This document shows positions 1 through 64,000 of a stretch of 64,000 nt of DNA, piece after piece. Each line of letters opens with the position of its first letter. The stretch's first letter is position 1. Below the pieces are notes generated by a model that saw only the letters and a program-made list of their open reading frames with translations, ran no database searches and was not told the DNA's origin. Source of the DNA: Ignavibacteria bacterium (GTDB lineage: Bacteria > Bacteroidota > Ignavibacteria > Ignavibacteriales > Ignavibacteriaceae); the NCBI GenBank assembly GCA_021286645.1, contig JAJTBZ010000071.1, positions 1 to 64,000 on the forward strand, given 5' to 3'. Position numbers and translations under genes: made by a program.

Positions 1-791
1 AGAGCATTCAGGGGCAAGCACTAAAAAAAGAGTTACACCCGCTCGCGTTTGCCGATGACGGGCTTATTCTGTACGATGATGACCAATTAGAGGAATTTTG
101 TATTCCGGCTAACCTGCGTGGTGAACGATTCTTTGTAGAAGGAAGCCGGTATAGCATAATCGATTTACATTTTATTAACTTTGAGAATGCCTTGATTTAC
201 TCATCCTGGCAGCAATGTGCACGTCTCGTACAACCGGAAATGGTTCTGCAGGGATCTGATAATTTTATTATACCTGTTACAGAAGACAGAGTAGTATTAA
301 AAAAAGCTAACCCTGAATGGTTTAAAAATATTCCATTCATAGGGCATGATTCATTTCAGGCAATTGATGACTGGCGTGTTCGAAAAATTTATGAATGGTT
401 CAATCAATTTGGAATAGACTATTTTAAGGATTTACCGATCTGGGAAATAAATTGGAAGAATTACGCAGCTTTAGCTACCTATACGCCGTTTACCCCTGCT
501 GTAATTGAAATGGAGGGGACCTCATTAATGCAGACCGGGACTAATAAAATGCGAGTTGCAGAACTTGCGATACAGAATAATGATTATGGAGTGGCTGAAA
601 GAGTTCTTCTGGATATTCTCGCAGAGGATCCTAAAAATATCGATGCTCTCAATAATCTGGCAGTAATTAAAATTTTATTGGAAGATTACAAAAATGCGGA
701 AGAGATACTTAAACGATTAACGGGCATTGCCCCGGATGATGAAACCGCGAATGAAAATCTTTCATATTTGAAAAAAATCGGGAAATTATGA
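1..791 (+). CDS. C-terminal part of a TPR-containing protein of the glycosylation cluster (cut at window start)
   Basis: The reading frame is open from base 3 with no stop, so the gene begins before the window; the TTG at 192 is only an internal codon. About 260 residues are visible. The first two thirds match no family I recognise: acidic, aromatic-rich, with several Trp-containing stretches. The last ~80 residues form two TPR-like helical pairs (AVIEMEG onward, then DPKNIDALNNLAVIKILLEDYKNAEEIL), a protein-protein interaction module. The stop overlaps the start of the next gene by 4 bp (ATGA), so the two are translationally coupled. By context it belongs to the glycosyltransferase cluster; a sugar-transfer or scaffold role is inference only. 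Confidence 0.75.
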   Translation, partial: SIQGQALKKELHPLAFADDGLILYDDDQLEEFCIPANLRGERFFVEGSRYSIIDLHFINFENALIYSSWQQCARLVQPEMVLQGSDNFIIPVTEDRVVLKKANPEWFKNIPFIGHDSFQAIDDWRVRKIYEWFNQFGIDYFKDLPIWEINWKNYAALATYTPFTPAVIEMEGTSLMQTGTNKMRVAELAIQNNDYGVAERVLLDILAEDPKNIDALNNLAVIKILLEDYKNAEEILKRLTGIAPDDETANENLSYLKKIGKL

Positions 792-3700
792 GTCATAAAA
801 AGATAATAGCGTTCTTCGCGGGGGATATTGATAACTTTGGATTTGCCGAACCCATAATCAGTTTTCTTAAAGATTCAGGTTTTGAGGTAAGAAAGTATCA
901 ACAGGCGGAATTAAATGAGTATCTTCTAACAAAAATATCGCGGGAATGCGATTTGGTATGGTGCGAATGGGGCAACGGTCCGGTTGTGCCATTAAGCCAT
1001 TATCTTAAGGATTGCCCCATAATTCTGCGGGTTCATCGTTATGAAGTGTACGAAGAATGGATATCGAAAATTGCATGGGCGAATGTTCACTCAGTTGTTT
1101 TTGTGAACAACGAGTTCGTTCCGGTAGTGAAGAGATTGTGGAAACTGGATTTGCCTCAGCTTACAAATGTTCACATTATTCCAAATCCACTTACCGGAGA
1201 GTATGTTTTTACGGAAAGAAAGAATAATTACAATCTGGCATACGTCTCCCGGTTCCATAAGGATAAAAATCCTGCATTAATGCTGCAAGTATTGGCCGCG
1301 TTGGTAAAAACAGACGATCGGTATCATCTCTCTATGGCGGGTGGCATTCAGGATATGCAAATGTATGATTATTGCATGCACGCAATTCAGGCAATGAATT
1401 TGCAAAAGCATTTTAGTTATGACGGAGTTATTAAAAACATACCCGAGTGGCTACAGGATAAGTCATTTTTCCTTTCCACATCTATTGTGGAATCGCAGGG
1501 GAAAGCAATTCTGGAAGCCATGATGATGGGAATAAAACCAATCATTCATAACGGATTCGGAAATCTTGAGAGTATTTACGGTAAATCGCTTGTCTATAAC
1601 ACAGTTGATGAAGCTGTTCATTTAATTACCAGTGAGGAATATACCTCAAGCGAATATCGGGATTTTGCAGTAACGAATTTTGGTAAAGAAATTATATTCC
1701 CAAAAATTCTTTCGTTGGTGAATGAAGTAATTGCAAGTCGTGTTGAGCAGGTAGAGATTCAAAAAACAAATAATTCGGAAACGGTTAACCCGGATTCGCC
1801 TTTTTTTAGTGTCGTTACATTCACCTATAATCGGGCAAAATTCTTACCAGGATTGATAAAAAGTGTATTGGCGCAGTCGCTGCAGAATTTTGAATTTATC
1901 ATTGTTGATGATGGCAGTACTGATGGTACGAAGGAAATTGTAGAGGCGCTTAATGAGCCCCGAATTAAGTATTATTATAAAGAGCATACCAACGCGCCCG
2001 ATACCAGGAACTATGCATTGCAATTTGTACGCGGAAAATACATCGTATGGATTGGTTCTGATGATTTGCTAAGTGACCAGGCTCTTGAGAAGCATGCCGA
2101 AATTTTAGCTAATTATCCCGGTACAGATATCGTGTATGGAAATATCAGGTATGTTGATACCGATATGAATTTTATTCGTGAAGATGTTTATGAAGATTAC
2201 GCCGGTAAAGAGAAATTTCTTATTCGGGAGATGATACTCGCCAATCGGTTAATTGATGGCGGCAGTGCTATCCGCAGGACGATCTATGATGATATAGGTG
2301 GCTACGCGGTAAGTTTCCGGCGGGCTCATGACTATGAATTCTGGACTCGTGTTGTTGAACGGTATTCGGTGCAGCATATAGATTACGCGCCTATTACAGC
2401 TATTTGGCACGATGATAATATGTCTGCAGCTACCGTAAACAGAGACACCAGTTTTGAAGAACGGGTGATTCAGGGAGTGCTGAACAGGCTCGGGATGAAG
2501 AATTTGTTCCCGGAAATTCCATGGGATGCAGAAAAGGGAAACGAAGAAAAGGCGTTTGTTTTACATAAAATTGCAATTCGTTTCGCTGGTCTTGAGCGCT
2601 GGCAAAAAACAATAGAATTCTGCGAAATGGCATACGGTTATAAGCAAGTGGCGGAGATTGCTAAATTACGTGAATTCGCCAAATCTCAACAGGAAATGCA
2701 ATTGCGTAATCATAGTTTAGTTCGGCGCAAAGTATTACTGGTTTTGCATCATTTCGTTCCATATCGGTACGCGGGAGTTGAAAACTACGTATACACGTTT
2801 GCTAAAGGGCTTCTTGATTTTGGTGTGGAAGTGCATGTACTGCATCCATTGAGCCGGCCGGGGATCACCAGGCCGGAAATGGAAACCGATACATTTGATG
2901 GACTCGTTGTTCATCGGTTATTATGTGCCGGGCTGGAAGAATTTGCAGATCATATTAATAATCAGAAATTCAATGGTTTATTTAACGCGTTACTACAGAG
3001 CGAAAAATTTTCGTTGGTACATTTTCATCATACACTCAGCCTGAGTTTTTCCTTTATCCGTTTGGCTAAACAGGCCGGTTTGCCGGTAATTGTTACACTG
3101 CACGATTCATGGTATATGTGCCTTCGTGTTCATCTGTTCCATACTTTTACCAATGAAATATGTTCAGGTCCAACCAGTGAGCAAAAATGTGCGGAGTGTT
3201 TTTATTTCGATGCAGAGCAGCAGAATCAGTTGAAGCGCTTTCTTGAACAACGGAATATAGCTGCGAAAGAGGTTTTGGGGCTGGCTGACTATATCACCGC
3301 ACCTTCGAACTTTTTGGCCGGGCAATACGCTAAACATGGCTTTGCTCAAAATGTTGCTGTCGTACCCCTGGGCCTCCATACCGTTAAAGTGTTTCCGAAA
3401 TCTCCGGGAAAAGAAGTTGTGTATGGATATCTGGGTTCAATTCAGCCGTTAAAAAATATCGGTATTCTGTTTCAGGCATTCTCACTAATAAATAATAAAG
3501 CCAAACTTCTCGTTTTTGCAAATGGAGAAGAAAAAGATGTGGCGCAATTGGAAGCAGACTGCAAGGCAACACCAAATATAATATATAAAGGTGCTTACCA
3601 ACTGGAGCAGGTTGGAGAGGTACTCGCGCAGGTGGACGTGGTAATTGTTCCTTCATTAATGGAAAATTACCCGCTGGTTGTACGTGAGGCACTTTGTTCA

Positions 3701-5740
3701 GGTACCCCTGTTCTCGCATCAAAACGCGGCGGGATACCCGAGATAATTCAGCATGGAGTTAACGGATTATTGTTCGATCCGCTGCGCGCGCAAGAGCTTG
3801 CCGATATTATTGACAGCCTCGCGAAGTATCCTGCCAAACTGGAGCAATTGAAGCGAGGAACCAAGCCAACCCTTCATATTGATGATGATGTTCGTCAATG
3901 GATTCCACGTTACGAAACATTGCTGAAGAATCGTATTCAGGCGAGTATAATTATTCCCTGCTTTAACCAAAGCCATTTTACCAGGCAATGCCTGAAATCA
4001 ATATATCAAAATACACCTCTTCAATTATTTGAAGTAATTCTTATTGATAACGGCTCAACCGATGATACCGGAGCCGTAATAGCCGAATTTACCGGGTTAT
4101 ATGCAAATTGTAGGGTAATTAGTAATGCGGATAATATGGGTTTTGCTCATGCGAATAACCAGGGAGCTGCTATTGCCAATGGAGAATTCCTTATTCTGAT
4201 GAATAATGATATCGAGGCTAAAGAAAATTGGCTCCAACCAATGCTGGATATACTTCGGCATGACCGCTATGTTGCTGCCGTAGGCCCGAAACTTCTTTTC
4301 GCAGATGGCACAATTCAGCATGCCGGCGTTGTGTTGGTTGAGGATCAAAAGTCAGACTTCCCTCTATACGGGAAACATGTATTTTATGGAATGCCCGCTG
4401 ATACGCCGCAGGCAAGTATTCCACGTGCGTATCAGGCGTTAACCGCTGCCTGTCTGGCCATCAGGAAAGTAGATTATAATGATGTCGGTGGCTTTGACGA
4501 AGCATATTGGAACGGGTATGAAGATGTCGATTTATGTTTTCGTTTGCGCCAGAAGGGCAGAAAGCTCATTTATCAGCCGGCAAGTGTTTTGGTGCATCAT
4601 GAGTCAAAAAGCGGCGAAGAGCGATTCATAAAAGCTGAACAAAACGCGCGACTCTTGCAGGATAAATGGAAGAAAACAGCAGCCTACGATTTCGTAATCG
4701 CGAAGGATGAAACTATCACCGAGTTTAAGCATAATATTCATTCATACTATCCTGGCAGGAAAACATCGATTGTTATTCCCCTGTATAATAACGCAGATTA
4801 TACCCGGCAATGCTATGAGTCGATTACCAAATACACAGGCTGTCCCTACGAAATAATATTTGTTGATAATGCTTCAAGTGATACAACGCAGGAATATATT
4901 GCCCAATTACTGCATGTAGATGATAGAATCAAATACATAAGGAACGATGTGAATGAGGGCTTTCCGGGAGCGGTTAACAGGGGGATAAAAGAATCAACCG
5001 GTGATTATGTTGTAATAGCGAATAATGATATTTTATTCACACCCTACTGGCTTGAAAGATTAATTGATTTAGCCGAAGCCCACCCGCAAATTGGTATTAC
5101 CGCGCCTGTTTCTAACGTAGTAAGCGGGGTTCAGTTGGAGCCACTTGCTACGTATAAATCAATTGATGAAATGTATCGGTTCGCTGAAAAACTATATAAA
5201 GAGCGGGTTGGCAAGTATGCAATATTTCCCCGTGTCGCCTTCCTGTGCGTATTACTGAAACGCGAACTGATAACAAAGATTGGCGGACTTGACGAGCGGT
5301 TTGCCCCGGGGAATTTTGAAGATGATGATTATTGTCTGCGAAGCGAAATGGCCGGGTATAAAACGGCTATCGCTCAGGATGTGTTTATTCATCATTACGG
5401 CTCAAAAAGCTTTAAGGCCGAAGGGCAAAAGAAATATGATGACAGGCTTAAAATCAATCACGCGAAATTTGTTGAGAAGTGGGGCGCCGATGCCGATGGT
5501 ATATGGATTAAAGGAGCCGTGCCGAATAAACGGAATATTGTGTTCCCGATAAGTAAGGATATTATTGCTGAAGTGATGGGGAGAGTAAATATTTGTATAG
5601 AAGAAAATGAATTCAATCTCGCTCTGGAGTATCTTGGCAGAATAATAGAGTTGACTAATACCGGCAAATTGCAATTGCCCGCTGTACAGGCGGAGCCTTT
5701 ATATAAATTGCATGAAAAACTAAAACAATTAGTTAAATAA
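788..5740 (+). CDS. Five-domain glycosyltransferase (GT4-GT2-GT4-GT2-GT2)
   Basis: A 1650-residue cytoplasmic-looking protein with no signal peptide or clear membrane segment. Domains in order: GT4-like fold (about 1-320) with an E-x7-E motif in VESQGKAILEAMMMG; GT2 (about 338-560) with VDDGSTDGTKE and acidic SDD; a second GT4 (about 645-1045) starting VLLVLHHFVPYRYAGVENY, with E-x7-E in MENYPLVVREALCSG; GT2 (about 1051-1300) with IDNGSTDDTG and NND; GT2 (about 1324-1580) with VDNASSDTTQ and NND. The last two resemble rhamnosyl-type GT2 enzymes. Each domain keeps its signature motif, so all five may be active. It would build several successive linkages of a surface glycan; donors and acceptor cannot be read from sequence. 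Coupled by a 4-bp overlap to the gene before it. Confidence 0.9.
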   Translation: MSHKKIIAFFAGDIDNFGFAEPIISFLKDSGFEVRKYQQAELNEYLLTKISRECDLVWCEWGNGPVVPLSHYLKDCPIILRVHRYEVYEEWISKIAWANVHSVVFVNNEFVPVVKRLWKLDLPQLTNVHIIPNPLTGEYVFTERKNNYNLAYVSRFHKDKNPALMLQVLAALVKTDDRYHLSMAGGIQDMQMYDYCMHAIQAMNLQKHFSYDGVIKNIPEWLQDKSFFLSTSIVESQGKAILEAMMMGIKPIIHNGFGNLESIYGKSLVYNTVDEAVHLITSEEYTSSEYRDFAVTNFGKEIIFPKILSLVNEVIASRVEQVEIQKTNNSETVNPDSPFFSVVTFTYNRAKFLPGLIKSVLAQSLQNFEFIIVDDGSTDGTKEIVEALNEPRIKYYYKEHTNAPDTRNYALQFVRGKYIVWIGSDDLLSDQALEKHAEILANYPGTDIVYGNIRYVDTDMNFIREDVYEDYAGKEKFLIREMILANRLIDGGSAIRRTIYDDIGGYAVSFRRAHDYEFWTRVVERYSVQHIDYAPITAIWHDDNMSAATVNRDTSFEERVIQGVLNRLGMKNLFPEIPWDAEKGNEEKAFVLHKIAIRFAGLERWQKTIEFCEMAYGYKQVAEIAKLREFAKSQQEMQLRNHSLVRRKVLLVLHHFVPYRYAGVENYVYTFAKGLLDFGVEVHVLHPLSRPGITRPEMETDTFDGLVVHRLLCAGLEEFADHINNQKFNGLFNALLQSEKFSLVHFHHTLSLSFSFIRLAKQAGLPVIVTLHDSWYMCLRVHLFHTFTNEICSGPTSEQKCAECFYFDAEQQNQLKRFLEQRNIAAKEVLGLADYITAPSNFLAGQYAKHGFAQNVAVVPLGLHTVKVFPKSPGKEVVYGYLGSIQPLKNIGILFQAFSLINNKAKLLVFANGEEKDVAQLEADCKATPNIIYKGAYQLEQVGEVLAQVDVVIVPSLMENYPLVVREALCSGTPVLASKRGGIPEIIQHGVNGLLFDPLRAQELADIIDSLAKYPAKLEQLKRGTKPTLHIDDDVRQWIPRYETLLKNRIQASIIIPCFNQSHFTRQCLKSIYQNTPLQLFEVILIDNGSTDDTGAVIAEFTGLYANCRVISNADNMGFAHANNQGAAIANGEFLILMNNDIEAKENWLQPMLDILRHDRYVAAVGPKLLFADGTIQHAGVVLVEDQKSDFPLYGKHVFYGMPADTPQASIPRAYQALTAACLAIRKVDYNDVGGFDEAYWNGYEDVDLCFRLRQKGRKLIYQPASVLVHHESKSGEERFIKAEQNARLLQDKWKKTAAYDFVIAKDETITEFKHNIHSYYPGRKTSIVIPLYNNADYTRQCYESITKYTGCPYEIIFVDNASSDTTQEYIAQLLHVDDRIKYIRNDVNEGFPGAVNRGIKESTGDYVVIANNDILFTPYWLERLIDLAEAHPQIGITAPVSNVVSGVQLEPLATYKSIDEMYRFAEKLYKERVGKYAIFPRVAFLCVLLKRELITKIGGLDERFAPGNFEDDDYCLRSEMAGYKTAIAQDVFIHHYGSKSFKAEGQKKYDDRLKINHAKFVEKWGADADGIWIKGAVPNKRNIVFPISKDIIAEVMGRVNICIEENEFNLALEYLGRIIELTNTGKLQLPAVQAEPLYKLHEKLKQLVK

Positions 5741-5804
5741 AAGTCGGAAAACATGTATTTTTATAATTCAAAGGAAATAGGGTATAATTAATACGGGAGC
5801 TAAT

Positions 5805-6980
5805 ATGGAACGTTTTAAACAACTGCTGCAAGAAGCATTCGAATTATTTAAACAACAGAATTACACAGCGGCACTCGCGAATTTGCACGAGGCAAAAGAA
5901 ATCTATCGGCCCGGTGCCGAGTCAGGTGAGCTTTCACTGGAAGACTTGTATATGTTTGAGGGCGGTATTTATTATACGCAGAAAAATTTTGGTAAAGCAC
6001 TTATCAGCTTTGAAACCGCACTCAAGGAAAACCCCAAGTCTTCAATGGCCTGCCTGCATTTAGGCAAAACTTTTCTCCAGATGAATAATATTCCCAATGC
6101 ACGTGTTATGCTGCAATATGCATTACTGTACGATGAAACTAATGATGTGGCAAAGGCAATTCTGGAACAGTTACCGGAAAGCGAAGAAACTGAAGATAAA
6201 CCATTAACTCCCGAGGTGGCTCTCGATAACGCCTACCTGTTTTTTAACGAAAAGAAATATTCTGAATCGCTTCTGGCATTGAATGTTGTTGAGGCTGAGT
6301 ACAAAGAAATGCTTGCCGGCGTGTATAATTTTCAGGGATTTAACTTATTGGCCATGCGCGATATCGAAAAGGCACACCAGGCGTTTATCAGCGCCCGTGA
6401 ACTTAATGGCGAATCATCGCAGGCATATGCCGGTTTAGGTGAAGTGAGCTATTTACAGAGTAAAGACTATGAAGCAAAAGAGTTTTTTGAAACTGCAGTC
6501 CGTCTGAATCCCGAAAATCAATTTGCCCTTTCCGGGTTAAATAAAGTAAATACAGTTTTGGAAGCCGCCAGCCAGCCAGTGGTGGACATGGCAGTAATAG
6601 AAGAAAAAATTGGACTTGCATTCAAGAAGTTCTCTGAAAAACAGTACGCGGAAGCACTTCCATTGTTAATTGAAGCCGAAACAAATCTCAGGAGCCTGAA
6701 AACTCCGCTTCCCGATATTATTTCGCGACTTCTTAACTTCAAGGGCTTCACTTTAATGAGTCTCCAAAGAATTTCGGAAGCGCAAGGTGTGTTCGAAGAA
6801 TCCTTAAAGACGAACCCTCAATCATCGCAGGCGGCAGCAGGGCTTGGCGAGATATTTTATTTACAAGACAATTATGAGGCCGCATTGCAAATGTTTGATT
6901 GGGGAGTTAAACTTAATCCCGATAATCATTTTGCTAAAGAAGGTGTACAGAAGGTTCAGAAAATTATACAAAAGGATTGA
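5805..6980 (+). CDS. TPR protein built from three similar ~125-residue modules
   Basis: A 391-residue all-helical protein with no signal peptide. It consists of three related blocks (about 1-125, 142-255, 265-390), each opening with a helix rich in FxxKxYxxAL and ending in TPR-type repeats. Blocks two and three are clearly duplicates: NFQGFNLLAMRDIEKAHQAF against NFKGFTLMSLQRISEAQGVF, and AYAGLGEVSYLQ against AAAGLGEIFYLQ. TPRs bind other proteins, so a scaffold for the neighbouring glycosyltransferases is plausible but inferred. It has its own SD-like GGGAG before the ATG and lies 12 bp before the next gene, so the two are probably cotranscribed. Confidence 0.85.
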   Translation: MERFKQLLQEAFELFKQQNYTAALANLHEAKEIYRPGAESGELSLEDLYMFEGGIYYTQKNFGKALISFETALKENPKSSMACLHLGKTFLQMNNIPNARVMLQYALLYDETNDVAKAILEQLPESEETEDKPLTPEVALDNAYLFFNEKKYSESLLALNVVEAEYKEMLAGVYNFQGFNLLAMRDIEKAHQAFISARELNGESSQAYAGLGEVSYLQSKDYEAKEFFETAVRLNPENQFALSGLNKVNTVLEAASQPVVDMAVIEEKIGLAFKKFSEKQYAEALPLLIEAETNLRSLKTPLPDIISRLLNFKGFTLMSLQRISEAQGVFEESLKTNPQSSQAAAGLGEIFYLQDNYEAALQMFDWGVKLNPDNHFAKEGVQKVQKIIQKD

Positions 6981-6992
6981 GTTATTTCGCCT

Positions 6993-8519
6993 ATGGGTTC
7001 TTTATCTGTTTGCCTTATTGTTAAAAATGAAGAAACATATCTCGAAGAGTGCCTGCGTTCGGTTCAATCTGTAGCCGGTGAAATCGTGTTGGTTGATACG
7101 GGTTCTACCGACCATACCCTTGAAATTGCCGAACGGAATGGCTGTAGAATATTTTCTTTTCCCTGGACCAATCATTTTGCGGAAGCGAGAAATTACGCAC
7201 TGCGTCAGTGCACAAAAGAATGGATCCTGTATCTCGATGCCGATGAACGTTTGGTCCCCGATTCTATTCCTGAATTAAGAAAAATTCTGGATTCAGGCGG
7301 GAAAAGGGGAATTTATTGTACTTTGCGCAGCAGTGATGAAACCGGCGGCCGGCCGAATATTATGCGATATCTGCGATTGTTCAGCAACTCCCCGCAAATT
7401 CAATTTAAGGGCAGAGTGCACGAGCAAATATTTGATTCCTTGCAGGAGAACCGCTACCAGATTCAGGATTCAGAAGTAGAGATCCTGCATGTGGGGTATG
7501 ATATTTCCTTAGATAAGTTGCAGGCCAAAGCAGAACGTAATTTACGGTTGTTGCTGCAGGACTACAACGAGAACAAGGAGGGATATACCGCCTTCCAAAT
7601 TGCCCAATCTTACGCTTTACTGAACCAAAAGGAACATGCCGCTGCATATTTCAAGAAAGCGGTGTCCACTCCGGGGCTTTTACCTCCATACCTGGCACAT
7701 TCGTACAGGTACTTAGCAGCTCTTGAACTCGAGCGAAGAAATCTGAATCTTGCCGGCACATTTATCAATCTAGCTTATCATAATGATCCTTATGCTCCTT
7801 TGGTCAATTTAATTTACGCGAAAATTCTTTTGATACAGGGGGATAAATTCCGTGCAAAAAATTTCTTTTTGCAGGCATACAAGAATAATAAGGAAATCTT
7901 ATCGGGCAAAGTGAGCAGAACTTTTGATATACTCGTTTCAGAAGATGATTTGCTTATCGAGGGTCTGTCTCTTGCTGTGCAGCATCAAATACCGGAGCTG
8001 TTTGATTTTCTACAGCGTGAATTAAAAGCATTTGGTAAAAGCGGTAATAAAAAAGAACTTATTCAGGAGTTGCTTGTTTATGATAAACTTTTTCATAACA
8101 AGCCGCTGAATCATTATGATATCAGGCAGGTGGTGCACGCCGCCAATGAGAAAAATATCGGTGTATTTGTCTCATTTATATCGAACTACAACGAGCAGAC
8201 CATCAAAGGCGATATTACCAACGGGCTGTTGGAAAAATTCCCTGAGAACCAGGATTTACTTATGGCCAGAGCGGATATACTGGAATCCAGAGGCGATTTA
8301 CATACTGCGAAAGAGGTGTTAAATTATGCGTATGAAATTGATCCGGCAAATATTACTCTTGTTATTCGAATGGTAGCATTAATGGTAAAGATGAATCTTA
8401 TTGCTGAGATTGCTCCTTTGATTCAAAAGGCAGAGCTTGATTTTTCGGATAATGATACTTGTTATTCGATGTTACAACAGTTAAAGACTAAACTTAAACC
8501 ACTGTATGCAAGGTCATGA
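6993..8519 (+). CDS. GT2 glycosyltransferase with C-terminal TPR repeats
   Basis: The 508-residue protein opens with a GT2 fold (residues 1-230): SVCLIVKNEETYLEECLRSV at the nucleotide-binding strand, DTGSTDHT, the NHFAEARNYAL helix, and the metal-binding LDADERL. The C-terminal half is helical TPR-like sequence. This GT2-TPR layout is common in SunS-like and general TPR glycosyltransferases; the family name GT2 is secure, the sugar and acceptor are unknown. It overlaps the next gene by 14 bp, which suggests coupled translation within the cluster. No signal peptide is visible. Confidence 0.88.
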   Translation: MGSLSVCLIVKNEETYLEECLRSVQSVAGEIVLVDTGSTDHTLEIAERNGCRIFSFPWTNHFAEARNYALRQCTKEWILYLDADERLVPDSIPELRKILDSGGKRGIYCTLRSSDETGGRPNIMRYLRLFSNSPQIQFKGRVHEQIFDSLQENRYQIQDSEVEILHVGYDISLDKLQAKAERNLRLLLQDYNENKEGYTAFQIAQSYALLNQKEHAAAYFKKAVSTPGLLPPYLAHSYRYLAALELERRNLNLAGTFINLAYHNDPYAPLVNLIYAKILLIQGDKFRAKNFFLQAYKNNKEILSGKVSRTFDILVSEDDLLIEGLSLAVQHQIPELFDFLQRELKAFGKSGNKKELIQELLVYDKLFHNKPLNHYDIRQVVHAANEKNIGVFVSFISNYNEQTIKGDITNGLLEKFPENQDLLMARADILESRGDLHTAKEVLNYAYEIDPANITLVIRMVALMVKMNLIAEIAPLIQKAELDFSDNDTCYSMLQQLKTKLKPLYARS

Positions 8520-11454
8520 CGTTGATGAACTGTTAAGGCAGGCTGAATCTTTTCATGATGCTTGCCAGTTCAGCGAAGCTGAAAAATTGTACCGTTTTAT
8601 TCTTCAGGGTACGCACATACCCGATAAAGTGTATTTCCTTTATGGTACTCTTGAACTTCAACGTGGTAATTTTGCTGAAGCTGTAGCATTGCTTGGAGTG
8701 GCGTGTGAGAAAAAACCGGATTCCCTCCGTAGCCTTAACCATCTGGGCATCGCACTTCATTCGCTTGGGAAAAATGATGAGGCTTTGGAAGTATGCAGTT
8801 TAGCCTTGGAAATATCGCGTGACGATATTTCAACATTATCCTTGCTTGGTGGAATTCTCGCGGGGCAGGGGAAGTATGAGGCTGCTATTCCAATTTTCGA
8901 AAAGGCTGTACGTATATCTTCCGATAATAGCGAAGTAAAATACAATTATGCCCTCTGTTTACAGCAAAGTGGCGCCCCCGATGCTGCCTTTGTACAGTAC
9001 AATGAAATTCTTTCGGTAAATCCTTTGCATGTGCAATCATTAATAAACAGCGCATTCATTGAAAAGGAAAGAGGAAACCTTATACAAGCAGAATTGCTCT
9101 TGCAAAAAGCTTGTGAGGCAGAGCCGAATAATCCTGATGCTTTGTATAATTATGCTTCAGTACTCGTGGCACTAAAAAAATATTTTGCCGCTGAGAAACT
9201 TTTGGAGCTGATTGTTAAGGCAAGTGCCGGATTCTGCGAAGCCTGGAATCTGCTTGGCCGGGTACAATTTGAAACTTTCCGGTTTGAAGAAGCAGTACAG
9301 TGTTTTAAGCAATGCTTACAATTGCAACCTGAATTTGTACAGGCATATTTGAATGCCGGGGTTGCCAGTTTTGAAGCCGGATTGTTTGACCAATCTGTCG
9401 GTTATCTGCGAAAGGGCCTTGAACTTGAACCTGAAAATGCCGCTCTACACTTTGCCTTATCTGAAACGCTTTTGGCCATGGGTGAGTTTACCGAAGGTTT
9501 GCAAGAATATGAATACAGATTATTTCATGAGATTTATAAAGACAAAAAGTACGCTATTCCCCGTTGGCGCGGAGAACAACTTGCCGGTAAAAGGCTCTAT
9601 ATATTTGAAGAACAAGGGGCGGGTGATACTTTCCATTTTATTCGTTTCTGTAGCTACCTGAAAAGCAGTGGCGCGTATATAATTTTCGCGTGTAGAAGTT
9701 CTCTCCAGGGACTAATAGAATGCAGCGGGTTGGCAGATGAGGTTGTGCCCGATAGCGATGCCGATATTCCCGATACCTGTGATTTTTATATTCCTTTGGT
9801 TAGTATCCCGTATGTCCTTGGCGGATTTCAAAAAGGGCTTCAGATGCAAGGCGCATATTTACAAGTTCCAGATTCAGCCCGGTTAAAATGGAAAGGCAAG
9901 TTGGCATCGTACAAAGGTAAAAAGATCGGGCTCGTGTGGTCCGGGAATACTGCTATTGGAGTAAACACGAAGCGTCATTGTATGCTACGGGAACTATTGC
10001 CGATTATGCGGTTACCCGGTTATGAATTTTTTTCACTACAAGTTGGAGGTGCTGCGTCCGAGCTGAATGAATTACCCGCGGGTATTGTTGTGCACGATTT
10101 GGGAGCGAGGATTTCAGATTTTGAAGATACAGCCGCTATTATTGAACAACTTGATTTGGTTATTACCGTTGATACTTCAGTAGCTCATTTGGCGGGCGCG
10201 CTTGGCAAACAAACGTATGTACTGTTAAGTAAGATACCTGATTGGCGTTGGCATGAGGACGGTGATAAATCATCATGGTACCCTTCTACAGTGCTATTCA
10301 GGCAAAAGCAAACCGGTGATTGGGCGCCGGTTATTAATCAAATAATCCGGAGATTAACGATGAATTCAGTATCAGGATTTACTCCCGAAAATCCTTTGCT
10401 TTTGGTTCTGCCATCCGGTGAAAATTTCGGGTGGGGTGTTTGCAGTAAATATTTGAAAAAACATCTGGCCGAAAGAACATCGATTAAAATCTATCAAAAA
10501 GAATTAGGACAGGAAGAAATTAAGAATCTTGCCGCGTTTAAAGCAATCGCAGATATTCATATGAAGCCTGCTGAAAATTTACTGACAAGGGCAAGTATAG
10601 GTTATACATTTTTCGAATTTGAACTGCCCCCGGAAGCATTGGAAAACGCCCGGGAATATGATATTATTTTGGGCGGTTCTACTTGGAACAAGCAGAAGCT
10701 TGATGAGGCCGGAATCACCAATAATGGCGTGCTCATTCAGGGAATAGACCCGGAGTTATTTTACCCGCTCCCTGCAAAGATAGATGAAAAATTATTCGTG
10801 ATTTTTTCCGGCGGGAAATTTGAATTGCGTAAAGGTCAGGATTTGGTACTTGCTGCTTTCGCCCGCCTTCAAGATAAGTACCCTGATATGATTTTAATGA
10901 ACGCCTGGTATAACTTTTGGCCCCAAACTATGTTGCCAATGCATAACAGCAGGCATATTAAGTTCGACTTGCATGGCGATACCTGGGGCGATGTAATGAG
11001 TTACATATATAAGCTCAATGGAATTAAACAGGATCGCGTGATAACTCTGCCTATTGTTGATAATACCCGGTTGCGAGAGGTGTACGCCAGATCTGATATC
11101 GGGTTATTTCCTAATCGTTGCGAGGGCGGAACAAACCTGGTGCTTATGGAATATATGGCATGTGGTAAACCTGTTATTGCATCGTATAATAGCGGACATA
11201 TGGATGTACTGACAGATAAAACATCATATATGTTAAAGGATATGAAAAATTTTGAAGAATTTGATGGTGACAAGCGCTTAATAGATTGGCGCGAAGCCAA
11301 TATCGATGAAATAATTTCTATGATTGAATTCGCTTATCATCATCGTGGGGAAATACGCTCAACCGGGGAAAGAGCGGGTGAATATATGAAACAATTTACC
11401 TGGGAAAAATCGGCTGAGCATTTATTATCTGTAGCAAATCGGTTCGCGCTGTAA
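8506..11454 (+). CDS. TPR-glycosyltransferase fusion: TPR array, GT9-like domain, GT4 domain
   Basis: A 982-residue protein. Residues about 1-330 are some nine TPR repeats (patterns such as AEKLYRFIL, AYLNAGVASFEAGLFDQSVGYLRKGLELEPENA). Residues about 345-620 match the glycosyltransferase domain usually found after such TPRs: EQGAGDTFHFIRF, then GLVWSGN, and DLVITVDTSVAHLAGALGKQTYVLL, a GT9-like donor-site motif. Residues about 630-980 form a GT4 domain with GKFELRKGQDLVLAAF and the acidic pair in NRCEGGTNLVLMEYMACGKPV. Fusing a third, GT4, module is unusual. The gene overlaps the previous one by 14 bp and ends 3 bp before the convergent menD, with no terminator visible between them. Confidence 0.88.
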   Translation: MQGHDVDELLRQAESFHDACQFSEAEKLYRFILQGTHIPDKVYFLYGTLELQRGNFAEAVALLGVACEKKPDSLRSLNHLGIALHSLGKNDEALEVCSLALEISRDDISTLSLLGGILAGQGKYEAAIPIFEKAVRISSDNSEVKYNYALCLQQSGAPDAAFVQYNEILSVNPLHVQSLINSAFIEKERGNLIQAELLLQKACEAEPNNPDALYNYASVLVALKKYFAAEKLLELIVKASAGFCEAWNLLGRVQFETFRFEEAVQCFKQCLQLQPEFVQAYLNAGVASFEAGLFDQSVGYLRKGLELEPENAALHFALSETLLAMGEFTEGLQEYEYRLFHEIYKDKKYAIPRWRGEQLAGKRLYIFEEQGAGDTFHFIRFCSYLKSSGAYIIFACRSSLQGLIECSGLADEVVPDSDADIPDTCDFYIPLVSIPYVLGGFQKGLQMQGAYLQVPDSARLKWKGKLASYKGKKIGLVWSGNTAIGVNTKRHCMLRELLPIMRLPGYEFFSLQVGGAASELNELPAGIVVHDLGARISDFEDTAAIIEQLDLVITVDTSVAHLAGALGKQTYVLLSKIPDWRWHEDGDKSSWYPSTVLFRQKQTGDWAPVINQIIRRLTMNSVSGFTPENPLLLVLPSGENFGWGVCSKYLKKHLAERTSIKIYQKELGQEEIKNLAAFKAIADIHMKPAENLLTRASIGYTFFEFELPPEALENAREYDIILGGSTWNKQKLDEAGITNNGVLIQGIDPELFYPLPAKIDEKLFVIFSGGKFELRKGQDLVLAAFARLQDKYPDMILMNAWYNFWPQTMLPMHNSRHIKFDLHGDTWGDVMSYIYKLNGIKQDRVITLPIVDNTRLREVYARSDIGLFPNRCEGGTNLVLMEYMACGKPVIASYNSGHMDVLTDKTSYMLKDMKNFEEFDGDKRLIDWREANIDEIISMIEFAYHHRGEIRSTGERAGEYMKQFTWEKSAEHLLSVANRFAL

Positions 11455-11457
11455 TAA

Positions 11458-13185
11458 CTATCCTCGCAGTTGTTCTCTCATTTCACGGGAATATTCGGGA
11501 GAATATTGGATGTCGATAACGGAGAAAGTATCTTTCTCCCTCGCTTCATTATAAGCTTTGTCAAGACCTTCCAGACTATCTACCCGGAAGTAACCGCCAG
11601 CAAAGGAGGATACAACTTTTTCGATATCATACGATACCGGCATAGTGAAATAATCAGAAAGGATACTTTTATATTTTTGTACCGGCAGAATATCAAATAT
11701 TCTTCCACCGTTATTATTGAAGAGAAAAATAATTAAGGGGATTCTTTTTTGTTTGAGCAGCCATAATGAATTCAGGTCGTAATAAAATGAGGTGTCGCCG
11801 ACTGCCAGGAATGTTGGTTTTACTGTTCCTGCCGCGATACCCGCGGTAGTTGCAATTAATCCATCGATACCGCTGGCACCACGGTTATGAAAACAGGTAA
11901 TCCTGCTATTGTTTGGGCTGGCAAAATCATCGAATACCCGGTAAGTCATACTGTTGGCAATAAACAGGTTACTCTCTCCCGGCAGCAGGTTCGAAATTAT
12001 ATTTACCAATTCCGGTTCATGTATTGCACCTTTTCCGGAAAACATGGTCGATTTCTTTCCCTCGATTTTCCCGTTGAGTTTTTTAAGATGCAGCCGATAC
12101 TTATTTCTATCCGTTTTGTTTACTGTGAAATCATGGCGGGAATATTCTTCGAGAAATGTTCTTGCCGTAGCAGAGAGTATTATTCTCGAATTTTTCGTAC
12201 TGTCAAAAAGATCTCCATATTCATTAATAATAATACGCGGTGCCTGTACATTATGGATAAATTTATCCAGTGCGGCAGACGTCATAGTTCTTCCAAAAAT
12301 AATGAGCAAATCGGGCTGGTCTATCAGAGTTCCGGAAGGTGATCGAAGTATAGAATCATAATTGCTGATAATATTCGTTGAGGCTGCAGGCAAAGTACGC
12401 AGCCCCGAGCCAATTTCAGCGAAGATTGGAGCACCATAGGATTTTGCGAATTGTACAATTGCTTTTTGTTCATCGAATAAAGGAAGAGATGAGCCTACGA
12501 GTATAAGGGGTCGCTTCGCTTCATGTAATTTGTTAAACACCCGCTTCAGTGCTTTTTGCGATACCCCGGGCAGTTTATTTTTGGTAAATTGTTTACAATT
12601 GAACGCCTGTGTGGTAACCGATGCAGCAATAGTGTCGGTGAAAGATTCCGGTTCGAAAGGTTTCTCGAACTGGAAATTAATGTGAACCGGTCCCTTATTC
12701 GTATGGGTGGCAACACGAATGGCTTCTTCTGTACAATCGCGAAGTTTCCGAAGCCCTGTCTTTGTAGGTTCAATCAGGCCTGGTGAGCAGGCATACCGTA
12801 TATGATTCTGGTAAATATCGGTTTGAAATATTGTTTGGTTTGCCCCGGTGCCCCATAAATATTCCGGTCGGTCAGCGGTACAAACAATCAGAGGAATTCT
12901 TTGTTGATACGCCTCAATTATTGCAGGATAATATTCGGCCACCGCGGTGCCCGAAGTGCAAACGAGAACTACGGGAGTGCCGGCGGCTCTCGCGAGACCG
13001 GTAGCAAAAAACGCCGCGCCGCGTTCATCAATGACGGGATGGCAATTGAAACCGGGATGCATAGAAAATGCAAGTACTAAAGGAGTTGAGCGCGATCCGG
13101 GCGAGATTACCACGTGCTTGATATTATTGGCTAATAATATCTCCGCGAAAAGCGATGCTGCCAAAAAATTACGGTTTATCTTCAT
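11458..13185 (-). CDS. menD: 2-succinyl-5-enolpyruvyl-6-hydroxy-3-cyclohexene-1-carboxylate synthase
   Basis: MenD is a thiamine-diphosphate enzyme that joins 2-oxoglutarate to isochorismate in menaquinone synthesis. The 575 residues fit the family length. The N-terminal PYR domain shows the MenD signature ISPGSRSTPLVLA, then DERGAAFFATGLARA, CTSGTAVAEYYPAIIEA and PLIVCTADRP. The C-terminal PP domain carries NRGASGIDG and the GDTSFYYDLNSLW segment that binds Mg and ThDP. Its ATG overlaps the stop of menF by 4 bp, so the two consecutive pathway steps are translationally coupled. The remaining men genes are not in the window. Confidence 0.95.
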   Translation of the reverse strand: MKINRNFLAASLFAEILLANNIKHVVISPGSRSTPLVLAFSMHPGFNCHPVIDERGAAFFATGLARAAGTPVVLVCTSGTAVAEYYPAIIEAYQQRIPLIVCTADRPEYLWGTGANQTIFQTDIYQNHIRYACSPGLIEPTKTGLRKLRDCTEEAIRVATHTNKGPVHINFQFEKPFEPESFTDTIAASVTTQAFNCKQFTKNKLPGVSQKALKRVFNKLHEAKRPLILVGSSLPLFDEQKAIVQFAKSYGAPIFAEIGSGLRTLPAASTNIISNYDSILRSPSGTLIDQPDLLIIFGRTMTSAALDKFIHNVQAPRIIINEYGDLFDSTKNSRIILSATARTFLEEYSRHDFTVNKTDRNKYRLHLKKLNGKIEGKKSTMFSGKGAIHEPELVNIISNLLPGESNLFIANSMTYRVFDDFASPNNSRITCFHNRGASGIDGLIATTAGIAAGTVKPTFLAVGDTSFYYDLNSLWLLKQKRIPLIIFLFNNNGGRIFDILPVQKYKSILSDYFTMPVSYDIEKVVSSFAGGYFRVDSLEGLDKAYNEAREKDTFSVIDIQYSPEYSREMREQLRG

Positions 13186-14513
13186 TGTACTAAAAGATTA
13201 ATAACCGACTCTGCTTTGCGGGTCGTTTCGATAAATTCTTTTTCCGAATCTGATTCTGCAACTATACCGCCTCCTGAGAACACATGCAGCTGTGAATCCT
13301 TATACAAGGCTGAACGTAGTGGCACGAAAAACATGGCTTCTGCCCCAAGCGTGTACCAGCCTATCAGTCCACTGTACAAACCCCGGCTATAATTTTCGTA
13401 TTGTGAAATCAGTTCCTGGGCTTTTTCTTTTGGATAACCACAGGTGGCAGGTGTGGGGAACAGAATATCTACCAGTTCAGGAATATCGTTAAAGGATATA
13501 TCAGAAGCCTGTATGGGGGTCCACAGGTGGTATAATTTTAACAGTGATTTTATTTGTGGTACCGGGGCGTAGCGTATATTCCTGGTTATGGTATGCAAGC
13601 CGCGGATAATATAATCAGTAACTATTTGGTGTTCATGCAGTTCCTTGTCATCACGTGAAAGGCGCTGCATTATTACGGAGCCATCTTCCTCGCCGCGGGC
13701 TTTCGGTGCGGTTCCGGCCAGGGCTTCGGTGGTTACAACTCCCTCCGAATATGATAGTAAGAGTTCGGGAGACGCTCCGAGAAAAATTGAACTGTCGCGC
13801 TTATATACAAACCTATGCGTAAATACATGGTCTTTTAACCGGAGAAAGAACGGCGAAACATTGAAATTCGGGAGCAGGGATTTTATAGCCCGGGACATTA
13901 CGACCTTCGGAATGTCCAGTTCCTGCATTTTCGATTTAACTTTCTCAACGTTGGCAATCCATTCTTCTTTTCCTTCTTCAAAATCAACAGCGGCAGGAGC
14001 GGAAGTCGTATCGGGCGCAGGTAATTCTGAAACTTCCGGAAGTGTACTGTTAACAATTTGCCACAAGAGCGAATCTTCCACAGATTTTCCGGTACCCAGG
14101 CTGATAAAATAAGAACTATTCCCTTCGGTGTAAACGGCAGATCGGGGTAAAAAGTACGTGCCCGTAAAATCTCCCCATAAAGGCCCGGCGCTGTTAATAT
14201 TGTAAAACCTGTTCTGGAATAAAAAGGGTATGCGGCGGTAATGGCTTGTTTTATAATGGGTTGCCTGTACGGAATTGTTAATATGCTCCAAAACTGTACG
14301 GTACTGATCCTCGTCAAGTTCTACCAGTCCATCAAAAATAAAGGAGAAAGAATCATCGGGGGAGCGATAAAAATAGCATTCGGATGAGCGTTCAATCAGA
14401 TAGCTCGCTATAGAATCCGGCTTGCACGCCGGAATAAGCAATATTTCGTATTCTACGGACTCATTTTTCCCTAAGGGGAACCGGAGCCGCTCTATTTCCG
14501 TGGTCAGAATCAT
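13182..14513 (-). CDS. menF: Isochorismate synthase
   Basis: Chorismate-utilising enzyme that makes isochorismate, the first step of menaquinone synthesis. The C-terminal half holds the conserved chorismate-binding core: FLGASPELLLS, TEALAGTAPKARG, DDKELHEHQIV, LFPTPATCGYPKEKA and the final GGGIVAESDSEKEFIETTRKAESV. I chose the ATG at 14513 (443 residues, MILTTEIERL). An upstream in-frame ATG at 14603 would lie upstream of the likely promoter at 14555-14586, and its extra residues look unlike the family. Pairing with menD argues for MenF rather than a siderophore EntC or a salicylate synthase. Confidence 0.92.
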   Translation of the reverse strand: MILTTEIERLRFPLGKNESVEYEILLIPACKPDSIASYLIERSSECYFYRSPDDSFSFIFDGLVELDEDQYRTVLEHINNSVQATHYKTSHYRRIPFLFQNRFYNINSAGPLWGDFTGTYFLPRSAVYTEGNSSYFISLGTGKSVEDSLLWQIVNSTLPEVSELPAPDTTSAPAAVDFEEGKEEWIANVEKVKSKMQELDIPKVVMSRAIKSLLPNFNVSPFFLRLKDHVFTHRFVYKRDSSIFLGASPELLLSYSEGVVTTEALAGTAPKARGEEDGSVIMQRLSRDDKELHEHQIVTDYIIRGLHTITRNIRYAPVPQIKSLLKLYHLWTPIQASDISFNDIPELVDILFPTPATCGYPKEKAQELISQYENYSRGLYSGLIGWYTLGAEAMFFVPLRSALYKDSQLHVFSGGGIVAESDSEKEFIETTRKAESVINLLVQ

Positions 14514-14554
14514 CAAAGTAACATTTCTTTGCTGAATAGGTTGAATCAAAAACT

Positions 14555-14586
14555 TAAATATATCCAGAAGGTGGATAATGAACAAA
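14555..14586 (-). promoter_or_regulatory. Promoter of menF-menD, Bacteroidota type
   Basis: Reading the minus strand: TTTG at 14586-14583, 20 bp, then TATATTTA at 14562-14555. This matches the Bacteroidota consensus TTTG-N19/21-TAnnTTTG at 7 of 8 positions in the second box. Transcription would begin near 14548, giving a leader of about 35 nt before the ATG at 14513. Confidence 0.5.
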
Positions 14587-14755
14587 CAATAAACCCACTG
14601 CAAATGGTTCGGAAAATAAAAAAGAACAAAGAATTAAAGCAACATTTAGATGAAAACTGACGAAAAATGCGAAAAACGGAGAAAAATTGTGTGATGCAGG
14701 CAACAAATACATCCTGATTTTAGGGTAAAAAACCATGACTTATTAAAATATGGAC

Positions 14756-14794
14756 AGCTTCACTCGATAATAAATCAGGTTATCGGGTGAAGCT
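14756..14794. repeat. 15-bp inverted repeat with 9-nt spacer between divergent promoters
   Basis: The left arm AGCTTCACTCGATAA (14756-14770) and right arm TTATCGGGTGAAGCT (14780-14794) pair along all 15 positions, with one position that is a mismatch in DNA and a wobble in RNA. No T-run follows on either strand, so it is not an ordinary terminator. It lies upstream of the likely start points of both flanking genes, so a protein-binding palindrome is more likely than a leader structure. Confidence 0.6.
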
Positions 14795-14951
14795 ACTGTA
14801 AAAATCAAGGATTTATAAAACCCGCGTAGAATAATGCTCAAAAACGGGTTGTGACGAACGAGCTGTAATGTGGGTTCCCCGGGAATGAAAAAAATATGGT
14901 CAAAAAAAATGCTCTGCGCGCCAAAAACAACGGAACTTTTTGGAGGCCGGA

Positions 14952-14984
14952 ATTGTCTTAATTAGAAAAAATGTTGTAGTTTAT
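14952..14984 (+). promoter_or_regulatory. Possible promoter of the small gene at 15093
   Basis: ATTG (14952-14955), 21 bp, TAGTTTAT (14977-14984). It matches the Bacteroidota form at most positions but lacks the final TG of the second box. It would give a leader of about 100 nt. Confidence 0.3.
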
Positions 14985-15092
14985 GTATGTAATTTCGTTC
15001 AATAATACATAAATCAATAAGCGGAGGTATGATTTAAAGGTTGATACTACTCAATAGGTGAGTTCAACAATTAACAATGAAAGGACTGAGCA

Positions 15093-15341
15093 ATGAAATC
15101 ATTAAGCGCACGGATTGATAATCCGCTTTCTGAATTAATAAGCGACGAAATTTACGAATTGTTAACTGAGCATGGTTTAATCGATGACAAGGCTGTCCGC
15201 GATTACCAGATCAGGAAAAAATTTAAGATGATGCGGGCGACTAAAGTTAGCGCTGGCGATGCAATTGATGCGATACGTGAAGAATATCCGTATCTGCAAT
15301 TTGATACTATCAGAAAGATAGTTTACCAAATAGCGAAGTAA
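15093..15341 (+). CDS. Small hypothetical protein, 82 residues
   Basis: Family not recognised. The protein is soluble, charged and predicted mainly helical: LSELISDEIYELLTEHGLIDDKAVRDYQIRKKF, then AGDAIDAIREEYPYLQFDTIRKIVYQ. The pattern of short helices with basic residues could suit a DNA- or RNA-binding or adaptor protein, but that is speculation. AAAGGA lies about 10 bases before the ATG, supporting translation. It stands alone: it is preceded by a long intergenic region and followed by the promoter of a probable small RNA. Confidence 0.7.
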   Translation: MKSLSARIDNPLSELISDEIYELLTEHGLIDDKAVRDYQIRKKFKMMRATKVSAGDAIDAIREEYPYLQFDTIRKIVYQIAK

Positions 15342-15359
15342 AAGATTTTAATAAATTAT

Positions 15360-15391
15360 CTTGACTTATTTTGGAATTTTTCGTAATATTG
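15360..15391 (+). promoter_or_regulatory. Strong promoter for the small RNA / DUF3098 region
   Basis: CTTG (15360-15363), 20 bp, TAATATTG (15384-15391) fits the Bacteroidota promoter. The same stretch also reads as TTGACT-N17-TAATAT, close to the classical sigma-70 consensus. Predicted start near 15397. Confidence 0.55.
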
Positions 15392-15396
15392 TAATG

Positions 15397-15474
15397 CCTC
15401 GTTCGCAGGTTTCTCCCCTGACCTGTGAACTATAAACAGCGGCCCAGTGTCCCCCCCAGCACTGGGCTTTTTTT
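15397..15474 (+). ncRNA. Probable small RNA with two C-rich hairpin loops (or a terminated leader of the DUF3098 gene)
   Basis: The stretch has its own promoter, no ORF, and ends in an intrinsic terminator, giving a transcript of about 78 nt. Hairpin I: GTTCGCAGGT (15401-15410) pairs with ACCTGTGAAC (15421-15430), 10 bp including one G-U, with loop TTCTCCCCTG. An 11-nt linker follows. Hairpin II: GCCCAGTG (15442-15449) pairs with CACTGGGC (15460-15467), loop TCCCCCCCAG, then a T-run. Both loops expose UCCCC-type runs that could pair with G-rich Shine-Dalgarno sequences, as known for C-rich-loop sRNAs of Firmicutes. An attenuator or riboswitch-like leader for the gene at 15506 is the alternative. 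Confidence 0.5.
15442..15474 (+). terminator. Intrinsic terminator of the small RNA
   Basis: 8-bp G/C-rich stem (15442-15449 with 15460-15467) followed directly by seven T (15468-15474). Confidence 0.75.
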
Positions 15475-15505
15475 ATATAAGGACATTTTTTTCGAAAGGA
15501 AAACT

Positions 15506-15784
15506 ATGGCAAAAACATTGAAAAAAACTTCTGCTGCCAAAACAGTAAAAGGAGAATCATTTCTTTCGCCATTTCATATTTATTGGGAACGTAATAACTA
15601 TATATTATTGGTTGCCGGATTAATATTAACACTTATCGGTTTTGCCTTTTTATCGGTTAAGCCCTGGGATAGCACAGCTTCGCTGGTGATTGCCCCGATA
15701 ATTTTAGTTTTTTCATTCGTGGTTGTGTTCCCGATAGCAATATTCTATCGCCCGAAATCGAAAAAACAAACGACAGAAAACTAA
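15506..15784 (+). CDS. DUF3098 family small membrane protein
   Basis: The 92-residue protein has a basic, Lys/Ala/Thr-rich N-terminus and two membrane segments (about residues 34-54, LLVAGLILTLIGFAFLS, and 65-85, LVIAPIILVFSFVVVFPIAI) around a short loop, the layout of DUF3098. I chose the ATG at 15506, preceded by AAAGGA; the frame is open further upstream but would run through the terminator hairpin. In many Bacteroidota DUF3098 sits beside ftsX, yet here ftsX is about 39 kb away. Its function is unknown; a cell-envelope role is inferred from that association. Confidence 0.75.
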   Translation: MAKTLKKTSAAKTVKGESFLSPFHIYWERNNYILLVAGLILTLIGFAFLSVKPWDSTASLVIAPIILVFSFVVVFPIAIFYRPKSKKQTTEN

Positions 15785-15817
15785 TTTACCGATCAGGTAA
15801 TTAAACAAGAAGGTATA

Positions 15818-16093
15818 ATGTTACTTGCCAAAGTACGCGGTAATGTAGTAGCTACCCAAAAACACGATCAATTAGTAGGACATAAACTTCTTTTGATTCG
15901 TCAGGTAGATTTAGAGGAAAACTATATCGGTAAGAATGATATAGTTGCAATTGATCTTATAGGGTCGGGTATAGGCGATACAGTATTGGTTACTCAGGAA
16001 GGGGATGCTGTACAGCAGATTCTGGGTCATAAGAACGCCCCGGTTCATACAATTATCGTTGCAATTGTCGATAAGGTGAGTGTTAATATTTAA
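15818..16093 (+). CDS. EutN/CcmL family bacterial microcompartment vertex protein (BMC-P)
   Basis: 91 residues, the full length of the family. MLLAKVRGNVVATQKHDQLVGHKLLLIRQVD is the typical N-terminal strand of EutN/CcmL (PF03319), followed by AIDLIGSGIGDTVLVTQEGDA and a C-terminal IIVAIVDKV strand. BMC-P proteins form pentamers that cap the vertices of protein-shelled organelles. No hexameric BMC-H or BMC-T shell gene and no signature cargo operon is in the window, so the gene stands alone between DUF3098 and dprA. Either it caps a shell encoded elsewhere or it has been recruited to another job. AGAAGG precedes the ATG. Confidence 0.85.
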   Translation: MLLAKVRGNVVATQKHDQLVGHKLLLIRQVDLEENYIGKNDIVAIDLIGSGIGDTVLVTQEGDAVQQILGHKNAPVHTIIVAIVDKVSVNI

Positions 16094-16108
16094 CGGGGTA
16101 AAAGTACA

Positions 16109-17221
16109 TTGGAGCACGACGATTATTTACATCTCAGAAAACTCCTCTCCATTGAAGGCATAGGGCCTGTAAAAGTTCGCAACCTCCTCAGTTATTTCCA
16201 TGATTTTGCAGAAATCTTCAACGCGCCTGTTATTGAACTTCAACGCGTTGAAGGTATACATCTTGCACTGGCAAAAAGGATCCGGTCATTACAGGAAACG
16301 GGGCTCACCGATCGGGAGCTTTTACATGAACTGGATATAATGCAGACAAAGGGGATTGGCGTATTTACTTATTGGCATGCCGAATACCCCGAATCACTAA
16401 AGAACATATATGACCCGCCTTTAATTCTTTATCGGGATGGTAAACAATGGCCCGATTTTAATTCCTCGGTTGCGATAGTTGGTACGCGAAACCCCACGCA
16501 GTATGGGAAACATACGTGTGCCCGAATTGCAAAAGAATTGTGTGAATCAGGCCTGAGTGTTATCAGCGGTCTGGCGAGGGGAATTGATACGGCCGCGCAT
16601 AATGCGGTGCTGCAAAACAGTGGTTCAACCTATGCCGTTGTAGGAACAGGGCTCGATACTTGCTATCCCCCGGAAAATGATAAACTTGCCCGGCAAATCC
16701 GTGAGCAGGGGGCAATTATTTCCGAGTTCCCGTTTGGAACTAAACCCGATGCAGGTAATTTCCCACGGAGGAATAGAATCATTTCCGGGCTGAGCAAAGC
16801 AGTTATTATCGTGGAAACCGGTGTTACCGGGGGCGCGATGATTACCGCGAATTTAGCCGCAGATCAGGGTAGGGATGTTTATGCTGTGCCCGGCAATCTT
16901 GGTGTAATGCAATCAGAAGGGACAAATCAATTAATCAAACTTGGCGGCGCCAAACTATTTAATAATATGCAGGATTTGTTTGAAGATATGGGTATTGGAG
17001 CCGGCAGGAAAAAAATAGAAACATCTGCCAGGAAAATGCTGCAGTCTCTTTCTTTATTTGAACAAAAAATTGTAGATGTACTCTCGGATGACCCGCTTTC
17101 TATTGACAAAATAGCCGCACAGACGAGTTTACCGGTTTCTGATTGCCTGGTGCATTTGTTATCACTGGAATTTAAAGGAATTTTACGGCAAATGCCGGGG
17201 AAAATGTTTCGGTTAAATTAG
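16109..17221 (+). CDS. dprA: DNA processing protein DprA
   Basis: DprA loads RecA on incoming single-stranded DNA during natural transformation. Of its 370 residues, 1-70 carry helix-hairpin-helix sequence (LLSIEGIGPVKVRNLLSYF), 100-300 the Rossmann-like DprA core (VAIVGTRNPTQYGK, SGLARGIDTAAHNAVL, FPFGTKPDAGNFPRRNRIISGLSKAVIIVE, GAMITANLAADQGRDVYAVPG), and about 305-370 a winged-helix tail. The start is a TTG at 16109, 15 bases after the BMC-P stop and preceded by GGGG. Other competence genes are not visible here. The family is very widespread, so presence alone does not prove competence. Confidence 0.95.
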   Translation: MEHDDYLHLRKLLSIEGIGPVKVRNLLSYFHDFAEIFNAPVIELQRVEGIHLALAKRIRSLQETGLTDRELLHELDIMQTKGIGVFTYWHAEYPESLKNIYDPPLILYRDGKQWPDFNSSVAIVGTRNPTQYGKHTCARIAKELCESGLSVISGLARGIDTAAHNAVLQNSGSTYAVVGTGLDTCYPPENDKLARQIREQGAIISEFPFGTKPDAGNFPRRNRIISGLSKAVIIVETGVTGGAMITANLAADQGRDVYAVPGNLGVMQSEGTNQLIKLGGAKLFNNMQDLFEDMGIGAGRKKIETSARKMLQSLSLFEQKIVDVLSDDPLSIDKIAAQTSLPVSDCLVHLLSLEFKGILRQMPGKMFRLN

Positions 17222-17292
17222 GCAGGTAAGAACGATATTAATAAATTTATACATGGAATTTTATTTTGTAAGTATTTTTGAAAGGATAATAC

Positions 17293-17937
17293 GTGCATTA
17301 CGAATCTATATTTGAGCTGTTGCAAAAAGGTGGCTTTACTATATATATATTAGCTTTATGTTCTATTGTATCACTGAAAATTGCATTAGATAAATTAATT
17401 CAGTTCCAGGGCATTAAACAGTCACTTACGAATAATCTTATCAGCTTGTTGAAAGATTATGTTAAGGCTGGCCAGTTTGATGAATACATGGAACAACTAA
17501 AAAAGATGAAGCTTTCAAAATTCGGATTGAAATATAGCAGCCCGCTAATTCCTGTTATTCAGTTCCTGTTCGAGAACCGGACTCTTCCACGCGAAGAATT
17601 GATGGAATCGGCCTTCACAAAGTTGGATAAAGAGTTGGTTGAGTATGAAAAGAACCTTGGGGTGCCGGCAACTTTAGGCAGCATTACCCCGTTTGTCGGG
17701 TTATTTGGTACGGTAATAGGAATTATTAAGTCATTTTCTGCATTATCATTACAAGACGCTTCAAACTATTCGCACGTTATTAATGGTATAGCAGAAGCAT
17801 TAATTGCAACCGCCGCGGGCTTGTTTGTAGCTATTCCGTCGGTAATGATTTATAACTACTTCTCCAAGAAACTAAAAATGCAGATGCCTGTATTTGATGA
17901 AGCTATTCATGAAGTCGTCAGACTGATTAAGAAATAA
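17293..17937 (+). CDS. MotA/TolQ/ExbB proton channel protein
   Basis: The 214-residue inner-membrane protein has a first membrane segment at about 15-32, a cytoplasmic domain, and two further segments (about 120-142 and 158-180). The conserved part GVPATLGSITPFVGLFGTVIGIIKSF and the following IAEALIATAAGLFVAIPSVM are typical of ExbB/TolQ. With the next two genes it forms a proton-driven energiser of outer-membrane processes. The start is GTG at 17293 after GAAAGGA. TolQ and ExbB cannot be told apart here, but the TonB-like third gene favours ExbB. Confidence 0.88.
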   Translation: MHYESIFELLQKGGFTIYILALCSIVSLKIALDKLIQFQGIKQSLTNNLISLLKDYVKAGQFDEYMEQLKKMKLSKFGLKYSSPLIPVIQFLFENRTLPREELMESAFTKLDKELVEYEKNLGVPATLGSITPFVGLFGTVIGIIKSFSALSLQDASNYSHVINGIAEALIATAAGLFVAIPSVMIYNYFSKKLKMQMPVFDEAIHEVVRLIKK

Positions 17938-17958
17938 GTCAACGAAAAGGATAAAGCA

Positions 17959-18381
17959 GTGCGAAGACGATATCAATTAGACCAAAAAGAATTTTCAGAG
18001 ATAAATATAACGCCGTTTACCGATGTTATATTAGTATTACTGATTATCTTCATGATTACCAGTCCTTTTCTTATTTCCGGAGCATTTAATGTTAAACTGC
18101 CCAAGGCAGTTTCGGCTGAAACAGCAGTTACACAGAGCCTGGAAGTGTATTTGACAGAAAAGAATGAAGTTATTATTAACGATAAACCAGTCCCGTTGAA
18201 CGATGTAATCGGTACATTAAAAGCCCAATATGTTTTGCGGAATAATACCGATGTTATTATTAAAGCCGATAAGAATGTTGTGCATGGTAATTTCATCAAC
18301 GTGCTCGATTTAATTAAACAATCGGGCGCGGGAAAAATTTTGGTAGCAACACAGAAAACAACGGAAGTCCATCAACAATAA
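17959..18381 (+). CDS. ExbD/TolR family protein
   Basis: 140 residues: short cytoplasmic N-terminus, one membrane helix (INITPFTDVILVLLIIFMIT) with the conserved proton-carrying Asp in FTDV, then a periplasmic domain. This is the stator partner of the preceding channel protein, which ends 21 bp upstream. The start is GTG at 17959 after AAAGGATAAAGC. Confidence 0.9.
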   Translation: MRRRYQLDQKEFSEINITPFTDVILVLLIIFMITSPFLISGAFNVKLPKAVSAETAVTQSLEVYLTEKNEVIINDKPVPLNDVIGTLKAQYVLRNNTDVIIKADKNVVHGNFINVLDLIKQSGAGKILVATQKTTEVHQQ

Positions 18382-18515
18382 TGGGTCTGTTTTCTGATTC
18401 TTATACTTTTTTTAAGGCAGTAGATTATATTAATTTCCGGGGTTCTGAGTGACATTTCAAGATACCGGTAAATATTATTTATTGCCAGATAATTTTTGTC
18501 AGGCGGGGCAGAATA

Positions 18516-19172
18516 GTGATTAAATACACGATAATTGCCTCGCTTGCAATTCATGCATTACTATTTCTCTTCTTTACCCGATCGGTATTAATTCAGCCAG
18601 AAACTGAACCGGTACAGCTTACTACTCTCCAGGTTACTCCATACGATGCCCCTATACCAAAAATGGCAGAGAACAGGCTTTCTGCTTCACAGGATAATGC
18701 CGTAAAAAAGCCGGGGGTAATTCCGGCAAAAGTTGCAAAAGCCGATGGCGGGAAAAAAGGCGGTTCGATTGCCGGATTTAACGGAACAACCGGAGAAGAA
18801 GGAATTAAGAATTCCGGCACCGGTACCGGGGCAGGCAGCGGTGGTGAGGGGGGAACAGGCGTACAGGGAACAGATGTTTACCGGGTAGGTGTCGAAGAGA
18901 TGCCTGAGCCGTATGGAGGAACCCCTGCTATTTTGGGAAGACTTGCTGCTGCTGTCCCCGAGGCTTCTACTTTTCGTGGAAGAACTGTATATGTTTGGGT
19001 TTTTGTTGATGAGTCGGGAATTGTTAGAAAAACACAAATCTCCAAAGGGTTGGGAGGGGGTATAGATGCCGCAATTTCAGGTATTATCAGAAGTACAAGA
19101 TTCCGCCCGGGGAAAGATAAGGGTAAAAAAGTAAAAGTTCAGATGATGCTAAACGTTACAATAACGGGGTAG
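18516..19172 (+). CDS. TonB-like energy transducer with glycine-rich linker
   Basis: 218 residues: N-terminal membrane anchor (about 1-20), a linker, and a C-terminal TonB fold from about residue 145 (TVYVWVFVDESGIVRKTQISKGLGGGIDAAISGIIRSTRFRPGK). TonB carries energy from the ExbBD motor to outer-membrane transporters. The linker (about 65-130) is unusually rich in Gly, Ser and Thr instead of the usual Pro-Lys/Pro-Glu repeats. GTG start. The gene lies 134 bp after ExbD, with no strong terminator between. Its stop abuts the stop of the convergent aldolase gene with no gap. Confidence 0.85.
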   Translation: MIKYTIIASLAIHALLFLFFTRSVLIQPETEPVQLTTLQVTPYDAPIPKMAENRLSASQDNAVKKPGVIPAKVAKADGGKKGGSIAGFNGTTGEEGIKNSGTGTGAGSGGEGGTGVQGTDVYRVGVEEMPEPYGGTPAILGRLAAAVPEASTFRGRTVYVWVFVDESGIVRKTQISKGLGGGIDAAISGIIRSTRFRPGKDKGKKVKVQMMLNVTITG

Positions 19173-19829
19173 CTACAATCGGTTTTTGGGGTGAATTTCC
19201 ATGCCATAGGTAGCAGCCGCTACCGAATATAATTCTTCAAGTTTGTCTTTCGAGATCTCAATGGCCCCGCCTAAAGATTCGGTTAGCCAAAGTACTTTTG
19301 CCGTATGCTCCAGCTTCTCCATTCGATTATATGCCTCACGAAGCGATGTTCCTACAGTGACCGCCCCATGATTGCGCAATAAAAAAACATTAGCGTAATC
19401 AATAGAGTGCTGCAAACTTTCTGCCAATGCCCGTGTAGAAGGCGTTGCATATTCACATAGGGCAATCCTGCCAAGTCCCAAAACGGCTTCAGGCAATACT
19501 GCTCTGTTTAGCGAACGATTTGAAGAGGCGAATGCAGTGGCATGTACCGGATGGCAGTGAACAACAGCATTAATTTCCGGACGGGCCCGGTAAATTTCCA
19601 AGTGCATCTTGAACTCGGTTGAAATCTTTTTATTTGTCGCCCGTGTGTTCCCGTGCCGGTCAGTATGAATAATATCTTCTACAGTTACTTCTCCCTTCGA
19701 GATCCCTGATGAAGTTATTAAGAAAGTGCCATCAGGCAGCCGTACCGATAGATTCCCATCGGTAGCTGCAACAAATTCTTTTTCGTACACCTTATGACAG
19801 AAGTGCACCAACTCATTTTTGAGATACAT
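19173..19829 (-). CDS. Class II aldolase/epimerase (L-fuculose-phosphate aldolase or ribulose-5-phosphate 4-epimerase type)
   Basis: Zinc-dependent enzyme acting on sugar phosphates. The 218 residues match FucA/AraD length. Motifs: ATDGNLSVRL near the N-terminus for phosphate binding, ITSSGISKGEV, the Glu and His-Cys-His zinc ligands in INAVVHCHPVHATAFA, and the third His in VFLLRNHGAVTVG. The exact substrate cannot be read. It overlaps the upstream oxidoreductase gene by 17 bp, so the two probably act in one sugar pathway. No encapsulation-type extension is seen at either end, so nothing ties it physically to the microcompartment protein 3 kb away. Confidence 0.88.
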   Translation of the reverse strand: MYLKNELVHFCHKVYEKEFVAATDGNLSVRLPDGTFLITSSGISKGEVTVEDIIHTDRHGNTRATNKKISTEFKMHLEIYRARPEINAVVHCHPVHATAFASSNRSLNRAVLPEAVLGLGRIALCEYATPSTRALAESLQHSIDYANVFLLRNHGAVTVGTSLREAYNRMEKLEHTAKVLWLTESLGGAIEISKDKLEELYSVAAATYGMEIHPKNRL

Positions 19830-20820
19830 GCTGCTCCAGGGCTTCCATCAGCTGCATGTTAATCAGGCCATCCAAACCTGTTACCAGCGGTTCTTCATTA
19901 TTCAGGAAAGAAAGGGTAATTGATTTACAGGCATTTTGTAGTTTATTCGTTCGTTTACGGAATGCCTTTCGTGCTTCGCCTTCAATTTGAATTGACATTT
20001 TGGGGATCGCGTTCTTTTGCGATATCAGATTTTCTATAAGTATCGTACCCCGGCTTCCAATAATTTCCACCCGGTTAAAAGCTTTTGAGGCATTAGTGGA
20101 TACATTGAGATACGCGTAACCGCCTTGTTCAAAGCGCAGCATAGCAGAAGCGAAGTCCTCAACCTCACTTTTATATATTACGTTATCAAAACATCCGAAT
20201 AGCGGAAGCATTTCACCATGCAGGTAACGGAACAGATCAATTATGTGCGTACCCAGGTCGCGCATTGCACCGCCGCCGCTCATCTCCTTGGTAAAACGGA
20301 AATTGGTATCGGGTACAGCATGCATATTAAAATGAGCATCCATAGAAATAACCGAGCCAATAGTTTGGTTGGCAATTAGTTCTTTGGCCTTTTTTACGAG
20401 TGGATGAAAGCGGTAAACATAATTAACCGCGAGGAAAACATTATTTTTTTTACAGGTTTCTACCATTTGAGCCGCTTCAGCAGAAGTTAACGCGAGCGGT
20501 TTATCACAAAAAACATGCTTACCGGCTTCGGCTGCCTGTATCACCTGGTTGAAGTGATGATGATTTGCACTGCCGATGTACACAGCATCAATTGGAGATT
20601 GTAGAAATGAAGTATAGTCACTAAAATGTTCATGAATGCCGGCTTTTTCGGAAATATAGCGAGCCCGTTCCGGGGTGCCGCTATACACAGATATGATCTT
20701 TGCACGACGTACTTTTATTAAAGCAGGTATAATTGATTGTTCGGAAAATCGGCCTAACCCGGCCACGCCCCAGCGCAATTTCCGGATCCGGTTACGCATG
20801 GGAATCATTTCTTTTAACAT
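19813..20820 (-). CDS. Gfo/Idh/MocA family NAD(P)-dependent oxidoreductase
   Basis: A 335-residue sugar or cyclitol dehydrogenase. The N-terminal Rossmann fold shows RWGVAGLGRFSEQSIIPAL, then DAVYIGSANHHHFNQVIQAAEAGKHVFCDKPLALT with the conserved catalytic-site Lys of the EKP/DKP motif. The C-terminal GFO domain holds GGGAMRDLGTHIIDLFRYL with the conserved Asp/His pair. I chose the ATG at 20820; a frame extension to 20865 has no SD. It is the upstream partner of the class II aldolase, overlapping by 17 bp. Substrate unknown. Confidence 0.87.
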   Translation of the reverse strand: MLKEMIPMRNRIRKLRWGVAGLGRFSEQSIIPALIKVRRAKIISVYSGTPERARYISEKAGIHEHFSDYTSFLQSPIDAVYIGSANHHHFNQVIQAAEAGKHVFCDKPLALTSAEAAQMVETCKKNNVFLAVNYVYRFHPLVKKAKELIANQTIGSVISMDAHFNMHAVPDTNFRFTKEMSGGGAMRDLGTHIIDLFRYLHGEMLPLFGCFDNVIYKSEVEDFASAMLRFEQGGYAYLNVSTNASKAFNRVEIIGSRGTILIENLISQKNAIPKMSIQIEGEARKAFRKRTNKLQNACKSITLSFLNNEEPLVTGLDGLINMQLMEALEQHVSQK

Positions 20821-20888
20821 AGTAATTTCTTTGCTAATATAATTATAAGGTCTAAAAATATACATATTTGGAATAGGCTACAAATTAC

Positions 20889-20914
20889 CGAATAAAATAT
20901 TATTCGTATCTTTG
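20889..20914 (+). promoter_or_regulatory. Perfect palindrome abutting a consensus promoter box
   Basis: CGAATAA (20889-20895) and TTATTCG (20900-20906) form a perfect 7-bp inverted repeat with spacer AATA. It is followed at once by TATCTTTG (20907-20914), a full match to the Bacteroidota TAnnTTTG box. No TTTG is found at the usual distance upstream, so the promoter may depend on an activator bound at the palindrome, or be repressed there. Confidence 0.4.
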
Positions 20915-20945
20915 TAGGTAGATTCACCAGTGAAAGGTTTAATTA

Positions 20946-21947
20946 GTGCGATTTACACTCTTACTTCTTATTGTTTGTTTTATTGCGGCGTATGGCCAAA
21001 GCCAGTACAGCAGCGGGTACCCCCGTTGGATGAGTAACGCCACTTATCGGACAGACCAAACTTCAGGTATGGTATATTTGCGAACGGTGGAAGGTAAAAG
21101 AGAATTTCTGCTGGTCGATGATATTGGGAAAATACATCGATTCTTCATAGAGCACGATACGGTATTTACATTTCATAGCATTGTATTAAGCAAGGCTGTT
21201 CAGGAATATCTGAAAGACTTTCCCAAATGGGACTTTGAGGAAGTTACTTATGATAAGTACACAAATAAAATATATATGTCTATAGAAGGGAACAAGCCGA
21301 GGATTAAAGAGACGGTAGGCATATATGAATTAGGTTTTAAAGGCGGCGATATATTTTCTGATACAATCGAAAGTATTAAAAAAGTGCCGGTAAAACCAGA
21401 AGCGACTTTTCTTGAGTATGTAGAGGATAATATCGGGTACGAAGGAATGGCTGTCGATGAAAACTATTTATACCTGGGCCTTGAAGGATTTGCATATAAC
21501 ATTGACTTCGGTGATAGCACTTTTCTTTATGTTGCAGATAAAAAAGATTATACCATACAGCGAAAAATCTCTACCAAAGATCTTGGTATCCGCACTATTT
21601 GCGGCATGTATGCAACCGGGAACAGGCAATTATTAATAATCGATCGTAACAGCAGGGTGCTTCATTATGTTGCATTTGATAAAAATTTTGCTGTTACCGA
21701 ACATCACAAGGTGACACTAAAACCCGCGATACCGGGTTACGTGCAATTTGAATATAATGCTGCTTTGGAAAGTGTTACCAGCGATGAGGCAGGGAATATT
21801 TATTTGGCAGATGATCCATGGAAAAGCCACTATAAACCAGCGGCCAAAATATTTAATCAATTGGATGAAAATACACAGAATAATTTTATTCGTTTTGTTC
21901 CGGTAATTTATAAATTAGAACACTCAATTTTATTTAAGGAGAATTAG
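20946..21947 (+). CDS. Exported beta-propeller-like protein of unknown function
   Basis: 333 residues, GTG start, with a signal peptide (MRFTLLLLIVCFIAAYGQSQ; cleavage around residue 18-20). The body is strand-rich with repeated short blade-like segments (EEVTYDKYTNKIYMSIEG, YEGMAVDENYLYLGLEG, VTSDEAGNIYLADD), resembling SdiA-regulated or phytase-like propeller domains. The repeated E-(G/V)-(M/T)-x-(V/Y/S)-D pattern is typical of those. No catalytic motif can be assigned. The next gene (M20 peptidase) starts 2 bp after its stop, so they form an operon. Confidence 0.7.
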   Translation: MRFTLLLLIVCFIAAYGQSQYSSGYPRWMSNATYRTDQTSGMVYLRTVEGKREFLLVDDIGKIHRFFIEHDTVFTFHSIVLSKAVQEYLKDFPKWDFEEVTYDKYTNKIYMSIEGNKPRIKETVGIYELGFKGGDIFSDTIESIKKVPVKPEATFLEYVEDNIGYEGMAVDENYLYLGLEGFAYNIDFGDSTFLYVADKKDYTIQRKISTKDLGIRTICGMYATGNRQLLIIDRNSRVLHYVAFDKNFAVTEHHKVTLKPAIPGYVQFEYNAALESVTSDEAGNIYLADDPWKSHYKPAAKIFNQLDENTQNNFIRFVPVIYKLEHSILFKEN

Positions 21948-21948
21948 T

Positions 21949-23313
21949 ATGGATGAGGTTATTAAATATATTAAGGAAAATCGTGAACGGTATATTGAAG
22001 AATTAAAAGAACTCTTACGAATTCCCAGTATAAGCACATTACCCGAGAACAAGGAAGACATGCAGAAAACGGCAAAATTTCTTGCTGAAAAACTGAATGC
22101 CGCGGGTCTGAACAGGGTAGAAGTTTTTCAAACCGAAGGTCATCCCATTGTCTATGCCGAATGGCTCGGCGCGCCCGGTAAACCTACTGTCCTTGTCTAT
22201 GGTCATTATGATGTTCAACCGGTTGACCCTATTGAATTATGGGAAACTCCTCCATTCGAACCGGTAATTAAAGGCGATAAATTATTTGCCCGTGGCGCAA
22301 CTGACGATAAAGGCCAGTTGTATGTACATATTAAAAGTGTGGAAGCCTGCTTTAAAAAGCACGGCAGTCTTCCGGTGAATGTAAAGTTTATAATTGAAGG
22401 TGAAGAAGAGATTGGCAGCCCCAGTCTAGAACCGTTTATTTTAGCCAATAAAGAATTACTGAAATGTGATACAGTTTTGGTTTCAGATACGTCATTATAT
22501 AGTGCCGGCCTGCCTACATTGACTTACGGCTTGCGTGGCTTGTGTTATATGGAAGTTGAATTGACGGGTCCGAATCGTGATTTGCACTCAGGAACCTATG
22601 GCGGGGCAGTCGCGAACCCCGTGAATGTACTGGCAAAAATGATTTCACAACTCCATGATAAAAATGGTAAAGTTGCTATTACAGGTTTTTACGATGGTGT
22701 TATCCCCCTTTCAAAAATGGAACGTGAAAATTTTAAGAAATTGAAATTTTCCGAAAAAGCTTACATGAAGGAGCTTGAAGTTTCTGAATTGGCAGGAGAA
22801 AAAGGTTATACTACATTAGAGCGCATGTGGGCTCGCCCCACACTGGATTGTAACGGAATTTTCGGCGGATTTACCGGCAAGGGCGCAAAGACAATTATTC
22901 CTTCAAAAGCTTCTGCTAAAATAAGCATGCGATTGGTTCCCGGGCAGGACCCGAAGAAGATTGAGAAGCTATTTACTAAGTTCATTAAATCGATAGCCCC
23001 GAAAAGCGTTAAAGTACAAGTGACCAGTTTACATGGAGGTTCACCCGTATTAACTCCGCTTACCCATAAAGCCACTATAGCTGCATCGAAGGCAATGGAA
23101 CGCGCGTTTAAGAAAAAAACTGTATATATGCGCGAAGGCGGCAGCATTCCTGTTATTGCTACTTTCGATAAAGTACTCAAAGCACCGGCAGTACTGATGG
23201 GTTTGGGACTTGATTCGGAAAATTTACATTCGCCGAATGAACATTTTGATCTGAATCATTTTATGCTTGGTATTCAGAGTTCGGCATATTTCTTCGATGA
23301 ATTAGCAAAGTAA
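21949..23313 (+). CDS. M20 family metallo-dipeptidase
   Basis: A 454-residue di-zinc peptidase of the M20 carnosinase/cytosolic dipeptidase branch. Metal-site motifs in order: VYGHYDVQPVDP (first His and Asp), LFARGATDDKGQ (bridging Asp), EGEEEIGSP (catalytic and ligand Glu), VSDTSLYS, and near the end ENLHSPNEHFDL (last His). The dimerisation domain lies between about 185 and 330 (DLHSGTYGGAVANP). No signal peptide, so it is probably cytosolic and releases amino acids from dipeptides. It sits between an exported protein and a lipoprotein, at 1-2 bp gaps. Confidence 0.92.
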   Translation: MDEVIKYIKENRERYIEELKELLRIPSISTLPENKEDMQKTAKFLAEKLNAAGLNRVEVFQTEGHPIVYAEWLGAPGKPTVLVYGHYDVQPVDPIELWETPPFEPVIKGDKLFARGATDDKGQLYVHIKSVEACFKKHGSLPVNVKFIIEGEEEIGSPSLEPFILANKELLKCDTVLVSDTSLYSAGLPTLTYGLRGLCYMEVELTGPNRDLHSGTYGGAVANPVNVLAKMISQLHDKNGKVAITGFYDGVIPLSKMERENFKKLKFSEKAYMKELEVSELAGEKGYTTLERMWARPTLDCNGIFGGFTGKGAKTIIPSKASAKISMRLVPGQDPKKIEKLFTKFIKSIAPKSVKVQVTSLHGGSPVLTPLTHKATIAASKAMERAFKKKTVYMREGGSIPVIATFDKVLKAPAVLMGLGLDSENLHSPNEHFDLNHFMLGIQSSAYFFDELAK

Positions 23314-23315
23314 TT

Positions 23316-24194
23316 ATGAAAATTCGAATTGTAGCATTTATTGTTTCTCTCGGCTGCGTATTGCTTTGGTACGGTTGTTCAAAGAATAACTCGTCAGGGC
23401 AGAATGGCAATGGCCCCGGGGGAGGCGACGGCACTGCACAAAAAGAAATCGCTTATAATGCAGAGGCGGATCAATCGATTCAGGAGCAAAACCTTGCTGA
23501 AATGAAACGCCGGGCAGTAAACAGATTTGCCGGCGATACCATTGATCTGATGGAGTATGTTCTGAAGAGCTACCCGAAAGGAACATACCTGATGATTAAT
23601 GATAAAACATTCCGCTATAATGTTCCTCAGTGCGCTGTTATATATCAGAAGCAAAGCGATGGCATATATGTTTACGCACTTATTGCTAAATCGAAAGCGG
23701 ATGATGAACGCGTTATTGAAGAAAAAAATGTTGTCGGGTATGATGCCAGCTTTATAGATTTTGATAGTACAAAACTTGGAACTGCATTATTCTACCTTAC
23801 ATTGTTTCATTATAACGGTAATTTCGAAAAAGTTTGGGAAACCCCGGTTCCTACCCATGGCGGATTTAACCGAATGACCACCGAAATGTGGGCGAAGCGA
23901 AAAATTCCTTATATCAGAATTAATTTTCATTACGCTGCCGGCTCGGGTCATATTGATTATAATTATTTTCTTGTCGATGGTATGATGAAGCCGCCGCACT
24001 TGTTAATGACTTACGAAGGAATTAACATGAAACGGACTATGGCTGATGTGAATAATGATGCGTACCCGGATTATTGCGAGTACCTTTATTATGATACCGG
24101 CGATCGCGTGATGACCCCTGATTCGGTTTATTTCGTTTGGAAAGACACTGCATATTTTAATGTCAGAAATAAAAAGCAGTGGCGTAAGTATTAG
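23316..24194 (+). CDS. Hypothetical lipoprotein
   Basis: 292 residues. The N-terminus MKIRIVAFIVSLGCVLLWYGCSKN looks like a lipoprotein signal with the acylated Cys at residue 21, though WYG is not a strong lipobox. A low-complexity Ser/Asn/Gly spacer follows, then a globular domain rich in Tyr and Asp with no family I recognise (MTTEMWAKRKIPYIRINFHYAAGSGHIDYNYF; MADVNNDAYPDYCEYLYYDTGD, which resembles FG-GAP or calcium-loop repeats). It begins 2 bp after the peptidase stop. Confidence 0.7.
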   Translation: MKIRIVAFIVSLGCVLLWYGCSKNNSSGQNGNGPGGGDGTAQKEIAYNAEADQSIQEQNLAEMKRRAVNRFAGDTIDLMEYVLKSYPKGTYLMINDKTFRYNVPQCAVIYQKQSDGIYVYALIAKSKADDERVIEEKNVVGYDASFIDFDSTKLGTALFYLTLFHYNGNFEKVWETPVPTHGGFNRMTTEMWAKRKIPYIRINFHYAAGSGHIDYNYFLVDGMMKPPHLLMTYEGINMKRTMADVNNDAYPDYCEYLYYDTGDRVMTPDSVYFVWKDTAYFNVRNKKQWRKY

Positions 24195-24201
24195 CGAAAC
24201 C

Positions 24202-24240
24202 AAAAAAAAGGCCTTCCGGAATTCCGAAAGGCCTTTTTTA
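24202..24240. terminator. Bidirectional intrinsic terminator
   Basis: AAGGCCTTCCGG and CCGAAAGGCCTT arms with an A-run on the left and a T-run on the right. It ends both the rightward lipoprotein operon and the leftward amylase gene. Confidence 0.85.
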
Positions 24241-24258
24241 TAATACCTCATTTTGATA

Positions 24259-27078
24259 TTACTTCATTAACACCATTTTCTTAACTGATGTAAAACTACC
24301 CGATTTTATCTGATAGTAATAGACGCCGCTTGAAAGATTCTTCGCATTGAATGGCACTTCGTAAGTGCCTGCATTCTGGTATTCATTCAGCAGAGTAACT
24401 ACCTCTTTACCAAGCACATCGAATATTTTCAATGTAGTAATGTTACCCGAGGTTAACTGATAACGAATCATCGTTGTCGGGTTAAACGGATTCGGGTAAT
24501 TCTGCTCCAGCGCGTATGCAGTAGGTTTATACGTGAGGTTATTTTCATCTTTAACCGCAATTAAACCCGGTTCTGGGGTAGGTAATTTTACGCTGGTGTA
24601 AATATGAAATTCACCTGGCTGCAGATTGATTTGTGAACCGGTATTTGAAACGTTGTATGAAGTTCCGGTGAAATAGTCATACCAGGTACCAGTTGACTGG
24701 AAATTACCCGCGATAGAACTGGCAGTAACACCGAAATTGCCAACGATTACCACGTTCATTGAAGAATGTGACAATACCAGGCGCTTTGTATAATTGCCTA
24801 AATCGTATGAAAAATTATCTGTATTAAATGCAGGGTAATTCTTTTTTAGCTTAATTAATTCTGCGAATGTTTTGTACAGTCTGATCCGTTTTGAATCGTT
24901 GTAGTAAGACCACAGAATTGGTTTGTTGCCAACTCTGCCATTGGAATTAATGCTGGTATCGTAGCCAAGCTCGCCAAATTGCCAGAGCATTTTTGGCCCC
25001 GGTATAGTAAAGAAAAATGCACCGGCGGCTTTCATTCTGTCAAGGGCAGTTCCAAGATCTTTAACGTTATAGTTTCCACTTGAGTTACCCCAGGTAAGGT
25101 TTTTATACATCAGTCGCTCTTCATCGTGCGATTCCATATAGCCCACGAGGTTTTGTTTTGACCAACCACGAGCTTTATAGGTAACCCACGACAGGTCAGA
25201 GCTATATCCCATAGTAGCTTCGTTATAAGGATCGGTCATTTTTCCCCAAAGGAGCATACCGTAATTAGCTAATTCCTGCTCTTCGCCGTTGTCACCGAGA
25301 TGCTCGAGTATAACGTAAGCGCTGGCATCGGTTGACCAAATTTTATCTGCCATTCTTTTCAGCAGCGCGACACGTGATGCATCATATGCACCCCACGCGT
25401 TTACATCGCTTCCGGTATTTTTCTGGGTAAAACCTTTACTCAAATCAAAACGGAAACCATCAACTTTGTACTCTGTTAACAAATATTTCAGAGTGTTGTC
25501 CATATAGTCTTTGGTAGCCTGGCTTTCGTGGTTGAAATCATAACCAACACTATACGGGTGGGTAGCGTCAACATTAAAGTACGGATTATAGCTGGCGGGT
25601 TTACCGGCGGCGGCATCCCACCAGAGGCGAACCATAGGATTATTGCCAAAAGCATGATTGAAAACGACATCCATAATAACCGCAATACCATTGGCGTGGC
25701 ATAAATCAACTAATCGTTTCAGTTCGCCGCGCGGGCCATAGTATTTATCAATGGCACCATGCAATGCAGGGTTGTAGCCCCAGCTTTCGTTTCCATCAAA
25801 TTCGTTTACCGGCATTAATTCCAGGGCGTTTATACCGAGGCGTTTCAGGTATCCAATTGAATCGGCAATTGATTTGTATGAATGCGAGGCAATAAAATCC
25901 CTGATAAGCAATTCATAAATAATCAGGTTCTCTTTTGCCGGGCGTTGGTACCCGCTGGCCTGCCAGTTGTAGCTGCCCTGCCCGGTCTGTAATACGCTGA
26001 CGAGTTGACTTGTTTTTGAAGCAGGGTATGGTTTTAATGAAGGATACACTGCATCGGGTATATACTTGTCATTCCACGGATCGAGTACAATTTCACTATA
26101 AGGGTCGGGTACTCTCATGGCGCCATCAACAAAGAACTGATAGCCATATTGGGTTCCGGGAATTAAATTGTTTATTGTAACCCACCATCTTTGACCATCA
26201 GGGGTACGGGTCATTGCCAGTTCCGGAAGGGCATCCCAATTTGAAAAATCGCCAATTACATAAATGTAATTTTTCATTGGCGCGTGTAGAACCAGGGTAA
26301 CCGAGGTATTGTTCGAGTTATAGTTGATACCGTCTTTCATTCCGGTGGGAACAGCTCCCTGAGCAGGTGCCGACGGGCGAACGGTAATACCAAAAGAATC
26401 GCGTTTCGTTTCAGTTCCGTTTGAAGCAACTGCGGTTATCATTTTTCTACCGGTAGTGGTAGGCGTGTAATCGTAGCTGATTGTACTGCCATTGGAGGTT
26501 TGTATGAGCTGCCCGTCGATATATAGTGATAACGAGGTAGCTTGTGAAGCCTGAATTTTTACCGGAACGGTAGTATTGGCAGTAACTATATAAGGCAGAC
26601 CGCTGGGAGCCGAAACGGCAACCAAGAATCCGGAACCGCCTAAAGGCAGGAAGATATCGCCACCACTGGCTGTTTTTCCCTCTTTATATGTGGGACCGGT
26701 TTCACTACGGAAAACGAAACAGATGTTTGTAATGGTTTCGCTCGCCGGAACTCCGTAAAAAGCACGGATTGATGGGCTTACCTTGAATTGGTATAAATCA
26801 GTTCCGATACGGGTCAGTTTTGTTTCCGGGGTGTTTACTCCCCAGTTGGTTTTAACATAACGCCACGCTGAAGAAGTAGGACTTAAATTGGTAAGTACAC
26901 CGGTATGTGCATATACTTCACCGGTATAACCCTTTAAGCCCGCGTTGCCCTGTGTGGCATCAAATACTACGGTTATGGAATCCGAATCCTGCGCGAAATA
27001 CGGGGTCCATTGTATTAATTGCCCCTGCGCGAATACCATGCAGGATATCAGCAGGAACAAGGTTGTAAGTTTTTTCAT
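24259..27078 (-). CDS. Secreted GH13 alpha-amylase family protein with type IX secretion sorting domain
   Basis: 939 residues: signal peptide (1-19), strand-rich accessory domains, a CBM48-like domain (about 250-345; NYIYVIGDFSNWDALPELAM), then the GH13 barrel (about 380-800). Catalytic motifs: DVVFNHAFG (region I, about 466), DGFRFDLSKG with the nucleophile Asp (about 543), YVILEHLGD with the acid/base Glu (about 589), and MESHDEERL (about 649). The C-terminus (about 855-939) is a T9SS type A sorting domain: LEQNYPNPFNPTT, then GVYYYQIKSGSFTSVKKMVLMK. It degrades or remodels alpha-glucans outside the cell. Substrate within GH13 is not resolved. Confidence 0.9.
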   Translation of the reverse strand: MKKLTTLFLLISCMVFAQGQLIQWTPYFAQDSDSITVVFDATQGNAGLKGYTGEVYAHTGVLTNLSPTSSAWRYVKTNWGVNTPETKLTRIGTDLYQFKVSPSIRAFYGVPASETITNICFVFRSETGPTYKEGKTASGGDIFLPLGGSGFLVAVSAPSGLPYIVTANTTVPVKIQASQATSLSLYIDGQLIQTSNGSTISYDYTPTTTGRKMITAVASNGTETKRDSFGITVRPSAPAQGAVPTGMKDGINYNSNNTSVTLVLHAPMKNYIYVIGDFSNWDALPELAMTRTPDGQRWWVTINNLIPGTQYGYQFFVDGAMRVPDPYSEIVLDPWNDKYIPDAVYPSLKPYPASKTSQLVSVLQTGQGSYNWQASGYQRPAKENLIIYELLIRDFIASHSYKSIADSIGYLKRLGINALELMPVNEFDGNESWGYNPALHGAIDKYYGPRGELKRLVDLCHANGIAVIMDVVFNHAFGNNPMVRLWWDAAAGKPASYNPYFNVDATHPYSVGYDFNHESQATKDYMDNTLKYLLTEYKVDGFRFDLSKGFTQKNTGSDVNAWGAYDASRVALLKRMADKIWSTDASAYVILEHLGDNGEEQELANYGMLLWGKMTDPYNEATMGYSSDLSWVTYKARGWSKQNLVGYMESHDEERLMYKNLTWGNSSGNYNVKDLGTALDRMKAAGAFFFTIPGPKMLWQFGELGYDTSINSNGRVGNKPILWSYYNDSKRIRLYKTFAELIKLKKNYPAFNTDNFSYDLGNYTKRLVLSHSSMNVVIVGNFGVTASSIAGNFQSTGTWYDYFTGTSYNVSNTGSQINLQPGEFHIYTSVKLPTPEPGLIAVKDENNLTYKPTAYALEQNYPNPFNPTTMIRYQLTSGNITTLKIFDVLGKEVVTLLNEYQNAGTYEVPFNAKNLSSGVYYYQIKSGSFTSVKKMVLMK

Positions 27079-27111
27079 GATTAGTGTGCCTCTCAGTGAT
27101 AGATATAGTGA

Positions 27112-27945
27112 TTATTTAAATTGCTCAATTGATGGCTTCCCTGCCTCTGCCCATGCTTTGTAAATAATTGCCTCAAGACATGAAGCGGCGGAGGACAGGC
27201 GCTCTACGGTAAGGTTACGGGTATAATTCCACATAATGGTATAATACTCTTCGTTAAATTTCCCCTTGGTTTCGCCGGTTGCAACAGAATCGGCATAAAA
27301 AATTACCGGGAACAAAACATGGGTGTCGTGCAGCATAGTCACGATAGTTGTTTTAATATCAGTAGTAATCGGATACTGGTTGATATAACATAATTCTGAA
27401 ATTTTAGTGAAATACTGTTCAACCATATTTGATTCATATCTCATATGAATCCCCTTCTGATGTGAAAGCTGTCCGTCATAGTTGGTAATCATATGCATTG
27501 GTTGGTGTGCATCACCCACATAGTGTGCAATATCTGCCAACATCTGTATAGTATGTTTTTTGCTATGATCTTTCATGGCCTGCACAAGTTTCGTGTAAGT
27601 ATCCTCGAGTGCCCAGGGCAGTACACCCATTTTCAGAACTGTTTCTGCGGTGTAGCTCTTTTCCAGTGCCTTGCGGTCAATAGAGAATGTTCCGGTTTTA
27701 AATTCCTTGTAAAAGTCACCATCGATATAGTGTTTGGGGCCTTCAGTTTTATCTTCACGCTTACGGGTATCGGGTTCTATACACTTATCAACAACAGAAG
27801 AGAACCATGGTGTAAATTGTTTCATTTCTGCCGGGAGGGCGTTCAGTGCATTCTTTGTAATCAATTTATGCCCATCTTCTCCCCAAGGATAAATAAAAGA
27901 GGTGAATAGGGAGAGTAAGAAGATGAGTTGGGTTAGTTTGTTCAT
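27112..27945 (-). CDS. S1/P1 nuclease family (zinc-dependent) secreted protein
   Basis: 277 residues with a signal peptide (about 1-20) ending just before WGEDGHKLIT. In S1/P1 nucleases and the related phospholipase C, the mature N-terminal Trp and the nearby His bind zinc. Further ligands: HYVGDAHQPMHMI (His, Asp, His) and GIHMRYESNMVEQY. Length and motif order fit the superfamily, with single-strand-specific nuclease or phospholipase activity. It overlaps yjbQ by 4 bp (ATGA) and precedes the amylase gene by 33 bp. Confidence 0.85.
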   Translation of the reverse strand: MNKLTQLIFLLSLFTSFIYPWGEDGHKLITKNALNALPAEMKQFTPWFSSVVDKCIEPDTRKREDKTEGPKHYIDGDFYKEFKTGTFSIDRKALEKSYTAETVLKMGVLPWALEDTYTKLVQAMKDHSKKHTIQMLADIAHYVGDAHQPMHMITNYDGQLSHQKGIHMRYESNMVEQYFTKISELCYINQYPITTDIKTTIVTMLHDTHVLFPVIFYADSVATGETKGKFNEEYYTIMWNYTRNLTVERLSSAASCLEAIIYKAWAEAGKPSIEQFK

Positions 27946-28367
27946 TTTTTTGTTCCTGTAAGCTGAATGATAATTGTTCTGTTTCGGGGGTGGATATCGA
28001 AGTCGATAAGAATAAATTGCTGCCAGGTGCCTAATAGAAGTTGCCTGTCTTTAAAAGGCACTTGAAGACTTGGCCCCTGAATGGCTGCTCTTACATGCGA
28101 GTGCCCATTCCCATCATGCCATGTTTGATCGTGCATATATTTATGATGCGATGGTACAATGGACTCGAAGAACTGGGGATAATCTGCTTTTAAACCCGGT
28201 TCATATTCAATAGTAGTAATACCGGCAGTTGAGCCTACTGCAAAGATAAGCGCGCTGCCTTCAACAAAACCCTGAGAAGTAATCAGATCTTTTACGAGGT
28301 ACGTAATATCTGATATTTCTCCGTTACCTTTTGTTGGTACGTAAATTTCTTCTGTTAAAATGTCCAT
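27942..28367 (-). CDS. YjbQ family protein (UPF0047)
   Basis: 141 residues from the ATG at 28367; a longer frame to 28445 would start upstream of the likely promoter and lacks family similarity. Family motifs: FAVGSTAGITTIEYEPGL, DQTWHDGNGHSHVRAAIQGPS and the C-terminal LGTWQQFILIDFD. YjbQ proteins are small beta-barrel trimers with a reported weak thiamine-phosphate synthase activity; their true role is unclear. It is the first gene of the leftward yjbQ-nuclease-amylase group. Confidence 0.9.
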   Translation of the reverse strand: MDILTEEIYVPTKGNGEISDITYLVKDLITSQGFVEGSALIFAVGSTAGITTIEYEPGLKADYPQFFESIVPSHHKYMHDQTWHDGNGHSHVRAAIQGPSLQVPFKDRQLLLGTWQQFILIDFDIHPRNRTIIIQLTGTKK

Positions 28368-28387
28368 AATAATAAATAAAATAACTT

Positions 28388-28419
28388 TAAATCTAAGAAA
28401 GCGTGAATGATTTAACAAG
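28388..28419 (-). promoter_or_regulatory. Promoter of yjbQ
   Basis: On the minus strand: CTTG (28419-28416), 20 bp, TAGATTTA (28395-28388). Fits the Bacteroidota promoter form and supports the start at 28367. Confidence 0.45.
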
Positions 28420-28452
28420 GCACGAAAAAAGGATAAAATTTGCAAAAGAATA

Positions 28453-28484
28453 CTTGACCTTAAGTAATGAAATCTCTATCTTCT
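28453..28484 (+). promoter_or_regulatory. Possible promoter of the XylR_N-V4R gene
   Basis: CTTG (28453-28456), 20 bp, TATCTTCT (28477-28484). The transcript would start near 28490, which supports the start codon at 28517 over the in-frame ATG at 28403. Confidence 0.35.
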
Positions 28485-28516
28485 GCCGAAGCTCACAAAA
28501 TAAGGTAAGGTGTGTT

Positions 28517-29125
28517 ATGAAAGTAACCGATTTCAATCTCCAAAAGGATCTGACCTTTAATCTGCAGACAGGAAACACGGTATTCCACGATTCCCGACTG
28601 GTGATTTTCTCTGCTGATGCAATAGGGTTGTTGCGGCAAAACCTGATTGAGCTGCTGGGATTTGAGAGGGCGCGCCGTTTTTTTCTTCGTTTCGGTTTTC
28701 AAAATGGATATTCTGATTTTATGCAGATAAAATTGAATTATTCATTTGATACGGAAATGGATTTACTTGCATCCGGTCCGGTACTCCATACATGGGAAGG
28801 CATTGTACAGGCCACCCCAAAGGAAATATCATTTGACCGGGATAAAGGGGAATTCTTTTTTACCGGGGTTTGGACAAATTCATATGAGGCGGAACAGCAT
28901 TTATCCTACTACCATGAAACTTCTGAACCCGTGTGTTGGAGCCTTATGGGATATGCTTCCGGCTGGTGCACGGCATTTTTCGGCAGTCCGTTAATTGCCA
29001 TTGAACCAGTATGTATGGGTAAGGGCGACCCGCACTGTGAATGGAAGATTCAACCACCAGATAAATGGGGCGACGAGGCGAAACCGTACATAGATGCTTT
29101 ATCAGATTTATTGAATAAGAGGTGA
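28517..29125 (+). CDS. Free-standing XylR_N-V4R ligand-sensing protein
   Basis: 202 residues from ATG 28517. Residues about 5-105 match the N-terminal sensing domain of aromatic-responsive regulators such as XylR/DmpR (LVIFSADAIGLLRQNLIELLG, RRFFLRFGFQNGYSDF). Residues about 110-190 match V4R, including the metal-site cysteines in CWSLMGYASGWCTAFFGSPLIAIEPVCMGKGDPHCEWKI (shown here as the span 28930-29050). In the usual architecture these domains are fused to a sigma-54 AAA+ activator and a DNA-binding tail; both are absent here and the gene ends cleanly. It may act by binding a separate partner, possibly the 64-residue protein encoded 3 bp downstream. Confidence 0.8.
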   Translation: MKVTDFNLQKDLTFNLQTGNTVFHDSRLVIFSADAIGLLRQNLIELLGFERARRFFLRFGFQNGYSDFMQIKLNYSFDTEMDLLASGPVLHTWEGIVQATPKEISFDRDKGEFFFTGVWTNSYEAEQHLSYYHETSEPVCWSLMGYASGWCTAFFGSPLIAIEPVCMGKGDPHCEWKIQPPDKWGDEAKPYIDALSDLLNKR

Positions 29126-29128
29126 TTT

Positions 29129-29323
29129 ATGGGTGAGAAATTGCTCCGTTATTATAAGTTTGTTGCAGAAGAAAAAGGAATTGGCGGTAAACTGGAACTG
29201 GCGAAAAAAACCAAAATCCCTTCCAGCCTTGCAGCATTGCAACCCGATTCCAAGGAGAATGTAGCCATGTTCATCCAGGCGGTAAAGGAAATTACCGGAA
29301 AGACACTTTCATTGGATCAATGA
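29129..29323 (+). CDS. Small hypothetical protein, 64 residues
   Basis: Family not recognised. The sequence is Lys-rich and helical (LLRYYKFVAEEKGIGGKLELAKKT, then KENVAMFIQAVKEITGKTL). It starts 3 bp after the XylR_N-V4R stop and has a GAGGTG SD within the end of that gene, so both are very probably made together. A regulatory partner is a reasonable guess from the position, nothing more. Confidence 0.65.
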   Translation: MGEKLLRYYKFVAEEKGIGGKLELAKKTKIPSSLAALQPDSKENVAMFIQAVKEITGKTLSLDQ

Positions 29324-29364
29324 CGCGTATTTTCCCATCATTCAAACTTCTGCGGGAATTTTTT

Positions 29365-29402
29365 GCTCATCATCGGCGGCTGTACGCTCTCCGATGATGA
29401 GC
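29365..29402. repeat. Perfect 12-bp inverted repeat without T-run
   Basis: GCTCATCATCGG (29365-29376) and CCGATGATGAGC (29391-29402) pair perfectly around a 14-nt loop. The T-run lies before the stem on the + strand, so it does not have terminator form on either strand. It may stabilise the mRNA end or bind a protein. Confidence 0.55.
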
Positions 29403-29461
29403 CTTCACACACTCTTCAGTAAGAATCATGCTATGTCCCTAATTTTTTGTAGTTTTATATT

Positions 29462-30382
29462 ATGAGACGACGGGACTTTATTTCTACACTTGGCTTCGGT
29501 TTACTTGGGTTGGCAACAGCCAAAGGCCAAACTACCGATACACACACTAATGATTTTAATCTGCTGACACCGCGACCAGATACCTGGGACCCGCGGAAAA
29601 TTACGCTTACATGGCTAGGACACTCAACTATTTTACTTAATATATATGGTACTGTTATACTTACAGATCCCGTATTGTTTCAGCAAATCGGAGTGTACTT
29701 TTTAGGGGTTACCTGGGGGCCTTCGCGCTATACGCCTTGCGCTTTGCCACCAGAGCAAATACCCCGGCCGGATCTGGTATTACTTTCACACGGACACATG
29801 GATCATACGGATCTGCGTTCTTTACAATGGCTTACAAATACCTATCCAGAACAGATAACGTGTCTATGTGCTGCAAATACCAGTGATCTGGTTGAAGACA
29901 TGCGGTGGAAAAACATGCAAGAACTCGATTGGAGGCAGACATTCTCACTGGGTTCGTTAGTAATTCAGGCTTTGGAAGTTAGACATTTTGGCTGGAGATT
30001 TCCCTGGGAGAAAGACCGCTCCCGCGGCCATAGTCAAGGAAGAAGTTTTAATGCGTACTTATTGGAATCAAACGGTAAACGGGTTTTGTTCGGCGGAGAT
30101 ACTGCATTTACTGATTTGTTTAAAACACAATCAGTCCGGGCAGATATAGCAATAATGCCTGTTGGCGCATATATGCCCTGGCGAATGAATCACTGCACAC
30201 CGGAAGAGTCATTAAATATGGCACAAGATATGCAAGTAAATACTTTTATTCCGATCCACTACTTTACTTTTCATCAGGGCCGTGAACCGGTTTTCGAACC
30301 CCTGCATCGAATTAAAACGGAAATTGGAAAATATTCGATGACTTTAGGATTGGATACATTGGGAGGGACATTCAGTTTGTAA
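29462..30382 (+). CDS. Tat-exported metallo-beta-lactamase fold hydrolase
   Basis: 306 residues. The N-terminus [21 protein letters not shown] is a twin-arginine signal. The MBL fold follows with [15 protein letters not shown], the metal motif [15 protein letters not shown] (HxHxDH), [18 protein letters not shown] and a final HYFTF. This order fits the UlaG/NAPE-PLD-like branch. Tat export implies it folds with its metals in the cytoplasm before reaching the periplasm. Substrate unknown. It stands alone between the hairpin at 29365 and aconitase. Confidence 0.87.
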
Positions 30383-30534
30383 AAAAATGTTCCAAGATTT
30401 TCACTGTTCGGAAATACACCTGGAATTCGGAGACAGGAATTGCTTGTTTCGAGATGAACAGGGAACAATTTCGCATTACTTTTTGTATATTTAACTGTAC
30501 TGTTATGAATCAACTTCAAAATGAAAGAGGCAAT

Positions 30535-32784
30535 ATGGCAGCAAATATTGAGATGATCACCAAACTTTATAACTCTTACCGCGAAAAAGTGGCCCAGGCA
30601 CGAGCTGTTTTGGCGCGACCAATGACTTACACAGAAAAAATTCTCTACGCGCATCTTTGGGAAAAAGCAGAAAAAGCACTCTCCAGAGGAGTTGATTATG
30701 CAGATTTAGCCCCTGATCGAGTCGCGATGCAGGATGCTACTGCTCAAATGGCATTGCTGCAATTTATGTCAGCCGGCAGAAAATCTGTCGCTGTTCCTTC
30801 AACAGTACATTGTGACCATTTAATCCAGGCACAGATTGGTGCATCGGAGGATTTAACAAAGGCTTCGACAGAAAATAAAGAAGTTTACGAATTCCTTGGA
30901 AGCGTGAGTAGTAAATATGGAATCGGATTTTGGCAGCCCGGAGCCGGAATTATTCATCAGGTTGTTTTAGAAAACTACGCTTTCCCGGGTGGAATGATGA
31001 TCGGAACAGATTCGCATACTCCGAACGCGGGCGGCCTGGGAATGGTGGCCATTGGCGTTGGCGGTGCGGATGCAGTTGACGTGATGGCAGGGATGTCTTG
31101 GGAATTGAAATGGCCAAAACTAATAGGTATTCATCTTACCGGTAAACTTTCGGGCTGGGCCTCACCGAAAGATGTGATCCTAAAAGTTGCCGGGTTACTA
31201 ACAGTTAAAGGCGGTACCGGTGCGATTGTGCAATATTTTGGAGAGGGAGCCGAGTCACTTTCATGTACCGGTAAAGGAACTATTTGTAATATGGGCGCTG
31301 AAATTGGCGCGACTACCTCAATATTCTCTTTCGATGAGAAAATGGCTGAATACCTTGAGTCAACCGGTCGCAAGGATGTTGCTGACTTAGCCCGCGGCTT
31401 AAAGGATATATTGGCAGATGATCCGGAAGTACTGCTTGACCCGGCAAAGTATTATGATCAGGTATACGAAATTAATCTTTCTGAACTTGAACCGCATCTG
31501 AATGGGCCATTTACCCCCGACTTAGCCATTCCTATTTCAAAAATGAAGGAAGTAGTTAAGGAAAAAGGTTATCCGGAAAAAATGAGTGTTGGTTTGATTG
31601 GAAGCTGTACAAACTCGAGTTATGAAGACATCGACCGCGCTGCAAGCTTGGCCCGGCAGGCGGCACAGAAAAAAGTTACGGCAAAGTCTCAATTAAGCAT
31701 TACACCCGGAAGCGAACAGGTGCGGAAAACAACGGAACGTGATGGCCTGTTACAGGCACTGGAATCAATAGGTGGTGTTGTACTTGCTAACGCGTGCGGC
31801 CCATGTATAGGTATGTGGAAGCGTATGGATGTAGCGGCGGGAGAGCCGAACTCGATAGTTACCTCATTTAACAGAAATTTTGCCAAGAGAAATGACGGTA
31901 ATCCTGGTACATTGGCATTCGTTGCCAGCCCTGAAATAACCACAATGCTCGCGATAGCGGGAACGTTAACTTTTAATCCAATGACTGATACGTTAATTAA
32001 TGACGAAGGAGTGGAAGTTAGTTTCGATGCCCCTGTCGGTGCGGAATTACCCTCCAAAGGATTCATTGGAGCCGGGGCGGGTTTTATAGCGCCTCCGGAA
32101 GATGGTTCAGCCGTTCAGGTGCTGATTCAACCGGAAAGCCAGAGACTACAGGTGCTGGCGCCTTTTAAACCTTGGGAAGGTACCGATTTGGAAGATATGG
32201 CGGTACTGGTTAAGGTAAAGGGTAAATGCACAACTGATCATATCTCTATGGCGGGGCCTTGGCTAAAATATCGCGGCCATCTTGATAATATATCCAATAA
32301 TATGTTTATTGGCGCGCTCAACGCATATAGCAATGAAATCGGAACTACAAAAAATCTGTTTACCGGTGAAACAAAATCGATACCCGAAGTTGCCCGTGAT
32401 TATAAAGCACGTGGTAAGTTCTGGGTTGTAATTGGTGACGAAAACTATGGTGAAGGCTCAAGCCGGGAACATGCTGCCCTTGAACCCCGTTTCCTGGGTG
32501 GACGGGCAATTATTGTAAAGAGTTTTGCCCGGATCCATGAAACAAATTTGAAAAAACAGGGAATGCTGCCACTTACATTTGCCAATCCCGCGGATTATGA
32601 CAAAATTGTAGATGGCGATTCAGTTTCAATTACGGGCCTGACAACTTTTGCTCCGGGTACACCTCTTGAACTTATTGTTAAACATTCGAACGGAACTTCG
32701 GAATCAATTCTACTCAATCATACGTTCAATGAACGGCAGATAGAGTGGTTTAAAGCCGGAAGCGCCCTGAATTTAATAGGTTAA
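30535..32784 (+). CDS. Aconitate hydratase
   Basis: Interconverts citrate and isocitrate in the TCA cycle. 749 residues from the ATG at 30535 (AGAGG just upstream); the frame extends to 30454 but without SD support. The size and motifs fit the mitochondrial-type aconitase. It shows [27 protein letters not shown] and the 4Fe-4S ligands in SCTNSSYED and ACGPCIGMW. The swivel domain has [26 protein letters not shown]. It is monocistronic, with a terminator just after. Confidence 0.95.
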
Positions 32785-32792
32785 TATTTCTG

Positions 32793-32822
32793 CCGGGGGC
32801 GGTACAACCGCCTCCGGTTTGT
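32793..32822 (+). terminator. Probable terminator of the aconitase gene
   Basis: An 11-bp stem (32793-32803 with 32807-32817, one wobble) with a 3-nt loop, followed by TTTGTATATT. Confidence 0.6.
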
Positions 32823-32982
32823 ATATTCTACTCGATAACCTGCCACGGTTGCATATTTACCCAAACAATCTTGTACGTCATGGAAATTTCCATTTTTTTT
32901 GCAATAAGTACTGCATAAATTGGGAAAAGAATTATTTCATTCTTCATAAAATCATCTGAAAATGAGTTTAAGGATAAGCAAT

Positions 32983-35241
32983 ATGCTATTACGGCACAGA
33001 GGAACTACTTTTTTAAAATTTGTCAGCGCCGGTCTATTTATTACAGTGTTTTTATTATTGTGCCGTGAAACGTATTCCCAGGAGATTGCATCCTGGAAAA
33101 TACTTGGTTCGATGCGTGATATTAAATGTGGTGTCGTAAGCAATAACGGATTGTGGGGCGGTACAATCAGCGGTGCATTTTACTACAGTTTTGCCGATTC
33201 GCAATATACCCGGCTAACAAAAGTTGAAGGACTGAGCGGCTATACAATTAATGCTATGGTGCAGGATAAATATGGTAAAGTGTGGATGGGCTGTGAAAAT
33301 GGTCAGATTGATATTTGCACGAGGTCAGATAATGGTAAAATTACTGTTGTTAATAAGGGCGATATAAAAACCTCCGACTTATTGCCGAAAGCTATTACTC
33401 AGATGAATATTAACGGCGATACGGTTTTCGTATCGACCGGCTTTGGCGTGGTTTTGTATGATGCTGTTAGTCTGAATGTAATTGATAACTATCTTCACTT
33501 CCCTGCAAATGGGAAAGATTGCGGCAGTGTTGTAAAGCAATCGGGTATTTATGTTGTCGTTGGTGGTGGAGTAGCCGTTCAAAAGTCCGGGAATTTAGAT
33601 CTTAATCTCCCTTCTTCGTGGAATTACTTCAGCAACCTTAGCTACCCAATATTGAATGGAATATCGAAATTAATTGCATATCAGGGAAATGTAATTGGTC
33701 TTGCATCGGGGCAACTTATATTATATAAAGCGGGCACTTGGGTTAATTATGATGCATCATTCCCTACGAATATTATCGATATTGCAGCGAAAGGTGATTC
33801 TTTACTGCTATTAACCAAGACAAATCAAACACTTGTATGCTACAAAGGTACAACAACTACTCTTAGCGGGCTGAATGCTTCAACCAGCGGCATTCTTGCC
33901 GGAGGCAGCGCCCTTTTCTTTACATCTTCAAACGGAATTGAGATGTATAAAACTCCCGGGAATCTCTTGTATTTCTTCCCTGATGGGCCTCAGGAAAATA
34001 AAATTTATGCAATGAAAACTGGAAAGAATGGTACATTATATGTCGCCACGGGAAAGAATGATGCCGGAAGAGGAGTTTTTATTTATGATGGCTTAAAATG
34101 GAATACCATAAATGCAGCTAATTCCGGAATTGCCTCGGATGCAGTGGTTAGTGTATATGCACGGGATGACGGTTCGTTTTTTTGCGGTACCTGGGGTTTT
34201 GGCTTTTTTAAAGTTCAAAATGGCGGTATTACTTCGTTTACAACACAGAACACACCCTTGCGCGGAGTTCCGGAAACTCCTAATTTCCTGATAATTAACG
34301 GAATAGGCGACGATTCACGTAATAATCTTTGGCTGTTGAATTTTAAATCGGCTAATAATGCCATTCTTTCAGCGCTTACACCGGATAGTACCTGGTATGA
34401 TTTTCAGTACGGGGGAGGCAATATTGATGACTTCCTTATGACAATGATGATAGATAAAAATGATACGAAATGGTTCCTTACTTTAAAAAATAAACAACTG
34501 TATTATTACAATGAAAACGGCACTCTGGCCAATAGTTCTGATGATGTATGGGGAGTAGCTCAGTTATCGTCTTCTGCTAATGGTGAGATGAATGCGGTTA
34601 TAGCCGACCAGCGGGGTGAAGTGTGGCTCGGAACTTCGAGCGGAATGTATTTGCTTGCATCTCCGGAACTGGTATACACAGCCAAAGGTACAGTAACATT
34701 TTCTTCAGTATATGCATTACGGCAATACGTTGTAACAGCAATTGCCATCGATGGACTGAATAGGAAATGGGTCGCTACGAACAGAGGACTTCTTTTAGTT
34801 TCTTCCGAAGGCGACAATATACTCGCGCAGTACAATGTAGATAATAGTCCCTTGTTAACTAACGACATTAAGCAGTTGGAAATGGATCTGAAAAATGGGA
34901 TCCTTTATATTGGTACAGACTATGGTATAATTGCTGCCTATACATCTGCCACGCAACCGGGTGCAGATTTTTCAGCTTTGAAGGTATACCCGAACCCTGT
35001 TCGTTTGAACAGTGCAAGTATAATCACTTTTGACGGACTGGTAAAAGACACTGAGATAAAAATACTTGATATTACCGGCAGGGAGTTAATACATATAGTT
35101 ACCCCTGGTTCGGGAAAAGCTTATTGGAACGGGAAAGATTCTAACGGTAATTTACTTGCTTCGGGTATTTACTTCGCTATATGTTACGATAAAGATGGCC
35201 AGGTACTTAAGACCACGAAAATTGCCGTGGTAAGGAAGTAA
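32983..35241 (+). CDS. PorZ-like two-propeller protein with T9SS C-terminal domain
   Basis: 752 residues from the ATG at 32983, which has AAGGA nine bases upstream; an in-frame ATG at 32962 is the alternative. A signal peptide (about 1-32, ending TYSQ) precedes a long beta-propeller region with two-component-propeller style repeats (EGLSGYTINAMVQDKYGKVWMG; NLWLLNFKS; GEVWLGTSSGMYLL). The C-terminus (about 665-752) is a sorting domain: LKVYPNPVRLNSASIITFDG, then KDSNGNLLASGIYFAICYD. This layout is that of PorZ, the surface component of the type IX attachment complex. PorZ identity is inferred from architecture. It lies 9 bp before the ABC-F gene. Confidence 0.75.
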   Translation: MLLRHRGTTFLKFVSAGLFITVFLLLCRETYSQEIASWKILGSMRDIKCGVVSNNGLWGGTISGAFYYSFADSQYTRLTKVEGLSGYTINAMVQDKYGKVWMGCENGQIDICTRSDNGKITVVNKGDIKTSDLLPKAITQMNINGDTVFVSTGFGVVLYDAVSLNVIDNYLHFPANGKDCGSVVKQSGIYVVVGGGVAVQKSGNLDLNLPSSWNYFSNLSYPILNGISKLIAYQGNVIGLASGQLILYKAGTWVNYDASFPTNIIDIAAKGDSLLLLTKTNQTLVCYKGTTTTLSGLNASTSGILAGGSALFFTSSNGIEMYKTPGNLLYFFPDGPQENKIYAMKTGKNGTLYVATGKNDAGRGVFIYDGLKWNTINAANSGIASDAVVSVYARDDGSFFCGTWGFGFFKVQNGGITSFTTQNTPLRGVPETPNFLIINGIGDDSRNNLWLLNFKSANNAILSALTPDSTWYDFQYGGGNIDDFLMTMMIDKNDTKWFLTLKNKQLYYYNENGTLANSSDDVWGVAQLSSSANGEMNAVIADQRGEVWLGTSSGMYLLASPELVYTAKGTVTFSSVYALRQYVVTAIAIDGLNRKWVATNRGLLLVSSEGDNILAQYNVDNSPLLTNDIKQLEMDLKNGILYIGTDYGIIAAYTSATQPGADFSALKVYPNPVRLNSASIITFDGLVKDTEIKILDITGRELIHIVTPGSGKAYWNGKDSNGNLLASGIYFAICYDKDGQVLKTTKIAVVRK

Positions 35242-35250
35242 ATATTTCGA

Positions 35251-37215
35251 ATGATAGATTTACAAAAAATCTCCTTACAGTTCTCCGGCGAATACCTGTT
35301 CAGAGATCTTAGCTTAAAAATATTTTCGGGCGATCGCGTAGCCCTTGTTGGTGCTAACGGTACCGGTAAATCATCCTTATTAAAAATTATTTTTGGTTTG
35401 CTTGAACCGGAAAGCGGTATTGTTAATAAGCAAAAACGACTACGGCTTGGTTATTTACCACAGGAATATGTCGCGAGTGAAGCAGATCCACTTTTATTGG
35501 CAGTAGAACATTCTGTTACTGATATTCAGGAATTGCGTCAGGAAGAAGAAGATATTACTTCTGCCCTGGCAGAGAGTGGCTTAGATGATGAGACCCGTGA
35601 TGACTATATTCGTCGTTTAGGTAATGTTCACGCGCGGCTCGAAGATCTGGATTCCTTTACATTACGCAGCAGGTGTGAACGTATATTGATTGGTTTGGGT
35701 TTTAATGAATCCGATTTTGACCGGCCCTTAACTGAATTTTCCGGTGGCTGGCAAATGCGTGTAGCCCTGGCCAAAATTCTTGTTGCCGATCCCGATCTTA
35801 TTTTACTCGATGAACCAACGAACCATCTTGATATTGATTCCCTTTCATGGTTGATTGGCTATTTGAAGGGCTTTCGGGGGGCTTTGTTGTTAATATCTCA
35901 CGACCGCCATTTTGTTAATCAGGTAACAACACGTACCTGGGAAATATTTTTACGGAAAGTGAATGTTTTTAAAGGGAATTATGACGCTTATTTGGTTTAT
36001 AAAGAACAGCGCGATCAACTTCTTGAAGAGCAGGCTGCACAACAGCAGAAGGAAATCGAGAACACCCGGAAATTTATCGAGCGGTTTAGATATAAAGCTA
36101 CCAAAGCAAAACAGGTACAAAGCCGGATTAAGCAATTAGAGAAAGTTGAGCTAATTGAGCTTCCGGAAAAACAGGGAGAGATTCATTTCCGATTTTTAGA
36201 AGCCCCTCCCAGTGGGCAAACTGTTATGGATGTTCATAACGTAGCGCACTCGTACGGCAGCAAGGAAGTGTTTTCCAGGATTTCCTTTGCAATACAGCGT
36301 GGCGAGAAGATAGCATTTGTTGGCCCTAACGGTGCGGGGAAAACGACGATGGCCAGGATTTTAGCCGGGGTACTTGAAGCTTCTTCCGGTACTTGTATCC
36401 CGGGGCATAATGTTTCAATTGCGTTCTACTCTCAGGAGGTTACAGAAAATCTGAATCCCGAGGAAGATATTTTTGAAGCAATAGAATCTGTCGCCGAGGA
36501 TAGGAGCATTGGTCAGATCCGCGGCCTTGCCGGAAGTTTTTTGTTCAGCGGTGATGACGTGTTTAAGAAAATTAAGGTTCTTTCCGGGGGAGAAAAAAGC
36601 CGTGTCGCTTTATTGAAGCTTATGCTGTCCCGGGCGAATTTTCTCTTATTGGATGAGCCGACAAACCACTTGGATATTGCCTCAAAAAAAATATTGCAGC
36701 AGGCCTTAATTAATTTTACCGGGTCGGTCGTTATAGTTTCCCACGACGTTGATTTTCTCGAACCAATTGCTCAAAAAGTTCTTGAATTTCGGGATGGCTC
36801 TGTTAAAGAGTACCCGGGTAATATTGTGTACTATCTTGAAAAAAAAGAAGCCGAATCAGTTTCTGTTGAAAATGGTTCAAACTCGGGAAAGAAGAATCCT
36901 GCAACAAAGGTTGAAGATAATTTATCGCGTAAAGATATTAAGCGATACGAAGCCGAACGAAGGCAGCAAAAACATGCTTTAACCAAAGACCTTAAAACGC
37001 AGATTCAAAAGTTGGAATCATTGATTGAAAATTTTGAGTTAAAAATAAAAAATATTGAAACGGAGCTTGCAGACCCAACTATTTACTCAGACGCCGAAAA
37101 AATAAAACAGCTGAACGCTGACTATAAACAATTGAAAATGGATCTGGGTAATCGTTATAGCGAGTGGGAAGTTAAATCAGAAGAGTTGTTTGAAATAGAG
37201 AAGCAGTTTGACTAA
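35251..37215 (+). CDS. ABC-F family ATPase (Uup/EttA-like)
   Basis: 654 residues, soluble, two ABC ATPase domains. Domain 1: Walker A GANGTGKSS (about 35), signature FSGGWQMRV, Walker B LILLDEPTNHLD. A charged linker arm (about 240-300) follows. Domain 2: GPNGAGKTT, signature LSGGEKSRV, FLLLDEPTNHLD. The C-terminal ~100 residues are a Lys/Glu-rich coiled coil, as in Uup. ABC-F proteins act on ribosomes to resolve stalled or hard-to-start complexes; some give antibiotic resistance, for which there is no specific sign here. Confidence 0.92.
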   Translation: MIDLQKISLQFSGEYLFRDLSLKIFSGDRVALVGANGTGKSSLLKIIFGLLEPESGIVNKQKRLRLGYLPQEYVASEADPLLLAVEHSVTDIQELRQEEEDITSALAESGLDDETRDDYIRRLGNVHARLEDLDSFTLRSRCERILIGLGFNESDFDRPLTEFSGGWQMRVALAKILVADPDLILLDEPTNHLDIDSLSWLIGYLKGFRGALLLISHDRHFVNQVTTRTWEIFLRKVNVFKGNYDAYLVYKEQRDQLLEEQAAQQQKEIENTRKFIERFRYKATKAKQVQSRIKQLEKVELIELPEKQGEIHFRFLEAPPSGQTVMDVHNVAHSYGSKEVFSRISFAIQRGEKIAFVGPNGAGKTTMARILAGVLEASSGTCIPGHNVSIAFYSQEVTENLNPEEDIFEAIESVAEDRSIGQIRGLAGSFLFSGDDVFKKIKVLSGGEKSRVALLKLMLSRANFLLLDEPTNHLDIASKKILQQALINFTGSVVIVSHDVDFLEPIAQKVLEFRDGSVKEYPGNIVYYLEKKEAESVSVENGSNSGKKNPATKVEDNLSRKDIKRYEAERRQQKHALTKDLKTQIQKLESLIENFELKIKNIETELADPTIYSDAEKIKQLNADYKQLKMDLGNRYSEWEVKSEELFEIEKQFD

Positions 37216-37220
37216 AAATA

Positions 37221-37256
37221 GGCGGATTCAGTTTCATGCCGAATCCGCCATGATAA
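37221..37256. terminator. Bidirectional terminator between ABC-F and the OB-fold lipoprotein
   Basis: A 9-bp stem GGCGGATTC/GAATCCGCC (37221-37229 with 37241-37249), with an A-rich left flank and an AT-rich right flank, between two convergent genes. Confidence 0.65.
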
Positions 37257-37955
37257 TTATTTTTTTACCGACGCATCTTCCATAATTACTTTATAGAAAT
37301 ATCCGTACCCAAAATCCTTGTTTAGACTAATAGTACCTTCAACAGTAACTACACTGCCTACTGTTAATTCTTCATTCGTAGTAAAAGTTAAATCATACTG
37401 CCCGTTGCTATCCGTTCCATCCTGAATGTGAACCCAGTTTTTCCGCATAATTGCATTATTTACTTTCGTAACTTTGCCACGGATAATAATCTTTTTCCCC
37501 TCGTAGCTTTTAGCCTTGCCGTACAGATCGGCTATTGTTATGCCGTTTGCCGCTTTTTCAATTTTCACGTCCTCTTTATTTAACTCAGGGTGCTGCGGCT
37601 GTTTTTCATTTGCTGCAGTGCTGTTTTTCGGAGAAGTGCTGAGATCATCGACAAGTATTATTTTATCAAAAGTCTTGTTTAACTCAGGGCTTTTGAAATT
37701 CTTCCACTCCATGGTATTTGTAAAGTAATAGGTTGTTCCTATTTGAACTTTTTGCTTAGGAACGGCAATCCAAAATTCCTGATCATTTTCTTTAACTCTT
37801 ACATAGGTGTAGTTCGAAACGTCAGTCACTTCCAGGGCAGTAACTTTATGTGATTTCGTTCCCTGCATTTCATCCGTGGGTTTTGACTCATCTTTTTTGC
37901 ATCCTGCGATAACAAATGATACAATCAGAATGCATAACAATGTAACATAACGCAT
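37257..37955 (-). CDS. Lipoprotein with two OB-fold-like domains (NrfJ-like)
   Basis: 232 residues from the ATG at 37955, preceded by GGAGGA; the frame extends to 37979 but without SD. The lipoprotein signal is MRYVTLLCILIVSFVIAGCKK (lipobox VIAGC). Residues about 38-90 (KVTALEVTDVSNYTYVRVKENDQEFWIAVPKQKVQIG) resemble the short domain of NrfJ-type proteins. The C-terminal half (EGKKIIIRGKVTKVNN, WVHIQDGT, GSVVTVEGTISLNKDFGYGYFYKVIMEDA) resembles a bacterial OB-fold. A periplasmic redox or metal-handling role is suggested by NrfJ-like neighbours in other genomes but cannot be shown here. Confidence 0.75.
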   Translation of the reverse strand: MRYVTLLCILIVSFVIAGCKKDESKPTDEMQGTKSHKVTALEVTDVSNYTYVRVKENDQEFWIAVPKQKVQIGTTYYFTNTMEWKNFKSPELNKTFDKIILVDDLSTSPKNSTAANEKQPQHPELNKEDVKIEKAANGITIADLYGKAKSYEGKKIIIRGKVTKVNNAIMRKNWVHIQDGTDSNGQYDLTFTTNEELTVGSVVTVEGTISLNKDFGYGYFYKVIMEDASVKK

Positions 37956-37979
37956 TATTCCTCCGTTTAATAAACACAA

Positions 37980-37998
37980 ATTACCCCTCTCGGGTAAT
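37980..37998. promoter_or_regulatory. 7-bp inverted repeat upstream of the OB-fold lipoprotein gene
   Basis: ATTACCC (37980-37986) and GGGTAAT (37992-37998) around CTCTC. On the minus strand it overlaps a TAATTTGT element, so it could be an operator for the lipoprotein gene that starts at 37955. Confidence 0.3.
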
Positions 37999-38067
37999 AT
38001 AATTCTAAAACCTTAATAATACAGAATAGTGATGTGATAAAAAAGTCACCATTTGAGGTGTTATTTG

Positions 38068-38105
38068 AATAAAAGAACGGAGGGCGGCCAAGTGGCTGCC
38101 CTCCG
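38068..38105 (-). terminator. Terminator of dps
   Basis: A 13-bp stem with one wobble (38078-38090 with 38093-38105) and a 2-nt loop, followed on the minus strand by TTCTTTTATT. Confidence 0.7.
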
Positions 38106-38114
38106 GTGAGTCAT

Positions 38115-38594
38115 TTACACATTGAGATATGCTGAATACATCCAAACCAGTTTTTCCTGCTGACGAATATAATCGCTCATAAGTGCATTTGTACCCTCGT
38201 CATTGCCCTCGGCAGAAAGCGCGAGGATATCGCGTTGCAGGGGGAGAATACTGCTCAAGGCCGCGAGAATGCTTTTAATGCCCGCATTCCCGTCGCTGAT
38301 ATTTGTCTGTTCTGCTATTCCGGACACTGAAAGATACCCGGTATAACTATGGAGAGGCGTGTATCCCAGAGTGAGAATTCTTTCCGCAATTTCATCAATT
38401 TTTAATTGCAGGTCGTTGTATAATTCTTCGAATTTAAGATGTAACTCGAAAAATTTCTCGCCTTTTATATTCCAATGCAGCCCCCGCGTATTAATATAGA
38501 ACAGCTGGTAGTGAGAAAGTAAAACGTTTAATTTTACGGACAACTGCTCCGTAAGAGCGTTATTCAGACCGATCGCATTATATTCATGTTTCAT
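38115..38594 (-). CDS. dps: Dps family DNA-protecting ferritin-like protein
   Basis: 159 residues forming a ferritin-like four-helix bundle. The ferroxidase signature at the dimer interface is seen: FYINTRGLHWNIKGEKFFELHLKFEELYNDLQLKIDEIAERI, with the His and Asp/Glu ligands (bases about 38399-38521). Dps dodecamers oxidise and store iron with peroxide and shield DNA. It is divergent from oxyR, and the two promoters overlap, so peroxide control by OxyR is very likely. Confidence 0.92.
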   Translation of the reverse strand: MKHEYNAIGLNNALTEQLSVKLNVLLSHYQLFYINTRGLHWNIKGEKFFELHLKFEELYNDLQLKIDEIAERILTLGYTPLHSYTGYLSVSGIAEQTNISDGNAGIKSILAALSSILPLQRDILALSAEGNDEGTNALMSDYIRQQEKLVWMYSAYLNV

Positions 38595-38627
38595 TGTATA
38601 GCCTTTCGTTAATTTGAATTCTCTTTT

Positions 38628-38660
38628 TTTGATAATAAATTAATTATTACATTAACATTG
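38628..38660 (+). promoter_or_regulatory. oxyR promoter (overlaps the dps promoter)
   Basis: TTTG (38628-38631), 21 bp, TAACATTG (38653-38660), one mismatch from TAnnTTTG. It occupies nearly the same bases as the dps promoter on the other strand. Confidence 0.45.
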
Positions 38661-38666
38661 ATCAAA
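38635..38666 (-). promoter_or_regulatory. dps promoter (overlaps the oxyR promoter)
   Basis: On the minus strand: TTTG (38666-38663), 20 bp, TAATTTAT (38642-38635). The AT-rich 107-bp gap to oxyR also holds ATAGATAG near 38687-38694, which could be part of an OxyR site, though no full site is clear. Confidence 0.4.
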
Positions 38667-38701
38667 TCGATAATAATTATATTGAAATAGATAGAGTCAA
38701 T

Positions 38702-39628
38702 GTGAATATACAACAGTTGGAATACATAGTTGCCGTACATGAAACCGGAAGTTTTGCCCGGGCTGCCGAGAAATGCTATATTACTCAGCCAACGCTGAGC
38801 ATGATGGTAAAAAAACTGGAAGAAGAACTTCAGGTGGTTTTATTCGACCGATCCGTCATTCCCGTGCGTGCGACAGAAATCGGGCAACAGATTATTGATC
38901 GTGCCGTGAAGATTGTTTTTTCGGTAAAAAGCCTGAAGGAGTTTGCGGCGGAAATTAGTGAATCGCTTACCGGTCTCATTCGCGTGGGGATACTGCCTAC
39001 TATTGCTCCATATCTTATTCCTGTTATCATGGAGAATATCCGATTACAATTACCGGGGTTGGCCGTTCATTTATTTGAATTAACCACAGAAGAGATAATT
39101 GCAAGGTTGCAGAAAAATAAACTTGATGTGGGGATCGCGGCAACACCGTTAAGAGTTTCGGGTATTACAGAAATTCCTCTATACAGGGAAGAATTTTTGG
39201 TTTTCGCGCCGGGATCAGAAGCAATTCTGAAGAAAAGAACAGTTCGATTGGAAAATTTATCTGCTGATGATGTATTGCTCCTGGAAGAGGGGCATTGTAT
39301 GCGACAGCAGGTTATTCAATTATGCGCGCAAAAACCGGCAGCTGAGGCCGTCTACCAAACCGGCAGTATACAAACGCTAATCGCAATTTGTGAAGCAGAG
39401 AAGAAAATGACAATCATTCCCGAGCTTGCCCTTGGCAGAATGAATGAGATTCAGAAACAAGCGGTGCGTCCTTTTAGTGGAAAAAAGCCTGTTCGACAAA
39501 TTAGTTTATTATACAGCGACTATTACGCGCGAGTGAGATTAGCAGGTAAAATTGCCGGCATAATTACAAAATTTGTTTCGCCATTGTTAAAAAAGTCACA
39601 AGAAACAGAATTGTTGAAAATTGAATAA
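38702..39628 (+). CDS. oxyR: LysR family peroxide sensor OxyR
   Basis: 308 residues, GTG start at 38702. N-terminal winged helix (1-60: LEYIVAVHETGSFARAAEKCYITQPTLSMMVKKLEEEL), then the LysR substrate domain. The redox motif GHCMRQQVIQLC places cysteines at residues 199 and 208, the same numbers and spacing as the disulfide pair of E. coli OxyR, so it should sense hydrogen peroxide. It is divergent from dps across 107 bp. Other likely targets are not in the window. Confidence 0.93.
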   Translation: MNIQQLEYIVAVHETGSFARAAEKCYITQPTLSMMVKKLEEELQVVLFDRSVIPVRATEIGQQIIDRAVKIVFSVKSLKEFAAEISESLTGLIRVGILPTIAPYLIPVIMENIRLQLPGLAVHLFELTTEEIIARLQKNKLDVGIAATPLRVSGITEIPLYREEFLVFAPGSEAILKKRTVRLENLSADDVLLLEEGHCMRQQVIQLCAQKPAAEAVYQTGSIQTLIAICEAEKKMTIIPELALGRMNEIQKQAVRPFSGKKPVRQISLLYSDYYARVRLAGKIAGIITKFVSPLLKKSQETELLKIE

Positions 39629-39719
39629 ATTGCGGCTATGGTACTTTTGGGAATTATAAATACATTGCAATCATAAATGCTATCGGATATCAAAAGATTA
39701 ATAACCTGAAAGCAGTTTC

Positions 39720-40562
39720 ATGAAATATATACAAAAAAATTACGATTTTAATAATCCACAATTCGTAAGTCTCCTTGATGAAGTCCCCTTCTGGTCGGCC
39801 CCTTTTGGTATTAGTTTATTAAATGAAATACGATGGCGCCGCAACATGACAGTCTTAGACATTGGTTTTGGTACAGGGTTCCCGTTGGTTGAAATTGCAA
39901 AAAGAATGGGCGGCAGGGGGCAAGTGTATGGCATCGATCCCTGGGTAATGGCCAGTATTCGGGCCAAAGAACGGGTACATCATGATGGCTTGGAAAATGT
40001 AATCTTTCTTAATGGTGTAGCTGAAAATATGCCTTTGCAAGACGGGTGTATAGATTTAATAGTCTCAAATAATGGAATCAATAATGTACAGGATATTAAT
40101 AAGGTGATGAGTGAAGCCGCGCGTGTAGCAAGATTTGGAGCGCAGCTAATAGTAACCGTAAATCTTGAAGGCACGATGGCTGAGTTTTACACAGTATTTA
40201 TGCAGGTATTACATGATTTTGGGTTAAATGACCATATAGTTTCCGTTCGGGAACATATTCGCGCAAAGCGCAGGCCGGTAGCAGAATTACGTAATTTCAT
40301 TGAGCAAAATAAATTCACTATAAATTCCATTAAGGACGAATCATTCAGATATACATTCCCCGATGCGACTGCAATGTTCCGGTATCCTTTTTTGCAGTAC
40401 GCGTTTTTACCTTCATGGGTAAGCCTGGTGCCCGCAGCGCAAGAGGACGAAATATTTAACGAAGTGGAAAAAAGGATGAACTTAACCAGCGAAGAACAGG
40501 GGTATTGCCAACTAACAATTCCCTACATAACTATAACGGCCGAAAGACAAGAATTGCAATAG
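39720..40562 (+). CDS. Class I SAM-dependent methyltransferase
   Basis: 280 residues. SAM-binding motif I VLDIGFGTGFPLVEIAKRM, acidic motif VYGIDPW, motif with ENMPLQDGCIDLIVSNNGINN, then AARVARFGAQLIVTVN. This is the UbiE/Methyltransf_11 fold. The substrate is not identifiable; its C-terminal part (SFRYTFPDATAMFRYPFLQYAFLP) is not a pattern I recognise. It stands alone about 90 bp after oxyR. Confidence 0.82.
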   Translation: MKYIQKNYDFNNPQFVSLLDEVPFWSAPFGISLLNEIRWRRNMTVLDIGFGTGFPLVEIAKRMGGRGQVYGIDPWVMASIRAKERVHHDGLENVIFLNGVAENMPLQDGCIDLIVSNNGINNVQDINKVMSEAARVARFGAQLIVTVNLEGTMAEFYTVFMQVLHDFGLNDHIVSVREHIRAKRRPVAELRNFIEQNKFTINSIKDESFRYTFPDATAMFRYPFLQYAFLPSWVSLVPAAQEDEIFNEVEKRMNLTSEEQGYCQLTIPYITITAERQELQ

Positions 40563-40728
40563 CGAAAAAATCTTGTAATAAGATGTACTCTACTGAGGCA
40601 CGATCGATTTTGTATTGCAGCAACTAAATAGCGATTTGAGTAAGGCAATTTCGGAAAAGAATTTTGTTGCTTTATCAATGAAATTAACAGAAATAACGTA
40701 AAAAAATATGCCTGACGAGCACTTTGTA

Positions 40729-40760
40729 TTTGATTTAAAAATTATTAGTTAGTATTTTCC
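40729..40760 (+). promoter_or_regulatory. Possible promoter of the SRPBCC gene
   Basis: TTTG (40729-40732), 20 bp, TATTTTCC (40753-40760). The rest of the 261-bp gap (40563-40823) shows nothing else recognisable. Confidence 0.35.
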
Positions 40761-40823
40761 TTACAAAATCCGCGCTGAGTAAGAGAGTATACGGTTGTCT
40801 GTTCTTGAATTCATGAGGGTGCA

Positions 40824-41285
40824 ATGGTAACTGCTCAAAGAAAACGATTTAGTGTATTAAAAGATATTTTTATACCGGCTTCGCCAGAAACCGTGTGGAT
40901 TTCTTTAACTACAGTAGATAAATGGCCGGAGTGGATAAGTGATGTAACTGCGGCGAACAGTATCGAGGGCATGGTTCCTGGTGGTCGATTCACATTTAAA
41001 AAACGGGGAATAATTTTTCAGGGGGAAGTTCTTCAAAGCCTGGAAAGAGAATATCTTGAGCTATTGCTGGAAAGCAAGTTCGGGAATTACCTACTACGCT
41101 GGCAACTAAAAAGTGTGCATAACGGGGTTCATATAATACTCGAAGCTGATGCATATGGTTTAGTTCCTCTATTCTTACGAAATACTATAAACAAGTTTGC
41201 ACGCCGTTTCTTATTAAGTTGGCTTATTCAACTGAAACGATACGTGTATAAGGAGCAATCTGAAGAAGAAGCAGAATTCATTTAA
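40824..41285 (+). CDS. SRPBCC (START-like) domain protein
   Basis: 153 residues with the ligand-cavity fold of the polyketide cyclase/START superfamily: KDIFIPASPETVWISLTTVDKWPEWISDV at the N-terminus is the classic opening, followed by a strand-rich middle and a long C-terminal helix. Such proteins bind or act on small hydrophobic molecules. No catalytic residue can be assigned. The secreted nuclease gene begins 24 bp downstream, which suggests shared transcription. Confidence 0.8.
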   Translation: MVTAQRKRFSVLKDIFIPASPETVWISLTTVDKWPEWISDVTAANSIEGMVPGGRFTFKKRGIIFQGEVLQSLEREYLELLLESKFGNYLLRWQLKSVHNGVHIILEADAYGLVPLFLRNTINKFARRFLLSWLIQLKRYVYKEQSEEEAEFI

Positions 41286-41309
41286 TCAATTCTAAATCCA
41301 AGAGGTGTT

Positions 41310-42923
41310 ATGAGCAGACGCTTTACTATCGTTCTTTTTGGTTTCCTTTTTGTTCTAATTTCCGGATGCAAAACAACAGAACCCGTATCAACTTTATCGG
41401 GCAGTGAAGAAAATTTTTACTCGGTGCAAACCGCGAATACGCTGTTTGAGAATTTTGAAGGCGCTTCCAAAGGCAGCTATACTGCGGCGGATGTCGTTTT
41501 TGCATCGGGTACCTGGAATCTAAATGATGCTTTGGTTGGTAGTACTACCAGCGATGTGAAAAATGGTACTCAATCAGTTCGGGTACGCAATTCCGGTAAG
41601 ATTACTATGCAATTTGATAAGAGCGGGGGAGCCGGAACCGTTACTATTCTCCATGCAAAATACGGGAGCGATGCTTCAACGCAGTGGAGCCTCTGGTATT
41701 CCACTAATAGTGGCAGTTCCTGGACTCAGGCAGGAAGTACAGTGACAACCTCTTTGACAACATTAACTACTGCCTCATTCACATTAAATGTGGCCGGCTC
41801 AGTTCGGATTGAGATACGAAAGACGGATGCAACAACGAATCGTGTAAATATAGACGATATAACAATTACCGATTATGTCCCCAATAATCCGGTGCCGTCA
41901 CTAACAAGTATTTATCCTTTATGGATGAACGCGGGAAGTTCAGCATTTACACTTACCGTAACAGGTACTAATTTTATATCAACATCGGTAGTTACATTTA
42001 ACGGAAGCAATTTAACGACCACATTTGTTTCCTCTACAGTATTACAGGCTGCAGTGCCTGCAGCATTACTTAACAGCGCGGGTACGGTAAACGTTACCGT
42101 TACTACGCCTGCTCCCGGGGGTGGCACAACCACTGCAAAAACCTTCCAGATTCTTGCTGCAAGCAGTAATGTCAATGGAGTAATGGGTAACCCCAGTGCC
42201 GCTGCTCATGATGTAAATTATCCGAACAATTATTTAATCGAGCGTCCCCAGTATGTAATGTCCTACAGCAGGGATCGTGGTACCCCTAATTGGGTTAGCT
42301 GGCAATTAAACTCTACATGGGTGAATGGCCCCGCAATTGATAGCGATCAATTTACTACCGATAACTCACTGCCAGCCGGATGGAACAGAATTAAATATGC
42401 CGATTATACCAATTCCGGTTTCTCGCGCGGACACATGTGTGCTTCAGCAGACAGGAAAGTTACTCAGGCAGATATGGACTCTGTTTACCTTATGACTAAT
42501 ATTGTTCCCCAAACCCAGGCCATGAATGGAGGTCCATGGGAGATTTTGGAAGGGTATTGCCGGACTTTAGCTAATCAGGGAAATGTTTTATACGTAATAT
42601 CGGGTGTTTATGGAACCGGTGGAACCGGGCTTAATGGATATAAGACAACTTACGCCTCGGGCAAATTGACCATTCCGGCGAAAATTTGGAAAGTTATAAT
42701 GGTATTACCTGCCGGCACAAATGATCTGTCGAGAGTCAGTACCTCAACTCGCACCATAGCAGTTGTGATGGATAATAATACCGGGCCATTTAATTCCTGG
42801 GGTACTTACCGGGTAAGTATAGATTCAGTTGAAAGCCTTACCGGGTATGATTTCTTTTCAAATGTACCGGCTTCAGTTCAAAGTGTGATCGAGGCAAACC
42901 CCGATAGCGGGCCAACAAACTAG
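41310..42923 (+). CDS. Secreted lipoprotein with DNA/RNA non-specific endonuclease domain
   Basis: 537 residues. Lipoprotein signal MSRRFTIVLFGFLFVLISGCK (lipobox LISGC, Cys 20). Then a jelly-roll-like domain (about 48-190; NLNDALVGSTTSDVKNG to VNIDDITITDY), an IPT/TIG Ig-like domain (about 197-285; PSLTSIYPLWMNAGSSAFTLTVTG), and a NucA/NUC1 nuclease (about 300-530). Its active-site motif FSRGHMCASADR is the DRGH-type site (S replacing D), with the metal-binding Asn in NIVPQTQAMNGG. It would cut extracellular DNA and RNA at the cell surface. The two adhesive-type domains may bind a polymer. Confidence 0.88.
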   Translation: MSRRFTIVLFGFLFVLISGCKTTEPVSTLSGSEENFYSVQTANTLFENFEGASKGSYTAADVVFASGTWNLNDALVGSTTSDVKNGTQSVRVRNSGKITMQFDKSGGAGTVTILHAKYGSDASTQWSLWYSTNSGSSWTQAGSTVTTSLTTLTTASFTLNVAGSVRIEIRKTDATTNRVNIDDITITDYVPNNPVPSLTSIYPLWMNAGSSAFTLTVTGTNFISTSVVTFNGSNLTTTFVSSTVLQAAVPAALLNSAGTVNVTVTTPAPGGGTTTAKTFQILAASSNVNGVMGNPSAAAHDVNYPNNYLIERPQYVMSYSRDRGTPNWVSWQLNSTWVNGPAIDSDQFTTDNSLPAGWNRIKYADYTNSGFSRGHMCASADRKVTQADMDSVYLMTNIVPQTQAMNGGPWEILEGYCRTLANQGNVLYVISGVYGTGGTGLNGYKTTYASGKLTIPAKIWKVIMVLPAGTNDLSRVSTSTRTIAVVMDNNTGPFNSWGTYRVSIDSVESLTGYDFFSNVPASVQSVIEANPDSGPTN

Positions 42924-42935
42924 ATTGTTAAAACG

Positions 42936-42970
42936 AAAAAAAACGCATGCCTGAACGGCATGCGTTTTTA
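42936..42970. terminator. Intrinsic terminator after the nuclease gene
   Basis: A perfect 12-bp stem AAAACGCATGCC/GGCATGCGTTTT with a 5-nt loop, an A-run before and T-run after. Confidence 0.85.
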
Positions 42971-43031
42971 CTTTATAGTATGCCAAAATGGCGTTAAGCG
43001 CCTTAAAAGAATTCCGGCGGGATGGAAAAGA

Positions 43032-43063
43032 ATTGAAATTAATAGATGCTTTCCGTACATTAC
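43032..43063 (+). promoter_or_regulatory. Possible promoter of gap
   Basis: ATTG (43032-43035), 20 bp, TACATTAC (43056-43063). This puts the start of transcription about 50 nt before the gap ATG. Confidence 0.35.
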
Positions 43064-43108
43064 CATTTCATATTTATGATTTTACTCAAATATTACTTTA
43101 AGATTTAA

Positions 43109-44185
<1,077 letters not shown>

Positions 44186-44190
44186 TTTTT

Positions 44191-44221
44191 GAAGACGCAG
44201 TTTCGACTGCGTCTTTTTTTT
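44191..44221 (+). terminator. Terminator between gap and pgk
   Basis: A 9-bp stem AAGACGCAG/CTGCGTCTT (44192-44200, 44207-44215) with a T-run to 44221. pgk follows closely and so has either its own promoter or read-through. Confidence 0.8.
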
Positions 44222-44249
44222 GTCTATACACTCAGATAAGGAGACTACC

Positions 44250-45446
44250 ATGAATAAAAAAACAATTGATCAGATTGATATTAAAAATAAACGTGTTTTA
44301 GTGCGCGTGGATTTTAATGTTCCGCTTGATGAAAATAAAAATGTAACAGATGATAAACGAATTGTAGAATCTTTACCCACGATTAAAAAAATACTCGCTG
44401 AAGGTGGAAAAGCTGTATTAATGAGCCATTTAGGCCGCCCGAAAGGTCAGCCGAACCCGAAATACAGTTTAGCGCCTGTTGCAGCCAAGTTATCTGAATT
44501 ACTGGGCAAAGAAGTAAAAATGGCTCCCGACTGTATTGGTGATGCCGTGAAAACAATGGCAATGGAATTACAGGCTGGTGAAGTTTTGCTTCTCGAAAAT
44601 CTGCGCTATCATGCAGAAGAGGAAAAAAACGATCCTGAATTCGCCCGTCAATTAGCTGAATTAGGCGATGTATATGTTAACGATGCCTTTGGCAGCGCGC
44701 ACCGTGCCCATGCTTCAACGGAAGGTGTAACCAAATACCTTGAAGTATCTGTTGCCGGTTACCTGATGCAAAAAGAATTAGATTATCTTGGAAGCGCGTT
44801 AACTGAACCAGTACGTCCATACTGTGCTATACTTGGCGGCGCAAAAATTTCGGGTAAAATTGATGTAATCAATAACTTAATAGATAAAGTTGATGTATTG
44901 ATTATTGGCGGCGGAATGGCCTATACATTCTACAAAGCCAAAGGATATGAAATTGGTACTTCATTGCTTGAAGAAGAAAAAATTGAAACTGCAAAAGAAG
45001 TTCTTGCCAAAATGGCTTCTTCAAAAGTCCAGTTCCTGTTACCTGTTGATGTAGTTGTGGCAGATGAATTTAACAATGATTCTCCTGCTACCGTAGTACC
45101 TGTTGATGGTATGCCAGCAACTAAAATGGGATTGGATATCGGTCCGAAAACAGTTGAGCTATTTGCTAACGCGATTAAAAATTCCAAGACAATCGTTTGG
45201 AATGGCCCTATGGGTGTTTTCGAGATGGATAACTTTGCAAAAGGTACAAACGCAATTGCACAAGCCCTGGTTGAAGCAACCGAAGGCGGAGCGGTTACTG
45301 TAATTGGCGGCGGCGATTCTGCTGCGGCTATTGCAAAAGCCGGCCTCGAGACAAAAGTATCCCACGTTTCTACCGGTGGTGGCGCTTCTCTGGAATTCCT
45401 GGAAGGTAAAGTGCTTCCGGGTGTTGCCGCTCTAAACGAAGCGTAA
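44250..45446 (+). CDS. pgk: Phosphoglycerate kinase
   Basis: Transfers phosphate from 1,3-bisphosphoglycerate to ADP. 398 residues from the ATG at 44250 with AAGGAG just upstream; the frame extends to 44220 inside the terminator, which rules that start out. Motifs: [68 protein letters not shown], and the nucleotide-binding [13 protein letters not shown] and [14 protein letters not shown]. It forms the lower-glycolysis pair with gap. Confidence 0.96.
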
Positions 45447-45460
45447 CATTCTTCATTTTT

Positions 45461-45490
45461 AGGCGGGCAGTTCGCCCGCCTTTTTTTTTC
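45461..45490 (+). terminator. Terminator of pgk
   Basis: GGCGGGC and GCCCGCC arms around a 5-nt loop with a nine-T run. Confidence 0.85.
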
Positions 45491-45588
45491 TTTTCAAATT
45501 CTTAATTCTTTTTGTAGTAATACTGATGATATTTTATTAAATTTTCATCAAACATATTTGAAATTACAACCTAAACTAAAGCTCAACA

Positions 45589-46284
45589 GTGCAAAACCAA
45601 ATTCAAAATAACAAATTGCAAATGCTGGGAAAGTTGTCTGCGAGTCTGACACATGAAATTCGCAATCCATTGTCAGCAATTCGTTTGAATTTAGACTACA
45701 TGGGAATGTGGGCTGATGATGTGAATCCTGAAATAAAAGAGTCTATCGATTCTTGTAAAGAAGCCGTGAACAGGATTAGTCATTTGATTGAAAGTATGTT
45801 AGAGTTTTCCCGAAAAGCCACGAGTGAACAGACGCTGAATAATATTAATGAGATAATTGATATGGGCGTGGCAATTATGGCTCCGGCTGTGCAATTAAAA
45901 TCTATCCATCTTCAGGTAGAACTTGCACCGGGAATTCCGCTCGTGCGATTTAATAAAAATAAGATGTTGCAGGTAATTATTAACCTGATTACAAATGCCA
46001 TGGAGGCCTGTTCGAAGGCAGGAGTGATTTCTATCCAATCCGGTTTTGACCACGAAAATGTTCATATACAAGTTAAAGATAATGGCTGTGGAATTTCGGA
46101 AACTAATCAGCCGAAAATATTTACCGATTTTTATACCAATAAAAATACCGGAACCGGTCTTGGTCTTTCGGTGTGCCGTTCAATAATTGAAGAACATGAC
46201 GGGGAAATTTCTTTTTCTAGCAGGGAAGGACACGGAACTACGTTCAATGTGTGTATTCCTATTCAAAAAAACGCAAGTGAGTAG
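45589..46284 (+). CDS. Soluble histidine kinase without sensor domain
   Basis: 231 residues, GTG start; an in-frame stop at 45577 excludes an N-terminal extension. It begins almost at the HisKA domain: LGKLSASLTHEIRNPLSAIRLNLDYM with the phosphorylated His, then the HATPase domain with N box NLITNAMEA, G1 VKDNGCGIS and G2 GTGLGLSVCRSIIEEHDGEI. No membrane or PAS segment is present, so input must come from a partner protein. The response regulator starts 8 bp after its stop. NtrB/AtoS-like by domain sequence. Confidence 0.88.
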   Translation: MQNQIQNNKLQMLGKLSASLTHEIRNPLSAIRLNLDYMGMWADDVNPEIKESIDSCKEAVNRISHLIESMLEFSRKATSEQTLNNINEIIDMGVAIMAPAVQLKSIHLQVELAPGIPLVRFNKNKMLQVIINLITNAMEACSKAGVISIQSGFDHENVHIQVKDNGCGISETNQPKIFTDFYTNKNTGTGLGLSVCRSIIEEHDGEISFSSREGHGTTFNVCIPIQKNASE

Positions 46285-46292
46285 AATGTTCT

Positions 46293-47687
46293 ATGGGCAT
46301 GAGAATCTTAATAATCGATGATGATAATTTAGTATGTCTTTCACTGAAAAGAGTATTGAGTAAGTTCGGATATGATGTATCGGTATGTATGGAAGCCGCT
46401 AATGCTTTCCAGAGTATCGATTTGCATCAGCCTGATATAATATTACTTGATATTTATCTTACTACACATGATGGTCTGGAACTCTTACGCGATATTCAGA
46501 AGCAATATTACCACATACCGGTAATTATGATTACGGGGTATTCCGATGTTCAAATTGCAGTTCGTGCAATGAAATCGGGCGCGTATGATTTTCTGTTGAA
46601 GCCTATTGATTTAGAGCAATTAAAAGTTGTGTTAAATCGGGTAGAGATTCAGCTTGGTCTAAAAAACGAAGTATCGGTACTTCGTGGTTTGGCAATGGGG
46701 AATGAGCTTAGCAGGGAACATTTTGGTAAAAGTAAGGTTATTCATCGGGTTATAAGTATTATTGAAAAACTAGCCGGAAGCGGCGATACTACTATTTTGC
46801 TTGAAGGCGAAAGTGGAACCGGTAAAGAGGTAGTAGCAAAATTTATTCATCAAAAAAGTCCCAGGGCCAATAACGTATTCATTCCTATAAACTGTGCTGC
46901 AATACCGAAAGAACTTGCCGAAAGTGAGTTATTCGGGCATGAAAAAGGCGCGTTCACCGGAGCGGCTCAAAGGACAAAGCCAGGGAAGTTCGAGTTAGCA
47001 GACAAGGGCACCATCCTGCTGGACGAAATAGGCGAATTAAGTCTTGATTTACAGGTAAAACTATTACGGGTACTTCAGGAAAAACGTTTTTATCGCCTTG
47101 GCGGTGAAAAAGAAATTACGGTCGATGTACGTGTAATTGCCGCAACGAACCGGAATCTGGAAGAAGAAGTTAAAAAAGGTACTTTCCGGGAGGATTTATA
47201 TTATCGCTTGAATGTTGCTAAAGTGATTATTCCGCCTTTACGCGAACGTCGTGAAGATATTCGCATGTTCACTTTTTCTTTTATCGATGAGTTCTCTCAG
47301 AAATTTAATAAGACAATTAAAGTCATCGATGAAGAAACCCTGGCATTACTCGAAAACCAGTATTGGAAAGGTAACATCCGTGAATTGCGAAATGCCGTTG
47401 AACGGGCAATGCTCTTGCTTGATTCGGAAGAAGTTAAAGAACATCATTTTAACTTCCTTCAGTCCAGCCAGGAAGCAAAAGAAAACCGGGATAACGATAC
47501 CTTTGTTTTAAAAATACCACGGGAGGGTATCTCCATTGATGTGGTATTAAAAAACCTGATACTGCAAACACTGGAAATTACAAAAGGCAATCAGGTAAAA
47601 GCTGCAAAAGTTTTAGGTTTATCCCGCTCTAAATTACGGTACCGTATGGAACAACTTGGTATTGAAGTAACCAAGAAAATCGGATAA
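46293..47687 (+). CDS. Sigma-54-dependent response regulator (NtrC family)
   Basis: 464 residues. Receiver domain (1-125: ILIIDDDN, phospho-acceptor Asp in IILLDIYLT, Lys in LLKPID), AAA+ domain (about 140-370: Walker A LEGESGTGKE, the sigma-54 contact loop EKGAFTGA, Walker B TILLDEIGELSLDLQVKLLRVLQE, YYRLNVAKVIIPPLRERREDI), and a Fis-type helix-turn-helix at the C-terminus (NQVKAAKVLGLSRSKLRYRMEQLGI). It activates RNA polymerase with sigma-54 after phosphorylation by the kinase upstream. Its target promoters were not found in the window. Confidence 0.94.
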   Translation: MGMRILIIDDDNLVCLSLKRVLSKFGYDVSVCMEAANAFQSIDLHQPDIILLDIYLTTHDGLELLRDIQKQYYHIPVIMITGYSDVQIAVRAMKSGAYDFLLKPIDLEQLKVVLNRVEIQLGLKNEVSVLRGLAMGNELSREHFGKSKVIHRVISIIEKLAGSGDTTILLEGESGTGKEVVAKFIHQKSPRANNVFIPINCAAIPKELAESELFGHEKGAFTGAAQRTKPGKFELADKGTILLDEIGELSLDLQVKLLRVLQEKRFYRLGGEKEITVDVRVIAATNRNLEEEVKKGTFREDLYYRLNVAKVIIPPLRERREDIRMFTFSFIDEFSQKFNKTIKVIDEETLALLENQYWKGNIRELRNAVERAMLLLDSEEVKEHHFNFLQSSQEAKENRDNDTFVLKIPREGISIDVVLKNLILQTLEITKGNQVKAAKVLGLSRSKLRYRMEQLGIEVTKKIG

Positions 47688-47714
47688 TATTTTTTTACTT
47701 TAATGAAATTCTAT

Positions 47715-47750
47715 AAAGCTAAGGTAGTTATTTGCCTTAGCTTTTTCATT
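47715..47750 (+). terminator. Terminator of the two-component operon
   Basis: A 10-bp stem AAAGCTAAGG/CCTTAGCTTT (47715-47724, 47735-47744) with a T-rich tail. Confidence 0.75.
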
Positions 47751-47798
47751 TTAAATTAGGGATTGATATTGTTGGCAAAAAAGGGGAAGAACGCTTAG

Positions 47799-47832
47799 CC
47801 ATAAAAAAAGAAAACCCGGGTTTAACCGGGTT
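47799..47832 (-). terminator. Terminator of the leftward polyprenol kinase-like gene
   Basis: AACCCGG/CCGGGTT (47813-47819, 47826-47832); on the minus strand it is followed by TTTTCTTTTTTT. Confidence 0.65.
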
Positions 47833-47837
47833 GCCTG

Positions 47838-48500
47838 TCAGAATTTTGAATTCAACAAATCAATTTGCGGCAGAAACAGCGCGTACATGCCCCACATGCT
47901 TACCCCAACAGAAAGAGGGATTGATAAATTGTCATCCGCAAAGCCAAAAGAAACGTTTTCGACAATCGCTGCGATGAATGTGGCAACAATCGCGATGGCA
48001 TATTCGGCTACGGAATGAGTAATTTTTGGAGTAAAGAAAATAACAATTACACCGCTTACAAAGAAAGCCAAAGTCCCTTCAAGGCTTTTAGCCAAAAATT
48101 TATGCTTGCCAAATTTTCTGCCAAAGAGCGCGGCAGAAGTATCGCTAATAATAAGAATAGGAAACGCAGTTAGAACAAGTATCTTGGGGAATGCAACAAC
48201 GCAAATCAATGCGGAAAGTAATACATACGTGGCCCCGTTTAAGTTTTTCTTTTTTGTATCGAGTTCATGTTTTCTAAGCATAAACCCGAAGAGGGAATAG
48301 AAAATTTTTGAGAACCCGGGTGAAAGATACCTGCCTATATCCATTATTAAAGCGCCCGCGGTAATAGCTGCCAGTATGTAAACAGCAGTAAGCCGTGGAA
48401 TGAAATAATAGATTATAGGAATGCTTAAACTACAGAGATGAATTGATTTACGAATTACTTCATCTCTGTAGTTGATAGAACCGTTATCAGTAATGGTCAT
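47838..48500 (-). CDS. SEC59/DGK1/VTE5 family polyprenol or phytol kinase-like protein
   Basis: 220 residues from the ATG at 48500 (a TTG at 48506 is also possible). Integral membrane protein with about six membrane segments. Family motifs: RDEVIRKSIHLCSLSIPIIYYF at the start, LNGATYVLLSALI, ISDTSAALFGRKFGKHKFLAKSLEGTLAFFVSG (the CTP-binding DxxA...GxxxG...KS-EGT region), and a late ENVSFGFADDN. Relatives phosphorylate dolichol, phytol or diacylglycerol with CTP. It lies 11 bp downstream of ftsH. Lipid substrate unknown; recycling a polyprenol is plausible. Confidence 0.82.
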   Translation of the reverse strand: MTITDNGSINYRDEVIRKSIHLCSLSIPIIYYFIPRLTAVYILAAITAGALIMDIGRYLSPGFSKIFYSLFGFMLRKHELDTKKKNLNGATYVLLSALICVVAFPKILVLTAFPILIISDTSAALFGRKFGKHKFLAKSLEGTLAFFVSGVIVIFFTPKITHSVAEYAIAIVATFIAAIVENVSFGFADDNLSIPLSVGVSMWGMYALFLPQIDLLNSKF

Positions 48501-48511
48501 GGGCAAATTGC

Positions 48512-50497
48512 TTACGCTTTATTACGATTTTCGATTAATTTTTTAACATGGTCCGGAACTTCTTCTGAAGCCTCATTTTTTGGTAATGGCTGTAATTCAT
48601 TACCTGCAATTACGGCATCAATTTCTTCTGCATCCAGAATTTCTCTATCCAAAAGTTCTTTCGATAATTTATGGAGTGTATCCATATTTTCGTTCAGGAT
48701 ATTTTCGGCCTTTACCATACAGCCGGTAACAATAGAGCGGATTTCATCATCAATTTCTATTGCTGTTTTTTCTGAATAATCGCGATGTTTCTGGATTTCG
48801 CGGCCGAGGAAGATTTCTTCTTCTTTTGCACCATAGCTTAACGGGCCAAGTTTTTCACTCATACCCCATTCACAAACCATTTTCCGGGCAAGGTTGCTGG
48901 CGCGTTCAATATCATTGCCGGCACCCGTTGTATAATGGTTAAATACAATTTTTTCGGCGGCTCTGCCACCCAACAAACTGGTTATCATGGTAATCAGATA
49001 ACTCTTGGAATACGAATGTTTTTCATCCATAGGCAAGTAGTGGGTAACTCCCAGTGCTCTGCCACGGGGGATAATAGTAACTTTGTGAACCGGGTCAGAT
49101 TCAGGCAGCATTCTTGCAACCAAAACGTGACCAATTTCATGGTACGCGGTTGTTTTCTTTTCCTCGTCGGAAATGATCATGCTTTTGCGTTCCATGCCCA
49201 TCATTACTTTATCTTTGGCCTCTTCAAAGTCGTCCATTTCAACTTTGTTTTTATTTTTCCGGGCTGCCAGAAGAGCGGCTTCATTTACCAAATTAGCCAA
49301 TTCAGCACCGGCAAGGCCGGGTGTACCTTTAGCCAAAGTTTCAAGTTTTACACTTGCATCGAGGGGAATTCTTTTCGTATGTACTTTAAGAATTCCTTCT
49401 CTGCCTTTAACATCGGGGCGATCAACAACAACCTGGCGGTCAAAACGGCCGGGGCGTAATAAAGCAGGGTCAAGCACATCGGGCCTGTTAGTAGCTGCAA
49501 TAATAATAACGCCTGAATTTTGTTCGAAACCGTCCATTTCAACCAGGAGCTGGTTTAATGTTTGTTCGCGTTCATCGTGCCCGCCGCCGAGGCCCGCACC
49601 GCGGTGCCGCCCGACTGCATCAATTTCATCGATAAAGATAATACATGGGGCATTACGTTTGCCTTGTTCGAACAGATCACGTACACGCGAGGCCCCAACA
49701 CCTACGAACATTTCAACAAAGTCAGCACCGCTTATAGAGAAAAACGGAACGCCTGCTTCGCCTGCTACGGCTCTGGCTAATAACGTTTTACCTGTTCCGG
49801 GAGGGCCTAATAACAACACACCCCGTGGAATTTTGCCGCCAAGTTTTTGAAACTTTGAGGGTTCTTTTAAAAATTCAATAATTTCTTCCAGTTCAACCTT
49901 TGCTTCATCGGCACCGGCAACATCACGGAAAGTTACTTTATTGCCGCTTTGGTTAATTAATTTAGCTTTACTCTTACCAAACGAGAAAATGCCTTTGGAA
50001 CTTGAACCGCCGCCTTGCATACGACGCATAAAAATAATCCATACACCGATAATAAGTATCCAGGGAACAAAATTCACAACATAAGTAAACCACTCACCCG
50101 ATTGTTTATCGAATGAATAGATGATGCCCTTTAGTTTCCAGATTGCTTCCTGATCTTTAATAACAGGTTCGGGTAGATAAACCGAAACGTTTTGCGTGTT
50201 ACGGCCATTGATAGATTCGGGGGCCTTTAGCTCACCCTTAAAATAATAATCATTAATATCTGATTTTGTAATCGTTGCTTTGCCAAATTTATCTTCCTGC
50301 AACATGCGTGTATATTCGTTAAACGAAATTTCCACGTAATTGTTGTTCCCTGTTTTTAGCATCTGCATGATGATTACTACAGCAATAATAACAGCACCCC
50401 AGCCGAAAACCATGCGTATGATTTTAGACCAATCGAAATTATCATCGTTCTTGTTGTCGTTATTATTTAACGGACCTTTGTTTCTATTGTCTTCCAT
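48512..50497 (-). CDS. ftsH: ATP-dependent membrane zinc protease FtsH
   Basis: 661 residues. Two membrane helices (about 30-46 and 135-157) flank a periplasmic domain; then the AAA+ domain (about 185-420: Walker [12 protein letters not shown] near 225, Walker [17 protein letters not shown], second region of homology [20 protein letters not shown]), and the peptidase with zinc motif HEIGH (about 450) and the later Asp ligand region. It degrades misfolded membrane proteins and regulators. The N-terminus is Asn/Asp-rich. ftsH and the kinase-like gene appear to be one unit. Confidence 0.96.
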
Positions 50498-50613
50498 ATA
50501 ATTCTAAACATTCTTGGTATATTTCAAATTTCATCGCACTACTGCATTACAAAAGAAATTAGACTCTGAATTTGCTATTTAGTTTCAGGAAAATTCCTGT
50601 GTAAATGTACTCT

Positions 50614-51183
50614 TTAGTCTAATGTAACCGAGTCAACTGCTATATCTTGTTCAAGCGCGTAAATATCCCGTAAATTTCTAAATTTTTGTTGATAATCTAA
50701 TCCATACCCTATAACGAATTTGTCGGGAATATTAAAGCCAATATAATCAATTTTTACGTCATATTTAAGACTATTTGGCTTCATGAGAAGGCTTACTACT
50801 TTCATAGAAGCGGGTGTGTGTTGGGCAATCAATTCTTCCATAAATTTAATCGACAGGCCGCTATCCACAATATCTTCTACAATAATCAAATCACGGTGGT
50901 TTACTTCGCAATTCAGTTCTTTAAGCATGCGGACCTTGCCGGATGATATTTTTTCATCTCCATAGCTGGAAAGCTTAAGGAAATCGATTTCGCAATCTCC
51001 CTGGTAGTTTTTTACCAGATCGGACATGAATAAAAATGAGCCATTGAGAATGCCGATAAACACGGGGGTGCGGCCAGCATAATCGCGCGTGAGTTGTTCG
51101 CCAAGCTCTTTAATCCGCTCTTGAATTCGGTTCTCAGGGAGCATTACAACGAATCGGTCTTCGCCAATTTTAATGGGAGCCAT
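50614..51183 (-). CDS. hpt: Hypoxanthine phosphoribosyltransferase
   Basis: Salvages hypoxanthine (and often guanine) to nucleotides using PRPP. 189 residues. The PRPP-binding motif LIIVEDIVDSGLSIKFMEELI and the flexible-loop region LKLSSYGDEKISSGK are present, and near the end the purine-contact stretch DYIGFNIPDKFVIGYGLDY. It overlaps tilS by 14 bp, the common tilS-hpt-ftsH order seen in many bacteria. Confidence 0.94.
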   Translation of the reverse strand: MAPIKIGEDRFVVMLPENRIQERIKELGEQLTRDYAGRTPVFIGILNGSFLFMSDLVKNYQGDCEIDFLKLSSYGDEKISSGKVRMLKELNCEVNHRDLIIVEDIVDSGLSIKFMEELIAQHTPASMKVVSLLMKPNSLKYDVKIDYIGFNIPDKFVIGYGLDYQQKFRNLRDIYALEQDIAVDSVTLD

Positions 51184-52579
51184 AAAATGTAACCTTTAGT
51201 TTAAGAATATTTTTAGTGTTTGGGGTAATTTTTACCCTTTCATCAATCCTTTTTGCTGCAACCCAAATAATTTGCTCATTAGAGCATACAACTATCTGCT
51301 GTTGCTTTTGGATGGCGGGAATTTTCAAATCGGTAAGGAAATCAGATACTTTCTTTGAGGATTTCATGCCATAAGGAATGAATCTATCGGCAGCGCGCCA
51401 GACCCGGACTGTAAGCGGACTACTGATTTTGTCAGCATCAAAGAATGCCGTATTCTCTTCGGAATAGTCGGGACGTGTTGCAGCCGGCTGTTGAGTCACT
51501 TTGATTGAACAACAGCCTTCGATATCGTAAATTCCTTCCGTAATCGGAAATTGGCAGTCGATAATTTTATCATTTGCCTGTGAAAGCGAAATTACTACTG
51601 AAGATCGTTCTCTGACTGCACAGTAAGCAGCGCTTAGCTCACTCCTTTTACCAACATTGGAATGTATTAGTGAGTTAAGTTCTTGAACAGCATGGTAAAC
51701 CGAAGACAGTTTTAACTCAGATTGAATTAACCGCTTTAGGCATTCGGATGCAATGAACGGGTTTACCATACGGTATCCGTGTAAATCGATTTCCCATTTT
51801 TCGGCAGTTGAGCTGATGATCATATTATAGGATTTAACTATTTCCGGCTCTAAAAAGTTCAGGCAACCTCTGGCAGTATCCGAGAGCCGTAAAACTGCTT
51901 CGGAAAAATCCGGATTAAGGTTCTGTTTTATTGAAGGAATTACCTCTTTGCGGAGGAAATTCCGCTGATAAGCAATATCTTCGTTTGACTTGTCCACCCG
52001 ATATTCAATATTGACCGAGTCTAAATAGGTAAGTATTTCGGGTTTTGAGATTTTTAGGAGTGGACGTATTACCGAATCCTCGTAGATCGGGGCAATGCCG
52101 GTCAAGCCGGTAATGCCGCTTCCTTTCACCATATTAAGAAGCACTGATTCGGCATTGTCGTCAATAGTATGGGCAGTGGCAATTTTTGTATAACCGTTTT
52201 TCTTCTTTTCATTGGCAAAAAAATGATAGCGTGCTTTTCTGCCAGCTTCTTCTAATGACATATTATGCTGCTTAGCAAAATCGGGCAGCCGGACTGAATA
52301 GACGGCTAAAGGTATAGCAAGTGATTTGCACAGCGCTTTACAGAATTCTTCATCAGCTACAGCATCTTTTCCACGGAGTCGATGATTAACGTGAATTGCT
52401 CCCAGAGTAACAGAGAAGTGTTTTTGAAATTTATGCAAAAAATGAAGCAAAAAAACAGAATCCGGCCCACCACTAAGGGCGATAAGGATTTTGTCATTTT
52501 TATGAATGAGTTGAAAGAGGGAGTTCTGCAGGAATATTTTTTCTTGTAAAGGCTTTAAAAGCCGTGTTCCTTTAGCCAT
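51170..52579 (-). CDS. tilS: tRNA(Ile)-lysidine synthase
   Basis: Modifies the anticodon cytidine of tRNA-Ile(CAU) to lysidine, so that it reads AUA. 469 residues. The PP-loop ATP motif ALSGGPDSVFLLHFL, AIHVNHRLRGKDAVADEEFC, TAHTIDDNAESVLLNMVKGSG and RPLLKISKPEILTYL are typical, with C-terminal TilS domains ending AAKRIDERVK. It overlaps ribE by 25 bp on one side and hpt by 14 bp on the other, so the whole run is tightly packed. Confidence 0.94.
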   Translation of the reverse strand: MAKGTRLLKPLQEKIFLQNSLFQLIHKNDKILIALSGGPDSVFLLHFLHKFQKHFSVTLGAIHVNHRLRGKDAVADEEFCKALCKSLAIPLAVYSVRLPDFAKQHNMSLEEAGRKARYHFFANEKKKNGYTKIATAHTIDDNAESVLLNMVKGSGITGLTGIAPIYEDSVIRPLLKISKPEILTYLDSVNIEYRVDKSNEDIAYQRNFLRKEVIPSIKQNLNPDFSEAVLRLSDTARGCLNFLEPEIVKSYNMIISSTAEKWEIDLHGYRMVNPFIASECLKRLIQSELKLSSVYHAVQELNSLIHSNVGKRSELSAAYCAVRERSSVVISLSQANDKIIDCQFPITEGIYDIEGCCSIKVTQQPAATRPDYSEENTAFFDADKISSPLTVRVWRAADRFIPYGMKSSKKVSDFLTDLKIPAIQKQQQIVVCSNEQIIWVAAKRIDERVKITPNTKNILKLKVTFYGSH

Positions 52580-53193
52580 GTCTCTGTAATTTTTGGTGTT
52601 GATTTGTAAGGGTTAAGCATACGCTGGACGTATTTACCCAGAATATCAAATTCAAGATTGACCATATCGCCTGATTTTTTTTCGGAGAATACCGTACTAT
52701 TCCAGGTATGAGGGATAATCGCAACGGTAAATGAACTGTCATCTAGCTCTGCTACAGTAAGGCTTACACCATCAATTGCAATGGACCCGACAGGTACAAT
52801 GAGTTGCGAGAATTCCAACGGAAAAGCTATACGCATTTCAAAACTGCCATTTAAGGAGCGTATAGAGGTGATTGTGCCTACGGTATCTACATGTCCCAAT
52901 ACGAAATGCCCCCCGAGGCGGCTCTCGGCTTTCAATGCTCTTTCCAGATGAACGGGGTGGCCGGTACGAAGTTGCCCCAAAGTCGTTTTGCTTAGAGTCT
53001 CAGCAACAGTATCAAAAGAAAATGACTGCGTGGTAAACGCAACAACAGTTTGACAAATCCCATTGATTGCGATACTATCGCCTATATGAATATCCTGCAA
53101 AATTTCTCGTGCGTTTACCGTGCAACGTAACCCTGAACCAGAGGGCTGCATGGCAGTGAGTTTTCCAATTTCTTCAACCAATCCGGTAAACAT
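52555..53193 (-). CDS. ribE: Riboflavin synthase alpha subunit
   Basis: Converts two lumazine molecules to riboflavin. 212 residues with two repeated lumazine-binding barrels: MFTGLVEEIGKL, GDSIAINGICQTVV and GHPVHLERAL in the first; GGHFVLGHVDTVGTI, GSIAIDGVSLTVAEL in the second, and IIPHTWNSTVF. It follows ribD by 4 bp. No FMN riboswitch is recognisable upstream of the pair. Confidence 0.94.
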   Translation of the reverse strand: MFTGLVEEIGKLTAMQPSGSGLRCTVNAREILQDIHIGDSIAINGICQTVVAFTTQSFSFDTVAETLSKTTLGQLRTGHPVHLERALKAESRLGGHFVLGHVDTVGTITSIRSLNGSFEMRIAFPLEFSQLIVPVGSIAIDGVSLTVAELDDSSFTVAIIPHTWNSTVFSEKKSGDMVNLEFDILGKYVQRMLNPYKSTPKITETWLKEHGF

Positions 53194-53197
53194 TGTA

Positions 53198-54295
53198 TTA
53201 TTCTGCTTTCCTTAGATTAAGTAAAATATCATCGGAGAAGCGTTCAGTTGAGCGGATGCGCCATTTATGAGCATTTTTAATTGAATCAACATTAACATTA
53301 GCAAAAGCAGGTATTCCGTTGCCAAGAATTCGCGGGTTTATAAATACACTTACCTCATCAACTACTTTTTCTTTAAGAAAGGTGCTGAAAACCGCGCTCC
53401 CTCCTTCTACCATCACCGAAAGTATTCCTTTTTTACCCAATGCTTTTAAGGCGTGTTTCACTGAAACGTGTCCATTCTCGTCGGGGGGGACAAAAATAAC
53501 ATCAGCTCCCATTTTTTGATAGCGGGCAATCTTACGGACTTTTGTTTTATTTTTCTGAAGTGTAACAATACACGTGTTTTTTTCGGGGTTTGCCTCAAGC
53601 AGGTCAGTCTGAAAAGGCAGGCGAAGCCGCGAATCCAGAATGACGCGCAAAGGATTTCTTCCTTCTATGTGCCGTACGGTAAGTGACGGGTTATCCACAA
53701 TAGCAGTATTAACTCCAATAATAACCGCATCATATTCTGCGCGCATACGATGAACCTCGGTGCGCGAAGCCTGGGATGTAATCCATTCGGACTGAGAATT
53801 GATATCGGCAATTTTCCCATCTAGAGTTTGGGCTACTTTTAGCGTAACATAGGGTGTTTTCTTTTGAATATATTTGAAAAAGAAACGATTGAGTTCCATG
53901 CATTCTTTTTCAAGTACACCAACACGAACTTCAATTCCATGCTGCACGAGCTTTTTTACACCTTGCCCGGATACAAGCGGGTTGTTATCGAGCGTGCCGA
54001 TAATAACTTTAGTGATACCTTTTTCGATAATAGCATCTACGCAGGGAGGGGTTTTCCCATGGTGGGAACAGGGTTCGAGATTTACATAAAGAGTAGAGCC
54101 GGCTACTTCTTCAATCGCGTTCCTCATCGCGTTAATTTCCGCGTGAGGGCCGCCATAAAACTCGTGAAAACCGGCTCCGATTATTTTACCATTTTTAACC
54201 AAGACACTGCCAACCAACGGATTGGGACTAACCCGCCCTTTGCCTTTCGCGGCTAATTCAAGGGTTAGCTTAATATAGAACTCGTCCTGTCTCAA
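53198..54295 (-). CDS. ribD: Bifunctional riboflavin deaminase/reductase RibD
   Basis: 365 residues. N-terminal deaminase (1-145) with zinc motif GPHAEINAMRNA and NLEPCSHHGKTPPCVDAII; C-terminal reductase (about 150-365) with VTLKVAQTLDGKIADINSQSEWIT, NPLRVILDSRLRLP and MVEGGSAVFSTFL. It performs the second and third steps of riboflavin synthesis. It lies 14 bp after greA, so this operon reads greA-ribD-ribE-tilS-hpt. Confidence 0.95.
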   Translation of the reverse strand: MRQDEFYIKLTLELAAKGKGRVSPNPLVGSVLVKNGKIIGAGFHEFYGGPHAEINAMRNAIEEVAGSTLYVNLEPCSHHGKTPPCVDAIIEKGITKVIIGTLDNNPLVSGQGVKKLVQHGIEVRVGVLEKECMELNRFFFKYIQKKTPYVTLKVAQTLDGKIADINSQSEWITSQASRTEVHRMRAEYDAVIIGVNTAIVDNPSLTVRHIEGRNPLRVILDSRLRLPFQTDLLEANPEKNTCIVTLQKNKTKVRKIARYQKMGADVIFVPPDENGHVSVKHALKALGKKGILSVMVEGGSAVFSTFLKEKVVDEVSVFINPRILGNGIPAFANVNVDSIKNAHKWRIRSTERFSDDILLNLRKAE

Positions 54296-54309
54296 TGGTA
54301 ATTATGTAT

Positions 54310-54786
54310 TTAAGCAATTTCTAAAATTTCAAATTCCTGCATACCGGCAGGTACCTGGATTTGTACTTTGTCGCCAACTTGTTTTCCCAACAGGCCTTTG
54401 CCAATGGGCGAAGTAATAGATAATTTCCCAATCTTAAAATCGGCTTCTTCAGGGGATACAAGGTGGTATGCCACTTCTGAGCCGGATTTCAGGTTGCGGA
54501 TTTTTACTTTGGATAATATATGCACTTCACCATTTTTAAATTGTGAAGCTTCGATTACCATGGCACGGGCCAGGGTTGATTCAAGTTTACTGATTTTCAA
54601 TTCCAATAAGCTTTGTTCATCTTTAGCTGCATCATATTCAGCATTTTCTGAAAGATCGCCATGGGATCTTGCTTCTGCAATTTTCTGAGCAATATCTTTT
54701 CTTCCAGTTGTTTTCAGCGCTTTCAATTCTTTTTCGAGCTCTAACAAGCGTTCTTGCGTTAAATAAACAAAACCTGAATCTTGCAT
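54310..54786 (-). CDS. greA: Transcription elongation factor GreA
   Basis: 158 residues. N-terminal coiled coil (GFVYLTQERLLELEKELKALKTT, with GDLSENAEYDAAKDEQSLLE carrying the tip acidic residues), C-terminal FKBP-like domain (SPIGKGLLGKQVGDKVQIQVPAG). GreA makes stalled RNA polymerase cut its transcript. First gene of the greA-ribD-ribE-tilS-hpt group; its promoter is at 54854-54885. Confidence 0.95.
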   Translation of the reverse strand: MQDSGFVYLTQERLLELEKELKALKTTGRKDIAQKIAEARSHGDLSENAEYDAAKDEQSLLELKISKLESTLARAMVIEASQFKNGEVHILSKVKIRNLKSGSEVAYHLVSPEEADFKIGKLSITSPIGKGLLGKQVGDKVQIQVPAGMQEFEILEIA

Positions 54787-54818
54787 ATATCCATCTGACC
54801 TTTATAGATTGAAATATT

Positions 54819-54850
54819 TAAAAAAAATTACCACCGCTTTTAGCGATGGT
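54819..54850 (-). terminator. Hairpin with T-run between ftsX and greA
   Basis: On the minus strand ACCATCGC and GCGGTGGT form an 8-bp stem with one G-U, followed by AATTTTTTT. It has terminator form for ftsX, but it also lies at the predicted 5' end of the greA transcript. Confidence 0.5.
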
Positions 54851-54853
54851 GTC

Positions 54854-54885
54854 CAAAATTACGCAATTTTATATTTACTGGCAAA
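54854..54885 (-). promoter_or_regulatory. greA promoter
   Basis: On the minus strand: TTTG (54885-54882), 20 bp, TAATTTTG (54861-54854), a full match to the Bacteroidota TTTG / TAnnTTTG promoter. Start of transcription near 54850, inside the hairpin at 54830-54850. Confidence 0.55.
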
Positions 54886-54960
54886 TATTTCCGTAGAATT
54901 TAGCCCCTGAAAACACCGTAACCAGGGGTTTTTATGTATTTTTTATGGTATGTAATTTGC

Positions 54961-55875
54961 CTATTCCTGCCCAACTCTGTCCGTATTCACTTCTGAACCC
55001 GGAGTCTCGGGAGGGGCGATAGGAAACGTTTTGGGTGTTTTTGCATTCGAGATAAAAAGAACAATTGCTGCAGTTAACAGCGGAATAAGCATATATATAA
55101 TTCCATAGGAAGTTATATACCTGATGTTGTGTTCTAAAAATTTCGCCAATCCTAAGGAAGTTATTCGTATATCCTTACTAAAATTATGTAATGTGAAAAT
55201 AGCTATGAAACAAGCTATTGCCGCCTGAATTGCAGTGATAGCTAAAATTGCATTGTCTTTTTTCCTTTCGGCCTTTTTAGGCGAAGAAAACTGATTTAAC
55301 CGAAGCGTAGGTATATCCTTGCAGATTTTAGTGCAGTAGGCAATTACGGAAATAAGTAATATCAGCAAGGTTCCCACTGCCCAGCAGAGACAATATTCAA
55401 CCAGATTCAGGGTGTTTTGTGTAACCGAATATGTTGCCTCGTCAAATTCAAGAGAAATAATATCCGGCATGGCCTTTAATTTACCCGCCAGTAGTACCCG
55501 CGATTCTGCTGTTGATTCACGCAAAGTTATAATAAATGCGGCAGGAAGAGGAGCATAAGTGACTGCCTGTTGCATTTCCTTACCCGAATTCTCAAGAAAA
55601 ATTTTCTCTGCTTCGGCTGAGTTGATAAAATTAATTTCAGCAATCTCTGTATTTATCGAAAGCTGTGTTTTAATAGTTTCAATTCTCTCATCGGGGAAAG
55701 CCGGTTTTACGAATGCAATCAGCTTAATTGAGTGCAGCATTTCCGATTTTATATCCTTTAAGCTCATCAGGACTACAGACATTGCAAAAAGGGTTATAAG
55801 TGCAATTATTTGGCCAGCGGCTGAGAGGAGAATGCTGCCCATTTTTTTGTTTACAATATGTGTAATTATATTCAT
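54961..55875 (-). CDS. ftsX: FtsX-like ABC transporter permease
   Basis: 304 residues with four membrane helices: one near the N-terminus (about 18-38), then an extracellular domain (about 45-150) holding IKLIAFVKPAFPDERIETIKTQLS and INFINSAEAEKIFLENSGKE, then three more (about 165-187, 215-235, 255-280). This is the FtsX layout; with FtsE it couples division to cell-wall hydrolases. No ftsE gene is in the window. The tail is Pro/Glu-rich. The large loop is divergent, so the call is on layout and moderate similarity. Confidence 0.8.
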   Translation of the reverse strand: MNIITHIVNKKMGSILLSAAGQIIALITLFAMSVVLMSLKDIKSEMLHSIKLIAFVKPAFPDERIETIKTQLSINTEIAEINFINSAEAEKIFLENSGKEMQQAVTYAPLPAAFIITLRESTAESRVLLAGKLKAMPDIISLEFDEATYSVTQNTLNLVEYCLCWAVGTLLILLISVIAYCTKICKDIPTLRLNQFSSPKKAERKKDNAILAITAIQAAIACFIAIFTLHNFSKDIRITSLGLAKFLEHNIRYITSYGIIYMLIPLLTAAIVLFISNAKTPKTFPIAPPETPGSEVNTDRVGQE

Positions 55876-55889
55876 ACTGCTAATAGTAA

Positions 55890-56408
55890 TTAATAATTGG
55901 ATTCATCCAGCCAGCGAATGATTTGCCATTTGCCGGTAGCTTTATTTTTTGCTAACTGTAAATTTACTCTGCCATCAACCCGAAAAATGTCCGAAGGGTT
56001 GAGTGTAATTTGTAAGGTGAAACTTCTAATAATGGTTGCCTGTAAACTATCATCCTGGGCAACTGAACTCATTACAATATTATTCCAGGTAAGATCGAGT
56101 TTATCGGAGTTAAGAAATAAGCTGTTTGTTAATCTCATCTCCTCGGCACGAGACCACGATACATCATAGCCCTGTTCATAATCGCGGTATGTGAAGATAA
56201 AATCTGTATTAAGCATTTCGCCATAAACCGTAGTATCTTTTGTCGCGTAAGCATATTGCAAATTAGTAAATATACCCTCCTTGGTAGACAAATCTGAAAT
56301 AGGTGAGGCGCCTGACTTGTTCGTAAAGGTCAAATCGGGTGCAAAAGGGTTTTTGCATCCACTTATATAGAGCATTGCTATGATTGCCAGCAGCAGGAAA
56401 CGATACAT
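55890..56408 (-). CDS. Lipoprotein, NTF2-like
   Basis: 172 residues. Lipoprotein signal MYRFLLLAIIAMLYISGCKN (lipobox YISGC). The rest reads like a small alpha+beta NTF2/SnoaL-type domain: LQYAYATKDTTVYGEMLNTDFIF, then long strands VNLQLAKNKATGKWQIIRWLDE. Function unknown. It is similar in layout to the next lipoprotein upstream, and ftsX follows 14 bp after its stop. Confidence 0.7.
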   Translation of the reverse strand: MYRFLLLAIIAMLYISGCKNPFAPDLTFTNKSGASPISDLSTKEGIFTNLQYAYATKDTTVYGEMLNTDFIFTYRDYEQGYDVSWSRAEEMRLTNSLFLNSDKLDLTWNNIVMSSVAQDDSLQATIIRSFTLQITLNPSDIFRVDGRVNLQLAKNKATGKWQIIRWLDESNY

Positions 56409-56487
56409 GTACAGCTGAAGTTCATCAATAAAAGTTAATTAAAAATGTAAGATACAGTAAATTGGAATGAAAAACAGCAGAATATCG

Positions 56488-57069
56488 TTAGTGGAATTGC
56501 CCTTTTAAGTCGCTCCAACATAATCCTTTTCCGGAACTTATATCCCGCCACATAGAAATTACCCAGACTGAACGATTATCCTGCCTGAATGTAAGTTGCA
56601 TGTCGCCTTCATAAGTCGAAGCGGGAGTCGCTTTTTTTAATACAACCGAGATAATGTAGTGGGCTGAATATAATGTACTGTCGGCTGAAGGGGTGAGTTT
56701 TTCATTGGTGAAAGTGGCATTAATCTTTTCTGTAGATGGTATTTGCTGAATAAGATTCGAATAGTACCGATTTTCAGCACCCACATCCCAACTACCTAAA
56801 ACGGGATATGAGTTAAGAGAATTGCCCGCGGGTATATAGATGAATTTTTTTGTTACGAACTCAGAGTCGCCGAAACAGCTTACATAACTGAGAAGGCTTT
56901 TTTCCGCGAGGGAGTTCTTGAAATTCGCCAAAAGAATCTCCCGGTCATAGGGAGTTTGGTAGCTTGAACGCGATGAATTTGGGGTTTCGGGGTCCCTGGT
57001 ATTAAACAGGTCGCAAGAGGAAAGGAATAACAACGAAGCGACAGTAATAAAGATTATGGTTTTCTGCAT
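56488..57069 (-). CDS. Lipoprotein, NTF2-like
   Basis: 193 residues with signal MQKTIIFITVASLLFLSSCD (lipobox FLSSC). Layout parallels the neighbouring lipoprotein: a helix-turn with LLANFKNSLAEKSLLSYVSCFGDSEF, then strands ending NRSVWVISMWRD. Function unknown. It overlaps the upstream methyltransferase by 16 bp, so it is expressed with it. Confidence 0.7.
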   Translation of the reverse strand: MQKTIIFITVASLLFLSSCDLFNTRDPETPNSSRSSYQTPYDREILLANFKNSLAEKSLLSYVSCFGDSEFVTKKFIYIPAGNSLNSYPVLGSWDVGAENRYYSNLIQQIPSTEKINATFTNEKLTPSADSTLYSAHYIISVVLKKATPASTYEGDMQLTFRQDNRSVWVISMWRDISSGKGLCWSDLKGQFH

Positions 57070-57791
57070 AAGACCAGCAGCCGCGAGGATTCTGTTTCAT
57101 TGAAAGGGGTGCCCGTATAATCACCGTGAATTGACTGTGGTACGAAACCTGCCTTCCGTAATTGTGCCAAAATTATATCGGGCTCATACAATTTTACCGA
57201 TTCCGTGTAGGTGTTTAATGCCCCGTCTCTTTGAAGAACAATCCGTTTTTTTACACAATTATGTTCAATCCACCGAAATTGCTCGATAAAAATGTTATTT
57301 TTCACCGATTTTGAAAATGGGATAAGTGTTTTTCTGAGATATGAACTGTTTAAGTAGTCAAATACAAACCAGCCATTTTTTGCTGTATGTGAATATGCAG
57401 CCGTGAAAAGTGAAAAATTTTCCTCGTCATTATCACTATAACCAAAGGAGGTAAACAGATTGGCAACAATAGAGAACTGTTTATTCAGGTTAAGATAACG
57501 GTAGTCTCCCTGAAGATATGATATTGTGAGTTGCTGATCGGAGGCATTCTTTCGTGCGATATTTAATAAGGTCTCACTTAAATCAACCCCGGTTACTATC
57601 ATGCCGTTCCGCGCAAAAGATTCTGCATGTCTTCCTGCGCCACATGCTAAATCAAGAACCGAAGTTCCCGGTAGAGGTTGAAGGGTTTCTTGCAGGAAAG
57701 CAATAAGTTGTTGTGCTTCGGAAGAAGTTCTATGTGAGTAGACGGAAAGGTAGTCTTCACTACCAAACCATGTTTCGAACCATTTTTTCAT
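57054..57791 (-). CDS. Class I SAM-dependent methyltransferase
   Basis: 245 residues. Motif I SVLDLACGAGRHAESFA, VTGVDLSETLLNIARKN, LQGDYRYL, then NLFTSFGYSDNDEENFSLF, typical of the Methyltransf_25 fold. Substrate unknown. It overlaps recR by 4 bp (ATGA) and the lipoprotein by 16 bp, forming the run ybaB-recR-methyltransferase-lipoproteins-ftsX. Confidence 0.85.
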   Translation of the reverse strand: MKKWFETWFGSEDYLSVYSHRTSSEAQQLIAFLQETLQPLPGTSVLDLACGAGRHAESFARNGMIVTGVDLSETLLNIARKNASDQQLTISYLQGDYRYLNLNKQFSIVANLFTSFGYSDNDEENFSLFTAAYSHTAKNGWFVFDYLNSSYLRKTLIPFSKSVKNNIFIEQFRWIEHNCVKKRIVLQRDGALNTYTESVKLYEPDIILAQLRKAGFVPQSIHGDYTGTPFNETESSRLLVLCRKP

Positions 57792-58387
57792 GTATACTCA
57801 ACCCGACCAATAACAGCACGACCGATAGTAGCCTCATCGGAGAACTCCAGATCGCCGCCAATAGGTAAACCCCGTGCAATGCGGGTTACTTTAATCGGTA
57901 GGCCGCGAAGTAATTTATTAATATATAAAGCAGTGGTTTCTCCCTCGGTATTGGGGTTCAGCGCGAGAATTACTTCATGAACATCTTCAGATTTTAACCG
58001 TTCCAAAAGTTCTTTGACTTTCAGTGATTCCGGCCCGACACCCGAGAGGGGAGACAGAACACCACCCAATACATGATACTTGCCGTTAAACTGGTTTGAA
58101 CGTTCAATTGCAAAAATATCGCTTGCATCTTCAACCACGCAAAGAGTTGCATGATCTCGTTTTGGACTGGAGCAGATTTCGCAATATTCTGAACTGGTTA
58201 TATTATAACAGGTTTTGCACTGGTGCAAATTCTCCTTGAGTCCCTCGATTGCAGCAATAAAGCGATTAACATCATCGGTATGCCTGCGCAAGAGGAATAA
58301 TGCTAATCGCTGGGCTGTTTTCTTGCCAATTCCGGGGAATTTGCTGAACTCTTCTATAGCTAATTGAAGAGGCTCAGGTATAATCAC
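57788..58387 (-). CDS. recR: Recombination mediator RecR
   Basis: 199 residues. N-terminal helix-hairpin-helix (FSKFPGIGKKTAQRLALFLL), a four-Cys zinc motif (CKTCYNITSSEYCEICSSPKRD within 58146-58215), and a Toprim domain (LCVVEDASDIFAIERSNQFNGKYHVLGGVLSPLSGVGPESL). RecR clamps DNA and loads RecA with RecO/RecF at gaps. It follows ybaB by 2 bp, the usual pair. Confidence 0.95.
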   Translation of the reverse strand: MIIPEPLQLAIEEFSKFPGIGKKTAQRLALFLLRRHTDDVNRFIAAIEGLKENLHQCKTCYNITSSEYCEICSSPKRDHATLCVVEDASDIFAIERSNQFNGKYHVLGGVLSPLSGVGPESLKVKELLERLKSEDVHEVILALNPNTEGETTALYINKLLRGLPIKVTRIARGLPIGGDLEFSDEATIGRAVIGRVEYT

Positions 58388-58389
58388 AA

Positions 58390-58716
58390 TTAGAATCCCG
58401 GAATGTTCATGCCGGGAGGCATGAGGCCTTTGGTTAATTTACCCATTTCATCTTCTTCCATTTTTTTAGCAGAAGCAAGGGCTTTGTTAACTGCTGCAAC
58501 AACAAGGTCTTCCAGTATTTCTTTTTCCTCGGCATTAATAACCTGCGGATCAATTTCCACAGAAACTAATTCTTTATTTCCGTTAGCAGTTACTTTAATC
58601 ATTCCGCCGCCGGCTTCTTCGGTAACGGTTTTATTACCTAACTCATCCTGCAGTTTAGCCATTTCCTGCTGCATTTTCTGGATTTGTTTCATCATTCCTG
58701 GCATTCCGCCGCGCAT
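58390..58716 (-). CDS. ybaB: YbaB/EbfC family nucleoid-associated protein
   Basis: 108 residues from the ATG at 58716, which has GGAGGT seven bases upstream; the longer frame to 58743 lacks an SD. Sequence MRGGMPGMMKQIQKMQQEMAKLQDELG and VEIDPQVINAEEKEILEDLVVAAVNKAL is typical. It binds DNA as a dimer and is paired with recR. dnaX, often third in this cluster, is absent here. Confidence 0.93.
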   Translation of the reverse strand: MRGGMPGMMKQIQKMQQEMAKLQDELGNKTVTEEAGGGMIKVTANGNKELVSVEIDPQVINAEEKEILEDLVVAAVNKALASAKKMEEDEMGKLTKGLMPPGMNIPGF

Positions 58717-58838
58717 TTTACCTCCGTTTGTGAAAGTGTACATTAATGCCGTAAATATAAAACAATGATTTGATATTTAATACATTCTTTTTATTATACT
58801 GTTTCAAAATTTTTTATTCACAGAATTAACGATTTTTC

Positions 58839-59498
58839 TTGAACACTGAGAGTGTAACTGAGAAGTTTGCAGCCCGTAACTATGGCCAGGTTTTAACAAC
58901 AATGGCGGGGAAAAAAATTAGATACAGGCAGCTTCCGGAACATAGTTGCGCCATTGAATCGTTCATGTTCGAGTTTTTGCAATCGTTTAATATACCGGTA
59001 GCTTATACTGCAAAACTGGATGATACAACAATTGAGTTGGCAAAAACTACCGAGTTTCTGTTCGGAATCAGGGTGAGTAATAATGTGGACTGGCGAATAA
59101 GCGAGGTATTGCAACTACCAAAATGGAGCCCTTATCAGCTTCCGGTACTGGAATATTTCCCCATATCGAACCCGAAGGTTCGCTTAGCACCGCATCATAT
59201 TGTCGCGGCAAATTTGGCATCAACGGAAGAATTGAAAGCGCTCAATCGAATAGCTTCGAAAATAAATGTAGTTGTAAAGGCTTTTTTTGAACGTCGTGAT
59301 GCTCAACTATTTGCCTTTAATTGCCTGTTTGGTAAAGTTGATGAGAAAATATTACTTACCGGCAATTTTTTTCCGCCCAATATGCAAATTATAAAAAATG
59401 AACATTTGGCAACTATGCCGGATGACTATTTCGCGTTTCAGAATGGAAAAAAGCTGAAAGCGTATGTTGAACAAATTATTGAGATTTTACGGAGATAG
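58839..59498 (+). CDS. Catalytically erased SAICAR synthetase (PurC)-like protein
   Basis: 219 residues, TTG start. The order of segments follows PurC: FMFEFLQSFNIPVAYTAKLDDTTIELAK, FGIRV (VVRN equivalent), LPVLEYFPISN, HHIVAANLASTEELKALNRIASKINVVVKAFFERRDAQLFAFNCLFG. Yet PurC's active-site stretches are replaced: DFKLEFG is AFNCLFG, DE-SPD-RLWD reads GNFFPPNMQIIKN, and the GS of the substrate loop is lost. The N-terminal ATP-binding GK-K segment is also not evident. It should not make SAICAR. It lies 9 bp before psd, in a phospholipid operon, which suggests a new binding or regulatory role. Confidence 0.7.
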   Translation: MNTESVTEKFAARNYGQVLTTMAGKKIRYRQLPEHSCAIESFMFEFLQSFNIPVAYTAKLDDTTIELAKTTEFLFGIRVSNNVDWRISEVLQLPKWSPYQLPVLEYFPISNPKVRLAPHHIVAANLASTEELKALNRIASKINVVVKAFFERRDAQLFAFNCLFGKVDEKILLTGNFFPPNMQIIKNEHLATMPDDYFAFQNGKKLKAYVEQIIEILRR

Positions 59499-59507
59499 TT
59501 TTTTACA

Positions 59508-60158
59508 ATGTCTATTACAAAATATGGTTATGGTACCATTACTGTTGTTGCGGTTATTTGTCTTATTCTGGTGGTTGCCGGAATATACTCGCCACTTGTA
59601 ATAATACGATATGGCCTTTTTGTGCTTGCGGGTTTTTTACTGGTTTTTACTCTGAATTTTTTCCGAGATCCCGAGCGCACAATCCCGGCAGGTGAGAACA
59701 ATGTTATTTCGCCATGTGACGGAAAGGTTATAATTATCAAAGAGGTGGAAGAAGATAGGTATATAAAGGGCAAAGCTCGTCAGATATCGGTATTTATGTC
59801 ACCCCTTAACGTACATGTAAACAGAATTCCGGTGGATGGTACCGTAGAGTATCTAAAATATGTACCAGGAAAGTATTTGCCAGCCTTTGAAGACAAGGCT
59901 TCAACGGAAAACGAACGGTCTGAAATTGGTCTGCAATCCAAATTTGGGAAAGTGTTTTTTACACAGGTTGCCGGTTACGTGGCCCGCAGAATTATCTTCG
60001 AGTTAAAAGAAGGGCAGGCCGTTAAACGTGGAGATCGATTTGGCATGATTCGCTTTGGAAGCCGGGTTGATATTATTGTTCCCCTATCCTGGAAAGTGCA
60101 GGTGAAATTAGGGGATATGATTACCGCGGGTGAAAGTATTTTATTTATTTGTGAGTAG
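59508..60158 (+). CDS. psd: Phosphatidylserine decarboxylase proenzyme
   Basis: 216 residues, the short bacterial type. An N-terminal membrane helix pair (about 8-50), then RDPERTIPAGENNVISPCDGKVI, FMSPLNVHVNRIPVDGTV, and the self-cleavage site in MIRFGSRVDIIVP (cut between Gly and Ser to make the pyruvoyl group). It produces phosphatidylethanolamine from phosphatidylserine, which the next gene makes. It lies 9 bp from pssA. Confidence 0.94.
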   Translation: MSITKYGYGTITVVAVICLILVVAGIYSPLVIIRYGLFVLAGFLLVFTLNFFRDPERTIPAGENNVISPCDGKVIIIKEVEEDRYIKGKARQISVFMSPLNVHVNRIPVDGTVEYLKYVPGKYLPAFEDKASTENERSEIGLQSKFGKVFFTQVAGYVARRIIFELKEGQAVKRGDRFGMIRFGSRVDIIVPLSWKVQVKLGDMITAGESILFICE

Positions 60159-60167
60159 GATTTTGAT

Positions 60168-60884
60168 ATGAACGCAGAATACTCGCACCGCATTAGACGC
60201 ATTCTTCCGAATACATTAACATTCGGAAATATGTTGTGCGGTTTTTATTCGGTTATTTTATCGTATCAGCATGAGTTTATTACTGCCGCATGGCTGATTG
60301 CAATTGCAGCAGTATGTGATGCCCTTGATGGGATTGCTGCCCGGCTTACAAAAAGCCCCAGCCAGTTTGGTATAGAATTAGATTCCCTTGCGGATGTGGT
60401 GAGTTTTGGCTTTGCCCCTGCATTCCTTATCTATCTGGTACAGTTAAAAGATTACGGAATATGGGGCCTGATCATTTCGGGGCTCTTTCTCATGGCTGGC
60501 GGTTTCCGTCTCGCCAGATTTAATGCCGAGTTGGTAGGATACAGCAAAGAACAGTTTAAGGGATTACCGATACCTACAGGCGCCCTTACTATTGCGTCGT
60601 ATGTTATTATGTTTCTTCATGGCGATTATCTTTCAATTACTATGCAGTGGTATACCATGGTTTTGGTAATCGGGGTTGCTTATCTTATGGCGAGCCATGT
60701 AAAATACGATGCGCTGCCGAACCCCAACCGGGAGAGCATTAAGAAAAAACCACTGGTATCGCTTTTTATTCTTGTTGCTGCAGTTTTGTTCTTATTGTAT
60801 CAGGGCGCGGTACTGTTTTATTTGTTTTTAATTTTTATCATGTACGGTATCGTTAATCAGATATTGGGTTTCATTAAAAAATGA
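60168..60884 (+). CDS. pssA: CDP-diacylglycerol-serine O-phosphatidyltransferase
   Basis: 238 residues with about seven membrane segments. The CDP-alcohol transferase motif DALDGIAARLTKSPSQFGIELDSLADVVSFG has the D-G-x2-A-R-x8-G-x3-D-x3-D pattern. It joins serine to CDP-diacylglycerol to give phosphatidylserine, the substrate of Psd. It starts 9 bp after psd; together with the PurC-like gene they form one operon. Confidence 0.95.
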   Translation: MNAEYSHRIRRILPNTLTFGNMLCGFYSVILSYQHEFITAAWLIAIAAVCDALDGIAARLTKSPSQFGIELDSLADVVSFGFAPAFLIYLVQLKDYGIWGLIISGLFLMAGGFRLARFNAELVGYSKEQFKGLPIPTGALTIASYVIMFLHGDYLSITMQWYTMVLVIGVAYLMASHVKYDALPNPNRESIKKKPLVSLFILVAAVLFLLYQGAVLFYLFLIFIMYGIVNQILGFIKK

Positions 60885-61102
60885 AATCTTAGGGTATTGA
60901 ACTTACTTATACGGGTTATCGCTACAAGAATGCCAATGTTACTGAAGTTAATAGTTGTATATAGATAGATTGGTGATAATTCCAACTTCATATGTATAGA
61001 ATTATTTTATGTGTGGAAGTGCCGGAAAAGATACAATAAAGTGTATTTTTCGTTAAACTGGTTTTTGATATCTTACAGCGTTTATTTAAGAAAGGTATGA
61101 CA

Positions 61103-61297
61103 ATGTTTCAAAATATAGGATTCGGTGAGATACTCATCATCGTACTGGTAGTAATGGTGTTTTTCGGCGGAAAAAAAATTCCGGAATTAGCTCAAGGGCT
61201 TGGCAAAGGGATGAGAGAATTTAAGCGTGCTTTAAAAGACGAAGAGCCAGAAAAACTGGATAAAAATTCTCAAAACCAGTCGTCACCTAAAGAATAA
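61103..61297 (+). CDS. tatA: Sec-independent translocase protein TatA
   Basis: 64 residues from ATG 61103 (AAAGG seven bases upstream; the ATG at 61097 is too close to it). FQNIGFGEILIIVLVVMVFFGGKKIPELAQGLGKGMREFKRAL is the TatA layout: one short membrane helix, hinge, amphipathic helix, acidic tail. It forms the pore for folded proteins such as the Tat-signal hydrolase at 29462. tatC is not in the window. The 218-bp gap before it shows no other feature I can name. Confidence 0.92.
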   Translation: MFQNIGFGEILIIVLVVMVFFGGKKIPELAQGLGKGMREFKRALKDEEPEKLDKNSQNQSSPKE

Positions 61298-61323
61298 TTT
61301 ATAAGTTATTTTGAGTATTCTGT

Positions 61324-61548
61324 ATGTTTTCTAATTTAGGCTTTGGTGAAATTGCCTTAGTGGCATTATTAGCTTTGCTCTTATTTGGCCCACAAAAATT
61401 ACCTGAGCTGTTGCAGCATTTAGGTAAAGGGATTCGAGAGTTTAACAAAGCAATGAAAGATATGGAAAATGAAATAAAAGATTCACTGGACTCAGAGATA
61501 AAACGCCCAAGTGATACTACCACCAATAAAGATCAGACTAAGAATTGA
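61324..61548 (+). CDS. TatA/TatB family translocase protein
   Basis: 74 residues with the same layout as the previous gene (MFSNLGFGEIALVALLALLLFGPQKLPELLQHLGKGIREFNKAM), with a Pro in LFGPQKLPEL as in TatB and TatA. It is a second copy with a longer acidic tail, so it may be the TatB role or a TatA paralogue. It overlaps gatA by 4 bp (stop within TTGA). Confidence 0.88.
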   Translation: MFSNLGFGEIALVALLALLLFGPQKLPELLQHLGKGIREFNKAMKDMENEIKDSLDSEIKRPSDTTTNKDQTKN

Positions 61549-62972
61549 TTCAATACGATAACCACCGCCAAAAACTTGCTCTAATATGCTCCGGACAACT
61601 TTCGTTACAGGAAAATGTTGAGTTTTTTCTTTCTAATATCAAGAAACAGAGCAACTTAAATGCGTTCATCTCGGTATTTGAGGAGCAGGCACGCAAGCAG
61701 GCCTCTTTGGTCGCTTCAAAAATTGCACAAGGGAATGCCGGAAAACTTGCCGGTATGGTAGTAGCGGTAAAAGATGTTTTAGCCCTGGAAGGTGAAAAAC
61801 TTACATGTGCTTCTGCAATTTTAGCCAATTTTACTTCCATATATACTGCTACGGCGGTTCAGAAGCTTATTGATGAAGACGCTGTAATAATTGGTAAAAC
61901 AAATTGCGATGAATTCGCGATGGGGTCCTCGAATGAAAATTCTGCTTTTGGTGCAGTAAAAAATCCTGTAAACGCCGAATATGTACCTGGTGGCAGCAGT
62001 GGCGGATCGGCTGTTGCTGTAGCTGCGTACATGTGCGATGTGGCTTTAGGGACTGATACGGGGGGCTCCATCCGCCAACCCGCTTCATTTTGTGGTGTTG
62101 TGGGGTTAAAACCGACGTATTCACGGGTGTCCCGATACGGGCTTACCGCTTTTGCTTCATCGTTTGATACAATTGGCCCCTTTGCTCGTTCTATCGATGA
62201 TGTGGCAGCAGTTATGGAAGTGATTGCCGGATATGACGATCGGGATGCTACATCTTCAAAAATTGCAGTGGAGAACTATATCACTGAGTTGAGCCTAACC
62301 AGTGATGTACTTCGGATAGGGGTTCCCAAAGAGTACTTTGGAGAGGGCTTGCAACCCGAAGTCCGTTCTGCAATAACAAGTATTCTGGATAAGCTGCGGG
62401 AGGCTGGGCACCAAATTCAGGAAGTTTCATTGCCTTCTACAAGGAATGCAATTGCTACATATTACATACTAACAATGGCAGAAGTTTCATCAAATCTTGA
62501 AAGATTTGATGGGGCCAGATATGGTGAACGGGCTGAGAATTCTGCAAACTTAAATGATATGTACTGTAACTCACGTACTGAAAAATTGGGGAAAGAGGTT
62601 AAAAGGCGTATTCTGCTTGGAACCTATGTACTTTCCGCTGGTTATTATGATGCATATTACCGGAAGGCTCAGCAGGTGCGAAGGTTGATAAAAGAGGATT
62701 TTTCGCGAGTTTTTTCTCAGGTAGATGTTCTGGTTACACCTACCGCGCCTACAACGGCATTCCGTATTGGGGAAAAAAGTACGGATCCACTCGAAATGTA
62801 TTTGAGTGATATATATACAACTTCAGCAAATCTTGCAGGAATACCGGGTATGAGTATTCCGGTAGGAAGTGATAATAATGGTTTGCCAATAGGGTTGCAG
62901 ATTATGGCAAATGAATTTCAGGAATTAGAACTACTCAAACTGGGTAGTGTAATCGAAAAAATTATGAGGTGA
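61545..62972 (+). CDS. gatA: Aspartyl/glutamyl-tRNA amidotransferase subunit A
   Basis: 475 residues, TTG start. Amidase signature: Lys in MVVAVKDVLALEG, NEFAMGSS (shown as CDEFAMGSSNENSAFGAVKNP), the Gly/Ser loop VPGGSSGGSAVAVAA, and TDTGGSIRQPASFCGVVGLKPTYSRVSRYGL. GatA releases ammonia from glutamine to convert Glu-tRNA-Gln to Gln-tRNA-Gln. gatB and gatC are elsewhere. The unusual position is after tatAB, not in a gatCAB operon. Confidence 0.94.
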   Translation: MIQYDNHRQKLALICSGQLSLQENVEFFLSNIKKQSNLNAFISVFEEQARKQASLVASKIAQGNAGKLAGMVVAVKDVLALEGEKLTCASAILANFTSIYTATAVQKLIDEDAVIIGKTNCDEFAMGSSNENSAFGAVKNPVNAEYVPGGSSGGSAVAVAAYMCDVALGTDTGGSIRQPASFCGVVGLKPTYSRVSRYGLTAFASSFDTIGPFARSIDDVAAVMEVIAGYDDRDATSSKIAVENYITELSLTSDVLRIGVPKEYFGEGLQPEVRSAITSILDKLREAGHQIQEVSLPSTRNAIATYYILTMAEVSSNLERFDGARYGERAENSANLNDMYCNSRTEKLGKEVKRRILLGTYVLSAGYYDAYYRKAQQVRRLIKEDFSRVFSQVDVLVTPTAPTTAFRIGEKSTDPLEMYLSDIYTTSANLAGIPGMSIPVGSDNNGLPIGLQIMANEFQELELLKLGSVIEKIMR

Positions 62973-62974
62973 GC

Positions 62975-64000
62975 GTGCAAATAAAAACAAATTGTGTTCA
63001 TTATCTTGGCGATAGGCCCTGTAAACCTCATAAGCAGAATGGATACCATTGTGATACATGTACTGCCTTTCAGGAAAAAGCAGAGAAAATTCTTATTATT
63101 AAACTTGGAGCGATTGGTGATGTTATTCGAACAACTCCTTTGCTCCGTAGGATAAAAACAGAACACCCCGCAGCGGTAATTTATTGGCTAACATACACTC
63201 CCGAAGTGTTGAGTAAGTCCTGGGTAGATTTTAGGCTTCCGGTAACGCTTGAATCCACATTATGGTTGAATACCATAGAGTTTGATTGGGTGCTTAATTT
63301 AGACAAAGACCCTGTGGCAGTCGCTGTTTGTAAAAGTGTTTCTGCTAAACGGAAAAATGGGTTCGAAGCAGACTCATACGGCTTAGCCCGGCCAATTTCT
63401 TCACAGGCAGAAGAGGATAAGTGGTGTACCGGTTTGTTTGATGATTTGAATCAACAGAACTGTAAGCATTATGTCCAGGAAATATTTGAAATTGCCGGGT
63501 ACAATTTTTCGGAAGAAGAGTATATAATAGAACGCGAATCGAGCAGGCCTTTCCCGGTACCTAAAGGGAAAAAAGTAGTCGGGCTAAATACAGGTTGCGG
63601 AGGTAGGTGGACTTCACGGTTATATCCGGTTGATCATTGGATTACACTCGCGAGATTACTGGATGCGAATGGTTATACTGTAGTATTGCTTGGTGGAGAA
63701 CAGGAAGATGGCCGTAATAAAGAAATATCTTCAAAATCTAACGCATTGTATTTTAGCTACTTCTCACTGGTAGATTTTATATCATTAATGGACCATTGCG
63801 ATATAGTGGTAACAGCTGTTACTATGGGTATGCATTTGGCCATTGCTTTACAAAAGAAACTGGTGCTGTTTAATAATATTTTTAATCCCCGCGAGTTTTA
63901 TATGTATAACCGGGGTATCATCATTGAACCAACCCCCAACTGTGATTGCTACTTCACTCCTGTCTGCCCGCATGATTCAATGCGGAATCTGGCACCTGAA
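62975..64000 (+). CDS. GT9 family glycosyltransferase with N-terminal cysteine cluster (cut at window end)
   Basis: The frame is open from the GTG at 62975 (an in-frame GTG at 62969 overlaps the gatA stop and is the alternative) to the end, 342 codons, with no stop. It begins with Cys at 7, 16, 26 and 29 (C-x8-C-x9-C-x2-C), a possible metal or disulfide knuckle. The GT9 heptosyltransferase fold then starts at residue 37: KILIIKLGAIGDVIRTTPLLRRI, followed by GLNTGCGGRWTSRLYP and VVTAVTMGMHLAIALQKKLVLFNNIFN in the sugar-donor site. A second cysteine-rich stretch, CDCYFTPVCPHDSM, lies near the window end. Surface polysaccharide work is likely. Confidence 0.85.
   Translation, partial: MQIKTNCVHYLGDRPCKPHKQNGYHCDTCTAFQEKAEKILIIKLGAIGDVIRTTPLLRRIKTEHPAAVIYWLTYTPEVLSKSWVDFRLPVTLESTLWLNTIEFDWVLNLDKDPVAVAVCKSVSAKRKNGFEADSYGLARPISSQAEEDKWCTGLFDDLNQQNCKHYVQEIFEIAGYNFSEEEYIIERESSRPFPVPKGKKVVGLNTGCGGRWTSRLYPVDHWITLARLLDANGYTVVLLGGEQEDGRNKEISSKSNALYFSYFSLVDFISLMDHCDIVVTAVTMGMHLAIALQKKLVLFNNIFNPREFYMYNRGIIIEPTPNCDCYFTPVCPHDSMRNLAPE

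Follow-up and report, generated by a model that had tools for sequence, protein, structure and literature searches.

In the analysed window, i.e. the complete stretch of 64,000 nt of the Ignavibacteria bacterium contig JAJTBZ010000071.1, a short non-coding element with its own promoter and terminator lies between a gene for an 82-aa protein and a gene for a 92-aa DUF3098-like membrane protein (Table 1). The 82-aa protein ends in YLQFDTIRKIVYQ and yielded no match in Pfam or NCBIfam; throughout the order it is highly conserved in its position beside the element, and in other families the left-hand neighbour is often an ABC-transporter ATPase. The DUF3098-like protein of the window scores below the PF11297 cut-off (18.4 bits), whereas relatives of it pass (27.6 and 25.0 bits). 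Between the DUF3098 gene and dprA, a lone gene for a EutN/CcmL-type microcompartment vertex protein is located (15818-16093), and no further shell gene was recognised among the searched neighbours.

Table 1. Position and supporting evidence of the features at the small RNA locus (numbering of the window).
Feature	Position	Strand	Basis
82-aa upstream protein	15093-15341	+	Usual left-hand neighbour within the order (44 of 91 elements)
-35 box TTGACT	15361-15366	+	Consensus and position kept in relatives
-10 box TAATAT	15384-15389	+	Consensus and position kept in relatives
Small RNA, ~79 nt	15396-15474	+	Fold z-score and covariance-model match (15393-15473, 89.9 bits)
Outer helix, 5' strand GCCUC	15396-15400 (partner ~15436-15440)	+	Helix 1 of the family alignments
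Hairpin 1, 11 bp	15401-15430 (15401-15411 with 15420-15430)	+	Fold; compensatory changes
Loop 1 UCUCCCCU, proposed antisense seed	15412-15419	+	Conservation of 1.73 bits/position versus 0.82-0.87 in the stem
Hairpin 2, 10 bp, and T run (intrinsic terminator)	15441-15474 (15441-15450 with 15459-15468, then T run)	+	Fold; 99% of family cells paired
Loop 2 CCCCCCCA	15451-15458	+	Predicted fold
Linked gene, 92-aa DUF3098-like membrane protein	15506-15784	+	Linked in 58 of 91 elements

The existence and the structure of the small RNA are well supported. For the fold of positions 15397 to 15474, an MFE of -35.1 kcal/mol (z = -7.43) was calculated, and none of 200 shuffled sequences reached an equally low energy. 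The initial annotation had proposed a self-contained transcript of about 78 nt with promoter and terminator, and such an RNA is predicted here with a length of about 79 nt. The layout of hairpins and loops described at that time was retained as well, with the corrections that hairpin 1 comprises 11 instead of 10 bp and that the predicted loops measure 8 instead of 10 nt. Hairpin 1 is separated from the terminator hairpin by a linker of 10 nt, and loop 1 is open in the predicted ensemble. A third, outer helix, formed by the 5' end and the segment before the terminator, is strong in most relatives and weak in this genome; 72.5% of its cells are paired in an alignment of 28 sequences and 87.8% in the wider alignment described below.

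The promoter, previously placed at 15360-15391, is of the sigma-70 type with a 17-nt spacer between the boxes and 9 of 12 consensus matches. Such a match alone is at chance level in this region (18 sites versus 13.9 expected), and it is the conservation of position and consensus in the relatives that corroborates the earlier assignment. At least 9 of 12 matches were found in 88% of the gene-linked and 66% of the free-standing copies, compared to 18% of the shuffled sequences, and 32 of the 58 gene-linked copies contain a perfect TTGACA/TATATT match. The end of the -10 box is most often located 6 nt before the first helix. Because both the promoter consensus and the -10 spacing are conserved, the transcript most likely begins at the first helix, that is at 15396, around 7 nt past the -10 box, instead of at 15397 as originally noted.

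Conserved copies of the element were found by BLAST in a search of 58 relatives. With a covariance model built from 28 copies, the RNA was detected in 116 of the 164 genomes analysed for the order and in 97 of the 294 analysed for the class; a single genome carries as many as 8 copies. The curated set comprises 91 members. Among the matching records that carry a name, nearly all are MAGs labelled Ignavibacteria, Ignavibacteriales, Ignavibacteriaceae or Bacteroidetes. Four weak matches outside the class, obtained with a sample of the phylum, were recognised as generic terminators on inspection and excluded.

In the alignment of the 28 sequences, covariation reached 0.514, compared to 0.223 after shuffling, and slid controls did not exceed 0.133; changes on both sides were observed in 17 of 26 pairs. 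The wider alignment, which consists of 98 rows fitted to the model and includes a few false matches, yielded 0.629 versus 0.231 for shuffled data and double-sided changes in 26 of 26 pairs; in hairpin 1, all 11 pairs have double-sided compensatory changes. The check for covariation in relatives suggested in the initial annotation was thereby carried out with a positive result. Loops that vary freely had been named there as a sign against the proposal, but loop 1 shows hardly any variation, its CCCC being present in close to 100% of 81 members, and it is the stem beneath it that varies freely. The family displays a C-rich loop that is single-stranded and conserved, carried by a stem that covaries. 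For loop 2, a conservation of 1.24 bits/position was determined versus 1.30 in its own stem. That the locus is a common terminator preceded by a chance hairpin, for which the resemblance of the weak model matches outside the class to generic terminators could be cited, can be practically dismissed; it is refuted by the covariation, by the invariance of the loop, and by a promoter and a synteny that are conserved throughout the class.

In the Rfam scan that had been proposed, nothing in the window reached a gathering score, and no riboswitch was matched. The Chlorobi-1 RNA, which is composed of two stem-loops and a terminator, stems from a neighbouring phylum. The initial annotation had asked for it to be included in the scan, and no match was found at gathering level or at E-values up to 10. 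Membership in alpha-r14 (RF02344) was rejected with 29.6 bits in the window and 28-35 bits in relatives (gathering threshold 58.8), and membership in anti-hemB (RF02837) with 24.0 bits in the window and at most 32.9 bits in relatives (gathering threshold 49.5). The alpha-r14 RNAs have three hairpins, each with CCUCCUCCC (PMC10746234), while two hairpins with UCUCCCCU and CCCCCCCA are present here. These matches below the threshold reflect a shared shape. Regarding small RNAs in Ignavibacterium or Ignavibacteria, nothing relevant was found in Rfam or in open-access papers (subscription papers were not covered), in agreement with the earlier remark that no similar RNA was known from this lineage. 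The RNA family therefore appears to be new to the catalogues.

Its kind, the antisense RNAs with C-rich loops, is already known. The multicopy LhrC RNAs of Listeria monocytogenes carry UCCC/CUCCC motifs both in the loop of a hairpin and in that of the terminator, and their CUCCC loops pair with GGGAG upstream of the start codon, with target binding taking place without Hfq (PMC4132741). The Ignavibacteria RNA resembles them in being multicopy and in its C-rich hairpin and terminator loops, but belongs to an unrelated lineage and is not recognised by the Rfam models; LhrC, for its part, possesses three CU-rich sites and is not known to be linked to DUF3098. In the Hfq-independent NfeR1/alpha-r14 RNAs the stems differ, whereas the anti-Shine-Dalgarno loops are ultraconserved (PMC10746234). 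A conserved loop over differing stems is shared by the Ignavibacteria RNA, for which alpha-r14 is the best Rfam match below the threshold, although alpha-r14 has three hairpins and about 123 nt and occurs in Alphaproteobacteria. Similarly, anti-hemB has the two-hairpin layout and a C-rich loop, and several family members match it below the threshold (24-33 bits), but it is a Burkholderia RNA. RsaE/RoxS and FsrA are sRNAs of Firmicutes with UCCC loops, whose C-rich motif blocks ribosome-binding sites (PMC4132741); their architecture is different, and no homology was detected by the Rfam scan. The likeness to the C-rich-loop sRNAs of Firmicutes pointed out in the initial annotation was accordingly upheld, the loops being C-rich in the manner of LhrC or alpha-r14.

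The analysis of ribosome-binding sites covered about 463 kb of sequence from this genome and used simple ORF calls. Among the k-mers enriched upstream of start codons, GGAG ranked 1st of 256, GGAGA 2nd of 1,024 and GGAGAA 3rd of 4,096, and all three are complementary to loop 1. The predicted pairing of loop 1 was best at positions -20 to -1, where 23 of 349 starts reached -9 kcal/mol or better, compared to 4-7 starts in the windows just upstream. However, UCUCC is present in 10% of the shuffled loop 1 sequences, and some permuted loops likewise pair better near starts. The Shine-Dalgarno match is suggestive only, because some shuffled or permuted loops behave in the same way, and an anti-Shine-Dalgarno function of loop 1 is regarded as plausible. 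Both loops had been proposed to address Shine-Dalgarno sequences. Of the two, only loop 1 with its GGAG/GGAGA complement fits the preferred Shine-Dalgarno of this genome; the proposal was not supported for loop 2, the complements of which are not enriched at the ribosome sites of the same 463 kb and the poly-C of which has been lost in several free-standing copies of one genome.

GGGGA-type sites, assumed earlier as targets, gained no support either: GGGGAG, which is complementary to the invariant CUCCCC, occurs at the ribosome site of 1 of 349 ORFs and is not enriched, and long complements are almost never located at real starts. For the full loop complement with at most one mismatch, 211 sites were counted in this genome versus 78 for the reversed pattern; few of 30 sites examined are at a possible start, and the exact complements are mostly not at starts. 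A search for CAGGGGAG..ATG across the family resulted in a convincing gene start at 1 of 30 inspected sites and in no specific target. Counts of GGGGAG..ATG mostly exceeded those of reversed controls, irrespective of whether a genome has loop 1, and neither these counts nor CAGGGGAG..ATG on the family without loop 1 provided a clear target signature. Since no Hfq above the cut-off was found in 41 genomes, an Hfq-independent mode of action is expected.

In 58 of the 91 curated copies, which come from several families of the class, the element is followed by a DUF3098 gene at a distance of 16-55 nt, and the gap is shorter than 36 nt in 53 of these 58. The linkage to the gene at 15506, initially taken as incidental, is thus class-wide. 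As the 53 gaps are too short for a second promoter, the DUF3098 gene probably depends on terminator read-through for its transcripts, and the RNA would double as the terminated leader of this gene. The remaining 33 copies are free-standing, tandem arrays among them, and usually have no gene nearby downstream, while loop 1 and the promoter are conserved. Invariable read-through into the gene at 15506 had been considered as evidence against a discrete RNA; the free-standing copies cannot be mere leaders. With its conserved promoter and terminator and its free-standing and tandem copies, the element qualifies, as judged from sequence, as an independent transcription unit.

Some copies are arranged in tandem, each with its own promoter and terminator; at one locus (L036:996-1723), three promoter-RNA-terminator units follow each other at intervals of about 315 bp, and the intervals contain no gene. 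One genome (G004) contains eight copies (L235-L242), and in several of its free-standing ones the terminator loop is degenerate and loop 1 is kept, which suggests that loop 2 is dispensable. In family f2 of the order (L017-L020, L022-L026), the C-rich loop 1 is replaced, and the poly-C-loop terminator and the DUF3098 gene are kept; this is a natural loss experiment.

The main rival to the anti-Shine-Dalgarno reading is a role mainly in cis, in which an attenuator regulates termination, and thereby transcription of the DUF3098 gene, and the terminated RNA is a by-product. It agrees with the position of the linked copies and the lack of room for a second promoter, with the retention of gene and terminator without loop 1 in f2, and with a T run that is slightly weaker in gene-linked than in free-standing copies (7.4 versus 7.8 of 9, p = 0.003). 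In addition, where loop 1 is C-rich, GGAG precedes the start of the linked gene in 20 of 48 cases, versus 1 of 10 where it is not, these being small numbers. As the principal function, such a role is nevertheless considered unlikely, because 33 of the 91 copies are free-standing, some of them in tandem, and these keep loop 1 and the promoter and usually have no gene nearby downstream. Furthermore, no leader peptide or ligand-like core was recognised, and no competing antiterminator helix was seen in the predicted fold or in the sequence inspected by eye.

Less probable still, and rather remote, is a protein-binding RNA whose C-rich loops titrate an RNA-binding protein and do not serve as antisense seeds. 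Loop invariance and multiple copies would fit this equally well, no recognisable Hfq is present in the lineage, and the Bacteroides RNA-binding protein RbpB, which reportedly works with small RNAs such as FopS, was also counted in its favour. On the other hand, antisense seeds, too, are typically C-rich loops that are single-stranded and sit on a variable stem, and loop 1 fits the Shine-Dalgarno sequence used locally.

The reading preferred here, with reasonable though far from full confidence, is that of a trans-acting antisense small RNA, representing a new class-wide family, in which loop 1 blocks ribosome-binding sites without Hfq. The RNA would start at its own promoter and end at its own terminator, and two helices, or three in most relatives, would present loop 1 in an unpaired state. 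Loop 1 may then pair with purine-rich ribosome-binding sites with the core GGAG/GGAGA, and more strongly with GGGGAG, whereby translation would be blocked with no need for Hfq. By analogy, we infer an Hfq-independent antisense RNA like LhrC of Listeria or the rhizobial NfeR1. Some polymerases might pass the terminator, leading to expression of the DUF3098 gene, and one promoter would therefore yield both a small RNA and an mRNA. More tentatively, and with somewhat less than even expectation, the element could be bifunctional, giving rise from one promoter either to a terminated anti-Shine-Dalgarno RNA or to a read-through DUF3098 mRNA, with the leader having been copied repeatedly into free-standing, tandem, Hfq-independent trans regulators. 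If so, a cis leader would have become a paralogous family of trans-acting RNAs.

With its multiple copies and its nearly invariant loop, the RNA offers an entry point to post-transcriptional control in Ignavibacteria, and the linkage to DUF3098 a genetic handle on a protein of unknown function. Beside Listeria, Staphylococcus and rhizobia, the family adds another, apparently unrelated, case of C-rich loops and bears on the question of whether such loops arise repeatedly. A further weak model match of 32 bits was observed on a Rhodospirillaceae contig (L122:7351-7429), which could represent an RNA of the alpha-r14 type and an instance of convergence.
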